Origin: Microbacterium sp. AK031
Lineage (GTDB): Bacteria; Actinomycetota; Actinomycetes; Actinomycetales; Microbacteriaceae
DNA length: 64,000 nt
NCBI RefSeq assembly: GCF_024807145.1
Contig: NZ_JANUCA010000001.1
Coordinates: 1,033,266-1,097,265 of the forward strand
Direction of reading: 5' to 3'
This document shows, piece by piece, positions 1 to 64,000 of the stretch. The notes beneath the pieces were generated by a model. It did not search any database and had not been told where the DNA came from. It saw only the letters and a list, made by a program, of their open reading frames with translations. Positions within the stretch are counted from its first letter, which is position 1, and each line of letters starts with the position of its first letter. Position numbers and translations under genes: made by a program.

Positions 1-1092
1 CTTGCCTGCACCGTTGAGGCCGAGCACGACGACCTTGGATCCGCGATCGATCGCGAGGTCGACGTCGGTGAAGATCTCCAGTGAACCGTACGACTTCGAC
101 AGCCCGGACGCCATCATCGGCGTCTTGCCGCACGGGGCGGGCTTGGGGAACCGCAGCTTGGCGACCCGATCCACCTCGCGCACGTCGTCCAGGCCGGCCA
201 GCATCTTCTCGGCGCGTGCCACCATCTGATGCGCAGCGGCGGCCTTGGATGCCTTCGCACCGAAGCGTGCCGCCTGCTGCTGCAGGGTCGTCGCCTTCTT
301 CTCGACGTTCGCGCGCTCCTTCTTGCGGCGCTCCTCATCGGCCACCCGCTGACGCAGGTAGTTCTTCCAGTTCATGTTGTAGATGTCGATGCTCTGACGA
401 TTCGCATCGAGGTAGAACACCCGGTTCACGGTCTCCCCGACGATGTCGACATCGTGGCTGATCACGATCAGCCCGCCCTTGTAGCTCTTCAGGAACTCGC
501 GCAGCCACACGACGCTGTCGGCGTCGAGGTGGTTCGTCGGCTCGTCGAGGATCATCGTGTCGGCATCGGAGAACAGGATGCGCGCGAGTTCGATGCGGCG
601 GCGCTGCCCACCGGACAGTGACTTCAGTGGCTGATCGAGGATTCGGTCGGGCAGAGACAGGTTGTTGGCGATGGATGCCGCTTCCGCCTCCGCCGCGTAG
701 CCGCCGAGTCCTTCGAACTGCTCGGTGAGGTTGCCGAAGCGACGCATCGCCTTCTCGGCGACCGCCGAGTCGGCGGATGCCATCTCCTCAGCGGCCTTGG
801 TCATGCCCAGCTGGATCGTTCCGAGGCCTCGTGCATCCAGGATGCGCGTGCGGGCGAGCATCTCGGGGTCGCCGGAACGGGGATCCTGAGGGAGGTAGCC
901 CAACTCTCCGGACTTCGTCACCTTGCCGTCGGAGGGCAGCAGGTCGCCTGCGAGCACCTTCGTCAGAGTGGTCTTGCCGGCGCCGTTGCGTCCGACCAGT
1001 CCGATCTTGTCGCCGTCGGAGACGCGGAACGACACGCCATCCATGAGGAGGCGGGCGCCAACGCGAATCTCGAGGTCGTGCACGGCAAGCAC
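1..1092 (-). CDS. ABC-F family ATP-binding protein, 3' end missing
   Basis: Soluble ABC protein with two nucleotide-binding domains and no membrane segments. ABC-F proteins act on the ribosome (translation rescue, antibiotic protection, EttA-like roles). Reading leftward, the first domain shows Walker A GRNGAGKTT, the signature SLSGGQRRR and Walker B MILDEPTNHLD. A basic, coiled-coil-prone linker follows (about residues 215-280), and the second domain is cut at the window edge just at its Walker A, GLNGAGK. About 364 residues are visible; complete members usually have 530-560. I place the start at the GTG at 1092 because the sequence LAVHDLEIRVGARLLM that follows is a typical start of these proteins; no strong ribosome binding site is visible. 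It is divergent from the DedA gene. The family is sure; the subfamily and substrate are not. Confidence 0.9.
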   Translation of the reverse strand, partial: MLAVHDLEIRVGARLLMDGVSFRVSDGDKIGLVGRNGAGKTTLTKVLAGDLLPSDGKVTKSGELGYLPQDPRSGDPEMLARTRILDARGLGTIQLGMTKAAEEMASADSAVAEKAMRRFGNLTEQFEGLGGYAAEAEAASIANNLSLPDRILDQPLKSLSGGQRRRIELARILFSDADTMILDEPTNHLDADSVVWLREFLKSYKGGLIVISHDVDIVGETVNRVFYLDANRQSIDIYNMNWKNYLRQRVADEERRKKERANVEKKATTLQQQAARFGAKASKAAAAHQMVARAEKMLAGLDDVREVDRVAKLRFPKPAPCGKTPMMASGLSKSYGSLEIFTDVDLAIDRGSKVVVLGLNGAGK

Positions 1093-1162
1093 AGCAATGG
1101 TCCGTTTCGTCAGGGAGGGGTGGAGTGGCCAGCGAATGGTGGAGACACCGGGCCAGCCTCTC

Positions 1163-1168
1163 AGTATA
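1163..1168 (-). promoter_or_regulatory. Possible -10 box (TATACT) for the ABC-F gene
   Basis: TATACT on the minus strand, about 70 bases upstream of the proposed GTG start. No convincing -35 element is visible. It is the best -10 match in the divergent gap between the ABC-F and DedA genes. Confidence 0.35.
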
Positions 1169-1272
1169 GGTCGACCTGTCTGTCAGGACGCCCACACGAC
1201 CAAGTTCAAGACACCTCTGCGGTATGACGTGTTCGATACCAGAGGGTGATGTGGGCGCGCCCTGCCGATACG

Positions 1273-1278
1273 TACGTT
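1273..1278 (+). promoter_or_regulatory. -10 box TACGTT of a leaderless transcript
   Basis: TACGTT followed by exactly six bases and then the GTG at 1285. This spacing puts the transcription start at or next to the start codon, and no Shine-Dalgarno sequence is present. It decides the DedA start in favour of 1285 over the upstream ATG at 1246. Confidence 0.6.
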
Positions 1279-1284
1279 CTACGG

Positions 1285-1956
1285 GTGGACATCATCAACG
1301 ACCTCATCCTCCAAGCGGCCGCCTCGCCATGGCTCTACCTCGTGATGTTCGCGACAGCGGTGATCGACGGCTTCTTCCCACCGATCCCGAGCGAGACCGT
1401 GCTCGTCGCTGCGGCCGCCGTCGCGGCATCCACCGGCGAGACGAACGTCCCGCTGCTGATCGCCGTCGCTGCCCTCGGCGCCATGATCGGCGACTACATC
1501 GCCTACGCGATCGGCCGCTCCGTCGGCACGACTCGATTCGCGTGGATGCGCCGCCCCAAGGTGGCTGCGGTGTTCGATCGCGCCCAACGCACTCTTTCAC
1601 GCAGCGGCGCGCCGCTCATCCTGGGCGCTCGGTACATCCCGGTCGGACGCGTCGCGCTGAACATGTCCGCCGGCGCGCTCGGTTACCCGTGGCGGCGCTT
1701 CCTGCCGCTCAGCATGCTGGGCGGTGTGACGTGGGCGGCGTACAGCGCGGGCATCGGCCTGCTCGCGGGTCATTGGCTTGAGGACCAGCCTCTGCTCAGC
1801 GCCGTGTTCGGAGTTGCGTTCGCCCTGATCCTGGGCTTCGTGATCGATCGGGTCGCAGCTGCCGTCCGCCGGCGCCGAGCCGCTGCGACCGAGGTCACCG
1901 GGGCGTCCGTCGAGAGCGAGGTGCGCGCCGGTGAGCGCGCTGGGGTGACAGGATGA
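1285..1956 (+). CDS. DedA family membrane protein
   Basis: Integral membrane protein of 223 residues, normal for the DedA/SNARE-associated family. Some members recycle undecaprenyl phosphate or phosphatidylethanolamine across the membrane and affect proton motive force and envelope homeostasis. Visible hallmarks are the re-entrant motif FPPIPSETVL near residues 31-40, GARYIPVGR near 112-120 with the conserved arginine, and a GYPWRRF segment. Several hydrophobic helices follow, then a short charged C-terminal tail. An ATG further upstream (1246) would add 13 residues, but the GTG at 1285 sits six bases after a TACGTT box and fits a leaderless start. The stop overlaps the histidine kinase start as ATGA, so the DedA protein and the two-component system are probably co-transcribed. 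The lipid substrate is unknown. Confidence 0.88.
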   Translation: MDIINDLILQAAASPWLYLVMFATAVIDGFFPPIPSETVLVAAAAVAASTGETNVPLLIAVAALGAMIGDYIAYAIGRSVGTTRFAWMRRPKVAAVFDRAQRTLSRSGAPLILGARYIPVGRVALNMSAGALGYPWRRFLPLSMLGGVTWAAYSAGIGLLAGHWLEDQPLLSAVFGVAFALILGFVIDRVAAAVRRRRAAATEVTGASVESEVRAGERAGVTG

Positions 1957-3257
1957 CTCCCATGAAGGCCGCCCGACTCGACAAGCGCGAGCAGAAACGC
2001 GAGAGACGCGAGCACAAGCGCGAGCAGCGCGCGCAGAAGAAGATCGCCAAGGCTGCGCGTCGCCCTGCGCTTCTCCGTGATCGTCGCGCGACCATGATCG
2101 TGATCCTGTCGGCGATCGCGCTGGTGCTCTACTCGGTCATGGTGCCCGTGCACGCCACCGTGTATGCGAGCTCCGTACCGATCATGATGATGCTCGCCGC
2201 GGTCGCGGTCACCGCTGCCCTCGTCGGCATCCGGTATCCGAACGTGGCGATCATCATGTTCACGCTCGCCGCTGTGCTGATCCCCCTCACCATCAGCAGA
2301 GACGCTGCGTTGCACGCACCATGGCCGTGGTCGGTGCCGATGCTCATCGCCTTCGCCACCACCGTGGCGGCTCTCACCTTCCAGCACGGGTGGCGCCCCG
2401 GACTGATCATGTTCGCTTCGGGCACGGCGTCCGGACTCGTCGCGTCGATCATGCTCCCCACCGTGCCCAGTGCGAACACGCTCATCGTCACCACGTCGGT
2501 TGTCGGCGGGATCTACCTGATCGCGGTGCTGCTGACGGGACGCCTGCGTCTGGGCGACGAACTCACGCGCCAACGTGAGCACACCGCCGAGGAACAGGCC
2601 AGGCGCGAGCTGGTCGAGGAACGCACGCGGATCGCCCGCGAGCTGCACGACGTGGTCGCGCACAGCATGTCCGTGATCCAGGTGCAGGCCTCGACCGCCC
2701 GGTATCGGCTGCCCGATCTTCCTGCGGACGCGGCGTCGGAGTTCGATGATCTGGCCGCCACCGCACGCTCATCGCTCACCGAGATGCGTCGCCTGCTGGG
2801 CGTGCTGCGCACAGAGGATCAGTCGGCCGAGCTCGTCCCTCAACAGGGCATCGAGGACATTCCGGCCCTCGTCGACAGCATCCGGCGCGCCGGCGTCGAC
2901 GTCGGACTGGAACTCGTCATCGCCGACCTGTCCGCGGCTCCGGCCGGCGTGCAGATCGCGGCATTCCGCATCGTCCAGGAAGCGCTGAGCAACGCAGTGC
3001 GACACGCGCCAGGATCGCGCATCTCGGTGAGCGTCCGCACCGATGACACAGCAGTTCGTCTTCGCGTGCACAATACGGCGGCGACCGGTGAGGTCGCTGC
3101 TTCGTCAGGTGCCGGGCAGTGCAGCGGGCACGGCCTTCGCGGCATGCGAGAACGCGTCGCGCTCGTGGACGGTACTCTTGAGGCCGGTCCGGATGCGGAC
3201 ACCGGCTGGACGGTCGCCGCAGCCCTTCCCTGGATCTCGAAGCGGGAGAGCGCGTGA
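1953..3257 (+). CDS. Two-component sensor histidine kinase, HisKA_3 (DesK/NarL-type)
   Basis: Membrane sensor kinase of 434 residues. It phosphorylates itself on histidine and passes the phosphate to the response regulator encoded next. Residues about 48-195 hold five or six hydrophobic segments with little extracytoplasmic sequence. The dimerisation/H-box reads RIARELHDVVAHSMS with the phospho-acceptor His near residue 232. The HATPase_c domain follows, with the N-box EALSNAVRHA near 340 and the G-box GHGLRGMRER near 395. Residues 5-45 are remarkably rich in Lys, Arg and Glu. The next possible start (ATG at 2094) would remove this stretch, but the ATGA overlap with the DedA gene supports the longer form. 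Its stop overlaps the regulator start (GTGA). The signal is unknown; membrane-embedded sensing is typical of this kinase group. Confidence 0.9.
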   Translation: MTPMKAARLDKREQKRERREHKREQRAQKKIAKAARRPALLRDRRATMIVILSAIALVLYSVMVPVHATVYASSVPIMMMLAAVAVTAALVGIRYPNVAIIMFTLAAVLIPLTISRDAALHAPWPWSVPMLIAFATTVAALTFQHGWRPGLIMFASGTASGLVASIMLPTVPSANTLIVTTSVVGGIYLIAVLLTGRLRLGDELTRQREHTAEEQARRELVEERTRIARELHDVVAHSMSVIQVQASTARYRLPDLPADAASEFDDLAATARSSLTEMRRLLGVLRTEDQSAELVPQQGIEDIPALVDSIRRAGVDVGLELVIADLSAAPAGVQIAAFRIVQEALSNAVRHAPGSRISVSVRTDDTAVRLRVHNTAATGEVAASSGAGQCSGHGLRGMRERVALVDGTLEAGPDADTGWTVAAALPWISKRESA

Positions 3258-3922
3258 GCATCGAAGTCCTCATCGCCGATGATCAGGCGATGGTGCGCGC
3301 CGGCTTCGCCGCGCTCCTCGACGCCCATGACGGCATCACGGTCACCGGACAGGCAGCAGATGGCGCAGAAGTGGTCACGCTCGCCGCGAGGCTCGATCCC
3401 GACGTCATCCTGATGGATGTGCGGATGCCCGAGCTCGACGGCATCGAGGCGACCAGGCGCATCCTCGGACCCGGGTACCCCGCTGCCAAGGTACCCCGCA
3501 TCCTCATGCTCACCACCTTCGACATCGACGACTACGTGTACGACGCTCTGCAGGCCGGCGCCAGTGGCTTTCTCCTGAAGGACGCCCTACCGGAAGAGCT
3601 CGTGCACGCCGTGCGTGTGATCGCCGCTGGCGACGCGCTGCTGTCGCCGAGCGTGACACGGCGGATGATCGCACAGTTCGCGGCGCAGAAGCCGCGCACC
3701 TCGGCATCCGGCAATCTGCTCGCAGAGCTCACCGACCGCGAACGAGAAGTGCTCGTCCTCATCGGACAGGGCCGCTCGAACAGTGAGATCGCCGCGACCC
3801 TGTTCATCGCCGAGCAGACCGTGAAGACGCACGTCGGCAAGGTGCTCGCGAAGATCGGAGCGCGAGACCGGGTGCAAGCAGTGATCTTCGCCTACGACAC
3901 CGGACTCGCCGAACCCGCCTGA
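3254..3922 (+). CDS. LuxR/NarL-family response regulator
   Basis: DNA-binding response regulator of 222 residues, partner of the kinase just upstream. The receiver domain covers residues 1-120, with the acidic pair DD at 9-10, phospho-acceptor Asp55 in MDVRMPELDG, a switch Thr in the MLTTFD segment and the conserved Lys in FLLKDA. A GerE/LuxR helix-turn-helix occupies about 155-215, with the typical LTDREREVLVLIGQG and TVKTHVGKVLAKIG motifs. The GTG start overlaps the kinase stop by four bases, so translation is probably coupled. A perfect palindrome lies just after the stop (3928-3943), between this gene and the acyltransferase, and is a candidate binding site. Confidence 0.93.
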   Translation: MSIEVLIADDQAMVRAGFAALLDAHDGITVTGQAADGAEVVTLAARLDPDVILMDVRMPELDGIEATRRILGPGYPAAKVPRILMLTTFDIDDYVYDALQAGASGFLLKDALPEELVHAVRVIAAGDALLSPSVTRRMIAQFAAQKPRTSASGNLLAELTDREREVLVLIGQGRSNSEIAATLFIAEQTVKTHVGKVLAKIGARDRVQAVIFAYDTGLAEPA

Positions 3923-3927
3923 GAACT

Positions 3928-3943
3928 CCCTACCGCGGTAGGG
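3928..3943. promoter_or_regulatory. Perfect 16-bp palindrome, candidate operator
   Basis: CCCTACCGCGGTAGGG is a perfect dyad 5 bases after the response regulator stop and about 80 bases before the acyltransferase start. Dyads of this size are usual targets of LuxR-type regulators. That this regulator binds it is inference. It could instead be a compact terminator, but no T-run follows. Confidence 0.5.
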
Positions 3944-3992
3944 GTCACGACGACCCCGTGGGTTGATGTGGCCCCGGTCTCCGGATGAATAA

Positions 3993-4017
3993 CCTCCTCG
4001 AACGCCCACCGAGGAGG
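3993..4017 (+). promoter_or_regulatory. Hairpin covering the ribosome binding site of the acyltransferase gene
   Basis: CCTCCTCG at 3993-4000 pairs perfectly with CGAGGAGG at 4010-4017, leaving a 9-base loop. The second arm contains the strong Shine-Dalgarno GAGGAGG, five bases before the ATG at 4023. In the mRNA this 8-bp GC-rich stem would hide the ribosome binding site. A role in translation control is inferred from the layout only. Confidence 0.5.
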
Positions 4018-4022
4018 ATTCC

Positions 4023-5354
4023 ATGTCCATCGCAGAACTGCGATCCAGTACCACTACCGGTACGGCGCGAGACACCGGCATCGACTTCGTGCGAGCGCTG
4101 TGCGTGCTCGGCGTCGTGGTGCTGCATTCGCTGATGGTGGGCGTCACCGTCACTGAGGCCGGACCGCTGTTCGCGAACGCGAGCGACGGAGCCGCGTGGA
4201 TAACCCCTCTGAGCTGGGTGCTGCAGGTCATGCCGCTGTTCTTCGTCATCGGCGGATTCGCGGGATACACGTCGCTCCGGCGCGCACAGCAGCGCGGCGG
4301 CACGGCGAAGGAGTTCGTCGCGGCCCGCATCCACCGGCTCGTGCTGCCGGCCGTGTTCACGATCGGCGTCGTCGGCGTCGTCCTGACCGTGCTGCTCGAC
4401 AACGGCGTTCCGTCCGACCTCGTGGCGATCGCCGGGTACCGCTACGGGCAGCCACTCTGGTTCCTGGGTGTGTTCCTGCTCTGCCAGGTCCTGCTTCCGC
4501 TGTTCGCGGCCGCCCACCGTCGCGCGCCATGGATCACGATCGCCCTGCTGATCGCCACGGCCGTGGCCGTGGACGCCGCACGGAACGCGACAGGCATCGA
4601 CGGCCTCGGATTCATGAACCTCGCCTTCGTGTGGCTCGCACTGCAGCAGCTCGGCTTCTTCTTCGCCGACGGACGAATCGACTCTCTCTCCCGCCGCACG
4701 CGGATCGTGATCGGCGCCTCAGCCGTGGCGGTCCTGACGTCCACTTTCATCACGGGCGTGTACTCCCCCGACCTGATCGCGAACATCAATCCGCCCACGG
4801 CGTCGTTGCTGCTCGTGGGAGTCGCGCACACCATGCTGCTGTCGCTCATGCGTGACCGTGTGGCCAGATGGAGCAGACTCCCGCTCCCCAGCCGGTTCCT
4901 CACCTTCGTCACACCTCGGGCGATGACGATCTATCTCTGGCACATGCCGGTGCTGCTCGCCATGGCCGGGGCCTCTGCCGTGTTCGCGATGACTACGGGC
5001 ATCGAGCTGCCCGAGCCCAGCAGCATCGGCTGGTGGATGACGAGGCCGCTCTGGCTCGTGACCGTCGTGGCCTTGACCGCGGGGATCGCCCTTTTGCTCG
5101 CCGGAATCGAGGCGCGACGGATTCCGACTCCGACACGTTCTGCAGGTCGACTGTTCGCAGCGAGCGCGATCGGAACTGTCGCCATCGTCGGGCTGCTCGT
5201 CATCGGCACGACGCCGCTCACCGCCATGATCGCGGTGGTGCTGCTCACCGCCTCACTGCGACTGGCACGGCCGCGTCACGCCGACTCGGCTGCGTGGCCG
5301 AGTCGTAGTCCCGGAAGCGCAGCCACGAGCGCCAGGGCGATGCAGAAGGCGTAG
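4023..5354 (+). CDS. Membrane acyltransferase, acyltransferase family 3
   Basis: Polytopic membrane protein of 443 residues with about ten hydrophobic segments. Acyltransferase-3 proteins (OafA/NodX-like) transfer acetyl or other acyl groups to sugars, lipids or cell-wall glycans at the membrane. Visible are the N-terminal GIDFVRALCVLGVVVLHS segment with its conserved His, a basic RIHRLVLPAVF motif near 104-114, and MTIYLWHMPVLL near 305-316. A strong GAGGAGG ribosome binding site precedes the ATG but lies inside a hairpin. The last 25-30 residues are hydrophilic and lie on the antisense strand of the broken MFS gene; the overlap is 79 bases tail to tail, so the original C-terminus may have been shorter. 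Position behind the two-component genes suggests control by that system. The acyl acceptor is unknown. Confidence 0.85.
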   Translation: MSIAELRSSTTTGTARDTGIDFVRALCVLGVVVLHSLMVGVTVTEAGPLFANASDGAAWITPLSWVLQVMPLFFVIGGFAGYTSLRRAQQRGGTAKEFVAARIHRLVLPAVFTIGVVGVVLTVLLDNGVPSDLVAIAGYRYGQPLWFLGVFLLCQVLLPLFAAAHRRAPWITIALLIATAVAVDAARNATGIDGLGFMNLAFVWLALQQLGFFFADGRIDSLSRRTRIVIGASAVAVLTSTFITGVYSPDLIANINPPTASLLLVGVAHTMLLSLMRDRVARWSRLPLPSRFLTFVTPRAMTIYLWHMPVLLAMAGASAVFAMTTGIELPEPSSIGWWMTRPLWLVTVVALTAGIALLLAGIEARRIPTPTRSAGRLFAASAIGTVAIVGLLVIGTTPLTAMIAVVLLTASLRLARPRHADSAAWPSRSPGSAATSARAMQKA

Positions 5355-6297
5355 ACAGCCGGGGAACGCGCTGGCGCCGCCGCCCAAGGTCGCCACGCCG
5401 AGTCCGGCCAGCGCGACGGCGACGGCGGAGCCGGTGGCGTCCGAGATCGAGAGCGCCGAGGAGTTGAACCCCTGGTTCCCCGGCTCCGAGTACGCCAGCA
5501 TCAGCACATTGAGTCGCGGGTAGATGAGCCCCATGCCCCCCCCCCCCCCCGCCGGCGAGTGCCCACGCCACGATGATGACGACCGGCGACGCACCCGAGA
5601 GTGCTGTGACGAGCACCGCCACGAGTGCCACGATCATCAGAGTGATGCTGATCACCGCGATCCGCCGATTTCCGAGGGCTTCTCCGTACCGCCCTTGAAG
5701 AGCGGATCCGCCCGCCCATGCGAAGGCCGCCAGCATCAGAGCGATACCCGCCCAGGTCGGTGAGAATGCGTACTGGGCGATCAGCATGTACGGGATGTAT
5801 GCCTCGGCGGCGAAGAACGATCCGGCCACGAGCCCGCGCACGAGTACGACGCTCGGCAGTCCGCGTGCGGAGCGCAGCGTTCCGGTGGGAAGCAGTCGTC
5901 GCACCGCGAATGCGATGACCAGCAACGCTCCTGCCGCCGCAGGCCACCCCATGCCCGGCGGCAGATCCGCAGCGACACCCACACTCACCCATCATGAACG
6001 CGAACCCGGAGATGACCAGCCCGACGACGAACAGCGACACGGCCGCATACAGCGCGCCCCGCGGACCGCGGGCATCCGACCATGCGCCGCAGGCCACCAT
6101 GCCGATGACGCTGGTGGCGAGCGTCCCCGCGAAGGCGACGGCGAAGAGCGCCTGTCCGTCGAGCGCTTCGCTGACGACAGGCATGACGGTCGTCACGGCG
6201 AGTGCCTCGATCGCGCCGAGGAAAATCAGGGCTGTCGCGCCCGCCGTGACCCAGATGCGCTCCCGGTCCCAGATCGACGCGGGACGGGGTCCGTCAT
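5276..6297 (-). pseudogene. MFS transporter, degraded by an internal deletion and several frameshifts
   Basis: Remnant of a drug-type MFS permease. The start ATG at 6297 overlaps the aminotransferase stop as ATGA. Reading on needs a frame change at C4 (6286-6289): one extra C would give MTDPRPASIWDRER. An intact stretch follows (VTAGATALIFLGAIEALAVTT, then a segment ending GFAFMMG) to about 5990. There the frame changes and the next sequence, VSVGVAADLPPGMGWP, belongs to the second half of such transporters, so I estimate 100 or more residues with several helices are missing. A third shift lies in a run of 15 G (coding strand): 14 would continue as GMGLIYPRLNVLML. A fourth lies at C4 (5361-5364): one base fewer gives AFPAVYAFCIALAL and the stop at 5276-5278. 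Sequencing error could explain the homopolymer shifts but not easily the missing segment. Confidence 0.8.
5536..5550. repeat. 15-base homopolymer C/G tract inside the MFS gene
   Basis: Fifteen consecutive C on the plus strand, read as G15 within the MFS coding strand at an Ala-Gly-Gly loop. The present length is out of frame; 14 or 17 would restore the frame locally. It is by far the longest homopolymer I noticed in the window. It could be slip-prone DNA, decay of an unneeded gene, or an assembly error. Confidence 0.9.
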
Positions 6298-7451
6298 GCG
6301 TCGCGAAGCGTGGAGACGCGCATGACGGCGTCTGTGAGGATCTCGGGGCTGGTACCGAAGTTGAGGCGCACGTGGCCTGCCCCCTCTGCGCCGAACGCGA
6401 GTCCGTAGTGCAGTGCGACCTTGGCCTCACGGAGAATCCGTCTGGCGGGGTTCTCGCCCCATCCGAGGTCGGTCAGATCGATCCACGCGAGGTATCCGGC
6501 ATCCGGCGTCCTGTAGCGCGCGCCGGGAAGGTGCTCGGCGAGGAGGTCGGCGAGAAGACGCCGGTTCTCGTCAAGAGTCGCGAGCAGGCCGTCGAGCCAC
6601 TCATCGCTCTCTTCGCTGAATGCGGCGACGGCTGCGAGAAGCCCGAACTGACCGGTACGCCACTCGACCTCGATCGGCAGAGAGCGCACCACCCGCGTCG
6701 GACCATCGGATGCCGTGACCATCAGCGCGCACTTGAGCCCGGCGAGGTTGAACGCCTTGCTGGCGCTGACGACGGCATAGCCGACCTCGCGGGCGGCATC
6801 CGAGACTGCGAGGAATGGCAGGAAACCGGCTCCGCGCTGGGCGAGAGGCGCGTGGATCTCGTCGGAGACCACGGCCGCACCGTGAGCGGCGGCAAGCTCC
6901 GCGAGGGCCACGAGCGAGGTTGCGGAGTGCACCGTTCCAGTCGGATTGTGCGGGCTGCAGAGCAGCACCGCACGCGCGCCGCCCTCAAGCGCGATCCGGA
7001 TGCCGTCCAGGTCGATCTCCCAGCCGCTTCCCGTGTCGCGCAGCGGGACTCTCTCGACGACGGCACCGGCCTCTTCGACCAGGTCGTAGAACGGCGGGTA
7101 GACGGGTGGCATGACGATGACGCCGTCGCCAGGTGAGGTCACGCGGCGAAGGATCTCGACGATGCCCATGCTGACATCCGCTGTCGGGCGCATGCGCGCG
7201 GGATCAGGAGCCCAGCCGTAGCGGCGTTGTGCGAACGCCGTGAAGGCACCGGCCAGCGGCGTTCGCGAAGCGATGTAACCGGTGTCGCCGATTGCCACTG
7301 CACGCTCGAGCGCCCGCGTGATCGTCGGCGCGAGTGGAAAATCGGTCTCGGCGACGAATAACGGCAGTACGTCAGCGGGATACTCCCGCCACTTCTCGCT
7401 GGTGCGCTCGCGGAGTTGCTCCAGTGGAAGGGCACGGACCGTTGTGCTCAC
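6294..7451 (-). CDS. PLP-dependent aminotransferase / C-S beta-lyase, MalY-PatB family
   Basis: Fold-type I pyridoxal-phosphate enzyme of 385 residues, the usual length for MalY/PatB proteins. Many of these cleave cystathionine or cysteine conjugates (C-S beta-lyase). Visible are FVAETDFPLAP near the N-terminus, the cofactor region TADVSMGIVEIL, CSPHNPTG with the conserved Asn, VVSDEIHAPL with the PLP-binding Asp, and the Schiff-base Lys in SASKAFNLAGLK. A C-terminal VRLNFGTS motif carries the substrate-binding Arg. Only seven bases separate it from sufT, so it probably belongs to the suf transcript, where its C-S lyase chemistry could supply sulfur. Whether the substrate is cystathionine, cysteine or something else cannot be told. 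Confidence 0.88.
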   Translation of the reverse strand: MSTTVRALPLEQLRERTSEKWREYPADVLPLFVAETDFPLAPTITRALERAVAIGDTGYIASRTPLAGAFTAFAQRRYGWAPDPARMRPTADVSMGIVEILRRVTSPGDGVIVMPPVYPPFYDLVEEAGAVVERVPLRDTGSGWEIDLDGIRIALEGGARAVLLCSPHNPTGTVHSATSLVALAELAAAHGAAVVSDEIHAPLAQRGAGFLPFLAVSDAAREVGYAVVSASKAFNLAGLKCALMVTASDGPTRVVRSLPIEVEWRTGQFGLLAAVAAFSEESDEWLDGLLATLDENRRLLADLLAEHLPGARYRTPDAGYLAWIDLTDLGWGENPARRILREAKVALHYGLAFGAEGAGHVRLNFGTSPEILTDAVMRVSTLRDA

Positions 7452-7458
7452 GGTGGAG

Positions 7459-7788
7459 CTAGATAGCGAAACCGAGCGCGCGCATCATGTCGCGCCCGTC
7501 GTCCGTGATCTTCTCCGGACCCCACGGCGGCATCCACACCCAGTTGATGCGGAAACGGTCCACCACGGCATCCAGTGCCTGCGCCGTCTGCTCCTCGAGC
7601 ACATCGGTGAGCGGGCAACCAGCACTCGTGAGCGTCATGTGGATCACGAGGGCGTCGTTCTCGTCATCCCAGGCGAGATCGTAGATGAGTCCGAGGTCGA
7701 CGACGTTGATCCCGAGCTCCGGGTCCATGACATCTTTGAGAGCCTCGGTGACCTCGTCGAACTTCTCTGGGGCAAGAGTCGCGGTCAT
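7459..7788 (-). CDS. sufT: SufT/DUF59 iron-sulfur cluster assembly factor (MIP18 family)
   Basis: Small soluble protein of 109 residues that helps mature iron-sulfur proteins. The MIP18/DUF59 hallmarks are DPELGINVVDLGLIYDL near residues 22-38 and the SAGCPLTDVL segment with the conserved reactive Cys. The C-terminal WMPPWGPEKIT stretch is typical of actinobacterial SufT. The gene lies 9 bases after sufC in the suf operon. A TAGGCT box ends six bases before the ATG and overlaps the sufC stop codon, so the gene may also have its own leaderless promoter. The family assignment is firm. Confidence 0.9.
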   Translation of the reverse strand: MTATLAPEKFDEVTEALKDVMDPELGINVVDLGLIYDLAWDDENDALVIHMTLTSAGCPLTDVLEEQTAQALDAVVDRFRINWVWMPPWGPEKITDDGRDMMRALGFAI

Positions 7789-7794
7789 GCGATC

Positions 7795-7800
7795 AGCCTA
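7795..7800 (-). promoter_or_regulatory. -10-like TAGGCT before sufT, overlapping the sufC stop
   Basis: TAGGCT, then six bases, then the sufT ATG, the same spacing as at other leaderless starts in the window. Its first three bases are the TAG stop codon of sufC. It may be real or an accident of the stop codon. Confidence 0.4.
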
Positions 7801-8568
7801 CGCCTCTATCGGTGCTGCGGGGTCGAGGAATCGGTCATACCCCTCGTCCTCGAGCCGGTCTGCGAGCTCCGGTCCGCCCTCTTCGAGGATCTTGCCCGCG
7901 ACGATGACGTGCACGAAGTCGGGACGGATATAGCGGAGGATGCGCGTGTAGTGCGTGATCAGCAGCACGCCGAGACCAGTGGATTCCTTGGCACGGTTGA
8001 CGCCTTCGGAGACGATCTTCAGCGCATCGACGTCGAGGCCGGAATCGGTCTCGTCGAGGATCGCGAACTTCGGCTTGAGCACCTCGAGCTGCAGGATCTC
8101 GTGGCGCTTCTTCTCACCACCGGAGAACCCCTCGTTGACGTTGCGCTGCGCGAACTTCGAATCCATTCGCAGGTTCGTCATCGCGCCCTTCACATCCTTG
8201 GTCCAAGACCGGATCGGCGGTGCCTCGCCGTCGAGCGCGGTCTTGGCGGTGCGCAGGAAGTTCGTCACAGTGACGCCGGGGATCTCCACCGGGTACTGCA
8301 TCGCGAGGAACAGGCCGGCACGCGCGCGCTCGTCGACGGTCATCGCGAGGACGTCTGCCCCGTCGAATGTGATCGACCCGCTGGTGACGGTGTACTTGGG
8401 GTGACCGGCGATCGTGTAGGCCAGGGTCGACTTGCCTGAGCCGTTGGGGCCCATGATGGCGTGCGTCTCACCGGCGTTCATGGTCAGGGTGATGCCATTG
8501 AGGATCGGGGTCGTCCCGGCCTCGGTGTCGACCGTGACGTGCAGGTCGCGGATCTCGAGAACAGACAT
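7798..8568 (-). CDS. sufC: Fe-S cluster assembly ATPase SufC
   Basis: ATPase subunit of the SufBC2D scaffold that builds iron-sulfur clusters in the cytoplasm; 256 residues, normal size. Walker A is GPNGSGKST at about 40-48, the signature SGGEKKRHEILQL near 150, and Walker B AILDETDSGLD followed by an H-loop LLITHYTRILRYI. These SufC-specific variants separate it from transport ATPases. It starts directly after the Rieske gene stop with no gap, inside the leftward suf operon. Confidence 0.97.
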   Translation of the reverse strand: MSVLEIRDLHVTVDTEAGTTPILNGITLTMNAGETHAIMGPNGSGKSTLAYTIAGHPKYTVTSGSITFDGADVLAMTVDERARAGLFLAMQYPVEIPGVTVTNFLRTAKTALDGEAPPIRSWTKDVKGAMTNLRMDSKFAQRNVNEGFSGGEKKRHEILQLEVLKPKFAILDETDSGLDVDALKIVSEGVNRAKESTGLGVLLITHYTRILRYIRPDFVHVIVAGKILEEGGPELADRLEDEGYDRFLDPAAPIEA

Positions 8569-8895
8569 TCAGACTTCCTTAGTTACAGTCGGATCGATGA
8601 GCACGTCGTCGCCGTCGATGTCGACGACGTAAACCGGCACGGGCTCATACGCGGGGAGATTCTGGGGGATGCCGGTGCGCAGCGAGAACGCGGAGCCATG
8701 AGCCCAGCATTCCAGGGTGTCGCCCTCGACGAAACCTTCGGACAGCGAGATCTCGCCGTGGGTGCAGGTGTCGCCGATGGCGTGCACCTCACCCGCTGAG
8801 TCGAGCACGACGGCCATCGGGACACCGTCGAGCTCCACCCTCAGCGGGGTGTCCTGCTCGAGTTCGCTCAGTCCGCAGGCGCGATGTGCGCTCAT
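8569..8895 (-). CDS. Rieske [2Fe-2S] ferredoxin-like protein of the suf operon
   Basis: Non-haem-oxygenase-type Rieske protein of 108 residues. The cluster ligands are visible as CTHG (Cys-x-His) near 43-46 and CWAHG (Cys-x2-His) near 63-67, separated by the usual 15-20 residues. It probably carries electrons; a Rieske gene between sufD and sufC is common in actinobacteria, where a role in Fe-S assembly is likely but not well defined. The start overlaps the sufD stop (ATGA), indicating coupled translation. Confidence 0.92.
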   Translation of the reverse strand: MSAHRACGLSELEQDTPLRVELDGVPMAVVLDSAGEVHAIGDTCTHGEISLSEGFVEGDTLECWAHGSAFSLRTGIPQNLPAYEPVPVYVVDIDGDDVLIDPTVTKEV

Positions 8896-10112
8896 GAGCT
8901 CACCGCCGCGAGTTCGATCTCGATCGCGCTGAGGAGCTCCTCCTCGAGGGTCGGGATGCCGAGCCGCTGCACGATGTCGGTGAGGAAGCCCAGCACGACG
9001 AGTCGGCGCGCCTCTTCTTCGGTGATTCCTCGTGCCTGCAGGTAGAACAGTTGCTCGTCGTCGAAACGACCCGTCGCACTGGCGTGTCCTGCGCCGAGGA
9101 TGTCGCCGGTCTCGATCTCCAGGTTCGGGATAGAGTCCGCGCGCGCGCCCTCGGTGAGCACCAGGTTGCGGTTCGCCTCGTACGAGTCAGTTCCCGTGGC
9201 GTTCGCGCCGATCAGCACGTCGCCGATCCACACGCTGTGCGCGCTTTCGCCCTGCAACGCACCCTTATAGAGCACGTCGCCCTTGGTGTGCGCGCCCTTG
9301 TGATGCAGGTAGACCTGGCTCTCCAGGTGCTGTCCGGCATCGGCATACGAGAGTCCGTACAGGTAGCCCTCCGAGCCGCTGCCCGCGAGCTCGACGTTCG
9401 GGTTCACCCGGACGAGTCCGCCACCGAAGCTGATGACGAAGTGCTTGAGAACCGCGTCGTTGTCAACGCGAGCCTGATGCGATGCAGCGTGCACCGCGTC
9501 GTCGTCCCAGCGCTGCACCGACACGACCGTCAGTCGCGATCCGGCACGAGCGATGATCTCGACGTTCTGGGCATACTGCGCAGAACCGCGGTGGCGGAGG
9601 ATCACCGTGGCGGAACTGTGCTCGAGCGCCTCGATCACGATGTGGGCGTCTGCTCGCTTGTCTGCGCCCTGACCGGTGATCGTGACGAGGATCGGCTCTG
9701 CGATCTCCTCCTCGCGCGGGATGCGCACGTGAAGGCCCTCGGTCGAGCCCTGCCAGGCCACAGCGGAGATGACATCTTCGGGCTGGAAGTGCTCGCCGCG
9801 CGGCGCCGAGCCGGCAGCGAGCGAGTCGGCGATGTACTGCTCACCGGTCGTGATCTCGTAAGTCACGCCGTCGTTCTCGGCGGTGACCGCGAACAAGCCG
9901 GCGAGCCGGTCGACGGGCGTGTGCTTCCAGTTCACCTCGCGGCCAGTCGGCTTACCGAAGTCACCGGGCTCGAAGGAGCGCGGGCGTGCGGACCGAGTCT
10001 GCACCGGAACGTATCCGGCGGCCGCCACCTGGGCGGCGGGGTCGATGTGCGCGCCGGTCTGGGGCGCGTTGGTGTGCTGCGCCTCGCTGGGCGCTGTCGT
10101 CGAGGCCGCCAT
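8892..10112 (-). CDS. sufD: Fe-S cluster assembly protein SufD
   Basis: Scaffold subunit SufD of 406 residues, paralogous to SufB. The right-handed beta-helix core is recognised from segments such as HIVIEALEHSSATVILRHRG, the SYADAGQHLESQVYLHHKG region, and the C-terminal GHASATGRFDDEQLFYLQARG that forms the SufB contact with its conserved Asp and His residues. The first 45 residues are Ala/Thr/Pro-rich and probably disordered. The gene begins directly after the sufB stop with no spacer. Confidence 0.95.
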   Translation of the reverse strand: MAASTTAPSEAQHTNAPQTGAHIDPAAQVAAAGYVPVQTRSARPRSFEPGDFGKPTGREVNWKHTPVDRLAGLFAVTAENDGVTYEITTGEQYIADSLAAGSAPRGEHFQPEDVISAVAWQGSTEGLHVRIPREEEIAEPILVTITGQGADKRADAHIVIEALEHSSATVILRHRGSAQYAQNVEIIARAGSRLTVVSVQRWDDDAVHAASHQARVDNDAVLKHFVISFGGGLVRVNPNVELAGSGSEGYLYGLSYADAGQHLESQVYLHHKGAHTKGDVLYKGALQGESAHSVWIGDVLIGANATGTDSYEANRNLVLTEGARADSIPNLEIETGDILGAGHASATGRFDDEQLFYLQARGITEEEARRLVVLGFLTDIVQRLGIPTLEEELLSAIEIELAAVSS

Positions 10113-11531
10113 TTAGCCGACCGATCCTTCCATGCCCATTTCGATGAGCTTGTTCAGTTCCATGGCGTACTCCATCGGCAGTTCGCGTGCGATCGGCTCG
10201 ATGAAGCCGCGCACGATCATCGCCATCGCCTCGTCCTCTGGCATGCCGCGGGACTGCAGGTAGAAGAGCTGCTCCTCGCTGACCTTCGAGACCGTGGCCT
10301 CGTGCCCCAGCTGGACGTCATCCACCCGGATGTCGATCGCGGGATACGTGTCTGAGCGCGATCTAGTGTCGACCAGCAGCGCATCGCAGCGCACGGTGTT
10401 CGCGGAGTGGTGCGCATTGGCATCGACTCGGACCTCGCCGCGATATCCGGCGCGACCGCCGCCACGGGCAATCGACTTGGAGACGATCGAGGACTGCGTG
10501 TACGGCGCCATGTGGATCATCTTCGCGCCGGCGTCCTGGTGCTGGCCGGGGCCGGCGAAGGCGACGGAGAGGGTCTCGCCCTTGGCGTGCTCGCCCATCA
10601 GGTAGATCGACGGGTACTTCATCGTGACTTTGGAGCCGATGTTGCCGTCGACCCACTCCATGGTGGCGCCCTCGTGGGCGACCGCGCGCTTGGTGACAAG
10701 GTTGTACACGTTGTTCGACCAGTTCTGGATCGTCGTGTACCGTACGCGGGCGTTCTTCTTCACGATGATCTCGACGACGGCCGAGTGCAGCGAGTCCGAC
10801 TTGTAGATCGGAGCCGTGCAGCCCTCGATGTAGTGGATGTAGCTGTCCTCGTCGGCGATGATCAGGGTCCGCTCGAACTGGCCCATGTTCTCGGTGTTGA
10901 TGCGGAAGTACGCCTGCAACGGGATCTCGACATGCACGCCCTTGGGTACGTAGACGAAGGATCCGCCGGACCAGACAGCCGTGTTGAGGGCGGCGAACTT
11001 GTTGTCGCCGGCGGGGATGACCGTTCCGAAGTACTCCTCGAAGAACTCCGGGTGCTCGCGAAGTGCCGTGTCGGTGTCCATGAAGATGACGCCCTGTGCT
11101 TCCAGGTCCTCGCGGATCTGGTGGTACACCACCTCGGACTCGTACTGCGCGGCTACGCCGGCGACCAGGCGCTGACGCTCGGCCTCAGGGATGCCGAGGC
11201 GCTCGTAGGTCTCACGGATCTCGACGGGAAGGTCTTCCCAGGACTGCGCCTGCTTCTCGGTGGAGCGCACGAAGTACTTGATGTTGTCGAAGTCGATGTC
11301 GCTGAGGTCTGCACCCCAGGTCGGCATCGGCTTGCGCCCGAACAGCGACAGACCCTTCATGCGGGTCTTCAGCATCCATTCGGGTTCGTTCTTGAGGGCG
11401 GAGATGCCGCGCACAACGTCCTCGGAGAGGCCACGTTTCGCGATCGCGCCGGCTGCATCTTCATCGTGCCAGCCGAACTCGTACACCCCCAGACCATCCA
11501 GTTCCGGGCGGTCGATCAGCACATCCGACAT
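10113..11531 (-). CDS. sufB: Fe-S cluster assembly protein SufB
   Basis: Core scaffold of the SUF system, 472 residues, as expected. Visible SufB features are the N-terminal [20 protein letters not shown] region, [19 protein letters not shown], the YIEGCTAP segment with a conserved Cys, and the C-terminal [21 protein letters not shown]. The ATG at 11531 is preceded at the right distance by AAGGAGA, which sets the start. It is the first gene of the leftward suf operon. No SufR-type regulator, cysteine desulfurase (SufS) or SufU gene is found next to it. Confidence 0.97.
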
Positions 11532-11762
11532 CACACTCTCCTTGTCAGGCCTCAACGGTGTCATCCGCCCCGACACCTCATGGCCCGTTCGAGTCGACGG
11601 GTGTGGGTGCCGCTGGTGGGCCTCATCACGGACGCATTCTTCGCGCCTAAACTGTTGGTGATGCACCTCGCGCATTCCGCGGGCATCGCAACAATCCGAT
11701 TCTACAGGTTCCCCCTGACAAACGGGCCGCGCCCGTACGCCCGGGCGCGAGCCGGAGGACAC
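11532..11762. other. Divergent gap between sufB and ctaA
   Basis: 231 bases that should hold promoters for the leftward suf operon and the rightward ctaA gene. Apart from the ribosome binding sites at both ends I see no clear promoter, repeat or operator. Confidence 0.5.
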
Positions 11763-12863
11763 ATGCCCGAGACCGCAGCGCCCGTCGTCACTTCGCCCTA
11801 CGAAGCTCACGAGGGCCGTCGCCCCTCCGCGTTCGGTCGTCCGCTGCGAGTGCTGGCGTGGCTTTCGTTCGTCGCCGAAGCGGTGATCATCGCCACGGGC
11901 GGTGCTGTACGCCTGACCGGATCCGGCCTCGGGTGCTCGGAGTGGCCGATGTGCACCCCCGAATCGCTGGTTCCCACACCGGAGCAGGGCATCCATGGCG
12001 TCATCGAGTTCGGCAACCGGACGATGACCGGCGTGGTCGGCATCATCGCGATCGCCGTGCTGCTGCTCACGCTCAACGCAGTCGGCGGGCGCCGACCGCT
12101 CAAAGCCGCGCTGTGGTTCGCACTCGGCGGCATTGGCGCAGGGGTCGTCTGCTACGTCATCGCCACCATCGCCGGAGTACCTGCGTTTCCGTTCTTCTCA
12201 CTCGGGCTGCTGCTGGCCACCGTGGCCGGTGCTGTGCACTCGTTGCGGATCACCACCCATCGACGTGACCTGACGCTGCTCGCGTGGATCGTGCTGGTCG
12301 GGGTGGTCGCTCAGGCGTTCGTCGGCGGCATCACGGTGCTCACCGGATTGAATCCGTACATCGTGGGCTTCCACTACGCATCCTCCCTCCTGCTCGTGTG
12401 CGTCACGGCGGCGTATCTCGTCCGGATGCACGAGTCCGGCGCTCCGCGCGAGCGCGTGGTTCCCCGATGGTTCGCGATGCTGTCGCACATCACGGGACTC
12501 GCGCTCGGCGTGACGATCTTCTTCGGTGTGCTGACCACGGGTTCGGGACCGCACTCCGGGGATGCGAACGTGGTCCGCGACGGCTTCGACGCCACGATCC
12601 TCGCGCACGTGCACGCGTGGCCCGGCTATGTGCTCGCCGCCCTGGTCGCCGCGCTGACCATCATCGCGTGGATGCAGCGGATCGCACCGCGGCGGTGGCT
12701 GCTCGTGCTCGTGATCGCGATCCTCGTGCAGGTCGGAGTCGGCATATGGCAGGCTCGCGACGGACTGCCGGAGCTGCTGGTCGGCATCCACATGGTGCTC
12801 GCCTCGCTCTCGGCCGCGGCGTACACGGTGACCGTACTGCGTCTGAAGCGCCCTACCGCGTGA
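11763..12863 (+). CDS. ctaA: Heme A synthase, COX15/CtaA family
   Basis: Membrane enzyme that oxidises the C8 methyl of heme O to make heme A for cytochrome aa3 oxidase; 366 residues with about eight hydrophobic helices. Family marks are [21 protein letters not shown] near residues 44-64 with its conserved Cys pair region, EFGNRTMTG with a heme-ligand-like context, [10 protein letters not shown], and [10 protein letters not shown] near 258-267. The ATG follows a GGAGG ribosome binding site. The stop overlaps the HAD remnant start (GTGA). ctaB, which makes the heme O substrate, lies 0.9 kb away on the other strand. Confidence 0.95.
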
Positions 12864-13225
12864 CCGTGCGCGACAGAGCGCACGCTGTGGTCTTCGACCT
12901 CGACGAGACGCTGCTCGATCAGTCATCTGCCGCGGACGCCGCCGTGATCGCCTGGGCAGCCGACCTCGGGGTCGAGGATGCCGATATCGCGCAGAGGTGG
13001 TCGCTGATCTCGAACGGGCACTACGCGCGCTATCAGACACGGGAGATCAGCTTCGAAGGCCAGCGTCGCGAGCGGATGCGTGAGTTCCTGGGGCGACAGC
13101 TCACCGACGAGCACGCGCGTGCGGCGGTCCAGTGGTCGTCCTCACCAACGGTGAACGCACACAACAGTCGAGACTTCTGACGCCCGCGCTGCCAAGGGTG
13201 CCGGAAGATTTTCGGGGAATGAGTC
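12860..13225 (+). pseudogene. HAD-superfamily hydrolase remnant
   Basis: The N-terminus is a normal HAD hydrolase: motif I VFDLDETLLDQ, then a cap-domain helix region to about residue 90 (ISFEGQRRERMREFLG). After EHARAAVQ, near 13130, the sequence jumps directly to motif II, which reads VVVLTNGERTQQ in the next frame. Around 30 residues between these blocks appear missing. After motif II nothing matches the rest of a HAD protein (motifs III and IV absent), and the shifted frame stops near 13225. In the first frame translation stops at 13180. The GTG start overlaps the ctaA stop. I read it as a gene reduced by two deletions. Confidence 0.75.
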
Positions 13226-13385
13226 CATCATGAACCCGCGAACTTCTTCCGGCATCAATCTCACATCGACCGAGACCGCGCATGTCATCGAGAAGAAGGG
13301 CACCCAGCCGTTGACATGAGCACGCACAGGCTCTGCACAGGTCGCGCATAACGGACGCATCAGCGTTTCCATGAGGCTCGTGCAC

Positions 13386-13838
13386 ATGAAGAAATCACTC
13401 ACACGCAGCATCCCGTACTGGATCCTTCTCCTACTGTCCGTCGCATCCGCCGCAGTGGGCGGCTGGATCATCTCGGACAACGCCGCCACCATGACCGCTC
13501 GCCTGCTCGATGGAACGGCGACCGGAGTCGAGGTGTACGTCGGCCAGCCGTTGATCGCCGTGGGAGGCATTCTGCTGGGTGCCGGTGTGATCGGCGTGCT
13601 TCTCGCGCTCACGGTCGCTGCGGCCAAGTCGCTCGTTCCCGCCGCGGCACCCGTCGTCACGGATGCGATCGACTGGTCAGCCCAGGCCGACGAGGTCTCG
13701 GAGACTCCGACGAACTCCGCGCACGAGGAATCCGAGCCGGTCGCCGATGAGACGGTCGCAGATGAGGCGGTAGACGAAGACGATCAGAACGGCAGCAGCG
13801 GGTCGACCGCCACCGCGACGAATATCAGCGTCAGGTAG
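13386..13838 (+). CDS. Small membrane protein of unknown function
   Basis: 150 residues. Residues 7-28 form a hydrophobic segment ([22 protein letters not shown]) and residues about 57-85 a second one, so it is probably a two-helix membrane protein with both ends on the same side. The C-terminal 50 residues are acidic and rich in Glu, Asp, Thr and Val, probably disordered. The ATG at 13386 has GAGG nine bases upstream; an in-frame ATG at 13371 is possible. Its 3' end overlaps the end of ctaB by 55 bases, tail to tail. No family is recognised. It is next to the heme A genes, but no functional link is shown. Confidence 0.6.
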
Positions 13839-14722
13839 GTGATGGAGGCGTGGAACACCCGCATCGGACGCGGGTTCGTTCCACGCACCGCCTGCGAGTA
13901 GAGCCGGTGCGACTCATAGACGAACCATCCGCCGAAGACCACGGCTGAAACGGAGTACACCAGCCCCATGTCCGCCACCGGAATCAACAGCAGTGAACAC
14001 GCCAGTGTCGCCCACGCGTACAGGATGACCTGGAGGCCGACCTGGGAAGCGTTGCGTGTGACGCCGAGCATCGGAACGTCTGCACCCTGGTAATCGTCGC
14101 GGTACTTCATCGACAGCGGCCAGTAGTGCGCCGGCGTCCAGAGGAACACCAGCGCGAACAGCACGATGGCCGGCCATGCGATGTCGCCGGTGACGGCGGA
14201 CCAGCCGATCACCACCGGGAAGCACCCGGCGATCCCGCCCCAGATGATGTTCTGCTCGGTGCGACGCTTGAGGATCATCGTGTAGATCACGACGTAGAAG
14301 AAGATGGCCGCGACCGACAGCGTCGCCGTCAGCCAGTTGGTGGTCGCCAGCAGCCAGAGAGTGGATGCCACGGCAAGAGTCCAAGAGAAGATCAACGCCG
14401 CGCGCGGAGAGATCTCTCCGGTGACCAGCGGTCGCTTCTCGGTGCGATGCATGTGCGCATCCATGTCGCGATCGAGGTACATGTTGAACGACGCGGCGGA
14501 TCCGGCGCTCATCGAGCCGCCGATCACTGTGGCGAGAACAAGCCAGAGGTTCGGCATCCCGCCTTCTGCGAGGAACATGACGGGCACGGTGGAGACGAGC
14601 AGAAGCTCGAGCACACGGGGCTTCGTCAGCGAGACGTAGGCCTTTATAGTCTGACCGATCGGCCGTTTCACCGCCGTCGCATGCGACATGGTCGAGATAT
14701 CGATCGCCTCCTCAGCGCACAC
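13784..14722 (-). CDS. ctaB: Protoheme IX farnesyltransferase (heme O synthase)
   Basis: UbiA-family membrane prenyltransferase, 312 residues, that adds farnesyl to heme B to make heme O, the substrate of CtaA. The two Asp-rich sites are visible: [15 protein letters not shown] near 102-116 and [13 protein letters not shown] near 227-239, among about nine hydrophobic helices. The GTG at 14722 has AAGGG at a suitable distance; an in-frame ATG (14689) is the alternative and would remove 11 residues. A TAGACT box lies at 14738-14743 on the same strand. It is divergent from the pentose-phosphate operon. Confidence 0.95.
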
Positions 14723-14786
14723 TCCGACAACCCTTTCAGTCTACGCCACGGGTATTCGAGCAGATAACGTCGCCGTGTCCGTTTCC

Positions 14787-14811
14787 TCACATATCACGGG
14801 ACGTAATGTGA
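14787..14811. promoter_or_regulatory. Inverted repeat TCACAT-n13-ATGTGA upstream of tkt
   Basis: A six-base inverted repeat in the gap between ctaB and tkt. It is followed by TATGCT (14827 region), a likely -10 box giving a leader of about 90 bases before tkt. The position suits an operator, but the half-sites are short and widely spaced, so it is only a candidate. Confidence 0.3.
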
Positions 14812-14923
14812 ACGAACCAACCCCGCTATGCTGAAAACACTCGCGCGCCCGGCGCTGTGCTCCTGTCCGTGACGATGCGGAGGCGCAGGGAATTCGGGCG
14901 CCCTCGTAATCGTTGGAAAGGGC

Positions 14924-17026
14924 ATGACCTTGTCGGAACTGCAGTGGGAAGAGATTGACCGGCGCGCGGTGGACACCGCGCGGATTCTGGCGGCAGATGC
15001 CGTCGAGAAGGTCGGCAATGGTCACCCTGGCACAGCGATGAGCCTTGCTCCTCTCGCTTACCTCCTTTACCAGCGCGTTCTGCGCCACGACCCGGCGGAC
15101 ACCGATTGGCTGGGCCGCGACCGCTTCATCCTCTCCGCAGGCCACTCTTCACTGACGCAGTATGTCCAGCTCTACCTGGGCGGCTTCGGACTCGAGCTGG
15201 ATGACCTCAAGTCGCTGCGCACCTGGGGCTCGAAGACGCCTGGCCACCCGGAGTACGGTCACACCAAGGGTGTGGAGATCACGACAGGCCCTCTCGGCCA
15301 GGGCCTCGCCTCCGCTGTCGGCTTCGCATACGCATCCCGCTACGAGCGAGGGCTGTTCGACCCGGACGCCGCTGAGGGCACGAGCCCCTTCGATCACTTC
15401 GTGTACGTGATCGCCGGCGACGGCGACCTGCAGGAGGGCATCACCAGCGAGGCGGGCTCGCTCGCCGGCCACCAGCAGCTGGGCAACCTCATCACGTTCT
15501 ACGACTCCAACCAGATCTCGATCGAGGACGACACCAACGTCGCGTTCACCGAAGACGTCGCCGCGCGCTACGAGGCGTACGGCTGGCATGTGCAGACGGT
15601 CGACTGGAAGAAGAGCGGCGAGTACGTCGAAGACGTCGCCGAACTGCTCGCCGCGGTCGAGGCCGCGAAGGGCGAGACCGACAAGCCGTCGCTCATCATC
15701 CTCAAGACGATCATCGGCTGGCCGTCGCCCGGCAAGCAGAACAGCGGCAAGATCCACGGTTCGGCACTGGGCGCCGACGAACTCGCCGCGACCAAGAAGG
15801 TGCTGGACTTCGACCCCGAGCAGTCCTTCGTCGTCGCAGATGACGTGCTCGCGCACACGCGTGCGCTCGCCGACCGCTCCGCAGAGGTCCGCGCCGCCTG
15901 GCAGGAGTCGTTCGACGCCTGGGCCGCCGCCAACCCTGAGCGCAAGGCGCTGCTCGACAGGCTCGAAGCGAAAGATCTCCCCGCTGACATCACCAGCGCA
16001 CTGCCGGCATTCGAGGCGGGCAAGGAAGTCTCCACCCGCGCGGCCTCCGGCCAGGTCATCAACGCCCTCGCCGCCGAGCTGCCGGAGTTGTGGGGCGGCT
16101 CGGCTGACCTCGCCGAGTCGAACCTCACGACCATCAAGGACGCCGCATCGTTCATCCCTGCCGAGTGGTCGACCCACGAGTGGACGGGCAACCCGTACGG
16201 ACGAGTGCTGCACTTCGGTATCCGTGAACACGCCATGGGCGCGATCATCAACGGCATCGTGCTGCACGGCCCGACCCGCGCTTTCGGCGGTACGTTCCTG
16301 ATCTTCAGCGACTACATGCGTCCGTCGGTGCGTCTGGCCGCACTGATGAACATCCCCAGCATCTTCGTCTGGACGCACGACTCGGTCGCGCTCGGCGAGG
16401 ACGGCCCGACCCACCAGCCGGTCGAGCAGCTTGCTACGCTGCGCGCCATCCCGAACTTCACGGTGGTGCGCCCGGCGGACGCGAACGAGACCTCGGTGGT
16501 CTGGCTCGAGCTTCTTCGCCGCCACGCGGGGCCGGCGGGTATCGCGCTGACGCGCCAGAACATCCCGGTGTTCGCACGCGGCGAAGGCGCAGCATCCGGC
16601 GAGGCTTTCGCATCGGCCGACAACGCGACCAAGGGCGCCTACGTGCTCGCGGAAGCGCCGAACGGCACGCCCGATGTCATTCTGATCGCGACGGGCTCCG
16701 AGGTGCAGCTCGCCGTCACGGCGCGCGAGACGCTCGCCGCCGAAGGCATCAACGCCCGCGTCGTCTCGGCTCCGTCGCTCGAGTGGTTCGACGAGCAGGA
16801 CGCCGCATACCGCGAGTCGGTGCTGCCGGTGGCCATCACCGCACGAGTGTCCGTCGAGGCGGGCTCCGCTCTGACCTGGCGCGGCATCGTCGGCGACAAG
16901 GGTCGCTCCATCGCGATCGATCACTTCGGCGCATCCGCCGATTACAAGACCCTGTTCCAGGAGTTCGGCATCACCGCCGAGGCCGTCGTCGAGGCGGCAC
17001 GCGCAACTGTCAAGGAGAACGCATGA
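14924..17026 (+). CDS. tkt: Transketolase
   Basis: Thiamine-diphosphate enzyme of the non-oxidative pentose phosphate pathway, 700 residues. The N-terminal [19 protein letters not shown], the TPP/Mg motif [19 protein letters not shown] near 160, the [15 protein letters not shown] loop and the pyrimidine-domain segments [11 protein letters not shown] and VRPADANET are clear. A GGAAAGG ribosome binding site precedes the ATG. It is the first gene of a six-gene rightward operon (tkt-tal-pgi-zwf-opcA-pgl). Its stop overlaps the tal start (ATGA). Confidence 0.98.
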
Positions 17027-18135
17027 GCACCCCCACCGCAGACCTCGCAGCCGCAGGCGTCAGCATCTGGCTGGATGACCTCTCCCGCACCCGCATCAAC
17101 TCCGGCAACCTCGCCGAGCTGATCGAGTCGCGCAACGTCGTGGGTGTCACCACGAACCCGACGATCTTCGCCGGCGCCATCACCAACCCGGATGACACGT
17201 CCTACGACGCGCAGGTCACCGAACTCGCCGCTTCCGGCGCGACCGCCGAGGAGGCCGTGTTCGCGGCCACCACCCAGGATGTCGGCGCGGCACTGGACGT
17301 CTTCCGCCCGGTGTGGGAGAAGTCGGGACACGTCGACGGTCGCGTCTCGATCGAGGTCTCCCCCGACCTCGCCCACGACACTGAGGGCACGGTCGCGCAG
17401 GCGAAGCAGCTGTGGACGAAGATCGACCGACCGAACCTGCTCGTGAAGATCCCGGCGACCAAGGCCGGCCTTCCGGCGATCGCACAGTCCATCGGTGCGG
17501 GCATCAGCGTCAACGTCACGCTGATCTTCAGCCTGGAGCGCTACGCCGAAGTCATCGACGCCTACCTCACTGGACTCGAGACGGCGAAGGCCGCCGGTAT
17601 CGATCTGTCCACGATCGAGTCAGTCGCGTCGTTCTTCGTCTCGCGCGTCGACACCGAGACCGACAAGCGCCTGGTCGCCATAGGCACGGATGAGGCGCTC
17701 GCGCTCAAGAGCAAGGCCGGCCTCGCCAACGCGCGTCTCGCGTACGAGCTGTTCGAGAAGATGTTCGCAGGCGACCGCGCCAAGGCGCTCCTGGACGCCG
17801 GTGCGAACCTGCAGCGCCCGCTGTGGGCCTCGACCGGTGTCAAGGACCCGGCGCTGCCCGACACCCTGTACGTCACCGAGCTCGTCGCGCAGGGCGTCGT
17901 CAACACGATGCCCGAGAAGACGCTAGAGGCCACGTTCGACCACGGCGTCATCGCCGGCGACACCATCACCGGCGGCTATGAGGAGGCCCGCGAGGTCTTC
18001 GCAGGGCTCCAGAAGGCCGGCGTCGACTTCGCCGATGTGACCCAGGTGCTCGAGGACGAAGGCGTCGCGAAGTTCATCGACTCCTGGCACGACCTGCTCA
18101 CCCAGGTGGCCGAGGGGCTCGAGGCGCAGCGATGA
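17023..18135 (+). CDS. tal: Transaldolase
   Basis: Exchanges dihydroxyacetone units between sedoheptulose-7-phosphate and glyceraldehyde-3-phosphate; 370 residues, the long actinobacterial form. Marks are [14 protein letters not shown] near 12-25, [11 protein letters not shown] near 41-51, the Schiff-base Lys in [11 protein letters not shown] near 146-148 and [12 protein letters not shown]. It starts in the tkt stop (ATGA) and ends in the pgi start (ATGA), so the three proteins are probably made in step. Confidence 0.98.
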
Positions 18136-19739
18136 CTTTCTCGCTCCACGCGTCGGGCGCCGCGAAGACGGCGATCGACTCGGTCGTCCCAAGGCTCGTC
18201 GGCGACCTCATCGCCTCCCGCATCACCGGGTTCGACTCGACACTCTGGGGCGACGCCGCAGAAGAAGAGGCAGCCAAGCGCCTCGGCTGGGTCGAGGCCG
18301 TGTCGGTGTCGCGTCCGCTGGTTCCCGAGATCGTCGCGCTCCGAGATGAGCTGCACGCCAAAGGCGTGAGTCGCGTCGTCCTCGCCGGCATGGGCGGCTC
18401 TTCGCTCGCGCCGGAGGTGATCACGCAGACAGCCGGTGTGGCGCTCACGATCCTCGACTCGACGGCACCCGGTCAGGTGCTGGCCGCGCTGGACGAGGGC
18501 CTCGAGCAGACCGTGCTGGTCGTCTCATCGAAGTCCGGCTCGACCGTCGAGACCGATTCTCAGCGTCGCACCTTCGAGGCCGCGTTCCGCGATCTCGGCA
18601 TCGACCCCGTCGAGCGGATCGTCGTCGTCACCGACCCCGGTTCGCCGCTGGACGCATCTGCTCGCGAGGCGGGCTACCGGGTGTTCAACGCCGACCCGAA
18701 CGTGGGCGGCCGCTACTCGGCGCTCACCGCCTTCGGCCTGGTGCCGTCTGGGCTCGCCGGTGCCGACATCTCCGAACTGCTCGACGAGGCCGAGGCCACG
18801 CTGCTGCAGGTCGCCGTCGACGCTGCCGACAACCCGGCGCTGCGACTGGGTGCAGCGATCGCCGGCACGAGCCCGCGGCGTGACAAGCTCGGTCTGATCA
18901 CCGATGGCACGCACATCAACGGTCTGCCCGATTGGATCGAGCAGCTCATCGCCGAGTCCACCGGCAAGGAGGGCACCGGCATCCTGCCCGTCGTCCTACT
19001 CCCCGTCTCACCGGAGCTGGACGACGTCCCCGCTGATCTGCAGATCGTGCGACTGGTCGACGATGCGAACGAGTTCCACCTCCGTGAGCGTCACCAGGGC
19101 GAGATACTCGTGAGCGGGTCGCTCGGCGCGAACCTGATCGTCTGGGAGTACGCCACCGCGATCGCCGGCCATCTGCTGGGCATCGACCCGTTCAACCAGC
19201 CCGACGTCGAATCCGCCAAGGTCGCGACCCGTGGTCTTCTGGATGCACGCCCCGAGCCCACGGCACCGGCGTTCGTCGAGAGCGGTATCGAGGTCCGTGT
19301 GTCCGATCCTGCTCTTGCGGCGTCCGGCAACATCGAAGCAGTGCTGGATGCACTGTGGGCACAGCTGCCGGAAGACGGTTACGTGTCGATCCAGGCATAC
19401 GTCAACCGCCTGGAGCTGCCGCAGCTGCAGGGCCTTCGCGAGCTTGTCGCGGCTGACTCCGGCCGCCCGACGACGTTCGGCTGGGGACCGCGGTTCCTGC
19501 ATTCGACCGGCCAGTACCACAAGGGCGGACCGGCTCAAGGCGTGTTCCTTCAGATCCTGGAACGCACCGATGTCGATCTGGAGATCCCCGAGCGTCCGTT
19601 CACGTTCGGACAGCTCATCCAGGCGCAGGCTGCCGGCGACGCCGGTGTGCTCGCCGAGCACGGTCGCCCCGTCGTCTCCTTGACGATCACAGAGGACTCG
19701 GCCGACGTACTCGCCCTGTTCGAAGCCGCCCAGAAGTAG
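18132..19739 (+). CDS. pgi: Glucose-6-phosphate isomerase
   Basis: Interconverts glucose-6-phosphate and fructose-6-phosphate; 535 residues with two SIS domains. Visible are [11 protein letters not shown] near 78-88, the phosphate-binding [10 protein letters not shown] near 137-146, [18 protein letters not shown] and the C-terminal [13 protein letters not shown]. The sequence is of the divergent actinobacterial type found between tal and zwf rather than the E. coli type. Start coupled to the tal stop by ATGA. Confidence 0.95.
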
Positions 19740-19761
19740 TCAGTAGGAGAATCCCCCGCCG

Positions 19762-21309
19762 ATGACCGTTCCCGTATCACGCGGCCACAATCCGCTGCGC
19801 GACCCAGACGACCGTCGCCTCAATCGCATCGCAGGTCCCAGTGCGCTGGTGATCTTCGGTGTGACGGGTGACCTGTCGCGCAAGAAGCTCATGCCAGCGG
19901 TCTACGATCTGGCCAACCGAGGACTGCTGCCACCGGGATTCGCCCTGGTCGGGTTCGCACGCCGCGATTGGGAGGATCAGGACTTCGCTCAGGTCGTATA
20001 CGACGCGGTCAAACAGCACGCGCGCACAGAGTTCCGTGAGGAGACCTGGCGGCAGCTGCTGCAGGGCATCCGATTCGTCTCCGGCGAGTTCGACAACCCC
20101 GAATCGTTCGTAAAGTTGCGCGAGACCGTCGAGAAGCTCGACGTCGAACGCGGCACGATGGGCAATCACGCGTACTACCTGTCGATTCCGCCGAAGTCTT
20201 TCCCTGTCGTCACGAAGCAGCTGAAGGACTCAGGCTTGGTCGGCGATGACGACGGCGACGAGCGGTGGCGTCGCGTGGTGATCGAGAAGCCCTTCGGCCA
20301 CGACCTCGAATCGGCGCGGGATCTGAACGAGGCGCTCGAGGTCGCGTTCCCCGCGGACGCGATCTTCCGAATCGACCACTACCTCGGCAAGGAGACGGTG
20401 CAGAACATCCTCGCGCTGCGCTTCGCGAACGAACTGTACGAGCCGATCTGGAACCGCAACTACGTCGACCACGTGCAGATCACGATGGCCGAGGACATCG
20501 GGGTCGGCGGTCGCGCCGGATACTACGACGGCGTCGGCGCTGCCCGTGACGTCATCCAGAACCACCTGCTGCAGCTCCTCGCGCTCACCGCGATGGAGGA
20601 GCCGATCAGCCTCAGCGCCGAGCACCTTCGGGCTGAGAAGGAGAAGGTGCTCGCAGCGGTGACCCTTCCCGAGGATCTCTCCCTTGCCACTGCGCGCGGT
20701 CAGTACGCGGGCGGCTGGCAAGGCGGCGAGCAGGTCACAGGGTTCCTCGACGAGGACGGGATGAACCCGCAGTCGAGCACGGAGACATACGCCGCTATCA
20801 AGCTCGACATCAACACGCGGCGCTGGGCCGATGTTCCGTTCTACCTGCGCACAGGCAAACGGCTCGGCCGACGTGTCACGGAGATCGCCGTGGTCTTCAA
20901 ACGCGCACCGCAGCACCTGTTCGGCCGCGCGAACACGGCCGAACTGGGTCAGAACGCGCTCGTCATCCGCGTGCAGCCCGACGAAGGAGTCACGATCCGG
21001 TTCGGATCGAAGGTTCCCGGCGCCGGCAGCAACGTGCGCGACGTGACGATGGACTTCGGATACGGTCACGCCTTCACCGAAGCGAGTCCTGAGGCGTACG
21101 AGAGGCTCATCCTCGACGTGCTTCTCGGCGACCCGCCTCTGTTCCCCCGCCATGAAGAGGTCGAGCTGTCTTGGAAGATCCTCGACCCCGTGGAGAAGTA
21201 CTGGGCATCGCAGGACACGCCGGTCGAGCAGTACGCGCCCGGTTCTTGGGGCCCGGCTTCCGCCGACGCCCTCCTGGCCCGCGACGGACGAGTCTGGAGA
21301 CGACCGTGA
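19762..21309 (+). CDS. zwf: Glucose-6-phosphate 1-dehydrogenase
   Basis: First enzyme of the oxidative pentose phosphate pathway, making NADPH; 515 residues. The nucleotide-binding GVTGDLSRKKLMPAVYDLA near 33-51 and the active-site RIDHYLGKETVQN with its His and Lys near 203-215 are clear. GGAG lies about ten bases before the ATG, and the gene is 22 bases after pgi. Its stop overlaps the GTG of opcA, whose product is needed for G6PDH activity in related bacteria. Confidence 0.98.
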   Translation: MTVPVSRGHNPLRDPDDRRLNRIAGPSALVIFGVTGDLSRKKLMPAVYDLANRGLLPPGFALVGFARRDWEDQDFAQVVYDAVKQHARTEFREETWRQLLQGIRFVSGEFDNPESFVKLRETVEKLDVERGTMGNHAYYLSIPPKSFPVVTKQLKDSGLVGDDDGDERWRRVVIEKPFGHDLESARDLNEALEVAFPADAIFRIDHYLGKETVQNILALRFANELYEPIWNRNYVDHVQITMAEDIGVGGRAGYYDGVGAARDVIQNHLLQLLALTAMEEPISLSAEHLRAEKEKVLAAVTLPEDLSLATARGQYAGGWQGGEQVTGFLDEDGMNPQSSTETYAAIKLDINTRRWADVPFYLRTGKRLGRRVTEIAVVFKRAPQHLFGRANTAELGQNALVIRVQPDEGVTIRFGSKVPGAGSNVRDVTMDFGYGHAFTEASPEAYERLILDVLLGDPPLFPRHEEVELSWKILDPVEKYWASQDTPVEQYAPGSWGPASADALLARDGRVWRRP

Positions 21310-22241
21310 TCATCGACCTTCCCGATACGACTGTCAGCCAGGTCGCGAAACATCTCGTCAAGATGCGCGAAGAGGGCGGCGCCGTCGCACTCGGTCGAGT
21401 GCTGACTCTGGTCATCGCCGCACGCGAGGAGATGGTGGAAGAGGCCATCGAAGCCGCGAACGACGCGTCGCGAGAGCATCCGATGCGCGTTATCGTCCTC
21501 ACCGAACGCGACGGCGACGCGCGTCTCGATGCCCAGATCCGCGTCGGCGGTGACGCCGGCGCGAGCGAGGTCGTCGTGCTCCGCGCGGACGGCGCTGCGG
21601 CCAGCAACCAGGAGAGCCTGTTCACGGGTCTTCTGCTGCCGGACGCCCCCGTCGTCGCATGGTGGCCGGATGACGCTCCGAAGGAGCCGTCCGACACACC
21701 GCTGGGGCGCATCGCGCAGCGTCGAATCACCGACGCGGCGACCGCCACCGACGTGCGCGCACAGATCGAGTCCCTCGGGCGTTCGCATGCTCCTGGTGAC
21801 ACCGACCTCGCGTGGACGCGCCTCACGCACTGGCGCGAACAGCTCGCCGCCGTGCTCGACCAGCCCCCGTTCGAAGAGGTGGCGGCCGTGGAGGTGCGCG
21901 GTGCGGCGTCTTCGCCGTCCACTGCGCTGCTCGCCGCATGGCTGCAGCTCGCCCTCGACGTTCCGGTCCGCTGGGCGTATGAGAAGCGCGAAGAATGGGA
22001 CGAAGGCATCAAGTCGGTTCGGCTGAGCCGCGCGAGCGGCGACATCCGCCTGGAGCGCCCTGTTCCCGGCGATGCCGTGCTCACTCAGCCCGGCCAGCCG
22101 AACCATGACCTGCATCTGCCTCGCCGCACCCTCAGGGAGTGCCTGGCAGAGGAGCTGCGCCGTCTGGATCCCGATGTGCTGTACGGTCGAGTGATCACCG
22201 AGGGCTGGGAGAAGCTGGGTCCGCCCGAGACCGGGGAGTGA
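21306..22241 (+). CDS. opcA: Glucose-6-phosphate dehydrogenase assembly protein OpcA
   Basis: 311 residues. OpcA supports assembly and activity of G6PDH in actinobacteria and cyanobacteria. Recognised from the actinobacterial opening IIDLPDTTVSQVAKHLVKMRE, from DAPVVAWWPDDAP near 115-127 with GRIAQRRITDA, and from its place directly after zwf. The GTG start overlaps the zwf stop (GTGA). No catalytic motif is expected. Confidence 0.93.
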   Translation: MIIDLPDTTVSQVAKHLVKMREEGGAVALGRVLTLVIAAREEMVEEAIEAANDASREHPMRVIVLTERDGDARLDAQIRVGGDAGASEVVVLRADGAAASNQESLFTGLLLPDAPVVAWWPDDAPKEPSDTPLGRIAQRRITDAATATDVRAQIESLGRSHAPGDTDLAWTRLTHWREQLAAVLDQPPFEEVAAVEVRGAASSPSTALLAAWLQLALDVPVRWAYEKREEWDEGIKSVRLSRASGDIRLERPVPGDAVLTQPGQPNHDLHLPRRTLRECLAEELRRLDPDVLYGRVITEGWEKLGPPETGE

Positions 22242-22246
22242 ACGAC

Positions 22247-23026
22247 ATGCAGGCATCATCCGCAGAGAAGCTGGTCGTGGTCGAGCCGACGGCTGCGGAA
22301 CTTGCCGAGCGGGTCGCAGATCGGTTCATCACCCGCGTGAAAGCACGCACGCGAAGCGGTCGGATCGCGCACGTCGCGCTCACCGGCGGTTCGATGGGCG
22401 GCACGGTACTTCGCGCCGTCGCCACGCACCCGAAGGCCGACCGGATCGACTGGTCGCTGGTGCACTTCTGGTGGGGCGACGAACGCTTCGTCGCCGGTGA
22501 CGATCAGGACCGCAATGCGCTGCAGTCGCGCACGGCACTGCTGGATCACATCGAGGTGCCTGCAGAGAACATCCATGAAGTCGCTGCCGCCGACAGCGGA
22601 CTCACGCTGGATGAGGCCGCAGAGGCGTATGGCGCGGAACTCGCGAGGTTCGGCGATGAAGAGCAGGCCTGGCCGTCGTTCGCGGTCTGCTTCCTCGGCG
22701 TCGGTCCCGACGGCCACATCGCTTCGCTCTTCCCCGATCGGCCAGAGGTCACCGAAACGGATGCTGCGGTGCTCCCTGTTCGCGACGCTCCGAAGCCGCC
22801 AGCGGAACGCGTCACGTTGACCCGTCCGGTGATCAATTCCTCCAAGCGCGTCTGGCTGGTGCTCACAGGCGCCGACAAGGCTTCGGCGCTCGGCCTCGCC
22901 CTCGCGGGCGCCAGCTACACGAACGTGCCTGCAGCCGGTGCCAAGGGGCGAAAGCGCACGATCTTCTTCGTCGATCAGGCAGCGGCATCAGAGGTCTCTG
23001 AAGACCTCATCGACCAGATCTACTGA
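22247..23026 (+). CDS. pgl: 6-phosphogluconolactonase
   Basis: Hydrolyses 6-phosphogluconolactone, the product of G6PDH; 259 residues. Family marks are VALTGGSMGGTVLRA near 42-56, WSLVHFWWGDERFV near 71-84, and LGVGPDGHIASLFPD near 149-163. I chose ATG 22247 because GGGGAG lies eight bases upstream; a GTG at 22238, which overlaps the opcA stop, is the alternative and adds three residues. Last gene of the operon; gnd is not in this window. The stop overlaps the end of the convergent EamA-like gene by a few bases. Confidence 0.95.
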   Translation: MQASSAEKLVVVEPTAAELAERVADRFITRVKARTRSGRIAHVALTGGSMGGTVLRAVATHPKADRIDWSLVHFWWGDERFVAGDDQDRNALQSRTALLDHIEVPAENIHEVAAADSGLTLDEAAEAYGAELARFGDEEQAWPSFAVCFLGVGPDGHIASLFPDRPEVTETDAAVLPVRDAPKPPAERVTLTRPVINSSKRVWLVLTGADKASALGLALAGASYTNVPAAGAKGRKRTIFFVDQAAASEVSEDLIDQIY

Positions 23027-24141
23027 TCGCGGAACTCGCTCCCGGTCTCCTGTCCGGGCGCGGGACCGGAGCCGGAGCCGGACGACGTTCTTGAGCCGGG
23101 GGTCGCCTCGGAGCCGCGCGACGCTCCAGAGCCGGTCGAGGGCGCTCCTGCCCCTCGATCTCGTCCGCCATTGCTCCCTCGCTGTATTCCGAGTTCCTGG
23201 CTCTCACTGAGCACCTGGGGGTGGTATCTGGCGAGTCCGACGACTCCCCACACGGCAATCGCGCCGGCGACGGCGAAGACGTAGATCACCCAGGTAGGAG
23301 CGGCGGATGCTTCGCCGAGGATGAGCGCACCGATGAGCACCGCGATGAGAGGGTCGACGACGGTGAGGCCGGCGATGACCAGGTCGGGCGGGCCCGAGCT
23401 GTAGGCAGTCTGCACGAAGTAGGCGCCCACCACTGATGCGGCGACGAGAGCGATCACGCAGACGAGTGTGATCCAGTCGAACTCTCCGGCCTGCACTCGC
23501 GAGATCACCGCTTTCGCGAGCGTCGCCACGAAACCGTAGAGGATGCCGGCACCCACCACATAGAACAGTGCGCGCATGCGATGCCGAAGTATCAGCCACC
23601 CACCGCCGAGCACGATGATCACCACGAGCAGGATCGCGAGGATCGTGAACAGCTCAGTGTTGGTGATCGTCTTCTCGGTGGCGAACAGCGCCGCGAAGAA
23701 GACGAACAGGAAGACCCCACCGACGCAGGCGCCGATCGCGATCAGCGATTGTCTGGTCGGAGCGTGCCCTGAGATACGCGCATTGAGCAGTGTCGTCATC
23801 ACCAATGCGATCGCGCCCAGTGGCTGCACCACGATCAGAGGAGCGATCGAGATCGCGGCGAGCTGGCAGATGATGGCAAGACCCAGCATGAGAGTGCCGA
23901 TCAGCCATGAGGGACGGGCCAGCAGTCGCTTGAGCTGCTGGCCGCTGAGTCCCGCTGCCCCGTCCTGCCCGCTGAGTCTCTCCACCTTCTCCACACCGCG
24001 GTGCTGGTACTGCGCGCCGAGCGACATGAAGACAGCGCCCGCGAGCGCCAAGGGGATTCCGAGCAGAAGCTTGGGGTTCTCGAACACACCGACGAGTTGC
24101 TCACTGACGTCAGCCGCTGTCATCCATATCCCCACACTCAC
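23020..24141 (-). CDS. DMT-superfamily (EamA-like) membrane transporter
   Basis: 373 residues with nine or ten hydrophobic helices in the pattern of a DMT permease: PKLLLGIPLALAGAVFMSLG at the N-terminus, then a polar RLSGQDGAAGLSGQQLKRLL linker, then paired helix bundles including LVIAGLTVVDPLIAVLIGALILGE near 285. The last 55 residues are a hydrophilic Gly/Ser/Pro/Arg-rich tail with no helices. The GTG at 24141 follows a TAATGT box by seven bases, a leaderless layout; an in-frame ATG at 24123 is the alternative. Divergent from the deformylase gene. The substrate cannot be told. Confidence 0.85.
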   Translation of the reverse strand: MSVGIWMTAADVSEQLVGVFENPKLLLGIPLALAGAVFMSLGAQYQHRGVEKVERLSGQDGAAGLSGQQLKRLLARPSWLIGTLMLGLAIICQLAAISIAPLIVVQPLGAIALVMTTLLNARISGHAPTRQSLIAIGACVGGVFLFVFFAALFATEKTITNTELFTILAILLVVIIVLGGGWLILRHRMRALFYVVGAGILYGFVATLAKAVISRVQAGEFDWITLVCVIALVAASVVGAYFVQTAYSSGPPDLVIAGLTVVDPLIAVLIGALILGEASAAPTWVIYVFAVAGAIAVWGVVGLARYHPQVLSESQELGIQRGSNGGRDRGAGAPSTGSGASRGSEATPGSRTSSGSGSGPAPGQETGSEFRDQ

Positions 24142-24148
24142 AGGGAGA

Positions 24149-24154
24149 ACATTA
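24149..24154 (-). promoter_or_regulatory. -10 box TAATGT for the EamA-like transporter
   Basis: TAATGT, seven bases, then the GTG at 24141. It lies 20 bases from the opposite-strand box for def, making a compact divergent promoter pair. Confidence 0.5.
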
Positions 24155-24173
24155 CCGGGCATGGGGCTCGCAG

Positions 24174-24179
24174 TAGAGT
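24174..24179 (+). promoter_or_regulatory. -10 box TAGAGT of leaderless def
   Basis: TAGAGT followed by exactly six bases and the GTG at 24186, with no Shine-Dalgarno sequence. Confidence 0.65.
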
Positions 24180-24185
24180 TGTGGC

Positions 24186-24752
24186 GTGGCTGTTCTACCG
24201 ATTCGCATCATGGGCGACACCGTTCTGCACTCCCCCGCATCGCCCGTGGGCGAGATCGACGACGAGATCCGCACGCTGGTCGCCGACATGTTCGAGACCA
24301 TGGACGCCGCTCCCGGTGTGGGTCTCGCCGCCCCTCAAGTCGGAGTGCCGCTTCGCATCTACACGTATTCATATGTCGACGATGACGATCAGCCCTGGCG
24401 CGGGGTGCTCATCAATCCGGTTCTGTGGATGTCCCCGCCTGAGCCGGGCGCTCCCGACCCGGACGAGGAATCCGAGGGCTGCCTGTCTTTTCCCGGTGAG
24501 CGATTCCCGTTGCGCCGTGCCGATCGTGTGCTCGTCACCGCGGTCGACTTGGACGGCGCGTCCGTGCGTATCGAGGTCGACGGATGGCGCGCTCGCATCA
24601 TGCAGCACGAGTTCGATCATCTCGACGGCATCCTGTACATCGATCGCCTCTCCGACGGTGACTGGAAGAGCGTACAGAAGATCGCTCGCAAACGCGGCTG
24701 GGGGAAACCGGGCGTGAGTTGGATGCCGGGAGTCGACGATCTCGACGCCTGA
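24186..24752 (+). CDS. def: Peptide deformylase
   Basis: Removes the formyl group from the N-terminal methionine of new proteins; 188 residues. All three metal-site motifs are present: GVGLAAPQVG at 44-53, EGCLSFP with the metal-ligand Cys99, and QHEFDHLDG with His141, catalytic Glu142 and His145. Starts at GTG six bases after a TAGAGT box, a leaderless layout. A C-terminal extension of about 25 residues (KSVQKIARKRGWGKPG) is common in actinobacterial deformylases. Confidence 0.97.
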   Translation: MAVLPIRIMGDTVLHSPASPVGEIDDEIRTLVADMFETMDAAPGVGLAAPQVGVPLRIYTYSYVDDDDQPWRGVLINPVLWMSPPEPGAPDPDEESEGCLSFPGERFPLRRADRVLVTAVDLDGASVRIEVDGWRARIMQHEFDHLDGILYIDRLSDGDWKSVQKIARKRGWGKPGVSWMPGVDDLDA

Positions 24753-24872
24753 ATCCGTACAGCCCGGGCATAACTGATTCGAAGTTGCGTCTCAGGTTCG
24801 GCATGAGTACGGTTCCGATGGGGCGGAAACATGGGTGACCGCCGGCGACCAAGTCCTCGGAGGGGAACTCAC

Positions 24873-25415
24873 ATGATGAGATTGCGCAAGCGACGCGCAC
24901 TCGCACTCGCGGGAACAGCTCTCGCGCTGAGCATCGCGCTCACCGGCTGCAGCGCGATCAACAGCCTGATCGTGGGCGGCGGCAACGACGCTCAGCGCGA
25001 TGAGGACACCGGGGAGGTCACCGAGGGTTCGAACATCGACATCTTCTCGCTCAAGGTGGGCGACTGCATGCCGGCTACCGACACCTCCGGTGAGATCACC
25101 GACACCGATGTCGTTCCGTGCTCCGAGCCGCACACAGACGAGGTCTTCTTCGAGTTCGACCTCGCCGATGGCGATCTTCCGAGCGACGACGAGATCACCG
25201 CAGAGGTCGAGGCCCAGTGCGTTCCTGCATTCTCGGAGTTCGTCGGCATCGACTACTACGACTCCGCACTCGACTTCTGGTGGCTCACCCCCACTGAAGA
25301 CACCTGGACGCAGGCGGACGACCGTCTCGTGCAGTGCGTGATCTACGAGCCCGACCCCGCGGACCCGCAGGCGTCGCTGGAGGTCACCGGCTCGCTCAAG
25401 GGCGCTGCACGCTGA
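24873..25415 (+). CDS. Secreted lipoprotein with a septum-formation-like domain
   Basis: 180 residues. A basic N-terminus and hydrophobic segment end in a lipobox LSIALTGC, so the mature protein starts at Cys28 and is lipid-anchored outside the cell. The rest is acidic, with LKVGDCMPATD and DVVPCSEPHTDEVFFEFDL, then two more Cys (AQCVPAF, VQCVIYE); the four cysteines could form two disulfides. This pattern fits the small 'septum formation' domain found in actinobacterial envelope proteins. The ATG follows GGAGGGG. A strong terminator hairpin follows. Function unknown. Confidence 0.8.
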   Translation: MMRLRKRRALALAGTALALSIALTGCSAINSLIVGGGNDAQRDEDTGEVTEGSNIDIFSLKVGDCMPATDTSGEITDTDVVPCSEPHTDEVFFEFDLADGDLPSDDEITAEVEAQCVPAFSEFVGIDYYDSALDFWWLTPTEDTWTQADDRLVQCVIYEPDPADPQASLEVTGSLKGAAR

Positions 25416-25424
25416 TCATCGATT

Positions 25425-25474
25425 GAAGTGCAGAAGAGGCTCCGTCCGGACGGACGGAGCCTCTTCTGCACTTC
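25425..25474. terminator. 23-bp perfect hairpin after the lipoprotein gene
   Basis: Arms at 25425-25447 and 25452-25474 are perfectly complementary (begin GAAGTGCAGAAGAGG), with a 4-base GGAC loop. It lies 10 bases past the lipoprotein stop and probably ends transcription. No clear T-run follows on either strand. Confidence 0.65.
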
Positions 25475-25571
25475 GGGGCGCCACTTTGATGTCGACGGGA
25501 GGTTCTCGCACGTCTCGAACATCGGAAGTCTGCGAAAAGCTCCCATCGGTCCGAAAAAGCCGACCGGAATG

Positions 25572-25602
25572 CAGAAGGCCCCGTACAAGACGGGGCCTTC
25601 TG
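25572..25602 (-). terminator. Terminator hairpin of the tRNA-Asn gene
   Basis: CAGAAGGCCCCGT at 25572-25584 pairs perfectly with 25590-25602 around a 5-base loop, four bases after the encoded CCA of the tRNA. It probably ends the tRNA transcript and faces the lipoprotein terminator. Confidence 0.7.
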
Positions 25603-25605
25603 AAC

Positions 25606-25681
25606 TGGCTCCCCAAATTGGACTCGAACCAATAACCTGCCGATTAACAGTCGGCTGCTCTGCCAATTGAGCTATTGGGGA
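25606..25681 (-). tRNA. tRNA-Asn (anticodon GTT)
   Basis: On the minus strand the sequence folds as a cloverleaf: acceptor stem TCCCCAA paired with TTGGGGA, a D-arm with AGCTCAATTGGCAGAGC, an anticodon loop CTGTTAA with GTT, a T-arm with GGTTCGAGTCC, discriminator G and an encoded CCA (25606-25608). Length 76 with CCA. A TAAGAT box at 25711-25716 on the same strand is a likely -10 element. Confidence 0.97.
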
Positions 25682-25775
25682 TCAGGCGTCGTCGCCGAAG
25701 CAACTCCACAATCTTAGCAAACACCCGAGGGTGGTCGTGACACCGGGCGCCCCGCTCGGGCGTGTCGGTCAGCGG

Positions 25776-26552
25776 TCAGCGGCCGAGCGAGTCCGCCTCG
25801 GCGTTGGGAACCCACAGCAGGTCTTTGCCGACTCCACGGGCGACCACATGGCCGGCGCGCAGCATCAGCGTCTCGGCGTTGAGTTCGCGGATGAACGCGG
25901 CATTGTTGGTGACGAGCAGCGCGCCCATCCCCTGCTCCCTGCGGCGCCTGGTGATCGCGTCGAACACGACCGGCCGCACCTCGAGATCGAGGTTGGCAAG
26001 CGGTTCATCCGCGATCAGCACTCGAGGCTCGAGCACGAAGGCACGCGCTATCGCCACGCGCTGACGCATCCCGGCGCTGAGCTCGTACGGGAACTTCGCT
26101 GCCGTGCCGAGAGGCAGATGCAGCTCGTCCAGCAGTGTCGCGATGCGGATGGAGAGCGCCTTGCTGTTGACGCGCTTCTCGCGAATGAGGATCGGCTCTG
26201 CGATCACCTCACTCACGGTGAGCGTGGGCGGAAGGTCTGCACCAGCGCCCTGCGGGATGAACCCTGTGAGATACGTCAGCTCACGGTGTCGCCGCCCTGG
26301 CTTTCGCACGTTCACCCCGCAGACCTCAGCGCTGCCACCGACGATCCGCACCGACGGGTCAGTCGAGCCGGCGAGTGCTGCCACCAGCGTCGACTTGCCC
26401 GATCCGGTAGGACCGGCGACGCAGATGAGGTCTCCGGGAGACAGCGCGAACGTCACACCGTCGACGGCGCGTGTGGGAGCGCCGTGTCCGATTCGGTCGA
26501 TGACCAGGTCGGAGCAGTCGATCGCGTGGGAGGAGTGTTGCCGGCGGGACAT
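25776..26552 (-). CDS. ABC transporter ATP-binding protein without a neighbouring permease
   Basis: ATPase of 258 residues. Walker A is GPTGSGKST near 47, the Q-loop segment GFIPQGAGADLPP, the signature ELSAGMRQRVAIARA near 160, and Walker B VLIADEPLANLD. The H-loop position reads VTNNAAFIREL; the usual His after the D-loop is replaced by Asn, which would weaken ATP hydrolysis. The signature LSAGM is also slightly unusual. ATG 26552 has AGAGG nine bases upstream; ATG 26561 is possible. No permease or binding protein is adjacent; the gene follows dnaG by 27 bases or more on the same strand. Substrate unknown. Confidence 0.85.
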   Translation of the reverse strand: MSRRQHSSHAIDCSDLVIDRIGHGAPTRAVDGVTFALSPGDLICVAGPTGSGKSTLVAALAGSTDPSVRIVGGSAEVCGVNVRKPGRRHRELTYLTGFIPQGAGADLPPTLTVSEVIAEPILIREKRVNSKALSIRIATLLDELHLPLGTAAKFPYELSAGMRQRVAIARAFVLEPRVLIADEPLANLDLEVRPVVFDAITRRRREQGMGALLVTNNAAFIRELNAETLMLRAGHVVARGVGKDLLWVPNAEADSLGR

Positions 26553-26588
26553 AGGTTCCATCCTCTCCCGGATCGGCGAGCCGACCCG

Positions 26589-28448
26589 TTACGACTCGGT
26601 GAAGCGCTGACGCTCGATGTCGAGACCGCGCAGCCGCATCCGCAGCGCTCGACCCCCGTCCGAGCCCGCCGGTACCCTCTGCACAGCGCCGAGCAGCTCG
26701 TTCTTCTCCCGATCGAGGTTGCGCAGGATCATACGCCGGCAGAGATCTGCTGTCGACCGGGCGGCGCCCTCCTCGTCGCGCGCGGGGAACGGCGACATGA
26801 GCAATTCTCCTGCCAGCGATCGATATGGCTCGCGCACAGCGTTCACAGCATCCATCGCCCACCCGGCACGCGTGCGATCAGGGGTGGCCACGATGACCTG
26901 GCGGATCGCCTCCAATGCCGGGTGGCGGAACGGCGCCTCGAATGCACGTGTCAACGTGTCCTGGTCGACCTGATGCCCATACTGCAGCGCACCCATCAGC
27001 GCGCCGCGCTCCAGTGCCACATCCGCCGTGCGCGGCAGATTGGCCAGCGTCACCGGTACGACCGCCACGGGCTCTGAGCTCTCCGGTGCGGCTTCCACCG
27101 GCTCGCGTCGTGCCGGCGCATGGCTCGCTCCCCTGGCGGCACGCTCGACCTCCGCGCGCACCTCGGTCGGATCCATGCCAAGACGTCGTGCGAGCACCCG
27201 CTCGTACCCCGGGCGCAGCAGTCGATCGCGGATCTCAGCCACGATCGGGGCTGCCGCGCGCAGTGCGCCGACCTGCCCCTCGACGGTGGCGAGATCGAAA
27301 CCGGCGAGCCGGCGGTCGATCGCGAACTCGAACATCGGCACCTTGGCGTCCATGAGTCCGCGCACGGCGGCGTCGCCGCGTTGAAGCCGCAGATCACACG
27401 GGTCGAGACCGTTGGGGGCGACGGCGACGAAGGTCTGCGCGTTGAAGCGGTCGTCCTCTGTGAAGGCGCGCAGCGCCGCCTTCTGGCCCGCCTCATCGCC
27501 ATCGAAGGTGAAGACGACCTCACCCGACGCGTTGTCGTCGCCCATCACGCGGCGCAGAACCTTGATGTGCTCAGCGCCGAATGCGGTGCCGCAGGTCGCG
27601 ACAGCCGTCGTGAGACCCGCAAGGTGGCACGCCATGACGTCGGTGTACCCCTCGACCACCACGACCCGGCGAGGGTCCCCGCGGGAGATGTCGCGCTTGG
27701 CCAGGTCTAGCCCGTAGAGCACCTGCGCCTTCTTGTAGATGATCGTCTCCGGGGTGTTCAGGTACTTCGGCCCCTGGTCGTCGTCGTAGAGCTTGCGAGC
27801 GCCGAATCCGATGGTCTGGCCGGTGACGTCGCGGATCGGCCACACCAGGCGGCCACGGAACCGGTCGTACACCCCGCGCTGTCCTTGCGACACGAGCCCG
27901 GCGGCGAGCAGCTCATCGCGGGTGAAGCCCTGCGCGGTGAGGGCCTTCATCATGCCTTCCCATCCGCGCGGCGCATAACCTACACCGAAGTGGGCTGCGG
28001 CGCCGGCATCGAAGCCGCGCTCGCCGAGGAACTTCCGCCCCGTCTCCGCTTCGGCGGACAGCAGCTGGCTGCGGAAGAACTCCGCCGCCGCGGCGTTGGC
28101 CGCATAGAGTCGACTGCGGCCGCTGGTCTCCGGCGCCGCACCGCCATCCTCGTAGTGCAGGGTGTACCCGATGCGGCCGGCGAGCCGCTCGACGGCCTCC
28201 GTGAAGCTGACGTGATCCATCTCGCGCAGGAACGAGTACACGTCGCCGGATTCTCCGCAGCCGAAGCAGTGGTAGTAGCCCACCTGAGGCCTGACGTGGA
28301 AGCTGGGGCTTTTCTCGTCATGGAACGGGCAGAGGCCCTTGAGAGAGCCGACCCCGGCGGACTTCAGTGCGACGCGCTCCCCGACGATGTCGCCGATGTT
28401 CGTGCGAGCCTTGACCTCATCCACGTCTGCCTGGCGGATCCTCGGCAT
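26589..28448 (-). CDS. dnaG: DNA primase
   Basis: Makes RNA primers at the replication fork; 619 residues. The CHC2 zinc finger is clear ([13 protein letters not shown] and [13 protein letters not shown], residues 40-68), followed by the catalytic core with the Toprim motifs [12 protein letters not shown] and [17 protein letters not shown], and an alpha-helical C-terminal region that would bind DnaB. The ATG shares one base with the stop of the dGTPase gene (TGATG), so the two are probably coupled. Confidence 0.97.
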
Positions 28449-29842
28449 CAGTGCGCCCTCTCGGCGACGGCCCGCTCAGCGTCGTGCGTGCGAGGACGCG
28501 GCCGGATGTGGCGCGGAGACCAGATCCCGACCTCTGCGGGGTCGACATCCCCGACGAGCCGGCTGTGCCAGTCGAGCGCTGTCTGATCCGTCAGGCTCGC
28601 GATCTGGTCCACGACCACACGCGCGCGCTCCGCATCCGACGACGCGTCATGGAAGTCAGCGGCGAACGCCGGCTCCAGCACGTCGGCTCCCGCCGTCCAG
28701 AGGGCGTCGGTCGACCAGAGAGCATCGGCAAGACGCTTGAGCACTCGCCGCTGCTCCTTGTAGACGCCCTTGCGCGCATCGATCGTCACGATCGCCTGGC
28801 CCATGATGCCCTTGAGCACGGCGATCTCCGCCTCCACAACGCGCGGGACGACGACGTGAGCGCTGTACCGGGCCAGCACTCGCCCGCGGTAGGTCTCGCG
28901 GGTAGCTGCGACGGCGGCACGCGCGAAACGGCCGATCAGATCGCTGGTGAGGTTCTTCAACCCGGCGAGGTCAGGCCGAGAGCGGTCGAACGACTTGAGC
29001 CACACCGGCTGGCTCGTCAGCCTGTACAGCGCGTCCGCGAGTTCTTCACGCGTGAAGTCGTAGCCGACCCATTGCTGCACCCGACCGACGAGCGCACCGT
29101 GCTCCTTCGGGTCGGACAACGCTGCCACGTCGAGGTACCCGTTGACGATCGCATCCTCGAAGTCATGGACGGAGTAGGCGATGTCGTCGGAGAGATCCAT
29201 GATCTCCGCCTCGATGCAGCGCAGACGCCCTGGCGCGCCTTCGCGCATCCATCGGAACACGGCCTCATCCTCGGGATAGACGCCGAACTTCAGACGCCCG
29301 CCAGGATCTGGCAGCGGGCTGTCGACCGTCCACGGATACTTGCATGTGGCGTCGAGGCTCGCGCGCGTGAGATTCAACCCGACGGAGTGTCCGTCGTCAT
29401 CGAGGACCTTCGTCTCGAGGCGCGTGAGGATGCGCAGCGACTGCGCGTTGCCCTCGAATCCGCCGATCGGCTCAGCCCATTCATTCAGAGCTCGCTCTCC
29501 GTTGTGGCCGAACGGAGGATGCCCCAGATCGTGGCTGAGGCAGGCTGTATCAACGACATCGGCCGAGACACCGAGCGCTCCGGCGAGCTCACGACCGACC
29601 TGTGCCACCTCGAGCGAGTGCGTCAGGCGATTGCGGGCGAAGTCGGCGGTGCTCGCAGGGCTCAGCACCTGCGTCTTCGCCGCGAGACGGCGCAGGCCAG
29701 CAGAGTGCAGCACGCGTGCGCGGTCCCGGGCGAAGTCATCGCGTTCAGATCGGTGCTGCTCGCTGAAGAAGCGCGCGGTGTCGCGTGCTCCGTAGCCGTC
29801 CGTCCGTGCAGCGGCTGAGCCCGCTGAGCGGTCAACCACCAC
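28448..29842 (-). CDS. dgt: Deoxyguanosinetriphosphate triphosphohydrolase-like protein
   Basis: HD-domain enzyme that cleaves dNTPs to deoxynucleosides and triphosphate; 464 residues. Metal-binding HD motifs are present: [17 protein letters not shown] near 88-104 and [19 protein letters not shown] near 118-136. [15 protein letters not shown] is the third metal region. Two adjacent GTG codons (29842 and 29839) fall in the last codons of dusB; either can be the start. The gene lies between dusB and dnaG, a common actinobacterial order. Confidence 0.93.
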
Positions 29843-30986
29843 TGTTCTCGATCTCCGCTCCGCGCAGCATCTCGCCGGTCTCAGCGGCGACATCACGCGA
29901 CTCCAGCCACTTGTCGGGCAGAGCAGGACGCTTGGGGCGACCGGCACGACCGCGCTGGCCTTCGGCATCCGCACCGGGGTACGGCGCATCCCGATCGAGC
30001 TGACCGAGCAGGTCGTCGATGTGCGCAAGGCTCTGGGCGGTGGCGAGCCCGGTGCGGATATCGCTGCCGACCGGATAACCCTTGAAGTACCAGGCGACGT
30101 GCTTGCGGATGTCGCGGCATCCGTGATCCTCATCCTCGAGGAAGTCGACCAGCAGCTCGGCGTGCCTGCGGAACGCATCCGCGACGAAGCCGAGTGTCGC
30201 GTCGACCGGACGCGACACGGCGCCGAACGCCGCGGCGAGATCGCCGAACAGCCATGGTCTGCCGAGGCATCCGCGCCCGACGACGACCCCGTCGCAGTCG
30301 GTCTCGGCCATCATCCGCACGGCGTCGTCAGCCGACCAGATGTCACCGTTGCCGAGAACCGGGATGCTGGTGACGGCCTGCTTCAGCTCGCCGATCGCAT
30401 TCCAGTCTGCGTGACCGGAATAGAACTCGCTCGCGGTGCGGGCGTGCAGCGCCACGGCAGCGGCTCCGGCATCCTCTGCGGCGCGGCCGGCGTCGAGGAA
30501 CGTGAGGTGATCGGGATCGATGCCCTTGCGCATCTTGACCGTCAGCGGAATGTCTCCGGCCGCCTTCACCGCCTGATCGACGATCTCGGCGAAGAGGCTC
30601 GTCTTCCACGGCAGCGCTGCTCCCCCGCCCTTGCGGGTGACTTTGGGAACCGGGCATCCGAAATTCAGGTCGACATGGTCGGCGTGATCCTCGGCCACGA
30701 TGATGCGCACGGCCTCGGCGATCGTCTTCGGGTCGACGCCGTACAACTGGATCGACCGCGGTGTCTCGCTCTCGTGATGACGGATGAGCCGCATGGTCGT
30801 GTCGTTGCGCTCCACCAGCGCGCGAGACGTGATCATCTCGCTGACATAGAGACCGGCGCCGTACTCACGGCACAGAAGACGGAACGCAGTGTTCGTGATG
30901 CCCGCCATGGGTGCGAGCACGACCGGCACGTCGAGGTCGATCGGGCCGATGCGCAGAGCGCGGGCGGGAGCGGGAGCGAGAGTCAT
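29832..30986 (-). CDS. dusB: tRNA-dihydrouridine synthase
   Basis: FMN enzyme that reduces uridine to dihydrouridine in tRNA D-loops; 384 residues. The FMN/active-site region APMAGITNTAFRLLCREYGAGL near 25-46, NFGCPVPKVTRKGGG with the catalytic Cys near 110, and the phosphate-binding GVVVGRGCLGRPWLF are clear. ATG 30986 has GGAGGGG directly upstream with short spacing; the upstream reading frame has no such support. Divergent from the glutathione peroxidase gene. Confidence 0.95.
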   Translation of the reverse strand: MTLAPAPARALRIGPIDLDVPVVLAPMAGITNTAFRLLCREYGAGLYVSEMITSRALVERNDTTMRLIRHHESETPRSIQLYGVDPKTIAEAVRIIVAEDHADHVDLNFGCPVPKVTRKGGGAALPWKTSLFAEIVDQAVKAAGDIPLTVKMRKGIDPDHLTFLDAGRAAEDAGAAAVALHARTASEFYSGHADWNAIGELKQAVTSIPVLGNGDIWSADDAVRMMAETDCDGVVVGRGCLGRPWLFGDLAAAFGAVSRPVDATLGFVADAFRRHAELLVDFLEDEDHGCRDIRKHVAWYFKGYPVGSDIRTGLATAQSLAHIDDLLGQLDRDAPYPGADAEGQRGRAGRPKRPALPDKWLESRDVAAETGEMLRGAEIENSGG

Positions 30987-31035
30987 ATCCCCTCCATTCT
31001 CCCACCCCTGCGACCCTCGGCGCCGCACCCCGTCA

Positions 31036-31041
31036 TAGGCT
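31036..31041 (+). promoter_or_regulatory. -10 box TAGGCT of leaderless glutathione peroxidase gene
   Basis: TAGGCT, six bases, then the ATG at 31048. An in-frame GTG at 31042 lies too close to the box to be the start of a transcript made from it. Confidence 0.6.
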
Positions 31042-31047
31042 GTGGAT

Positions 31048-31542
31048 ATGACCGAAACCAGCGTGCGCAAGATCCCGTTCACAGACGCCGACGGCGCCGA
31101 GACGACGCTTGACGACTTCGGCGCAGACGTGCTGCTCGTCGTCAATGTGGCGTCGAAGTGCGGCCTCACGCCGCAGTACGAGCAGCTGGAGCAGCTGCAG
31201 CGCGCCTACGGCGACCGCGGCTTCAGCGTTGTGGGCTTCCCGAGCAACCAGTTCATGGGTCAGGAGCCGGGCTCGGTGGAAGAGATCCTGGAATTCTGCT
31301 CCACAACGTACGGCGTGAGCTTCCCCGTGAACGACAAGGTCAAGGTCAACGGCAAGAAGGCCACCGAGCTCTACAAGGCGCTCAAGGAGAACCCGGATGC
31401 CGGTGGCAAGGCCGGCCGCGTGGAATGGAACTTCGAGAAGTTCCTCGTGCTGCCCGACGGCTCGGTCAAGCGCTTCCGTCCGAAGCAGAAGCCGGACGCC
31501 CCCGAGATCGTCGAAGCGATCGAGGGCGCCCTGGTCCGTTAG
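31048..31542 (+). CDS. Glutathione peroxidase family thiol peroxidase
   Basis: 164 residues; reduces hydroperoxides with a redox Cys. The active site NVASKCGLTPQYEQLEQL has Cys38 instead of selenocysteine, and the Gln and Trp partners are seen in GFPSNQFMGQEPG and VEWNFEKFLV. Bacterial Cys forms usually take electrons from thioredoxin rather than glutathione; actinobacteria of this type do not normally make glutathione. Start chosen at ATG 31048 from the leaderless spacing. It ends 3 bases into the convergent DsbA-like gene region. Confidence 0.95.
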   Translation: MTETSVRKIPFTDADGAETTLDDFGADVLLVVNVASKCGLTPQYEQLEQLQRAYGDRGFSVVGFPSNQFMGQEPGSVEEILEFCSTTYGVSFPVNDKVKVNGKKATELYKALKENPDAGGKAGRVEWNFEKFLVLPDGSVKRFRPKQKPDAPEIVEAIEGALVR

Positions 31543-32240
31543 ACCGCGGCTTCCTCGGCGTGGTCGGCCACCTCATCGGTCTCGCCGCGCTTGGCCCACA
31601 GATCACGCAGCACGTTCTCGAACGTCTCGGGAGGCTGGGCACCGCTGATACCGTACTGACCGTCGATGACGAAGAACGGCACGCCCTGGATGCCGTAGGC
31701 GCGAGCCTGCTCCTGGTCCTGACGCACAGCGGGAAGGTGCTGGTCACTCTCCAGCGCTGCACGCGTGGCGTCGGCATCCAGCCCGACCTCGACGGCGAGC
31801 TCGACGAGATCGTCGATACGGCCGACGTGCTTGCCCTCGGTGAAGTAGGCCGACATCAGGCGCTCTTCCATCTCATGCTGCAGGTCGTTTGCCTTGGCGT
31901 GGTGCAGCAGTTCGTGCGCCTTGACCGTGTTCGTGTGCTTCAGCAGATCGAAGCGGTACTCCAGCCCCGCCTTCTTGGCGATGCCGGTGACATTGTCGAG
32001 CATGCCCTGCACCTGGTCACGAGGCATGCCCTTGTGGCCGGCGAGGAAGTCGATCTCATCGCCGTCGAAAGCGACGGGAGTGTCGGGTGAGAGTTCGAAG
32101 GAGTGGAAGGTCACAGTGACCTCAGGAGCGTCGTCATCGGCGGTCACCGCCGCGAGACCTGTTTCGAGGTTGCGCTTGCCGATGTAGCACCAGGGGCAGG
32201 CGATGTCGGACCAGATGTCAATCGATATAGGTTGGCTCAC
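31539..32240 (-). CDS. DsbA-family oxidoreductase (FrnE-like)
   Basis: Thioredoxin-fold protein of 233 residues with the redox motif CPWC near residues 16-19 (SDIACPWCYIGKRN) and the cis-Pro region GVPFFVIDGQYGISGAQPP near 186. No signal peptide is seen, so it acts in the cytoplasm; relatives (FrnE) are disulfide isomerases linked to oxidative stress or polyketide chemistry. The GTG at 32240 begins at the first conserved residues; no strong ribosome binding site precedes it. Tail-to-tail with the glutathione peroxidase, with which it may share a redox-stress role. Confidence 0.9.
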   Translation of the reverse strand: MSQPISIDIWSDIACPWCYIGKRNLETGLAAVTADDDAPEVTVTFHSFELSPDTPVAFDGDEIDFLAGHKGMPRDQVQGMLDNVTGIAKKAGLEYRFDLLKHTNTVKAHELLHHAKANDLQHEMEERLMSAYFTEGKHVGRIDDLVELAVEVGLDADATRAALESDQHLPAVRQDQEQARAYGIQGVPFFVIDGQYGISGAQPPETFENVLRDLWAKRGETDEVADHAEEAAV

Positions 32241-32280
32241 CTCATTGGAAACCGCCTCGAGCGCCCGAGTATTCCGTTGA

Positions 32281-32286
32281 TAGCAT
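32281..32286 (+). promoter_or_regulatory. -10 box TAGCAT of a leaderless transcript
   Basis: TAGCAT, exactly six bases, then the ATG at 32293; no Shine-Dalgarno sequence. Confidence 0.6.
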
Positions 32287-32292
32287 CTTCGG

Positions 32293-32901
32293 ATGCTCTC
32301 CGCCGATGACCCGCTCCCCTTCCGCCCGGAGCGCGTGCTGATCGCCGGGGTCACGGGCTCGGGGAAGACCACCCTTGCCCGGCGGCTCGCGAATCTCTGG
32401 TCGCTCGAGCACACCGAGATCGACTCGCTCTTCCACGGCCCGGACTGGACGCCACGACCCGAGTTCCTCGACGACGTGCGCGCGTTCGCCGCAACAGAGC
32501 GTTGGGTCACCGAGTGGCAGTACACCAGCAAGGGCACGGACCAGATCATGACGCCGCGCGCTCAGCTCGCGATCTGGCTCGACTACCCGTATCGAGTGGT
32601 GCGCTCACGGCTGATCCGCCGCACGCTCGGGCGCAGCATCCTTCGCACCGAGATGTACAACGGCAACGTCGAGAAGCCGATCTGGAAGCTGCTGGCGACC
32701 CGCGACCCTGAGGAGAACATCCTGGCGTGGCAGACCAAGACCCGCGGGTTCTGGACTGAGAAGATGCCAGGGGTTCGAGAGCGATTCCCGCATCTGATGA
32801 TCGTCCGCCTGCGGCACCCGTGCGAGACGGAGCGCTGGCTGCGTGTTCAGGCGGAGGGGGCGTCCACCGCGCCGCCGAAGCGGCGATCGCGCGAAACGTA
32901 G
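32293..32901 (+). CDS. P-loop nucleotide kinase-like protein
   Basis: 202 residues. A P-loop [15 protein letters not shown] lies near 19-33, and a [15 protein letters not shown] segment near 44-58 resembles the substrate region of the topology-modulation/adenylate-kinase-like (FlaR-type) group. A basic helix [17 protein letters not shown] may form the lid. The last 15 residues are basic and polar. The substrate is unknown. Leaderless start; the 3' end overlaps the end of uppS by 55 bases, tail to tail. Confidence 0.75.
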
Positions 32902-33644
32902 ATCTCGATCGCACGCCACAGATCCTGCCGAGAGAAGTCGGGCCAGAGCGTGTCGAGGAACACCATCTCGGCGTACGCCGACTGCCAGAGCAGGAAGTTC
33001 GAGGTGCGCTGCTCCCCCGAGCTGCGCAGGAACAGGTCGACATCAGGCAGCTCGGGCACATACAGGTGACGGCCGATCATCTTCTCGGTGATCGCCTTGG
33101 GCTTGAGTCGACCTGCTGCCACCTCGCCCGCGAGAGAGCGCATCGTGTCGACGAGTTCGACGCGCCCGCCGTAGTTCACGCACATCGTGAGGGTCAGCAC
33201 GTCGTTCTCTTTCGTGAGCTCCTCGGCGCGCTGCAGCTCCTTGATGACTGACCCCCACAGCCGTGGCTTTCGCCCGGCCCACCGGATGCGCACGCCCCAT
33301 TCGTTGAGCTGGTCGCGCCGCCGATGCAGCACGTCACGGTTGTACCCCATCAGGAAGCGCACCTCCTCGGGCGAGCGCGCCCAGTTCTCGGTCGAGAAGG
33401 CGTACACCGACAGATGCTTCACGCCGGCTTGGATGGCACCGGCGACGACGTCGAGCAGTACCTCCTCACCTGCTTTGTGGCCTTCGATGCGAGTGAGGCC
33501 GCGCTTGTTTGCCCACCGGCCGTTGCCGTCCATCACGATCGCCACGTGCTCGGGAACCTTGCCGAACGCGGGCGGCTGCACGCCGGTCCAGTCCAGCGGA
33601 CGATACGCGACGGCGTCCTTGTGCGTGTACGGCTTCGGGGTCAA
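32847..33644 (-). CDS. uppS: Isoprenyl transferase (undecaprenyl diphosphate synthase family)
   Basis: cis-Prenyltransferase that builds the polyprenyl diphosphate carrier for cell-wall synthesis; 265 residues. The catalytic Asp39 is in [14 protein letters not shown], the [13 protein letters not shown] segment follows near 75-87, and the diphosphate-binding [20 protein letters not shown] lies near 215-234. The start is a TTG at 33644 that overlaps the recO stop as TTGA and has AGAGGAA five bases upstream; an ATG further in would remove the catalytic region. Coupled to recO. Confidence 0.93.
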
Positions 33645-34384
33645 CGAGGTTCCTCTCGAGACGAGTCTGAGATGTGGGCGAGCGAGCGGATGCCGCGTTC
33701 CAGGTGGAACTGCGCGTACGCCGACACGAGTCCGGATGCCGCGGCGGTCTCGGCGTGCGGGGCAGCGTCCACGGCATCCCACTCCCCTTGCATGAGAGCG
33801 CGAAGCAACTGCAGAGTGGACTGCGAGACACGAGGGCTGCCGGCCGGCGCGCAGTTCGCGCAGACGAGTCCGCCGAGCTGACCGATGAAGTGGGTATGCG
33901 GCCCCGGCGCGGCACACCGCGCGCAGTCGCTCAGCGACGGCGCCCAGCCGGACAGCGCCATCACACGCAGCAGATACGAATCCAAGATGCTGCGCGGGGC
34001 GTGCTCGCCGCGAGAGAGCGCCCGCAGGCCTCCGACGAGCAGCAGATACTGCTGCGGGGTCGCCTCGGCGTCGCTCAGACGGTCGGCGGTCTCGACCATG
34101 GCGTTGGCCGAGGTGAAGCGGTCGTAGTGTGCAGCGATCTCGGCGCCGTACGCACCCAGTGACTCCGCCTGCTGCACGATGTCGAGCGATCGGCCCTGGT
34201 ACAGCTGCAGATCGGCGACCATGAAGGGTTCGAGCCGAGAGCCGAACTTCGACGACGTGCGCCGCACACCCTTCGCCACCGCACGGATCTTCCCGTTGCG
34301 GCGGGAGAGCATGGTGACGATGCGATCTGCCTCACCGAGCTTGTGAGTGCGCAGGATCACCGCTTCATCTCGATAGGTGGGCAC
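33641..34384 (-). CDS. recO: DNA repair protein RecO
   Basis: Recombination mediator that loads RecA with RecR; 247 residues. N-terminal OB fold with [28 protein letters not shown], then [20 protein letters not shown], and a zinc site CARCAAPG and CANCAP in the C-terminal half. The GTG at 34384 follows a GATAAT box by six bases. Its promoter lies back-to-back with that of the TRIC-like gene. Confidence 0.95.
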
Positions 34385-34390
34385 TGTCCG

Positions 34391-34396
34391 ATTATC
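34391..34396 (-). promoter_or_regulatory. -10 box GATAAT of leaderless recO
   Basis: GATAAT on the minus strand, six bases, then the GTG at 34384. Confidence 0.55.
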
Positions 34397-34408
34397 CTCC
34401 GTCCGCGA

Positions 34409-34414
34409 GACAAT
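34409..34414 (+). promoter_or_regulatory. -10 box GACAAT of the leaderless TRIC-like gene
   Basis: GACAAT, six bases, then the GTG at 34421. The two divergent boxes are only 12 bases apart. Confidence 0.5.
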
Positions 34415-34420
34415 GGCCGT

Positions 34421-36879
<2,459 letters not shown>

Positions 36880-36916
36880 TTACTGAGCGGGTCAGAATGA
36901 TCGGGCCAACACAAGC

Positions 36917-36957
36917 GCCGCGACGAGGAAGGCCCTAGCTTTAGGACTCGTCGCGGC
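36917..36957 (-). promoter_or_regulatory. Attenuator-like hairpin between the leader peptide and leuA
   Basis: An 11-bp perfect stem (36947-36957 with 36917-36927; arm CCGCGACGAG plus one flanking pair) around a 19-base loop. Its first arm is the end of the leader peptide coding sequence, so ribosome position during Leu codon translation would decide whether it forms. No T-run follows, so it may act on translation or a factor-dependent stop rather than as a simple terminator. Confidence 0.65.
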
Positions 36958-36988
36958 AGCTAAGAAGAAGCAGACCGCCGAAAGGCAT
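36941..36988 (-). CDS. leuA leader peptide (15 residues, four Leu codons)
   Basis: Short frame encoding MPFGGLLLLSCRDES, with codons CTG CTT CTT CTT in a row, ending TAA 82 bases before leuA. Such leucine-rich leaders are known before leuA in actinobacteria. A TACTCT box six bases upstream of the ATG suggests that the mRNA begins at this start codon. CTT is uncommon in this high-GC genome, which would sharpen stalling when leucyl-tRNA is short; that last point is inference. Confidence 0.8.
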   Translation of the reverse strand: MPFGGLLLLSCRDES

Positions 36989-36994
36989 GGCATC

Positions 36995-37000
36995 AGAGTA
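36995..37000 (-). promoter_or_regulatory. -10 box TACTCT of the leuA transcript
   Basis: TACTCT, six bases, then the ATG of the leader peptide at 36988. Confidence 0.55.
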
Positions 37001-37093
37001 CACCCGAGCGCGCTCCACTCACCAACTCCGGTATGCGGCGAACCTGCATCCAAGAGGAATGAGACGATCGCGTCGCGGCGGACACTGAAGAGT

Positions 37094-37750
37094 ATGGACA
37101 CTGCATCCACACGGCTGGCCGCGCGCGCTGTCGCACTCGGAGCGACCTGCGCCCTCTTTCTGCTCGCCGGCTGCGCCTCTGCGCCTGGCTCTCCCGCTCC
37201 GAGCAGTTCCGATACCGGGTACAGCTTGGAGTCCCAGTCGCCGAAGCCGCCGACCGGCGACGTCATCGCTACCGGGACCGTGATCGATGCAGACGGTGCC
37301 GCGCAGCTCTGCCTCGGCGCGGTCATGGAGTCGTACCCGCCGCAGTGCGTCGGCGTTGCCCTCGAGGGATGGACCTGGAACGATGTCGAGCCAGACGACG
37401 AGTCCGGCACCACGCGATGGGGCGTCTTCGGGTTCACCGGAGCCTACGACGGCACGAGCATCACGCCAACGACTACGCCGATCCCGTTAGCGCTGTTCGA
37501 CACGATCGAGCGACCAGTGTCGACCCCCGATAACCCCGGCGCCACGAGCGAGACGGCACTCGCGGACGTCCAGGAGAAGATCAGCGATCTGCTCGATTCT
37601 CAGGTGTTGCTCGCAAGCGGCGTGGAGAACGGGTATCTGGTCGTCGATGTGGTGTGGGATGACGGCACACTGCAGAAGGCGGCAGATGCCGATTTCGGTG
37701 AGGACGTCGTCGTCATACGCTCGGCGCTTTGGAGCCCCGAGACCCGGTAG
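37094..37750 (+). CDS. Putative lipoprotein of unknown function
   Basis: 218 residues. A signal peptide ends in the lipobox LFLLAGC, giving a lipid-anchored Cys at about 27, then a Ser/Pro-rich spacer. The globular part holds two Cys (LCLGAVMESYPPQC) that may pair, a Trp-rich VALEGWTWNDVEPDDESGTTRW segment, and a mixed alpha/beta C-terminus (LADVQEKISDLLDSQVLLASG, YLVVDVVWDDG). No family recognised. Start at ATG 37094; ribosome binding site weak. Stands alone, divergent from leuA. Confidence 0.7.
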   Translation: MDTASTRLAARAVALGATCALFLLAGCASAPGSPAPSSSDTGYSLESQSPKPPTGDVIATGTVIDADGAAQLCLGAVMESYPPQCVGVALEGWTWNDVEPDDESGTTRWGVFGFTGAYDGTSITPTTTPIPLALFDTIERPVSTPDNPGATSETALADVQEKISDLLDSQVLLASGVENGYLVVDVVWDDGTLQKAADADFGEDVVVIRSALWSPETR

Positions 37751-37781
37751 CCGCCGTACCCTGCGTGGCACGGCGGTCGGC

Positions 37782-38717
37782 TCACGGGATCAGGGCGATC
37801 TTTCCGCCCGGGTGTTCTTCGGCGAGGAACCGGGTCGCCTCCAACGCTTCGGCCAGCGGATACGTGCGAGCGACCGGGACCTCCAGCATCCCGCGCCCCG
37901 CGAGATTCACGAGCTCGCCCCGGATGCTGTCGCGGAAGCGGGCACTGTCCGGCGCGGAGCCGACGATCCAACGGAACTCCTCCGCGCGGGCGCGTGCCGC
38001 CGCCGCGATCGTGACGACACGGTCGCGAACGGCGACGAGTTCCAGCGACACATCGACCGCTTCGTCGGTACCCACAGCATCCAGCGCCGCAGAGATCTCG
38101 CCATCGGCAGCGTCACGTGCGCGGTCGACGAGGCCCTCCCCATAGGCGACGGGGACGCCGCCGAACCGGCGCACCTCGTCGAAACGGTCTGCACTCGCAG
38201 TGCCGATCACGCGCACACCGCGGTGCGCGGCCTGCTGCAGTACGCTCACCCCGACTGCTCCTGACGCACCGTGCAGCAGGATCGTCTCACCCGCCTGAAC
38301 GCGGGTCACAGTGAGCATCTCAGCCGCCGTCGTGCCGGCGAGCAGCAGGTTCGCGGCGGCCGGATGGGTGAGCGCGGGCGGCTTCGCGAACGCCTTCTCC
38401 GCGGGGATCGTGACCTCTGTCGCGTAGCCACCTCTGATGCGGAAGGCGAGGACCTCATCGCCGATCTGCGCAGGGCCGGACCCGATGATCGTGTCCGGTC
38501 CGATCGCCGTGATCTCGCCGGAGATCTCGTAGCCGATCGAAACGGGCATCGCGACGCCAAGGCGCGGGGCGGACACGTGCTTGCGGTCCGCTGGGTTCAT
38601 CCCCGCTGCGTGAACGCGCACCGTGATCTCGCCCGGTCCGGGCGTCGGTGCGTCGTACGGGACGAACTTCCAGTGCTCCGTCGAGCCCCAGTCCGTCGCG
38701 GTCCAGTGCTCGGCCAT
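37782..38717 (-). CDS. NADP-dependent oxidoreductase, quinone-oxidoreductase type (MDR)
   Basis: Medium-chain dehydrogenase/reductase of 311 residues without the zinc ligands of alcohol dehydrogenases. N-terminal GroES-like fold (GPGEITVRVHAAGMNPADRK), then the Rossmann motif LLHGASGAVGVSVLQQAAHRG near 147-167 that binds NADP(H). Members reduce quinones or enones; the substrate is unknown. It starts one base after the era stop on the same strand, the last gene of the HIT-phoH-ybeY-corC-era chain. Confidence 0.9.
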   Translation of the reverse strand: MAEHWTATDWGSTEHWKFVPYDAPTPGPGEITVRVHAAGMNPADRKHVSAPRLGVAMPVSIGYEISGEITAIGPDTIIGSGPAQIGDEVLAFRIRGGYATEVTIPAEKAFAKPPALTHPAAANLLLAGTTAAEMLTVTRVQAGETILLHGASGAVGVSVLQQAAHRGVRVIGTASADRFDEVRRFGGVPVAYGEGLVDRARDAADGEISAALDAVGTDEAVDVSLELVAVRDRVVTIAAAARARAEEFRWIVGSAPDSARFRDSIRGELVNLAGRGMLEVPVARTYPLAEALEATRFLAEEHPGGKIALIP

Positions 38718-38718
38718 C

Positions 38719-39615
38719 TCAGAAGCCCAGGCGTCCCAGCTGTTTGGGATCGCGCTGCCATTCCTTGGCCACCTTCACGTGCAGCGCGAGGAAGACCCGC
38801 GTGCCGAGAAGCTCTTCGATGCCGACACGGGCCCGCTTTCCGACATCCGCCAGTCGCTTGCCCTTGTGACCGATGATGATCGCCTTCTGGCTGTCGCGCT
38901 CGACGACGATCTGCGCGTGCACATCGGTGAGATCGCTGTTCTCGCGCGGGGCGATGTCATCGATGACCACCGCGATGGAGTGCGGCAGTTCGTCGCGCAC
39001 GCCTTCCAGCGCGGCCTCGCGGATCATCTCCGCGACTCGATCCTCCTGCGATTCATCGGTCGTGATCCCTTCGGGATACAGAGCCGGTCCTGCCGGCATC
39101 ATCGAGAGCATCTCGTCCGTGAGCACGTCGAGTTGCTCACGGGTGAGGGCTGACAGCGGGATCACGGCAGCCCAGTCCTCTCGCAACGCATCGACTTCGA
39201 GGAGCCGCTCGGTGATCTGGTCACGATCGGCGATGTCGGTCTTGGTGACGATCGCGACCTTCTTCGCTCGCGCGTATCCGTCCAGAGACGCGGCGATGCG
39301 CCGATCGCCCGGCCCGACCTTCTCAGTCGCCGGGACGCAGAATCCGATCACGTCGACGTCGCCCAAGACCTGCTCCACGAGGTCGTTGAGGCGCTCACCG
39401 AGCAACGTGCGCGGCTTGTGGATACCGGGAGTGTCGACGATCACGAGCTGTCCGGCCGGTCGATTCAGGATGCCGCGGATGGCACGTCTGGTCGTCTGCG
39501 GCTTCTCGCTGGTGATGGCGATCTTCTCGCCGACCAGCGCGTTCGTCAGCGTGGACTTTCCTACGTTGGGACGCCCGACGAAGGTCGCGAATCCGCTGCG
39601 AGTGGTCTCAGTCAT
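38719..39615 (-). CDS. era: GTPase Era
   Basis: Essential GTPase for 30S ribosome maturation; 298 residues. G1 GRPNVGKST near 14-22, G3 DTPGIHKP near 61, G4 TKTD near 123, and a C-terminal KH domain with ERDSQKAIIIGHKGKRLAD that binds 16S rRNA. Overlaps the end of the CorC-like gene by eight bases. Era, YbeY and RsmE in one neighbourhood all act on 16S rRNA. Confidence 0.97.
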   Translation of the reverse strand: MTETTRSGFATFVGRPNVGKSTLTNALVGEKIAITSEKPQTTRRAIRGILNRPAGQLVIVDTPGIHKPRTLLGERLNDLVEQVLGDVDVIGFCVPATEKVGPGDRRIAASLDGYARAKKVAIVTKTDIADRDQITERLLEVDALREDWAAVIPLSALTREQLDVLTDEMLSMMPAGPALYPEGITTDESQEDRVAEMIREAALEGVRDELPHSIAVVIDDIAPRENSDLTDVHAQIVVERDSQKAIIIGHKGKRLADVGKRARVGIEELLGTRVFLALHVKVAKEWQRDPKQLGRLGF

Positions 39616-40885
39616 CGTCTGTCTCCTCTGTTGCGCCTTCGGCGCGTTCCACGAACACCGTGGCGATGCCCCGACCTCGACCGCGCGATGCGCCGCCGGT
39701 CAGGACCAGTCCATCGATCGTCGCCGTCACGCCCGGCTGTGGAATCTGGTCCACGGCCTTGCCGAGCAGCCCGCCGATGGAGTCGACGTCCTCGTCTTCG
39801 AGCTCGATGCCGAACAGGTCGCCGACGTCGTCCAGCGACAGCCGCGCACTGACGCGGTATCGACCCTCACCGAGTTCCACCACTTCGGCAGCAGCATGAT
39901 CGTATTCGTCGGAGATCTCGCCAACGAGCTCTTCGATCAGATCCTCCAGCGTGACGAGTCCGGAGATGCCGCCGTGCTCATCGATCACGAGGCACACGTG
40001 CACAGCATCGCGTTTCATCTGCTGCAGGAGCGTCTCGGCACGCATCGACTCAGGAACGAACGTCGCGGGTCTCGCGATCGGGCGGATGGATGCTGTGCGC
40101 CAGGCGCTGTCGTCACGATACGCGAACTGCACGAGGTCCTTGAGATAGAGAACGCCGACGACGTCGTCCGCATCGTCATCGACCACCGGCATCCGGGAGA
40201 CACCACGCTGAAGGAACAGCGCCATCGCCTCGCTGTTCGTGGCTTCGGCATCCACCGTCACCATCTCGGTGCGGGGCACCATGACCGCGCGCACGAACTG
40301 GTCGGTGAAGTCGAAGACGGAGTGGATGAGATCGCGATCATCCTCTTCGATGAGGTCGTTGGATGCGGCCTCGTCGACCATGCTGAGCAGCTGATCCTCA
40401 GACGTGAACGAGCTGCGTCCGGCGCCGGGCGTGACTTTGTTCCCGAGCACGACGAGGCCCTGGGCGATCGGTCCGAGGACGAGGCGCAGACCCCGGACGA
40501 TCGTGGCCGTTCCGCGGATCATGCCCTCGGAGCGCTGACGTCCGAACGTTCGCGGGCTCGCGCCGACGAGCACGAATGTGATCCCGGTCATGAGGATCGC
40601 TGCCGCGAGCATCGCCCACCCGATGTTCTCGAACATGATCGTGAATGCGACGGTGACGAGCACAGCGGCCGTCACCTCTACGAGAACACGGATGAACGCG
40701 ATCGCGTTGACGTGCGCGTCGAGGTCGGCGGCGATGCGTTCAAGCGCCTGCGCTCTGCGTCCCTCTGCGGCCATCTCGGCGAGATCACCACGGGAGGTGA
40801 CACCGTACGCGGCGTCGATCGCGGCCATCAGACCGCCGAAGGCCACCAGCAGCACGGCGGCGAGAAGCAGGAGGATCTCGGTCAT
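39608..40885 (-). CDS. Hemolysin/CorC family protein (DUF21-CBS-CorC_HlyC)
   Basis: 425 residues: N-terminal DUF21/CNNM membrane region with three or four helices (residues 1-150), a CBS domain pair around 205-330 including VMVPRTEMVTVDAE and VCLVIDEHGGISGLVTLEDLIEELVGEI, and a C-terminal CorC_HlyC domain. Relatives take part in magnesium or cobalt efflux. Start overlaps the ybeY stop (ATGA); the order ybeY-corC-era is conserved in actinobacteria. Confidence 0.93.
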   Translation of the reverse strand: MTEILLLLAAVLLVAFGGLMAAIDAAYGVTSRGDLAEMAAEGRRAQALERIAADLDAHVNAIAFIRVLVEVTAAVLVTVAFTIMFENIGWAMLAAAILMTGITFVLVGASPRTFGRQRSEGMIRGTATIVRGLRLVLGPIAQGLVVLGNKVTPGAGRSSFTSEDQLLSMVDEAASNDLIEEDDRDLIHSVFDFTDQFVRAVMVPRTEMVTVDAEATNSEAMALFLQRGVSRMPVVDDDADDVVGVLYLKDLVQFAYRDDSAWRTASIRPIARPATFVPESMRAETLLQQMKRDAVHVCLVIDEHGGISGLVTLEDLIEELVGEISDEYDHAAAEVVELGEGRYRVSARLSLDDVGDLFGIELEDEDVDSIGGLLGKAVDQIPQPGVTATIDGLVLTGGASRGRGRGIATVFVERAEGATEETDDD

Positions 40886-41340
40886 CGGTCGCGTTCGACG
40901 CGCGCGAACCCTTGAATCAGCTCCTTCTGCAGCCCGAACATCTCACGCTCCTCTTCGGGTTCGGCGTGGTCGTATCCGAGCAGGTGCAGCAGTCCGTGGG
41001 TGGTGAGGAGGATGAGCTCATCCATCAGCGTGTGACCGGCGGCCTGTGCCTGTGCTTCGGCGACCTGCGGGCACAGTACGATGTCGCCGAGGAGCCCGGG
41101 AGGGGTCGGGCGCTCTTCGGTGCCAGGACGCAACTCATCCATCGGGAAGCTGAGCACATCGGTCGGACCTGGCTCGTCCATCCACTGCACGTGGAGGGCT
41201 TCCATGGCGCCCTCGTCCACCAGCACGATCGCCACCTCGGCGTCGGCGCTGACGTGCAGCTGAGCGAGGTTGAAGTCGGTGAGACGCTGGAGCACCGTCT
41301 CGTCGACGTCGATGGCCGACTCGTTGTTGATCTCGATCAT
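40882..41340 (-). CDS. ybeY: Endoribonuclease YbeY
   Basis: Metal-dependent rRNA maturation and quality-control nuclease; 152 residues. The zinc site HGLLHLLGYDH (His-x3-His-x5-His) lies near 115-125, and DVLSFPMDEL near 60-69 is typical. Start overlaps the phoH stop (ATGA). Confidence 0.96.
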   Translation of the reverse strand: MIEINNESAIDVDETVLQRLTDFNLAQLHVSADAEVAIVLVDEGAMEALHVQWMDEPGPTDVLSFPMDELRPGTEERPTPPGLLGDIVLCPQVAEAQAQAAGHTLMDELILLTTHGLLHLLGYDHAEPEEEREMFGLQKELIQGFARVERDR

Positions 41341-42422
41341 GATGAGTGTCCTCGTTTCGGCGAGCGGTCCCTAGGGCCGGGACGCAGCCCCGCGCGGCGT
41401 TCGGCGCGGTTGGCGAACTCGTGAGCCTGTTCCCGCTCCGCGCGCTGCGCCGTACGCTGCTCGTCGTATTCGCTGTACGCGTCGACGATCCGGCCGACCA
41501 GCGAATGGCGCACGACATCGGCGCTCGTGAGCCTGGAGAAGTGGATGTCGTCGATGTCGTCAAGCACGCGGGTGACGAGACGGAGCCCCGATGCGCCCTG
41601 CGGCAGATCGACCTGGGTGATGTCTCCGGTGACGACCATCTTCGTGCCGAAACCGAGGCGCGTGAGGAACATCTTCATCTGCTCGGGTGTCGTGTTCTGC
41701 GCCTCATCGAGTACGACGAACGAATCGTTCAGTGTGCGGCCGCGCATGTACGCCAGAGGTGCCACCTCGATGGTCCCCGTAGCCATCAGTCGCGGTACGA
41801 CATCCGGATCCATCATCTCGTTGAGGGCGTCGTAGAGCGGGCGCAGGTACGGATCGATCTTGTCGTTCAGCGTGCCGGGAAGGAACCCGAGTCGCTCCCC
41901 CGCCTCCACGGCAGGACGCGTGAGGATGATGCGGGTGACCTCTTTGCGCTGCAGCGCCTGCACTGCCTTCGCCATTGCGAGGTAGGTCTTTCCGGTTCCG
42001 GCGGGGCCGATGCCGAACACGATCGTGTTCTCTTCGATCGCGTCGACGTACTCCTTCTGCCCCAGTGTCTTCGGGCGGATCACTCGGCCACGCGTCGACA
42101 GGATCGCTTCACCGAGCACCTCGCTCGGTCGCGGTCCGCCCTCCTGACGCAGCATGCGCGCAGAGCTCTCGACGTCGCTGGGAGCGAGATCGTATCCGTC
42201 TCTGGTCATCGTGAGCAGTTCCTCCACCTGGGTCTTCGCCGCGGCGACGGGCACTGCCTCGCCGGTCAGTGTGATCTCGTTGCCGCGGACGAGCACCTGC
42301 ACTTCCGGGTGCTCTTTCTCCAGCATCCGCAGCAGTCGATCCTGCGGACCGAGCAGTCGCACCATGGCGATGCCGTCGACGTAGATCCGCTCGACGAGCG
42401 TCTGCGGTTCCGCGTCAGGCAC
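41337..42422 (-). CDS. PhoH family protein
   Basis: P-loop ATPase of 361 residues with probable RNA-related function, next to ybeY as in most bacteria. Walker A is GPAGTGKTYLAMA near 140, Walker B FVVLDEAQNTTPEQ near 235, and VVTGDITQVDLP follows. The C-terminal 45 residues are charged and Arg-rich. GTG start inside the end of the HIT gene (eight-base overlap). Confidence 0.94.
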   Translation of the reverse strand: MPDAEPQTLVERIYVDGIAMVRLLGPQDRLLRMLEKEHPEVQVLVRGNEITLTGEAVPVAAAKTQVEELLTMTRDGYDLAPSDVESSARMLRQEGGPRPSEVLGEAILSTRGRVIRPKTLGQKEYVDAIEENTIVFGIGPAGTGKTYLAMAKAVQALQRKEVTRIILTRPAVEAGERLGFLPGTLNDKIDPYLRPLYDALNEMMDPDVVPRLMATGTIEVAPLAYMRGRTLNDSFVVLDEAQNTTPEQMKMFLTRLGFGTKMVVTGDITQVDLPQGASGLRLVTRVLDDIDDIHFSRLTSADVVRHSLVGRIVDAYSEYDEQRTAQRAEREQAHEFANRAERRAGLRPGPRDRSPKRGHSS

Positions 42423-42762
42423 CGAGACTCTTCTCCGTCAGCCCGCCGGCAAGGATGTGCGCATGAACGTGGAAGACGGTCTGCCCGGCATTGGCGCCCG
42501 TGTTAAAGACGAGGCGGAAATCCCCGTCAGAGTGATCAGCGGCGACTTGGGCGGCGAAGGCGATGAACTCGGCGAGCAGATCGGGATCTCCTGCTGCGAG
42601 CTCGGTGACGTCGCGGTACTGCTCGGTCTTGGGGATCACGAGCAGATGGACGGGGGCCTGCGGTGCGATGTCGCGAATCGCGAACAGCTTTCCGGTGGAT
42701 GCGATGATCTCACCGGGAACGTCACCGTTGAGGATTCGAGTGAAGATCGAGGGTTCCGTCAT
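42415..42762 (-). CDS. HIT family nucleotide-binding protein
   Basis: 115 residues, a histidine-triad protein of the Hint type that hydrolyses nucleotide phosphoramidates or AMP-lysine-like bonds. The triad is HVHAHILAG near 99-107 and a first His in VHLLVIPK. First gene of the HIT-phoH-ybeY-corC-era-oxidoreductase chain. Starts six bases after a TAGACT box, so the chain probably has its own leaderless promoter here. Confidence 0.94.
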   Translation of the reverse strand: MTEPSIFTRILNGDVPGEIIASTGKLFAIRDIAPQAPVHLLVIPKTEQYRDVTELAAGDPDLLAEFIAFAAQVAADHSDGDFRLVFNTGANAGQTVFHVHAHILAGGLTEKSLGA

Positions 42763-42768
42763 GTTTCC

Positions 42769-42774
42769 AGTCTA
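42769..42774 (-). promoter_or_regulatory. -10 box TAGACT before the HIT gene
   Basis: TAGACT, six bases, then the ATG at 42762. It follows the rsmE terminator and begins a separate transcript. Confidence 0.6.
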
Positions 42775-42831
42775 CGGGGCGCCGGTCGGCACTGGCAGAT
42801 GCCTCAGCATCGGAGCCCAGCGATGGAAGAA

Positions 42832-42871
42832 GGGGTTCGGGGCTCTGGATCGCTCCAGAGCCCCGAACCCC
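42832..42871 (-). terminator. Terminator of the hrcA-dnaJ-rsmE transcript
   Basis: An 18-bp perfect stem (42832-42849 with 42854-42871, 4-base loop) about 20 bases after rsmE. On the minus strand it is followed by TTCTTCC. Confidence 0.8.
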
Positions 42872-42890
42872 TGCCGCTCTGGCAGCGCGG

Positions 42891-43619
42891 CTACCAGCGG
42901 CCGAGCGCAGCGGACAGTACCGCGATCGCGGCAGGGCCCGCTGTCGACGTGCGAAGGACGGTCTCTCCGAGGCGGACGCGCTCCGCGCCGGCGGCCTCGA
43001 ACTTCGCGAGTTCCTCTGGTGTGATGCCGCCCTCCGGGCCGACGACGAGCACCAGGTCTCGGCCATCCGTCTTGATCGACGACAGCCTGGTGCTGGCGGT
43101 GGGATCGAGCACCAGCATCCGCTGCCCCTCGGCGCGTGCGATGAGCTGCCCCGTCGAAAGCGGCGCTGACACCTCGGGCACCCACGCACGATGAGCCTGT
43201 TTCGAAGCCTCGCGAACGATCGCACCCCATCGCTCGCGGCCCTTGACCGCCTTCGGGCCCTCCCACCGGGAGATGCTCCGCGAGGCCTGCCACGGCACGA
43301 CCTCATCGACACCCAACTCGCACGCGGCCTGAACCGCGAGCTCGTCACGGTCACCCTTGGCGAGTGCCTGCACAAGCACCAGACGGGTCGACGGTGCGTC
43401 TGCTTCGACACGGCCGGTGACCCGCACGTCGACGCGTGTCGCCGAGACATCCGTCACCGCGCCGTCCAGCCACGTGCCAGCGCCATCGCCGATGGTGACC
43501 GTCTCTCCGACTCGCAGCCGGCGCACGACCGCGGCGTGCTTGGCCTCGGCTCCGGTCAGTGACACGATGTCGCCTACAGCTGCCGAGCCGGAGCTCTCCA
43601 CGAGGAAGTGCAGCGCCAT
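42891..43619 (-). CDS. rsmE: 16S rRNA (uracil1498-N3)-methyltransferase
   Basis: SPOUT-class methyltransferase of 242 residues acting on 16S rRNA. The N-terminal PUA-like part has GAEAKHAAVVRRLRVGE; the knot region has LVLVVGPEGGITPEELAKFEAAGA near 190-213 and the end VRLGETVLRTSTAGPAAIAVLSA, which bind S-adenosylmethionine. Follows dnaJ by 13 bases and ends the CIRCE-controlled unit. Confidence 0.95.
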   Translation of the reverse strand: MALHFLVESSGSAAVGDIVSLTGAEAKHAAVVRRLRVGETVTIGDGAGTWLDGAVTDVSATRVDVRVTGRVEADAPSTRLVLVQALAKGDRDELAVQAACELGVDEVVPWQASRSISRWEGPKAVKGRERWGAIVREASKQAHRAWVPEVSAPLSTGQLIARAEGQRMLVLDPTASTRLSSIKTDGRDLVLVVGPEGGITPEELAKFEAAGAERVRLGETVLRTSTAGPAAIAVLSAALGRW

Positions 43620-43632
43620 GAGGGCCTCCAGC

Positions 43633-44748
43633 TCAGTGACGGAAACGGTCGCGCAGCTTCGAGAACAGTCCCTGCTGGAACTGCGCGAGCTGAGGACCGG
43701 GTGACTTCTGCTTCTTCGCGAAATCCTCGATCAGCGCGCGCTGCGCCGAATCGAGCTTCGTCGGAGTCACCACTTGAACGCCCACTCGAAGATCCCCGCG
43801 CTGAGTTCCACGCAGCGGAGTGATACCGCGTCCCTTGATCGTGAGGACATCGCCCGACTGCACGCCAGGACGGATCTCGAGGTCGACCTTGCCGTCCAGC
43901 CCGTCGATCGCGGTTTCTGTCCCGAGGATCGCGTCCGACATCGAGACCTCGAGTGTCGCGAGCAGATCGTCGCCGTCGCGGCTGAAGGATGCGTGAGGCG
44001 AGACGGTGACCTCGACGTACAGATCTCCGTTCGGGCCGCCAGCCTTTCCGACCTCGCCCGACCCCGGAAGCTGCAGACGCAGGCCGGTCTCCACACCTGA
44101 AGGAATATCGAGCGAGACCGTGCGACGAGACCGCACCCGGCCCTGGCCACCGCACGTACCGCACGGGTGCGGGATCGTGGTGCCGTATCCCTCGCAGCTG
44201 CCGCAGGGCTGCGACGTGACGACGTTGCCGAGCAGGCTGCGCACCTGGCGCTGCACGTGACCCGTCCCGCCGCAGATGTCGCAGGTCATGGGCGACGTAC
44301 CCGCCTGCGTGCACGAGCCCTGACAGGTTTCGCACAGCACGGCCGTGTCGACCTCGATGTCACGGTGTGCACCGAAGACGACATCGCCCAGATCGAGCGT
44401 GACGCGCACGAGCGCATCCTGACCCCGCTCGCGACGCGAACGCGGACGGCCGCCTCGGCCCCCGCCCTGCGCGGCTCCGAAGAACGTCTCGAAGATGTCG
44501 CCGAAGCCACCGAATCCGCCGAAGTCGCCGCCGCCTGCACCGTCGCCCCCGCCCATGTCATAGCGGCGACGCGAATCGTCGTCGCTGAGCACGTCGTATG
44601 CATGGGTCACGCTCTTGAAGCGTTCTGCCGCGTCGTCCCCGGGATTCACATCCGGGTGCAGCTGTCGAGCGAGCTTCCGGTACGCCTTCTTGATCTCGTC
44701 CGTCGTCGCGTCACGTGACACTCCGAGAACCTCATAGTGGTCCGCCAC
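43633..44748 (-). CDS. dnaJ: Chaperone DnaJ (second DnaJ type, next to hrcA)
   Basis: Hsp40 co-chaperone of DnaK; 371 residues. J domain with the HPD motif ([11 protein letters not shown] near 29-39), a Gly/Phe-rich linker ([11 protein letters not shown]), four zinc repeats of CxxCxGxG type ([32 protein letters not shown]) and a substrate-binding C-terminus. The first repeat ends in Cys where Gly is usual. I chose GTG 44748 because GAAAGG lies five bases upstream; the GTG at 44754 touches it. No dnaK or grpE is nearby, so this is the hrcA-linked dnaJ2 type. Confidence 0.96.
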
Positions 44749-44789
44749 AATCACCTTTCTGCGTGTGCAAGCTGTAGGAACGACCCGCC

Positions 44790-45824
44790 TCAGCGGCTCG
44801 TCTCGTCTTCGTCGAGCATGCGCGACAGATAACGGGCCACAGCCCGCGCCGCCGCAAGATTGCTCGGATAGTCCATTCGAGTCGGACCCATGACACCGAC
44901 GCGCGCCGTGCCGCCATGGGTCAGGTAGTTGCTGGCGACGATCGAAGCCTCGGGGAGCCCGAACGGTTCGTTCTCTGCGCCGATGCTCGCCGCCAGCCCG
45001 TGCTCGTCGGTCACCATCTCGCTCATGAGCCGCAGCAGAGTCACCTGCTCCTCGATCGCGGCGAGCAGCGGATGGATGCTGCCGCGGAAGTCCTGCTCGC
45101 GACGAGCAAGAGTCGCGGCTCCCGCCATGACCAGTCGCTCTTGGCGGAACTCGGCCAGCTCTTCGCTGATGATGCCGCCCAGAACCTGTATCGCCCCATC
45201 GACGCGGCTGCTTTCGTGCGTGCCGACGAGCAACTGCACGCGATCAGACGCCTCACGAACCGATTGACCCGTGAGCAGCGCCGACAGCCGAGCGCGCAGC
45301 ACCGCGACATCCTCATCGTCGAGATCGATCGGCAGTCCCGCAATGCGCTGGGACACACCACCGGCATCCGTCACCAGCACCACGAGCAGACGATTCGGGG
45401 CGAGCGCGACCAACTCGATGTGCGTCAGATGTGCACGCGCGAACGACGGATACTGCGCGAGCGCGACCTGACCGGTCAACTGCGTGAGCACGCGCACCGT
45501 GCGAGCCATCAGGTCGTCCAGGTCGGCCGGATCCATAAGGAAGGACTCGATGGCGCTGCGCTGCGCCGTCGAAAGCGGACGCAACTGCGCGAGATGGTTC
45601 ACGAAGACGCGATAGCCCTTGTCTGTCGGCACGCGGCCGGATGACGTATGCGGGGCGGTGATCAGCTCTTCGTCTTCGAGCTGCGCCATATCGTTGCGGA
45701 TCGTCGCCGCAGAGACGCCGAAAGAGTGCCGATCGACGATGGACTTGCTGCCGACGGGCTCGTGCGACTCGACGTAGTCCTGCACGATGGCTCTCAGAAC
45801 CTGCAGACCGCGTTCGCTGACCAT
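44790..45824 (-). CDS. hrcA: Heat-inducible transcription repressor HrcA
   Basis: Winged-helix repressor that binds CIRCE and is helped to fold by GroEL; 344 residues. N-terminal HTH with [26 protein letters not shown] near 33-58 and [17 protein letters not shown] near 60-76; the rest is a GAF-like domain. A strong GGAGGAG ribosome binding site and a CIRCE element lie directly upstream, so it represses itself together with dnaJ. Confidence 0.97.
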
Positions 45825-45840
45825 GTCACACTCCTCCCGC

Positions 45841-45867
45841 CTGGCACTCGAATACTCAGAGTGCCAA
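45841..45867. promoter_or_regulatory. CIRCE operator upstream of hrcA
   Basis: CTGGCACTC, nine bases, then GAGTGCCAA. This is the CIRCE inverted repeat (consensus GCACTC-n9-GAGTGC) with both half-sites intact, 17 bases upstream of the hrcA ATG. HrcA binding here is established for the family. Confidence 0.92.
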
Positions 45868-45916
45868 TTCTACCCCGCCCGCGCTGAGACTCGGCAGGAG
45901 GTGGTGTGAACGCATC

Positions 45917-47137
45917 TCAGCCTGTGAGCGCGCGCACCACGGCATCGGCGAGCAGCCGCCCCCGCAGCGTTAGCCGCACACGTCCGCGCAGCGCGGCGGC
46001 TCCCTCGATCAGTCCGTCTGCGATGAGACCGGCGACGCGATCACGATTCTGAACTGGGATATCCGCGATTGCGAGGCCCTCAGCCAGCCTGCTCTCCAAC
46101 AGGACCCGCTCCAGCAGGTGCGCCTTCGCGTCCGGCCGTTCGGTGCCTGCCGCCGGCGATTCGGATGCTGCGACCCGCTGCGCATACGCGGCAGGATGCT
46201 TCACGTTCCACCAGCGAAGACCTGCCACGTGGCTGTGGGCGCCGGGTCCGAAGCCCCACCAGTCGTTTCCTCGCCAGTACGCCAGGTTGTGCCGGGAGCG
46301 CTGATCGTCGCTGCGCGCCCAGTTGCTGAGCTCGTACCATTCGAACCCTGCCCCGGCGAGACGCGCATCAGCGAGTTCGTACATGTCGGCCTGCAGATCG
46401 TCGTCAGGTCTCGGCACCTCGCCACGACGGATCTGGCGCGCGAGCTTCGTACCATCCTCGATGATCAGCGCGTATGCCGAGATGTGATCCGACTCCAGCG
46501 AGAGCGCGTCATCCAACGACGCTTCCCAGTCTGCGAGCGACTCTCCCGGCGCGCCGTAGATCAGGTCGACACTGACCGCGAGTCCGGCGTCCTTCGCCGC
46601 CTCGACCGCGGTGCGCACGTTCTCCGGCTGGTGGGTCCGGTCGAGCGCTGCGAGCACGTGAGGCACGGCCGACTGCATGCCGATCGACAGCCGCGTCACC
46701 CCGGCCTCTGCCAGCGTCCGCGCGACCGCAGGAGTCACGGTATCGGGATTTGCTTCGACCGTGACCTCTGCGCCATCCGCCATGCCGAAGGCGTCGACTG
46801 CACGCTCCAGCATCCGTGCGAGGTCTCCGGCCGGAAGCAGCGTCGGTGTCCCTCCCCCGAAGAACACCGTGTCCATCGGACGCAGCGCCCCGGCTTCGGA
46901 CAACACGCGACGCGCCAGCGAGATCTCCGCGGAGAGCGTGTCGGCGTAGTCTTCCTGACGCGCACCGCGAAGCTCACCAGAGGTGTAGGTGTTGAAATCG
47001 CAGTACCCACAGCGCACGCGGCAGAACGGGATGTGCACGTACGCGGAGAAGGGCACGCTCGCGTCGATCGCCAGATCAGGGGGGAGCCTGCCGTCCGACG
47101 GCGCCGGGTCTCCGAGCGGCAGCGGTCCGGCCATCAC
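45917..47137 (-). CDS. hemW: Radical SAM heme chaperone HemW (coproporphyrinogen III oxidase-like)
   Basis: 406 residues. The radical-SAM cluster motif is YVHIPFCRVRCGYCDFNTY (Cys-x3-Cys-x2-Cys near 38-45), followed by FFGGGTPTLLP near 93-103. The Cys pattern and the lack of the extra HemN Cys region favour HemW, a heme-insertion protein, over true HemN; this cannot be proved by motif alone. Start is GTG 47137 or the next codon, ATG 47134. It lies between hrcA and the DUF1990 gene on the same strand. Confidence 0.9.
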   Translation of the reverse strand: MMAGPLPLGDPAPSDGRLPPDLAIDASVPFSAYVHIPFCRVRCGYCDFNTYTSGELRGARQEDYADTLSAEISLARRVLSEAGALRPMDTVFFGGGTPTLLPAGDLARMLERAVDAFGMADGAEVTVEANPDTVTPAVARTLAEAGVTRLSIGMQSAVPHVLAALDRTHQPENVRTAVEAAKDAGLAVSVDLIYGAPGESLADWEASLDDALSLESDHISAYALIIEDGTKLARQIRRGEVPRPDDDLQADMYELADARLAGAGFEWYELSNWARSDDQRSRHNLAYWRGNDWWGFGPGAHSHVAGLRWWNVKHPAAYAQRVAASESPAAGTERPDAKAHLLERVLLESRLAEGLAIADIPVQNRDRVAGLIADGLIEGAAALRGRVRLTLRGRLLADAVVRALTG

Positions 47138-47161
47138 AACCGCACCATCAGGTGACCGCGA

Positions 47162-47815
47162 TCACAGCGGCGTGGCATACAGCGGGGAGATCGCGCGAAG
47201 GTAGCGCGCGAAAAGTTCTTTGCGGCGGCGCTTGACCAGGGCACGGATGACTCGGTAAATCAGCGCATTCGGCGCATCGAACGCGCGCACGGTGAACCAG
47301 ACCTCGTCATTGTCTTCGCGCCACTCGATCTCGAACAGCTCTTCACCGCTGACGACGGACCCGCCGACGGTTCCGAGCACGAAGCCGATACGACGCGGTT
47401 CCTCCGTCACCGAGATGACGCGGAGTTCAGCGTCGGCACGCATTCCCGCAACCCGACCCTGCAGGCGCAACGTCATGCCAGGACCCGCGAACGGCATTCC
47501 CTCGGCGTCGAAGCGCTGCTCGACCTCACGCGTGCTCGGAGCGATCGGTTTGCCCTCTGCATCGAAGCTGACTCCGGAGTAGGCGGGACCGGCAGCGGGA
47601 TGCACGTCCTCGATCCTGAGGCCGGCCGCGCGCTGCGCCGTCCACGACAGAAGCGCCTCACCGGCAGTCCGGAAGCGGTCCTCACCGCTGCCCAGTCGCC
47701 ACGAGTTCTCGGCCGGCACGCTGCGCTCCGGCGGATACTGCATCAGGTCGGGGGCATGAGTCGCCCCGACGGCGGCATAGTCCACCGTCTCGTCTCGGAA
47801 AGTCCCGCGCCGCAT
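47162..47815 (-). CDS. DUF1990 family protein
   Basis: 217 residues, no signal peptide or membrane helix. A fold of the START/SRPBCC type is suggested by the strand-rich C-terminal half (VWFTVRAFDAPNALIYRVIRALVKRRRKEL). An internal insertion with SFDAEGKPIAPSTREVEQRFD is present. Family function is unknown. Starts seven bases after a TAGGCT box, with no ribosome binding site. Placed between hemW and lepA. Confidence 0.8.
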   Translation of the reverse strand: MRRGTFRDETVDYAAVGATHAPDLMQYPPERSVPAENSWRLGSGEDRFRTAGEALLSWTAQRAAGLRIEDVHPAAGPAYSGVSFDAEGKPIAPSTREVEQRFDAEGMPFAGPGMTLRLQGRVAGMRADAELRVISVTEEPRRIGFVLGTVGGSVVSGEELFEIEWREDNDEVWFTVRAFDAPNALIYRVIRALVKRRRKELFARYLRAISPLYATPL

Positions 47816-47822
47816 GAGTTCC

Positions 47823-47828
47823 AGCCTA
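47823..47828 (-). promoter_or_regulatory. -10 box TAGGCT before the DUF1990 gene
   Basis: TAGGCT, seven bases, then the ATG at 47815. Confidence 0.5.
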
Positions 47829-47850
47829 CTTCGGGTTACCTGAACGGACA

Positions 47851-47869
47851 CCCCCCGCGCCGCGGGAGG
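47851..47869 (-). terminator. Weak hairpin after lepA
   Basis: CCTCCCGC pairs with GCGGGGGG (one G-T pair) around a 3-base loop, just after the lepA stop at 47877. No T-run, so termination is only likely. Confidence 0.4.
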
Positions 47870-47876
47870 CCCATCC

Positions 47877-49727
<1,851 letters not shown>

Positions 49728-49901
49728 GTCCCGACGATTCTACGTTCAGGAGGCCCTAATCCCCGATTCGTCTTGACGAGTGATAGTCTCCCGAGGTTGC
49801 CTTGGTTCAGATCTGTGAGACTGAGTGCCACGGGCGATCCTCCCGATTCAGCGTTGCGTCGGACGATCCCGAGCGCGTCTGTAAAAGAGAAAGACAAAAC
49901 C

Positions 49902-50885
49902 TTGATCAAGTATCTCCTCCGCCGTACCCTCGGCTGGTTGTTGATGATCGTGGTCGCGACCAACATCACGTACTTCCTGGCTTGGGGCTTCCTCAACCCG
50001 CGGAACAACTACGTCGGTCGTCGCCCTCCGCTCAGCGAAGAGCAGATCTCCAACCTTCTCCTCCCTCGTAATCTGGACTCCAACGTGCCGCTCATCGAAC
50101 GGTGGTGGACCTGGTTCAGCGGAATCCTCTTCCGCTGGGATTGGGGTGTGAGCCCGACGGGCGGCTCCGTGAACGAGCAGGTCGCCTACCGCATGTGGAT
50201 CAGCGCGGAGCTCGTGCTCGGCGCGACGATCATCATGACCGTCCTCGGCATCGCGCTCGGCGTCTACACCGCATCGAGGCAGTACAAACTCGCCGACCGT
50301 ATCGGCCAGGCGACATCGATCATCACGATGAACGTCAACATCATCGTCGCGGCCCTCGGCCTCGTGCTCCTCGCAATCGCATTCAACGACTGGCTCGGCG
50401 TACGTGTCTTCTACGTGACCGGTTCATCCAGCAAGGGTGTGGAAGGGTTCTTCCCGGTCCTGATCGACGCCCTTCAGCACATCACGCTGCCGACCATCGC
50501 ACTGGTGATCGTCGGCTATGCAGGCACGCACTTCCTGCAGCGCTCGCTGCTGCTCGACAACATCAATGCCGACTATGTGCGCACCGCGCGGGCCAAGGGA
50601 CTCACCAAGCCGCAGGCGATCCGTAAGCACGCACTGCGTACATCGCTCATCCCTGTGGCCACGCAGGTGGCGTTCAGCATCCCCGCCGTGTTCACCGGGG
50701 CGGTGCTCACCGAGACGATCTTCGCGTGGAACGGCATGGGCAAGTACTTCATCGAGACCATCGTGAAGAGCGACATCCACGGTGTCGTCGCCACCGCGGC
50801 GTTCGCCGGGCTGCTGACCGCGCTCGGAGCGATCCTCTCCGACATCGTAGTCGTCGTTCTCGATCCGCGAGTGAGGGTGAGCTGA
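49902..50885 (+). CDS. Oligopeptide ABC transporter permease (DppB/OppB type)
   Basis: Membrane subunit of 327 residues with six hydrophobic helices. The N-terminal IKYLLRRTLGWLLMIVVATNITYFL is typical of the first permease of this class, and the ATPase-coupling EAA-like loop reads DYVRTARAKGLTKPQAIRKHALR near 225-247. Starts with TTG at 49902, with AAAGAGAAAG as a weak ribosome binding site; no ATG is available before the first helix. First gene of a four-gene importer cluster. Confidence 0.9.
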   Translation: MIKYLLRRTLGWLLMIVVATNITYFLAWGFLNPRNNYVGRRPPLSEEQISNLLLPRNLDSNVPLIERWWTWFSGILFRWDWGVSPTGGSVNEQVAYRMWISAELVLGATIIMTVLGIALGVYTASRQYKLADRIGQATSIITMNVNIIVAALGLVLLAIAFNDWLGVRVFYVTGSSSKGVEGFFPVLIDALQHITLPTIALVIVGYAGTHFLQRSLLLDNINADYVRTARAKGLTKPQAIRKHALRTSLIPVATQVAFSIPAVFTGAVLTETIFAWNGMGKYFIETIVKSDIHGVVATAAFAGLLTALGAILSDIVVVVLDPRVRVS

Positions 50886-50887
50886 GC

Positions 50888-51817
50888 ATGACTGAAATGA
50901 TGGACCCCACTGTCGAAGCGCCCGTGGCCCCGGGGCTTCCGGAGAAGTCCGACGGCAAGGCGATGTCGAAATGGACGTTGTACACGCGGCGTTTCATGCG
51001 CAACAAACCCGCCGTCGGCGGCATCGTCATCTTCCTGCTACTGGTGCTGTTCGCGATCTTCGCTCCTCTCATCGCGGAGTACGATCACATCGAGCTCGAC
51101 TTCCTGAACCTCGGGACCCCGCCGTCACTGGAGCATTGGTTCGGCACCACACCGTCCGGCAACGACACCTTCGCCCAGGTCGCGATCGGCCTGCAGCGCT
51201 CTCTCATGATCGCGGTGACCGTGTCGGTGGGAACGACGATCATCTCCGCCCTGGTCGGCACTGCAGCTGCGTACTTCGGAGGCTGGACTGAGAAGATCAC
51301 ACTCACGGTCATCCACTTCATGATGGTCATCCCGAGCTTCCTCATCCTCTCGCTCCTGTCGAACCGCTCCGGTGGCGACTGGAGAGTCATCGCGCTGATC
51401 ATGATCTTCGTCGTGGGCTGGTATTTTCCCGCGCGTGTCATCTGGACGACCGCCCTCTCTCTTCGTGAGCGCGAGTACATCCACGCGGCCCGCTACATGG
51501 GCGTCCGCGGTATGACGATCGTCGTGCGTCACCTGCTGCCGAACATCGGTTCGCTGCTCGTGATCAACTTCACCCTCGGCATCGTCGGAGCCGTCATGGC
51601 CGAGACGGGCCTGTCCTTCATCGGGTTCGGCGTGAAGATCCCTGATGTGTCGCTCGGCTCGCTGATCGGCTCTGGCGCGAACACGATCACCAGCGCACCC
51701 TGGCTGTTCTACTTCCCCGCAGCAGCGCTGACATTGCTCACCGTGTCCATGGCGCTCGTCGCCGACGGCCTGCGTGATGCCCTCGATCCCACTTCAGCAG
51801 CAGGAGGCCGCGCATGA
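50888..51817 (+). CDS. Oligopeptide ABC transporter permease (DppC/OppC type)
   Basis: Second permease, 309 residues. Residues 1-30 are polar; then RRFMRNKPAVGGIVIFLLLVLFAIFAPLIAEYD marks the OppC N-terminal helix. The coupling loop reads EYIHAARYMGVRGMTIVVRHLLPNI near 196-220. The ATG is three bases past the first permease stop. Pairs with the upstream permease to form the channel. Confidence 0.92.
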   Translation: MTEMMDPTVEAPVAPGLPEKSDGKAMSKWTLYTRRFMRNKPAVGGIVIFLLLVLFAIFAPLIAEYDHIELDFLNLGTPPSLEHWFGTTPSGNDTFAQVAIGLQRSLMIAVTVSVGTTIISALVGTAAAYFGGWTEKITLTVIHFMMVIPSFLILSLLSNRSGGDWRVIALIMIFVVGWYFPARVIWTTALSLREREYIHAARYMGVRGMTIVVRHLLPNIGSLLVINFTLGIVGAVMAETGLSFIGFGVKIPDVSLGSLIGSGANTITSAPWLFYFPAAALTLLTVSMALVADGLRDALDPTSAAGGRA

Positions 51818-53742
51818 GCACAGTTCTCTCCGTTCGTGATCTCACGGTCAGCTTCCCGTCCGAAGCCGGACGCGTCGACGCTGTTCGCGGCGTCTCCTTC
51901 GACCTCGAGGCGGGCAAGACACTCGGCATCGTGGGCGAATCCGGTTCGGGCAAGTCCGTCACCTCGCTCGCGATCATGGGCCTGCTCGATGAGAACGCCC
52001 GCGTCACGGGTTCGATCATCTACGACGGCCAGGAGCTGCTCGGCAAGTCCGACAAGCAGATGTCGGTCATCCGCGGCAACGGCATCGCCATGATCTTCCA
52101 GGACCCGCTGACCTCTCTGACGCCGGTGTTCACGGTCGGCGACCAGCTCATCGAGGCGCTCACCGTGCACCGCAGCATGTCTAAGCAGGAGGCGTGGGAC
52201 CGCTCCATCGAACTGCTGCGGGTGGTCGGCATCACGCAGCCGGAGAAGCGCATGAAGGGCTTCCCGCACGAATTCTCCGGCGGTATGCGCCAGCGCGTGG
52301 TCATCGCGATCGCGATGGCCAACAACCCGAAGCTGATCATCGCGGACGAGCCCACCACTGCGCTCGATGTGACGATCCAGGCGCAGATCCTCGACCTCAT
52401 AGAGAAGGCCCAGGCAGAGACGGGCGCCGCGACCATCATGATCACCCATGACATGGGTGTGGTCGCCCGGCTGGCCGACGACGTCATGGTCATGTACGCC
52501 GGCAAGCCCATCGAACATGCACCCGTCGGTGAACTCTTCCACAACACCCGGATGCCGTACACGATAGGCCTCCTGGGTGCGATCCCTCGTGTCGACAAAG
52601 CGGAGAAAGAGCCGCTGATTCCGATCAAGGGCAACCCGCCGCTGCTGATCAACCTGCCGGATGCCTGCCCGTTCGCCGACCGCTGCCCGATCGTGATGGA
52701 TGCGTGCCACCAGCGCGAGCCCGATCTCCTCGACGTGCCGTCTCTCACAGACGCACCTCATCAGGCAGCGTGCATCCGCGCACACGAGATCGACGAGAAC
52801 GGCTTCATCGGCGGCCTTCCCGTCTACCCCGTCCCGGAGATCCCGGAGAGCGACCTGACCCGCACGCCGCGCGAGCTGCGTCCGATCACGCTCGACGTGC
52901 GCAACATGAACAAGGTGTTCCCTCTCATGAAGGGCGCATTCTTCAAGCGCAAGGTCGGCGAGGTGCATGCGGTCAAGAACGTGAGCTTCGACGTCCGCGA
53001 AGGTGAGACGATGGCCATCGTCGGCGAGTCCGGCAGCGGCAAGACGACGACGCTGCTGCAGATCATGGATCTGGTCAAACAGCACGACGGTGACATCATC
53101 ATCAACGGCACGAGTGTCAACGACATCACCAGCCACTCCATCGAGCGCAAGGTCCGTCGCGACATCCAGATCGTCTTCCAGGACCCGATGGGCGCGCTCG
53201 ACCCGCGCATGACAGTGGCCGACGTCATCGCCGAGCCGCTGCGCGCGATCGGGACGTCGAAGGACGAGGTGCACCGTCGCGTCAAGGAGCTCATGGATGT
53301 GGTCGGCCTCAACCCCGCCCACATCGACCGGTTCCCCGGTGCATTCTCCGGCGGGCAGCGCCAACGCATCGGCATCGCCCGCGCGCTCTCCACCAATCCG
53401 AAGGTCATCGTCCTCGACGAACCGGTGTCGGCACTTGACGTGTCGATCCAGGCCGGTGTGATCAACCTGCTCGACGAGCTCAAGGTCAAACTCGGCGTCT
53501 CGTACCTGTTCGTCGCTCACGACCTCTCGGTGGTGCGCCACATCGCCGACCGCGTCGCTGTGATGTATCTCGGTGATTTCGTCGAGCACGGCGATGTCGA
53601 CGACATCTTCGAGAACCCGCAGCACCCGTACACGAAGGCACTGCTCTCGGCGATCCCTGTGCCGGATCCCGACATCGAGCGCACTCGTGAGCGGCTCACC
53701 TTCAACCCGGCGACGATGCAGGCAGAGGCCTCTGCGGTCTGA
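51814..53742 (+). CDS. Oligopeptide ABC transporter, fused double ATP-binding protein (DppD-DppF)
   Basis: Two complete ATPase domains in one chain of 642 residues. First domain: Walker A GESGSGKS near 46, signature FSGGMRQRVVIAIAMAN near 159, Walker B IADEPTTALD. Second domain: Walker A GESGSGKTT near 405, signature FSGGQRQRIGIARALS near 510, Walker B VLDEPVSALD. Between them a Cys-rich OppD-type linker (CPFADRCPIVMDACHQREP near 287-305) could bind an Fe-S cluster or zinc. The start overlaps the stop of the second permease (ATGA). A fused pair forces one copy of each domain per importer. Confidence 0.95.
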   Translation: MSTVLSVRDLTVSFPSEAGRVDAVRGVSFDLEAGKTLGIVGESGSGKSVTSLAIMGLLDENARVTGSIIYDGQELLGKSDKQMSVIRGNGIAMIFQDPLTSLTPVFTVGDQLIEALTVHRSMSKQEAWDRSIELLRVVGITQPEKRMKGFPHEFSGGMRQRVVIAIAMANNPKLIIADEPTTALDVTIQAQILDLIEKAQAETGAATIMITHDMGVVARLADDVMVMYAGKPIEHAPVGELFHNTRMPYTIGLLGAIPRVDKAEKEPLIPIKGNPPLLINLPDACPFADRCPIVMDACHQREPDLLDVPSLTDAPHQAACIRAHEIDENGFIGGLPVYPVPEIPESDLTRTPRELRPITLDVRNMNKVFPLMKGAFFKRKVGEVHAVKNVSFDVREGETMAIVGESGSGKTTTLLQIMDLVKQHDGDIIINGTSVNDITSHSIERKVRRDIQIVFQDPMGALDPRMTVADVIAEPLRAIGTSKDEVHRRVKELMDVVGLNPAHIDRFPGAFSGGQRQRIGIARALSTNPKVIVLDEPVSALDVSIQAGVINLLDELKVKLGVSYLFVAHDLSVVRHIADRVAVMYLGDFVEHGDVDDIFENPQHPYTKALLSAIPVPDPDIERTRERLTFNPATMQAEASAV

Positions 53743-53750
53743 TCATGTTT

Positions 53751-53768
53751 CCAGCCGGTAACGGCTGG
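53751..53768 (+). terminator. Small hairpin after the double ATPase gene
   Basis: CCAGCCG pairs with CGGCTGG around a GTAA loop, nine bases after the stop. It could partly end transcription or protect the upstream mRNA, letting the binding protein be made from its own or a longer-lived transcript. Confidence 0.45.
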
Positions 53769-53874
53769 TCACCGTCCGATAACAGTTACGCGCCATTCAC
53801 TGTGACCACGCGAATTCGGTGAGCGTCCGAACTATTCTTCCCTGTATGACACGCCGAAAGGCGGAAGGAGAACC

Positions 53875-55581
53875 ATGAAGCAGCACAAGCTGATGGGGGC
53901 GATCGCATTCAGCGGCGTCCTCGCACTTGCCCTCGCGGGCTGCGCGAGCGGCACCGGTGACAACGGTGGCGACGGCGGCGCAGAGCCCGTCGAGACCAAG
54001 GCCTCGGACTACAACCCGCAGGAACGCGACGCCCTTCAGACCGGCGGCGAAGCCCGTTTCCCGATCAACGAGATCCCGGAACAGCTGAACTCGTTCAACG
54101 GCGATGGTTCGGCAGACACTGCGCGTATCGCTGCCTGGTACATGCCGCAGATCCTTCTTCAGAAGGACGACGGCACCCCGTACAAGCACGACGCGTACCT
54201 CGACGAGTGGAGCATCGACACCGTCGACGGCAACACCCAGATCACCTTCACGTTCACCGAGGAGGCGCACTGGAACGACGGCACCAACATGGACTGGACG
54301 GCCATCGAGGCCACGTGGAAGGCCAACAACGGCACCGACGAGGCGTTCAACCCGAACGCGACCGACGGCTACAAGCAGATCGCATCTGTCGAGCAGGGTG
54401 ACACCGCAAAGACCGCGATCGTCACTTTCGACGGTGAGTTCGCCTGGCCGGAGATGCCGTTCCTCACGGGCATCATCCACCCGGCACTGGCCGACCCCGC
54501 GACCTTCAACGAAGCCATGATCGGCAACCCGCACCCCGAGTGGGGCGCAGGGCCGTACATGATCGACGAGTTCGACGCGAACGGCGGATACGTCTCGTTC
54601 GTTCCGAACACCGAGTGGTGGGGCGACGAGCCGCTGCTGGAGAAGGTCTCCTTCCAGGCGATGGATGCCGCAGCATCGATCAACGCGTTCAAGGCGGATG
54701 AGATCGACCAGGTCGGTGTCAACACGAAGGACCGCCTCGCTCAGGTCAAGGACATGGAAGACATCACGATCTACCGTGCCACGCAGACCGCGAGCACGCT
54801 GATCCAGGTCGACGCCACGAAGCCGCAGTTCGAGGACGTCAAGGTTCGCGAGGCGTTCTTCAAGGCGATCAACATCGACCAGCAGAAGGAGATCGCCTGG
54901 AATGGTCTGGACTACGAGGAGGAGCCCGCCGGCTCCCTCACGCTGTTCCCGTTCCAGCCCGGCTACAGCAACGCGCTCGATGAGGCCGGCTGGGAGTACA
55001 ACCCTGAGGACTCCATGGCTCTCCTCGAGGAAGCCGGCTGGACCGAGGGTGAAGACGGCATCCGCGAGAAGGACGGCGAGAAGCTGTCGGTCATCTTCCC
55101 GGTGTGGAGCGACGACGCGACGCAGGAAGCGATCGCCAAGTCCCTCCAGGCGCAGATGAAGGAGGTCGGCATCGACTTCCAGATCGACATCCGTCCGTCG
55201 ACCGACTTCTCGAACGACTACACATCGAAGAACTGGGACGTCTCGTCGCTCCGGTTCACCTCGTCGGACCCGTTCGGTGCGGCCTGGTTCTGCCAGCTGT
55301 ACTGCATGGACATGGGCCTGAACCTCTCGGGCGTCCAGTCCGAGGAGATGGACCAGCGCATCCACGATGAGGTCGAGTCCCTCGCGACTGCTGAAGAGCA
55401 GACGGCTGCGGCGATGAAGCTCGAGGCGGAGATCTTCCAGGACTGGGGCCTCATCCCGCTCTACAACGGCCCGTCCATCTCGGCTGTCAAGACCGGTCTC
55501 GCGAACCTCACCCCTGAGCCCTACGTGGGCCTGGACGGCTTCGGCGTCCAGCCGGTGGAGAACGTGGGCTGGGAGAAGTAA
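53875..55581 (+). CDS. Oligopeptide ABC transporter substrate-binding lipoprotein (family 5)
   Basis: 568 residues. Signal peptide with lipobox LALALAGC (Cys near 23), then a Gly/Asp-rich spacer and an SBP_bac_5 fold. Family segments include ITFTFTEEAHWNDG, then PHPEWGAGPYMIDEFDANGGYVSF, and VREAFFKAINIDQQKEIAW. The mature protein is acidic. It captures peptides outside the membrane and hands them to the two permeases upstream. GGAAGGAGAA gives a strong ribosome binding site. A 132-base gap with a hairpin separates it from the ATPase gene. A strong terminator follows. Confidence 0.94.
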   Translation: MKQHKLMGAIAFSGVLALALAGCASGTGDNGGDGGAEPVETKASDYNPQERDALQTGGEARFPINEIPEQLNSFNGDGSADTARIAAWYMPQILLQKDDGTPYKHDAYLDEWSIDTVDGNTQITFTFTEEAHWNDGTNMDWTAIEATWKANNGTDEAFNPNATDGYKQIASVEQGDTAKTAIVTFDGEFAWPEMPFLTGIIHPALADPATFNEAMIGNPHPEWGAGPYMIDEFDANGGYVSFVPNTEWWGDEPLLEKVSFQAMDAAASINAFKADEIDQVGVNTKDRLAQVKDMEDITIYRATQTASTLIQVDATKPQFEDVKVREAFFKAINIDQQKEIAWNGLDYEEEPAGSLTLFPFQPGYSNALDEAGWEYNPEDSMALLEEAGWTEGEDGIREKDGEKLSVIFPVWSDDATQEAIAKSLQAQMKEVGIDFQIDIRPSTDFSNDYTSKNWDVSSLRFTSSDPFGAAWFCQLYCMDMGLNLSGVQSEEMDQRIHDEVESLATAEEQTAAAMKLEAEIFQDWGLIPLYNGPSISAVKTGLANLTPEPYVGLDGFGVQPVENVGWEK

Positions 55582-55599
55582 GCACCACGCAACACTTGA

Positions 55600-55635
55600 G
55601 GCGGGGTCGGTGGTTCATCCACCGGCCCCGCCTTT
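55600..55635 (+). terminator. Intrinsic terminator of the peptide transporter operon
   Basis: A 14-bp stem GGCGGGGTCGGTGG with its complement (one G-T pair), 5-base loop, followed by TTTCT, 18 bases after the binding protein stop. Confidence 0.85.
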
Positions 55636-55636
55636 C

Positions 55637-55642
55637 TATGCT
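55637..55642 (+). promoter_or_regulatory. -10 box TATGCT of a leaderless transcript
   Basis: TATGCT, exactly six bases, then the ATG at 55649. It begins right after the terminator of the transporter operon. Confidence 0.65.
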
Positions 55643-55648
55643 GTACCC

Positions 55649-56386
55649 ATGGGCATCCAGGTCGTCTTCGTGCACGGCATCCGCACGTCAGCCACGATGT
55701 GGCGTGCCCAGCTCTCGCATCTCGCCGAGCGCGGAGTCGCCGCAACGGCCGTGGATCTGCCTGGCCACGGCTCGCGCATGTCGGAGGCATTCGTGCTAGA
55801 CGCGGCGATGGCGACGATCGACGACGCCGTGCGGGATGCGGCGGCACGAGGCCCTGTGCTGCTGGTGGGGCATTCGATGGGCGGCCTGATCTCCATCGCC
55901 TACGCCGGTGCGGCAGACTCTCCCCCGCCGGTCGCCGGGTTCATCGGCGCGTCCTGCACGGCATTGCCCCGCGGCGCCGGGCTCGCCGCATATCGATTCC
56001 TTGCGCGCAGATTCAACGCGCTCCCCGATAAGGGCCTGTGGCTCACCACGCAGATGCTCGCAGCCACCCTGCCCGACGAGACCAGATTCGACTTCGCCGC
56101 CGGCGGATACGCCTTCGACGCGCAGGACGTCGCGTTGGCGAGCCTCGCCGCCCTCGATCTCGCCGCCGACGTGCACCGCCTGCGCATGCCGCTGTGGTGG
56201 ATCAACGGTCAGTTCGACCAGCTGCGCCCGCAAGAGAGGCTGTTCACACGGCTCACGCCGCATTCCGAGCTCATCGTGGTTCCTCGCACGTCGCACCTCG
56301 TCACCGCGATGCGCCCCAGAGTATTCAACGCGCTGCTGGATCTGGCTGTCGCGACACTCGAGCAGGGCGCACCGCAACCGTCATGA
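55649..56386 (+). CDS. Alpha/beta hydrolase
   Basis: 245 residues. Oxyanion-hole region VFVHGIRTSATMW near 7-19, nucleophile elbow GHSMGG with Ser76, and a late RTSHLVTAM with the catalytic His; the acidic residue is probably Asp in NGQFDQLRP. No signal peptide. The substrate cannot be told; esterase or lactonase are possible. Leaderless ATG. Its 3' end overlaps the convergent MFS gene by about 60 bases. Confidence 0.88.
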   Translation: MGIQVVFVHGIRTSATMWRAQLSHLAERGVAATAVDLPGHGSRMSEAFVLDAAMATIDDAVRDAAARGPVLLVGHSMGGLISIAYAGAADSPPPVAGFIGASCTALPRGAGLAAYRFLARRFNALPDKGLWLTTQMLAATLPDETRFDFAAGGYAFDAQDVALASLAALDLAADVHRLRMPLWWINGQFDQLRPQERLFTRLTPHSELIVVPRTSHLVTAMRPRVFNALLDLAVATLEQGAPQPS

Positions 56387-57587
56387 CAGCGCCGATCACC
56401 GACAGGATGCCGGCCACGAGGAAGAGCAACCAGAATCCGCCGACGAGCGCCACGAGGGCGGCTCCCAGCAACGGCCCCAACAACTGACCGAGGCTGGCAG
56501 AGACGTTGACGATGCCGAGATCACGTGCGTGGTCTTCGACGCGCGGCAGCAGGTCTGTGGCGAGAGCAAGACTCACCGCCATGTACGCACCGTATCCGAC
56601 GCCCATGACGGCCGCCGCGATGGCGGTGCCGATGAAGGTCGGAGAGATGAGGATCATGACGGCGGACAGCGCCTGCACGAGGGCAGCGAGGATGACGATC
56701 GGCTTGCGGCGACCTGTGCGATCGGAGAGCGAGCCGGCGATGAGGGATGCCGCGACCACGAAGATCGTGTAGATCACGATCAGCACCAGTAGATCGTCTT
56801 CAGCCGTCGCCGCCGGAGAGCCGACCCCGTAGAGCAGGAAGAACAGCAGCAGCGCTGTGCCCAGCGCGTTACCGATGTTCACGGTGAGCCGGCTCGCCAG
56901 CACCCAGATGAAGTTCCGGTCGCGGAGCACGCCCATCCGTTCGCGCCACTCCCTCCGCGCAGCCGGACGCTCCCACCCGACCGGCGGGTCCGGCAGCAGC
57001 ACAGCGGTGCCCACGCCGACCGCCAGGATGAAGACCGCCAGCACGACGTAGCTCGCACCGATTCCGAGCCCGAGCAGCACGACCGCACCGACGCCGACGA
57101 CGATTCCGACCGCCTGTGCCGAGCTCACGAATGCGGATGCGGTGCCCCGCTGCGCGAACACCTGGTCGGCGATCATCGCAGTGAGCGCCGCAGAGATCAC
57201 GGCGATTCCGATGGATACGCCGACCCACGCGGCTCCCACACCCAGTGGTTCTGTGGCGGCTCCGGTGAGAAGGAGAGATGCCGCCGTCAGTAATGCACCC
57301 CCGATCGCCCAGGGCCGCCGCCGGCCCAAACGTGAACCGGTGCGATCCGAGAGCATGCCGGCGACAGGCCCGGCGATCACGCCTGCGATGCCGCCGACCG
57401 AGAGGATCAGCCCGGACCAGATGACGCCCGTGATCCAGTCGTTCTCACCGCCCGGCGTGTCCAGCTGCAGCGGAAGCAGCAGCTGGACGGGTGTGAGCTG
57501 CACGGTCCACACGGCCAGCCAGGCCACCGCGAACAGCGTCAGCCATGCCCCGCCCACGCGTCCGTCTCGCGGCATCAGCGTCTTCAT
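56325..57587 (-). CDS. MFS transporter, probably a sugar or glycoside permease
   Basis: 420 residues with 12 predicted hydrophobic helices. The loop after helix 2 reads GMLSDRTGSRLGRRRPWAIGGAL, and after helix 8 GSLSDRTGRRKPIVILAAL; the Arg-rich forms of both are typical of glycoside/sugar MFS permeases. GGAGG lies seven bases before ATG 57587, which overlaps the stop of the beta-glucosidase gene (ATGA). That coupling suggests it imports the glycoside cut by the enzyme; this is inference from context. Confidence 0.88.
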   Translation of the reverse strand: MKTLMPRDGRVGGAWLTLFAVAWLAVWTVQLTPVQLLLPLQLDTPGGENDWITGVIWSGLILSVGGIAGVIAGPVAGMLSDRTGSRLGRRRPWAIGGALLTAASLLLTGAATEPLGVGAAWVGVSIGIAVISAALTAMIADQVFAQRGTASAFVSSAQAVGIVVGVGAVVLLGLGIGASYVVLAVFILAVGVGTAVLLPDPPVGWERPAARREWRERMGVLRDRNFIWVLASRLTVNIGNALGTALLLFFLLYGVGSPAATAEDDLLVLIVIYTIFVVAASLIAGSLSDRTGRRKPIVILAALVQALSAVMILISPTFIGTAIAAAVMGVGYGAYMAVSLALATDLLPRVEDHARDLGIVNVSASLGQLLGPLLGAALVALVGGFWLLFLVAGILSVIGAVMTVAVRPARVSRQPDPAAR

Positions 57588-58951
57588 GATCGAGCCTCCG
57601 CAGACTTCGCCTCGGCTATCAGCGCGCGATACCACTCGTATGAGGCTTTCGGCGTGCGCTTCGATGTCTGATGGTCGACGTGGACGAGGCCGAAGCGCTG
57701 GGTGAAGCCATCCGCCCATTCGAAGTTGTCGAGCAGACTCCACACCGTGTACTCGTCGACGCGGACTCCCTGGGCGACAGCATCCGCCACCGCGCCGATG
57801 TGCGAGGCGAGGTACTCGATCCGACGGGTGTCGCCGAGAGGTCCGCTGACCTCATCCGGTTCCGGGAACGACGCGCCGTTCTCGCCGATGACGATGGGTG
57901 GCAGACGATCGCCGTAGCGACGCGCAGCATCCGTCAAGAACGCAGTGAGCGCGTGCGGCTGGATCCCCCAGAGCTCACCGAACCCCGTGTGCGCGACGCC
58001 GCGAGTCGGAACCTGGACGAACGGCACTTGCGCGCCTTCTGGCGCGGCGGCAACAGTCGTGGGGTTGTAGAAGTTCACCCCGTAGAACTCGGATGAAGCG
58101 GAGATCAGTTCCATGTCGCCGGCGTGCACAGGCATCTCCACGCCGAGCGGCGCGAGATCCGGGTAGGTACCGGTCAGCACCGGATCGGCGAAGAGGCGAT
58201 TGTGGATCAGGTCGTACACATGGGCGGCGGTCTGGTCGGCAACGGAGTCCGTCGCCGGCTGCACCCAGGTGTGGTTGTTCACGATGCCGACAGCTGTGGC
58301 GCCGTAGCCGCGAAGGATCTCTGCGGCGCGCCCGTGTGCGAGCAGCTGATGGTGCACCGTGGGCAGCGAGTCGAACAGCAGCTGCCGCCCCGGTGCGAGC
58401 TCACCGACGGCGTACCCCTGCAACGACGTCGACACCGGCTCATTGATCGTGTACCAGTTCTTCACACGATCGCCGAGGGCCGCTCCCACGATCTCCGTGT
58501 ACTCGGCGAACCGCAGGGCGGTGTCCCTCGCGAGCCACCCGCCGCCGGCTTCGAGGGCCGAAGGCAGATGCCAGTGGTACAGGGTCGGGAACGGCACGAT
58601 CCCCGCGTCGAGAAGCCCGTCGACCAGGCGCTCGTAGTAAGAGAGGCCCGCGGCTGCGCCCGGACCCGTGCCGTCCGGCTGCACACGCACCCACGAGATC
58701 GAGAAACGATATCTGTCGACGCCGAGGCCTTGCAGCAGAGCGATGTCCTCGGCGCTGCGGCGGTAGCTGTCCGGTCCTGGTTCCGCGCTCGAGCCATCTC
58801 GAACCCGGCCTGCGGTGTCGACGAAGTCATCCCAGATCGAGCGTCCGCGCCCATCCGCGCCGCGCGCGCCCTCGATCTGGAAGGCCGCGGTCGCCGCCGA
58901 CCATCGCAGTCCGGCCGGCACGGGAAATGTTCGGTCAGTCGCATCCGCCAT
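57584..58951 (-). CDS. Beta-glucosidase, glycoside hydrolase family 1
   Basis: Retaining glycosidase of 455 residues without a signal peptide, so it works on imported glycosides. The acid/base Glu171 is in WYTINEP, the nucleophile in VIGENGAS near 365, and the N-terminal WSAATAAFQIEGA is typical of GH1. NFEWADGFTQRFGLVHVD near the C-terminus forms the sugar-binding site. ATG 58951 has GAAGGAG at a good distance. Co-transcribed with the MFS gene. Confidence 0.95.
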   Translation of the reverse strand: MADATDRTFPVPAGLRWSAATAAFQIEGARGADGRGRSIWDDFVDTAGRVRDGSSAEPGPDSYRRSAEDIALLQGLGVDRYRFSISWVRVQPDGTGPGAAAGLSYYERLVDGLLDAGIVPFPTLYHWHLPSALEAGGGWLARDTALRFAEYTEIVGAALGDRVKNWYTINEPVSTSLQGYAVGELAPGRQLLFDSLPTVHHQLLAHGRAAEILRGYGATAVGIVNNHTWVQPATDSVADQTAAHVYDLIHNRLFADPVLTGTYPDLAPLGVEMPVHAGDMELISASSEFYGVNFYNPTTVAAAPEGAQVPFVQVPTRGVAHTGFGELWGIQPHALTAFLTDAARRYGDRLPPIVIGENGASFPEPDEVSGPLGDTRRIEYLASHIGAVADAVAQGVRVDEYTVWSLLDNFEWADGFTQRFGLVHVDHQTSKRTPKASYEWYRALIAEAKSAEARS

Positions 58952-59041
58952 GGATGACTCCTTCGGGTCGATAGCGCTCAGCATGCCGTATGCATCGGAC
59001 TCGGCGACAGTGGCACGCGATGGATTCCTGTCAGACCTGGT

Positions 59042-59047
59042 AGAGTT
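59042..59047 (+). promoter_or_regulatory. -10 box TAGAGT for rpsT
   Basis: TAGAGT about 103 bases before the rpsT start, the best -10 match in the divergent gap with the beta-glucosidase gene. The mRNA would have a leader of roughly 95 bases, enough for autoregulation by S20. Confidence 0.45.
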
Positions 59048-59149
59048 GGTTCTTGGCTTGCGTGTGGGTTCTTCCCTCACGATCGCCTGACAGCAGCCCT
59101 CTTCTGCTTACGGCATATCCCATCCATCCCTGAACGAAAGTTTCCACGC

Positions 59150-59410
59150 GTGGCAAACATCAAGTCGCAGATCAAGCGCAACAAGACCAACGAGAAGGCT
59201 ACGGCGCGCAACAAGGCCGTCAAGAGCGAACTCAAGACCCTCGTCCGCGGTACCCGCGAGGCCATCGCCAAGGGCGACAAGGCTGCTGCTGAGGCAGCAC
59301 TGAAGGTCACGTCGAAGAAGCTCGACAAGGCCGTCAGCAAGGGCGTGCTGCACCAGAACCAGGCAGCGAACCGCAAGTCGTCGATCGCCAAGCAGGTCGC
59401 TGCTCTCTGA
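59150..59410 (+). CDS. rpsT: 30S ribosomal protein S20
   Basis: 86-residue, Lys-rich helical protein that binds 16S r[24 protein letters not shown] is the standard opening, with GTG as start codon, and [16 protein letters not shown] the standard end. Only a weak GAAAG precedes the GTG. A strong terminator follows. Paired tail-to-tail with holA, its usual neighbour. Confidence 0.98.
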
Positions 59411-59421
59411 GCCGAACACTT

Positions 59422-59458
59422 CTGAAAGAACCCGTCCCAGTGGGGCGGGTTCTTTCAG
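59422..59458 (+). terminator. Terminator of rpsT
   Basis: A 17-bp stem starting CTGAAAGAACCCG with one G-T pair and a 3-base loop, 12 bases after rpsT. The other strand could end the holA transcript. Confidence 0.8.
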
Positions 59459-59459
59459 T

Positions 59460-59494
59460 TGTCTGGGTGTGCGCTTTTGTCCAGGTGTGCGCTT
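59460..59494. repeat. Two imperfect 17-base tandem units between rpsT and holA
   Basis: TGTCTGGGTGTGCGCTT at 59460-59476 and a copy with two changes at 59478-59494, period 18. No function is apparent. Confidence 0.6.
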
Positions 59495-59504
59495 GTGTGC
59501 CGCG

Positions 59505-60542
59505 CTACTCGCCGAACGGCGCACGGGTGGCGATAACCGTCACCATGCGCTCGAGCGCGAAGATCGGATCGCGCGCAGCGCCTTTGACCTCGGCATCCGC
59601 CCGCGCCGTCGCCTGGATCGCGAGGCCCAGCGAGCGCTCGTTCCATCCGCTGAGGTCGCGCCTGGCCCGATCGACTTGCCAGTCCTTCATGCCGAGACGC
59701 TGAGCGAGGCTCCGACTCGGCTCACGCTGACCGGCGACGCGCGCCATGGTCCGCAGCTTCATCGCGAAGGCGGCGACCATGGGAACCGGATCGGCGCCGG
59801 AATCCAGCGCGTGGCGCAGCGCGATGAGAGCTTCACCGTAGCGGCCCGATATCGCAGTGTCGGCGACGACGAACGCCGAGACCTCCACGCGCCCGCCGTA
59901 GTACTTGGTCACCGTCTCCTCGGCGATGTCGCCCTCGACGTCGCGGATGAGCTGCTGACACGCCGCGGCGAGTTCGGTCAGGTCGTCCGCGAACGCCGAC
60001 ACGAGCGCCCTGAGGGCTGCCGGGGCGATGCGCTTCTTCGCCGCCGCGAACTCCCCCGCCGCGAAGTCGACGCGGTCTGCGTCGCGCTTGACCGCGAGGC
60101 ACGGGATCTCGATGCCGCCGCCGGTGCCTGCGCGCAATGCGTCGAGCAGCTTCTTGCCGCGCACGCTCGCACCTGTGTGGCGCAGCAGGACGGTCGCACC
60201 CTCCTGCGGGTTGTTCAGGTACGACACCGCCTCCTGAAGGAAGTCGTCTGAGCACTTCTCGACGCCGGAGACGCGCACCAGCCGCGGCTCGCCGAACAAC
60301 GAAGGCGAAGTGAGCGCAAGGAGCGTGCCAGGGGCGTAGTCGTCGGCGCGCACGTCGCTGATCTCGAGTGCCGGATCTTCGGCGCGCAGATAGTCTCGGA
60401 TGCCGGCGATCGCGCGTTCTGCACAGACCTCTTCGGGTCCGAACACGAGTACGAGCGGCGCCGGTCGCGGGTCGCGCCACGACACCTGCGGAATCTTCGT
60501 AGCCTTCGTGCCACCGCGGGCTGAGGAGCGAGGAGCGGCCAT
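59505..60542 (-). CDS. holA: DNA polymerase III subunit delta
   Basis: Clamp-loader subunit of 345 residues. N-terminal AAA+-like domain (APLVLVFGPEEVCAERAIAGIRDYL near 31-55), PRLVRVSGVEKC region, and the C-terminal collar domain with LRTMARVAGQREPSRSLAQRLGMKDWQVDRAR near 275-306. Follows comEC by nine bases on the same strand, the usual comEA-comEC-holA order. Confidence 0.93.
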   Translation of the reverse strand: MAAPRSSARGGTKATKIPQVSWRDPRPAPLVLVFGPEEVCAERAIAGIRDYLRAEDPALEISDVRADDYAPGTLLALTSPSLFGEPRLVRVSGVEKCSDDFLQEAVSYLNNPQEGATVLLRHTGASVRGKKLLDALRAGTGGGIEIPCLAVKRDADRVDFAAGEFAAAKKRIAPAALRALVSAFADDLTELAAACQQLIRDVEGDIAEETVTKYYGGRVEVSAFVVADTAISGRYGEALIALRHALDSGADPVPMVAAFAMKLRTMARVAGQREPSRSLAQRLGMKDWQVDRARRDLSGWNERSLGLAIQATARADAEVKGAARDPIFALERMVTVIATRAPFGE

Positions 60543-60551
60543 GACTAGAGC

Positions 60552-62915
60552 CTACCGGGGGTCATCGACATCCAAGGGGTCGTCAGCGGGTTCGGTGGGC
60601 TCGGCAGATGCAGCAGCACGCTCTGCCCACAGCACGAGCTCTTCGCTGTCCCTGCCGATCAGTATCCTGCCCTGCTGGTCGGTGCGCAGCACGACGGCAC
60701 CCGCGGCGTCCAGCAGCGCCAGCGTCTCCGCACGTGGATGACCGTAGTCGTTGTCCACTCCGGCGCTGAAGATCGCGGCAGCGGGCCGCAGGAGGTCGTA
60801 CAGGCCGGTGTCCTGATCGGCGCTCCCATGATGCGCGACCTTCACGACCGCGTACGTGCCGCGCAGCTGGTCGCGCAGCATGCGCTGAGGCGTCGCGGAG
60901 AGGTCGCCGAGGAAGAGCGAGCGCGGCACCTCTCCCCCGTCGAATTCGAGCACGACACTCGCGTCATTGCCCGCGGGGAACGCGGCAGATTCCTTTCGCG
61001 GCCACAGCACCTTCCAGGACGCCGCCCCCAGCGCGCCGTGCATGCCGGTCGAAACCTCGACGAGTTCCGCGCCTCCTTCGCTCAGTTCGCTCAGCAGTCG
61101 GGCATCCTCCGGCGAACCGACCGGGCCGTGCAGTACCGTGCCCACACGCCCCACGACCGATGCGGCAGCGCCGACGTGATCCGCATCGAAGTGCGTCAGC
61201 ACCAGCAGATCGATCCGGCCGATTCCGAGTGCGTTCAGACACGTCGACAACGGCTCGGACTCCATCCCGGTGTCGATCAGCGCCACGTGCTGTTCGGATC
61301 GCACCAGAAGCGCATCCCCCTGTCCCACATCGCAGGCCGCGATCGACCAGGCCTCCGGAACCGTCGTACCCACGAGCGGTCCGGTGAGCAGCATCCGTGC
61401 ACCGGCCAGCCCGAGAGCGACGACGAGCACCACGACTGAGAATCCACGAACGCCGCGTCGCGCGGCGATCCCATCCACGCTCAGGACCACGCCGACCGCA
61501 GCACTCAGCACCGCCACCAGCAGCGCCGCGGGGATGCCGGGGACCACCGCGACCTGCGCACCGGGCAGGCCTGCGGACACGGTCGCTGTCGTCGAGATCC
61601 ACGCCGACGGCAGCCAGGCGCATGCGGCCAGCAGGTCAGCCACTGGTGGGATCGGCGCAGCCAGGCACGCGAGCAGGCCGATCACGGTAGCGATCGGCGC
61701 GGCAGGCGCGGCGATCATGTTCGCCACAATCGCGATGATCGACTGCTGCTCCGAGAACAGCGCGATGATCGGCCCGCAGATGAGCTGGGCTGCGAGCGGA
61801 ATCGCGATCGCCAGCGCGAGTGGTTGCGGCATCCAGCGGGCCAGACCGCGCGCCAGCGGCGGTGCGAGCACGATCAGTGCGGCCGTGGCCGCCGCCGACA
61901 GCGCGAACCCCGGCGTCGCGGAGAGCCACGGATCGGCGATGAGGATGCCGGCCACGGCGAGACACAGGACTCCCAGTCCTGCGCTGGGCCGACCGCACAG
62001 CACGGTGAGCATGGCGACGGCCGCCATCACCGCCGCCCTGATCACGCTCGGCTCCGGCGTGACGAGCACGACGAAAGCCGCGAGGGCGGTGAGAGCGATG
62101 GCGACTCTGAGAGTGCGCCCGCCGCCGCAGAGCGCGACCAGCCAGAAAACCGCGCCGACCACGATCGCACAGTTCGCGCCGCTCACCGCCGTGAGATGGC
62201 TGAGACCGGACGTGAGCATGGCGGCGTTGAGCTCTGGCGTCACAGCGCGCGTGTCGCCGACGGCGAGCCCTGGTAGCAGCCCCGCACCCGGCTCCGGGAG
62301 TCGGGTGACACGGTCGACGAAGTCCTCGCGCACCTGCGCCGCGACGGCGAAGACGCCCTGTGCGGGCATGACGATCTCGACATCGGTTCCGAACACCACG
62401 AGTGCTGCACGCTCTCCCGGATCTGTGGCCATCACCTGTCCGGTGACACGGATGGCTGTGCCGAGATCCAGCCCCGGCACACGCTCCACACCGATGCGTA
62501 TCGGCACACGCAACGGTTCGGGCCGGTTCGGGATTCCGGCGTGACTCGTCTGCGCGTCGAACCACAGCCGTCCGTCACTACCTGTCGCCGATGACGAGGA
62601 GATCTCCGCATAGACGTCGACCACGCGTCCATCCAGCTCTGCCGCGCTCGCGCGCTGAGCCATCGCGAAGCCGACCGTCATCGCCGACGCCGCCGCGACC
62701 AGCGCGATCACCGCCAGCAGGCCACCTCTCGCTCGTATGGCACCACGCATGTGAGCGCGCACCAGCATCCCGAGCGCCGTCGCCCCGAGCAGCCCGCCGC
62801 CGACCGCGCACCACCATACGGCGCCTGGTAGGAACACGCACAGCAGCGCCACCGCCCACACGATGCCCGCGACCCGCACGAGTCGCAGATCCCGCGCACG
62901 GATGCCGGTGATCAC
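60552..62915 (-). CDS. comEC: ComEC/Rec2 DNA-uptake channel protein
   Basis: 787 residues. N-terminal membrane part with several helices, an OB-like extracytoplasmic domain, and the Competence domain with LLPGLAVGDTRAVTPELNAAM, then SGLSHLTAVSGANCAIVVG near 231-249. The C-terminal third is a metallo-beta-lactamase-like domain: CDVGQGDALLV, LTHFDADHVGA and KVAHHGSADQDTG, a possible nuclease. The GTG start overlaps the comEA stop (GTGA). All key motifs look intact, so the uptake channel is probably functional. Confidence 0.94.
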   Translation of the reverse strand: MITGIRARDLRLVRVAGIVWAVALLCVFLPGAVWWCAVGGGLLGATALGMLVRAHMRGAIRARGGLLAVIALVAAASAMTVGFAMAQRASAAELDGRVVDVYAEISSSSATGSDGRLWFDAQTSHAGIPNRPEPLRVPIRIGVERVPGLDLGTAIRVTGQVMATDPGERAALVVFGTDVEIVMPAQGVFAVAAQVREDFVDRVTRLPEPGAGLLPGLAVGDTRAVTPELNAAMLTSGLSHLTAVSGANCAIVVGAVFWLVALCGGGRTLRVAIALTALAAFVVLVTPEPSVIRAAVMAAVAMLTVLCGRPSAGLGVLCLAVAGILIADPWLSATPGFALSAAATAALIVLAPPLARGLARWMPQPLALAIAIPLAAQLICGPIIALFSEQQSIIAIVANMIAAPAAPIATVIGLLACLAAPIPPVADLLAACAWLPSAWISTTATVSAGLPGAQVAVVPGIPAALLVAVLSAAVGVVLSVDGIAARRGVRGFSVVVLVVALGLAGARMLLTGPLVGTTVPEAWSIAACDVGQGDALLVRSEQHVALIDTGMESEPLSTCLNALGIGRIDLLVLTHFDADHVGAAASVVGRVGTVLHGPVGSPEDARLLSELSEGGAELVEVSTGMHGALGAASWKVLWPRKESAAFPAGNDASVVLEFDGGEVPRSLFLGDLSATPQRMLRDQLRGTYAVVKVAHHGSADQDTGLYDLLRPAAAIFSAGVDNDYGHPRAETLALLDAAGAVVLRTDQQGRILIGRDSEELVLWAERAAASAEPTEPADDPLDVDDPR

Positions 62916-63538
62916 ACCCGCACCAGGTCTGCAAGCCCCGCGAGCAGCTTCTCGCCGATGCCGGGCACGGCAAGCAGGTCGTCGACGGACTGGAACCGAC
63001 CGTTCGTGTCGCGCCATTCGATGATCCGCTGTGCCAGTGCCGGTCCGATGCGCGGAAGCGTCTCGAGCGCCGCCTGATCCGCATTGTTGAGGTCGATCAG
63101 ACCATCGCCTTGAGGAGTCGTCCCACCGCCTTCACCTGCCGCACCGACCACGGGTACGATCAATTGCTCCCCGTCGCTGAGCGGCCGCGCGAGGTTCACG
63201 GCCTGCAGATCGGCATCGGCGAGGGTTCCTCCGGCCGCTGCGAGAGCATCGACGACGCGCGCATCGAGTTCGAGCATGTACAGGCCGGGGCGTTCGACCT
63301 GGCCGAGCACATGGACGTACAGCTCACCGTCGACCGCGACCTCATCCGAGGCTTCCGACAGAGGCACGGTCTGCACCGGCTGCGCCTGGCCACGCATGAT
63401 GCCGAGGCCTACCGCCGCCGACAGCACGACGAGCCCGAGCACGACGGCGGCGCCGATGCTCAGTCGCAGCCTGGAGCGCCCCGCGGCCGCGGGCGGGGAA
63501 GCACCCGGAGATGCGGGCACCTCTTCAGTAGCTGGCAC
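62912..63538 (-). CDS. comEA: ComEA family DNA-binding protein
   Basis: 208 residues. One N-terminal transmembrane helix (about 25-48), a SLBB-like domain LYVHVLGQVERPGLYMLELD, a Gly-rich linker, and a double helix-hairpin-helix DNA-binding domain with IDLNNADQAALETLPRIGP and LLAVPGIGEKLLAGL. It binds incoming DNA at the membrane for ComEC. The GTG at 63538 follows TAGCGT by six bases. Confidence 0.94.
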   Translation of the reverse strand: MPATEEVPASPGASPPAAAGRSRLRLSIGAAVVLGLVVLSAAVGLGIMRGQAQPVQTVPLSEASDEVAVDGELYVHVLGQVERPGLYMLELDARVVDALAAAGGTLADADLQAVNLARPLSDGEQLIVPVVGAAGEGGGTTPQGDGLIDLNNADQAALETLPRIGPALAQRIIEWRDTNGRFQSVDDLLAVPGIGEKLLAGLADLVRV

Positions 63539-63544
63539 TCCGCC

Positions 63545-63550
63545 ACGCTA
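63545..63550 (-). promoter_or_regulatory. -10 box TAGCGT of leaderless comEA
   Basis: TAGCGT, exactly six bases, then the GTG at 63538. Confidence 0.55.
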
Positions 63551-63651
63551 GGCGCGCGGTCACCCCTTCGGATCCCGAATTCCCGATGTCCGTGGACAGG
63601 TCACGCCGGTCCGTGCCGGTGCAGAGAGACTGCGCACAGGATCGCGGACGT

Positions 63652-63680
63652 CGACAGGGCGACGACAGGGCGACGACAGG
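63652..63680. repeat. Short tandem repeat, 11-base period
   Basis: Units of the type GGGCGACGACA, a little over two copies, in the gap between comEA and the transposase end. Confidence 0.6.
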
Positions 63681-63703
63681 AGCTTTCTGCCGGTTATGCG
63701 CGT

Positions 63704-63761
63704 GGCAATGTCAAGTGGTGGGAGCAACGCCGGGGGCAATGTCAAGTGGTGGGAGCAACGC
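63704..63761. repeat. Duplicated 27-base sequence at the probable left end of the IS element
   Basis: An identical 27-base unit (begins GGCAATGTCAAG, ends GGAGCAACGC) occurs at 63704-63730 and 63735-63761, separated by CGGG. It lies 20 bases before the transposase start and is probably the end (inverted-repeat side) of the IS, present twice. The right end is outside the window, so the IR match cannot be checked. Confidence 0.65.
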
Positions 63762-63781
63762 TCTGATTGAAGGAGCGTTTC

Positions 63782-64000
63782 ATGGTCAAGTTGTTTCCGC
63801 CTGGTACTCGTGCCGCGTTCGTTGATCTTGTGTGCGCCGGCGCGACGACGATGAGTGCTGCGGCGAGTGTCGGCGCGGGGAGTGCTTCGGCGTCGCGGTG
63901 GTGGGCCCAGTCTGGGGGCATGAAGATCGATAAGGGACGCACCGGTGGTCTCGCTGATCCGGTGCCGGAGATGATGGCGGTCAGTGAGCGGATGCTGACT
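63782..64000 (+). CDS. IS30-like transposase, N-terminal part (runs off the window)
   Basis: 73 residues visible, open at the edge. MVKLFPPGTRAAFVDLVCAGA followed by AASVGAGSASASRWWAQSG and KGRTGGLADP is the N-terminal helix-turn-helix of actinobacterial IS30-type transposases. GAAGGAG lies at a good distance before the ATG. The DDE domain would lie beyond position 64000. Family call is fair; completeness is unknown. Confidence 0.75.
   Translation, partial: MVKLFPPGTRAAFVDLVCAGATTMSAAASVGAGSASASRWWAQSGGMKIDKGRTGGLADPVPEMMAVSERMLT

Follow-up and report, generated by a model that had tools for sequence, protein, structure and literature searches.

Organization of the leuA upstream region

We studied the DNA in front of a leuA gene on the minus strand of the window, i.e., the whole analysed stretch of 64,000 nucleotides. 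Between a likely -10 box and the gene lie a short ORF with a run of four Leu codons, a perfect 11-bp stem (P1) with a loop of 19 nt, whose 5' arm overlaps the end of the short frame, and the putative strands of a pseudoknot and of a base stem (P0), the latter predicted to join the Leu run to the Shine-Dalgarno (SD) region of leuA (Table 1). The leader frame has 15 codons and ends with TAA at 36943-36941, 82 nt from leuA; GATGCC separates TACTCT (37000-36995) from the leader ATG (36988-36986). Coordinates, frame, spacing of TACTCT and 11-bp stem were all confirmed on the minus strand as the initial annotation had given them. In-frame GTG codons at 37018 and 37003 could begin a longer leader frame; we preferred the ATG as the start, given how far it lies from the -10 box. 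A divergent ORF (37094-37750, plus strand), which we take to resemble a lipoprotein gene by its LLAGC motif, begins ~105 nt from the leader start, so that both promoters lie within one short intergenic region.

Table 1 Features of the leuA leader and of related elements. Positions are those of the window unless a locus is named
Feature	Position	Strand	Basis
Likely -10 box TACTCT	36995..37000	-	TANNNT spacing of 6-7 nt in leuA leaders of the family
Leader peptide ORF, MPFGGLLLLSCRDES*, predicted leaderless	36941..36988	-	Frame found in 81/81 leuA upstream regions
Sensor run CTG CTT CTT CTT	36962..36973	-	Last Leu codon CTT in 190/202 elements
Predicted anti-SD strand of base stem P0, GCUUCUUCUU (last 10 nt of the Leu run)	36971-36962	-	
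Stem P1, 5' arm, GCCGCGACGAG	36947..36957	-	Compensatory changes
Stem P1, 3' arm, CTCGTCGCGGC	36917..36927	-	Compensatory changes
GGGCC in P1 loop, predicted pseudoknot 5' strand	36931..36935	-	Own versus permuted pairing
GGCCC, predicted pseudoknot 3' strand	36903..36907	-	Own versus permuted pairing
leuA SD region, GAGAAGAAGC, 3' strand of predicted P0	36873-36864	-	
leuA, 2-isopropylmalate synthase, 584 aa	35104..36858	-	NCBIfam NF002991 and TIGR00970 above cut-off
leuCD element, same genome: leader and hairpin	L119:993-1089 (G000:C1 from ~694692)		
leuC behind leuCD element	L119:1100-2557		
leuD behind leuCD element	L119:2560-3156		
leuA paralogue pair, genome G401	L270 with L297		
leuA paralogue pair, genome G298	L271 with L291		
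leuA paralogue pair, genome G316	L278 with L296		

Chance expectation and conservation of the leader

The window holds 30 overlapping matches to a perfect inverted repeat of ≥11 bp, at six places including the leader stem, against a mean of 1.75 in 20 first-order Markov resamplings of the window. The other repeats (loops of 3-30 nt) start at 20619, 25425-25437, 25572-25574, 42831-42839 and 59422-59424; with equal repeats at five other places, the 11-bp hairpin was rejected as stand-alone evidence. Short ORFs with four consecutive Leu codons matched four times in the window: three matches were the leader frame read from its three starts, and the fourth, at 51815, was unrelated to the leader. 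Such ORFs are rare, resampled sequence giving 0 or 1 of them (10 resamplings).

LeuA was used to scan genomes; of the 589 stretches confirmed, the best 80 were kept and, together with the window, made up 81 leuA upstream regions. The best 80 came mostly from Microbacteriaceae genera, a few being MAGs assigned only to wider groups and a single MAG bearing the title Acidobacteria; the closest relatives among them were Microbacterium, with LeuA ~92% identical, which makes this the likely genus of the window. All regions (81/81) had a hairpin and a leader frame containing Leu codons; the 3' arm was 0-3 bases off the perfect complement, and leader stop and leuA were 57 to 132 nt apart. The comparison across Microbacteriaceae proposed in the initial annotation found both frame and stem conserved, and its identification of a leucine leader before leuA held; the leader belongs to the LEU element already published for actinobacterial leuA. 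Because of this conservation, the hairpin alone not being special, we regard the leader as real and beyond chance.

Alignment A1 comprised 64 of the 81 leaders (17 near-identical or similar ones were omitted) and was the source of a first covariance model, which had matches in 280/296 genomes of the class at E ≤0.1. Some of these were weak, e.g., that in genome G010 (E 0.05), with neither leuA nor leuC downstream. A broader covariance model matched 147/149 genomes of the family at E ≤0.001. For further comparisons we used 203 elements, i.e., the 81 regions plus 122 picked from the stronger matches listed, which do not form a random sample: 94 leuA leaders of the family, 14 leuC leaders and 95 elements of other families. 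Excluded were weak matches with neither leuA nor leuC downstream and, by eye, no leuB-like ORF (L084, L158, L217-L219, L223-L230), weak matches in the own genome with neither leuA nor leuC behind them (L087-L089), antisense matches (L085, L086), repeat fetches of one element, and L116. Alignment A2 contained 66 diverse elements chosen from the 203.

Putative leaderless start

In the initial annotation the mRNA seemed to begin at the leader ATG. The motif TANNNT was found 6-7 nt before an in-frame start in 93/94 leuA leaders of the family (mean of 1.9 in shuffled upstream sequence), in 14/14 leuC leaders (0.3) and in 49/95 elements of other families (2.3), and transcription is predicted to start at or beside the ATG at 36988. 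SD-like 4-mers preceded the leader start in 1/93 cases; they precede leuA itself in only 37/94, so the missing leader SD is weak evidence. The -10 spacing fits the proposal, and on this sequence evidence a leaderless start is predicted, to which the lack of an SD adds little. The Leu run resembles the anti-SD of 16S rRNA; an SD of the leader's own would therefore hardly be usable, and leaderless initiation would be useful here.

A promoter consensus scan requiring a -35 box found no promoter at the window leader. Forty-three elements had no box at 5-8 nt from the start; by eye, many have one a few nt higher up, which would mean a very short 5' leader. In four elements of one family (f29: L109, L112, L211 and L215) 9-12 nt, and not 6-7, separate a -10-like box from the leader start, a spacing that suggests a 5' leader of a few nt.

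Stem P1 and the predicted pseudoknot

Among the 66 chosen elements, five of the 11 pairs of P1 change on both sides, in 51 cells where shuffles averaged 12.2; none of 500 shuffles reached 51, and slid controls gave at most 11 cells. Further pair types in the same 66 elements were not above shuffles (272/500). The outermost pair was unformed in 53 of the 66, and the ten inner pairs were all formed (10/10) in 194 of 203 elements. Own pseudoknot strands scored 17.6 versus 15.4 for permuted ones in the 95 elements of other families (0/1000 permutations) and 13.0 versus 12.4 in the 94 leuA elements of the family (0/300); the 14 leuC elements alone gave no significant result (136/1000). Striking single pairings are GAGGGCCAC with GTGGCCCTC and GTCAGCCA with TGGCTGAC.

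Complementarity between Leu codons and the leuA Shine-Dalgarno region

GCUUCUUCUU in the Leu run and GAGAAGAAGC in front of leuA are complementary over 10 bp in the window, and the minimum-energy fold, computed on a piece beginning 2 nt inside the ORF, contains both P0 and P1; a point against the mechanism proposed below is the modest z-score of this fold, only -1.73. For 95 representatives of less than 82% identity, own P0 pairing averaged -11.70 kcal/mol versus -10.18 kcal/mol when permuted (0/2000 permutations), and the 14 leuC elements alone gave -11.33 versus -10.1 kcal/mol (15/2000). Within the leuA leaders of the family the result varies with clustering: 148/2000 with 14 representatives, and 19, 26, 5 and 1 of 3000 at four other cut-offs. 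Seventy-four disjoint pairs of nearest relatives differed on both sides; own pairing was better in 46 of them and swapped pairing in 20, the other 8 being ties (binomial p=0.0009). Compared with the mean over foreign SDs, own SDs paired better in only 111/179 leaders.

CTT, the codon that closes nearly every Leu run (Table 1), is otherwise seldom used: in 81 leuA genes just 2.0% of Leu codons are CTT. As the number of CTT codons in a leader rises, GAAG-type SDs become more frequent and GGAG-type SDs less so (correlation 0.56, n=94, uncorrected for kinship). When the Leu codons were redrawn by genomic usage, mean SD occupancy went from 0.708 to 0.62, the own value being higher in 134/185 leaders. 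By these sequence comparisons, the spelling of the Leu codons co-varies with the SD of leuA.

Ribosome position and SD accessibility

The ribosome footprint was assumed to span 12 nt on the 5' side and 15 nt on the 3' side of the first P-site base, and the folds contain no pseudoknots. When the A site holds the first Leu codon, the footprint ends before the P1 arm (mean of 0.1 nt covered, n=94); when it holds the last one, the footprint extends ~5 nt into the arm. The segment under a ribosome stalled at the Leu codons is thus the Leu run itself, which in silico can pair with the leuA SD. The initial annotation had the stalled ribosome directly open the stem; this found little support, as the footprint at the first Leu codon misses the arm, and stem opening as the main event was rejected since the arm is reached only at the last Leu codon.

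In the window, the SD had a mean probability of being unpaired of 0.009 in the free RNA and 0.003 when a ribosome occupied the start codon. A ribosome at the first Leu codon raised it to 0.64; the value was 0.34 for the last Leu codon and 0.008 for the stop. Mean values in the 94 leuA leaders of the family were, in the same order, 0.26, 0.43, 0.58, 0.44 and 0.33; the 0.43 at the start codon means that a ribosome there also partly opens the SD. In 64/94, a ribosome at the first Leu codon brought a gain above 0.2. The gain was modest in 77 leuA leaders of other families (0.30 free to 0.41 at the first Leu codon) and weak in the 14 leuC leaders (0.46 to 0.53). Judged by these accessibility values, the case for the model is strong in this genome, moderate across the family and weak outside it.

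Copies at leuCD, leuB-ilvE and leuA paralogues

A second strong element of the same genome, outside the window, has the leader MRRVFLLLSGRDETSN and lies directly before leuC and leuD (Table 1). Its leader is predicted to be leaderless, with a Leu run and a hairpin as at leuA. A match before leuC was present in 14/14 genomes of the family examined, and 99/149 family genomes had at least two covariance-model matches. Eleven had three, and 30 of their 35 matches were inspected, all 30 lying before leuA, a leuA paralogue or leuC. The genes behind the 203 elements were leuA in 180 cases, leuC in 14 and leuB in 9; three of the 180 leuA-type genes are a distant homologue (25-29% identity). Some family genomes have a second leuA paralogue with a LEU element of its own, ~55-58% identical to the window LeuA (pairs in Table 1).

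In other families the scaffold also precedes leuB-ilvE, where it carries Val/Leu/Ile codons, e.g., MRSVFVLIDCRGEA, MARQLVILSSRGEFR and MRFVLILRCRDGA; a tenth leuB-type element, L302, has the leader MRQVLVLITCRGGA. An ilvE homologue follows leuB in 9/9 loci with enough sequence, and a citramalate synthase homologue is present in three. The leuB and ilvE products were above the NCBIfam cut-off, and the citramalate synthase, truncated where the sequence ends, scored 446 versus a cut-off of 450. P0 was not supported in the leuB-type elements (own -9.4 versus permuted -9.7, n=8); their output step may therefore differ. In the own genome, leuB was absent among the listed model matches, and by eye no such leader was seen in its upstream sequence. 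Seven leuB loci compared by eye (L231-L237) have a short ORF between leader and leuB (20-42 aa by the starts chosen) with a related C-terminal stretch, e.g., ALQEAMDRRDNGG; it may encode a small protein of the leuB-ilvE operon that has escaped annotation.

Proposed mechanism and alternative explanations

The most likely explanation in our judgement, with a probability of about 0.63, is that the LEU element is a leucine-dependent translational attenuator whose Leu codons are at the same time the predicted anti-SD. When leucine is plentiful, the ribosome would complete the 15-codon peptide and depart; the Leu run would then pair with the leuA SD, held in place by the 11-bp stem and the pseudoknot, and leuA would be off. 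When leucine is scarce, the ribosome would pause on the first Leu codons, shielding the run but leaving the stem untouched, so that the leuA SD would be open and leuA on. The favoured mechanism differs here from the initial annotation, in that the stalled ribosome would free the SD and not open the hairpin. Its parts visible at the sequence level are the ORF, the stem, the complementarity of the pseudoknot and P0 strands, the co-variation, the missing T-run and the leuCD copy; we infer that initiation is leaderless, that the ribosome stalls and in which direction leuA is controlled.

The adjoining of a control-codon leader peptide and a strong hairpin could also indicate transcription attenuation, in which the peptide would select between a terminator, atypical intrinsic or Rho-dependent, and an antiterminator. 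Such a mechanism has been proposed for Mycobacterium and Corynebacterium ilvB leaders (excerpts of PMC13236596 and PMC10272879), and 36/203 elements have at least five T within an 8-nt segment downstream of the 3' arm. We nevertheless regard it as unlikely, since co-variation favours SD pairing, a terminator scan of the window leader found none, and TTTT within 16 nt after the 3' arm occurs in just 5/203 elements. An intrinsic terminator at the leader was rejected on the negative scan, the absence of a following T-run and the same 5/203, and the initial suggestion of control other than simple intrinsic termination agrees with these counts, the T-rich 8-nt segments notwithstanding.

Less probable still is that the RNA serves as the binding site of a regulatory protein, with the peptide of little importance, as in the DEAD-box proposal of Seliverstov 2005. 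The compact conserved pseudoknot would suit such a ligand, and codon mutations in S. coelicolor (cited in PMC1262725) oppose classical attenuation; changes of Leu codons would also break P0, however, and this could explain the odd results with those mutants. The control codons, moreover, match the operon, being Leu before leuA and leuC and Val/Leu/Ile before leuB-ilvE, which speaks for sensing by the ribosome and against a codon-blind protein ligand. That the leader acts only by translational coupling or re-initiation, or through mRNA stability, with no SD masking, is very improbable: the leader stop is close to leuA in the window (82 nt), but the distance varies among the 81 regions (57-132 nt), and the P0 co-variation argues against it.

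The translational attenuator could be part of a wider scheme, to which we give about an even chance: a portable leader-peptide-pseudoknot module controlling the branched-chain amino acid (BCAA) regulon across Actinomycetes, with Leu codons at leuA, its paralogues and leuCD, and Val/Leu/Ile codons at small-ORF-leuB-ilvE. The sensor codons of leuA and leuCD would be the anti-SD, and a leaderless start would permit an anti-SD leader without an SD of its own. If so, sensing and output at leuA and leuCD would use identical nucleotides.

Comparison with known systems

No known Rfam family (T-box, riboswitch or leader) was found at gathering score, the window scan giving only tRNA elsewhere; over the leader there was one sub-threshold match (E 1.8, 6 bits). 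The LEU element was described upstream of leuA in most Actinobacteria as an ORF with a Leu run, a pseudoknot and a base stem between Leu run and SD (Seliverstov 2005, PMC1262725), in a genome set including Leifsonia xyli, also of the Microbacteriaceae. The window agrees with all three features, GGGCC/GGCCC being the predicted pseudoknot. The 2005 text reports the element at leuA and one transposase gene, proposes an alternative hairpin on the same base stem and prefers a protein ligand (PMC1262725); it left the mode of regulation open because leader codons were present and other attenuator parts missing. Here the element was also found before leuCD and leuB-ilvE, and the base stem was tested on many more sequences.

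For Streptomyces lividans, excerpts of PMC8079986 report leuL1, MRFGLLLLSCRGEGL, before leuA as leaderless and without a typical terminator, so that both properties are already published for a leuA leader. The window leader, from another genus, shares with it the position before leuA and the absence of a typical terminator, and may resemble it in a leaderless start; no SD-pairing test for leuL1 was found in the excerpts of PMC8079986. Leader peptides also precede leuA in C. glutamicum and C. diphtheriae, according to excerpts of PMC5784534, PMC4046766 and PMC3890552. The mycobacterial leaderless polycysteine short ORFs (Canestrari et al. 2020) are attenuators in excerpts of PMC13236596 and PMC9094748, the former terming the mechanism translation attenuation; common to them and the window is a short ORF, in the window only predicted to be leaderless, with a run of the sensed codon, there cysteine and in front of other genes. 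The ilvB attenuators of Corynebacterium and Mycobacterium, described in excerpts of PMC10272879 and PMC13236596 as transcriptional, also have BCAA codons in a short ORF, but end in an intrinsic terminator that is absent here. A full-text literature search, with most subscription journals outside its scope, gave no published description of the leuCD and leuB-ilvE copies that we recognised among the papers listed.

Added here are the co-variation test of Leu codons and SD, the leuCD copy and the leuB-ilvE scaffold with Val/Leu/Ile codons. Together, co-variation, footprint geometry and the leuB-ilvE codon swap give the LEU element a concrete, testable mechanism, and suggest a common switch of the leucine regulon (leuA, leuCD and leuB-ilvE) that is not confined to leuA; this is relevant to the production of amino acids by actinobacteria. 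In erm-type translational attenuation, a drug-stalled ribosome on the leader ORF frees a masked SD; a stall would likewise free the SD of leuA, but here the ribosome would be stalled by amino acid shortage instead of a drug.
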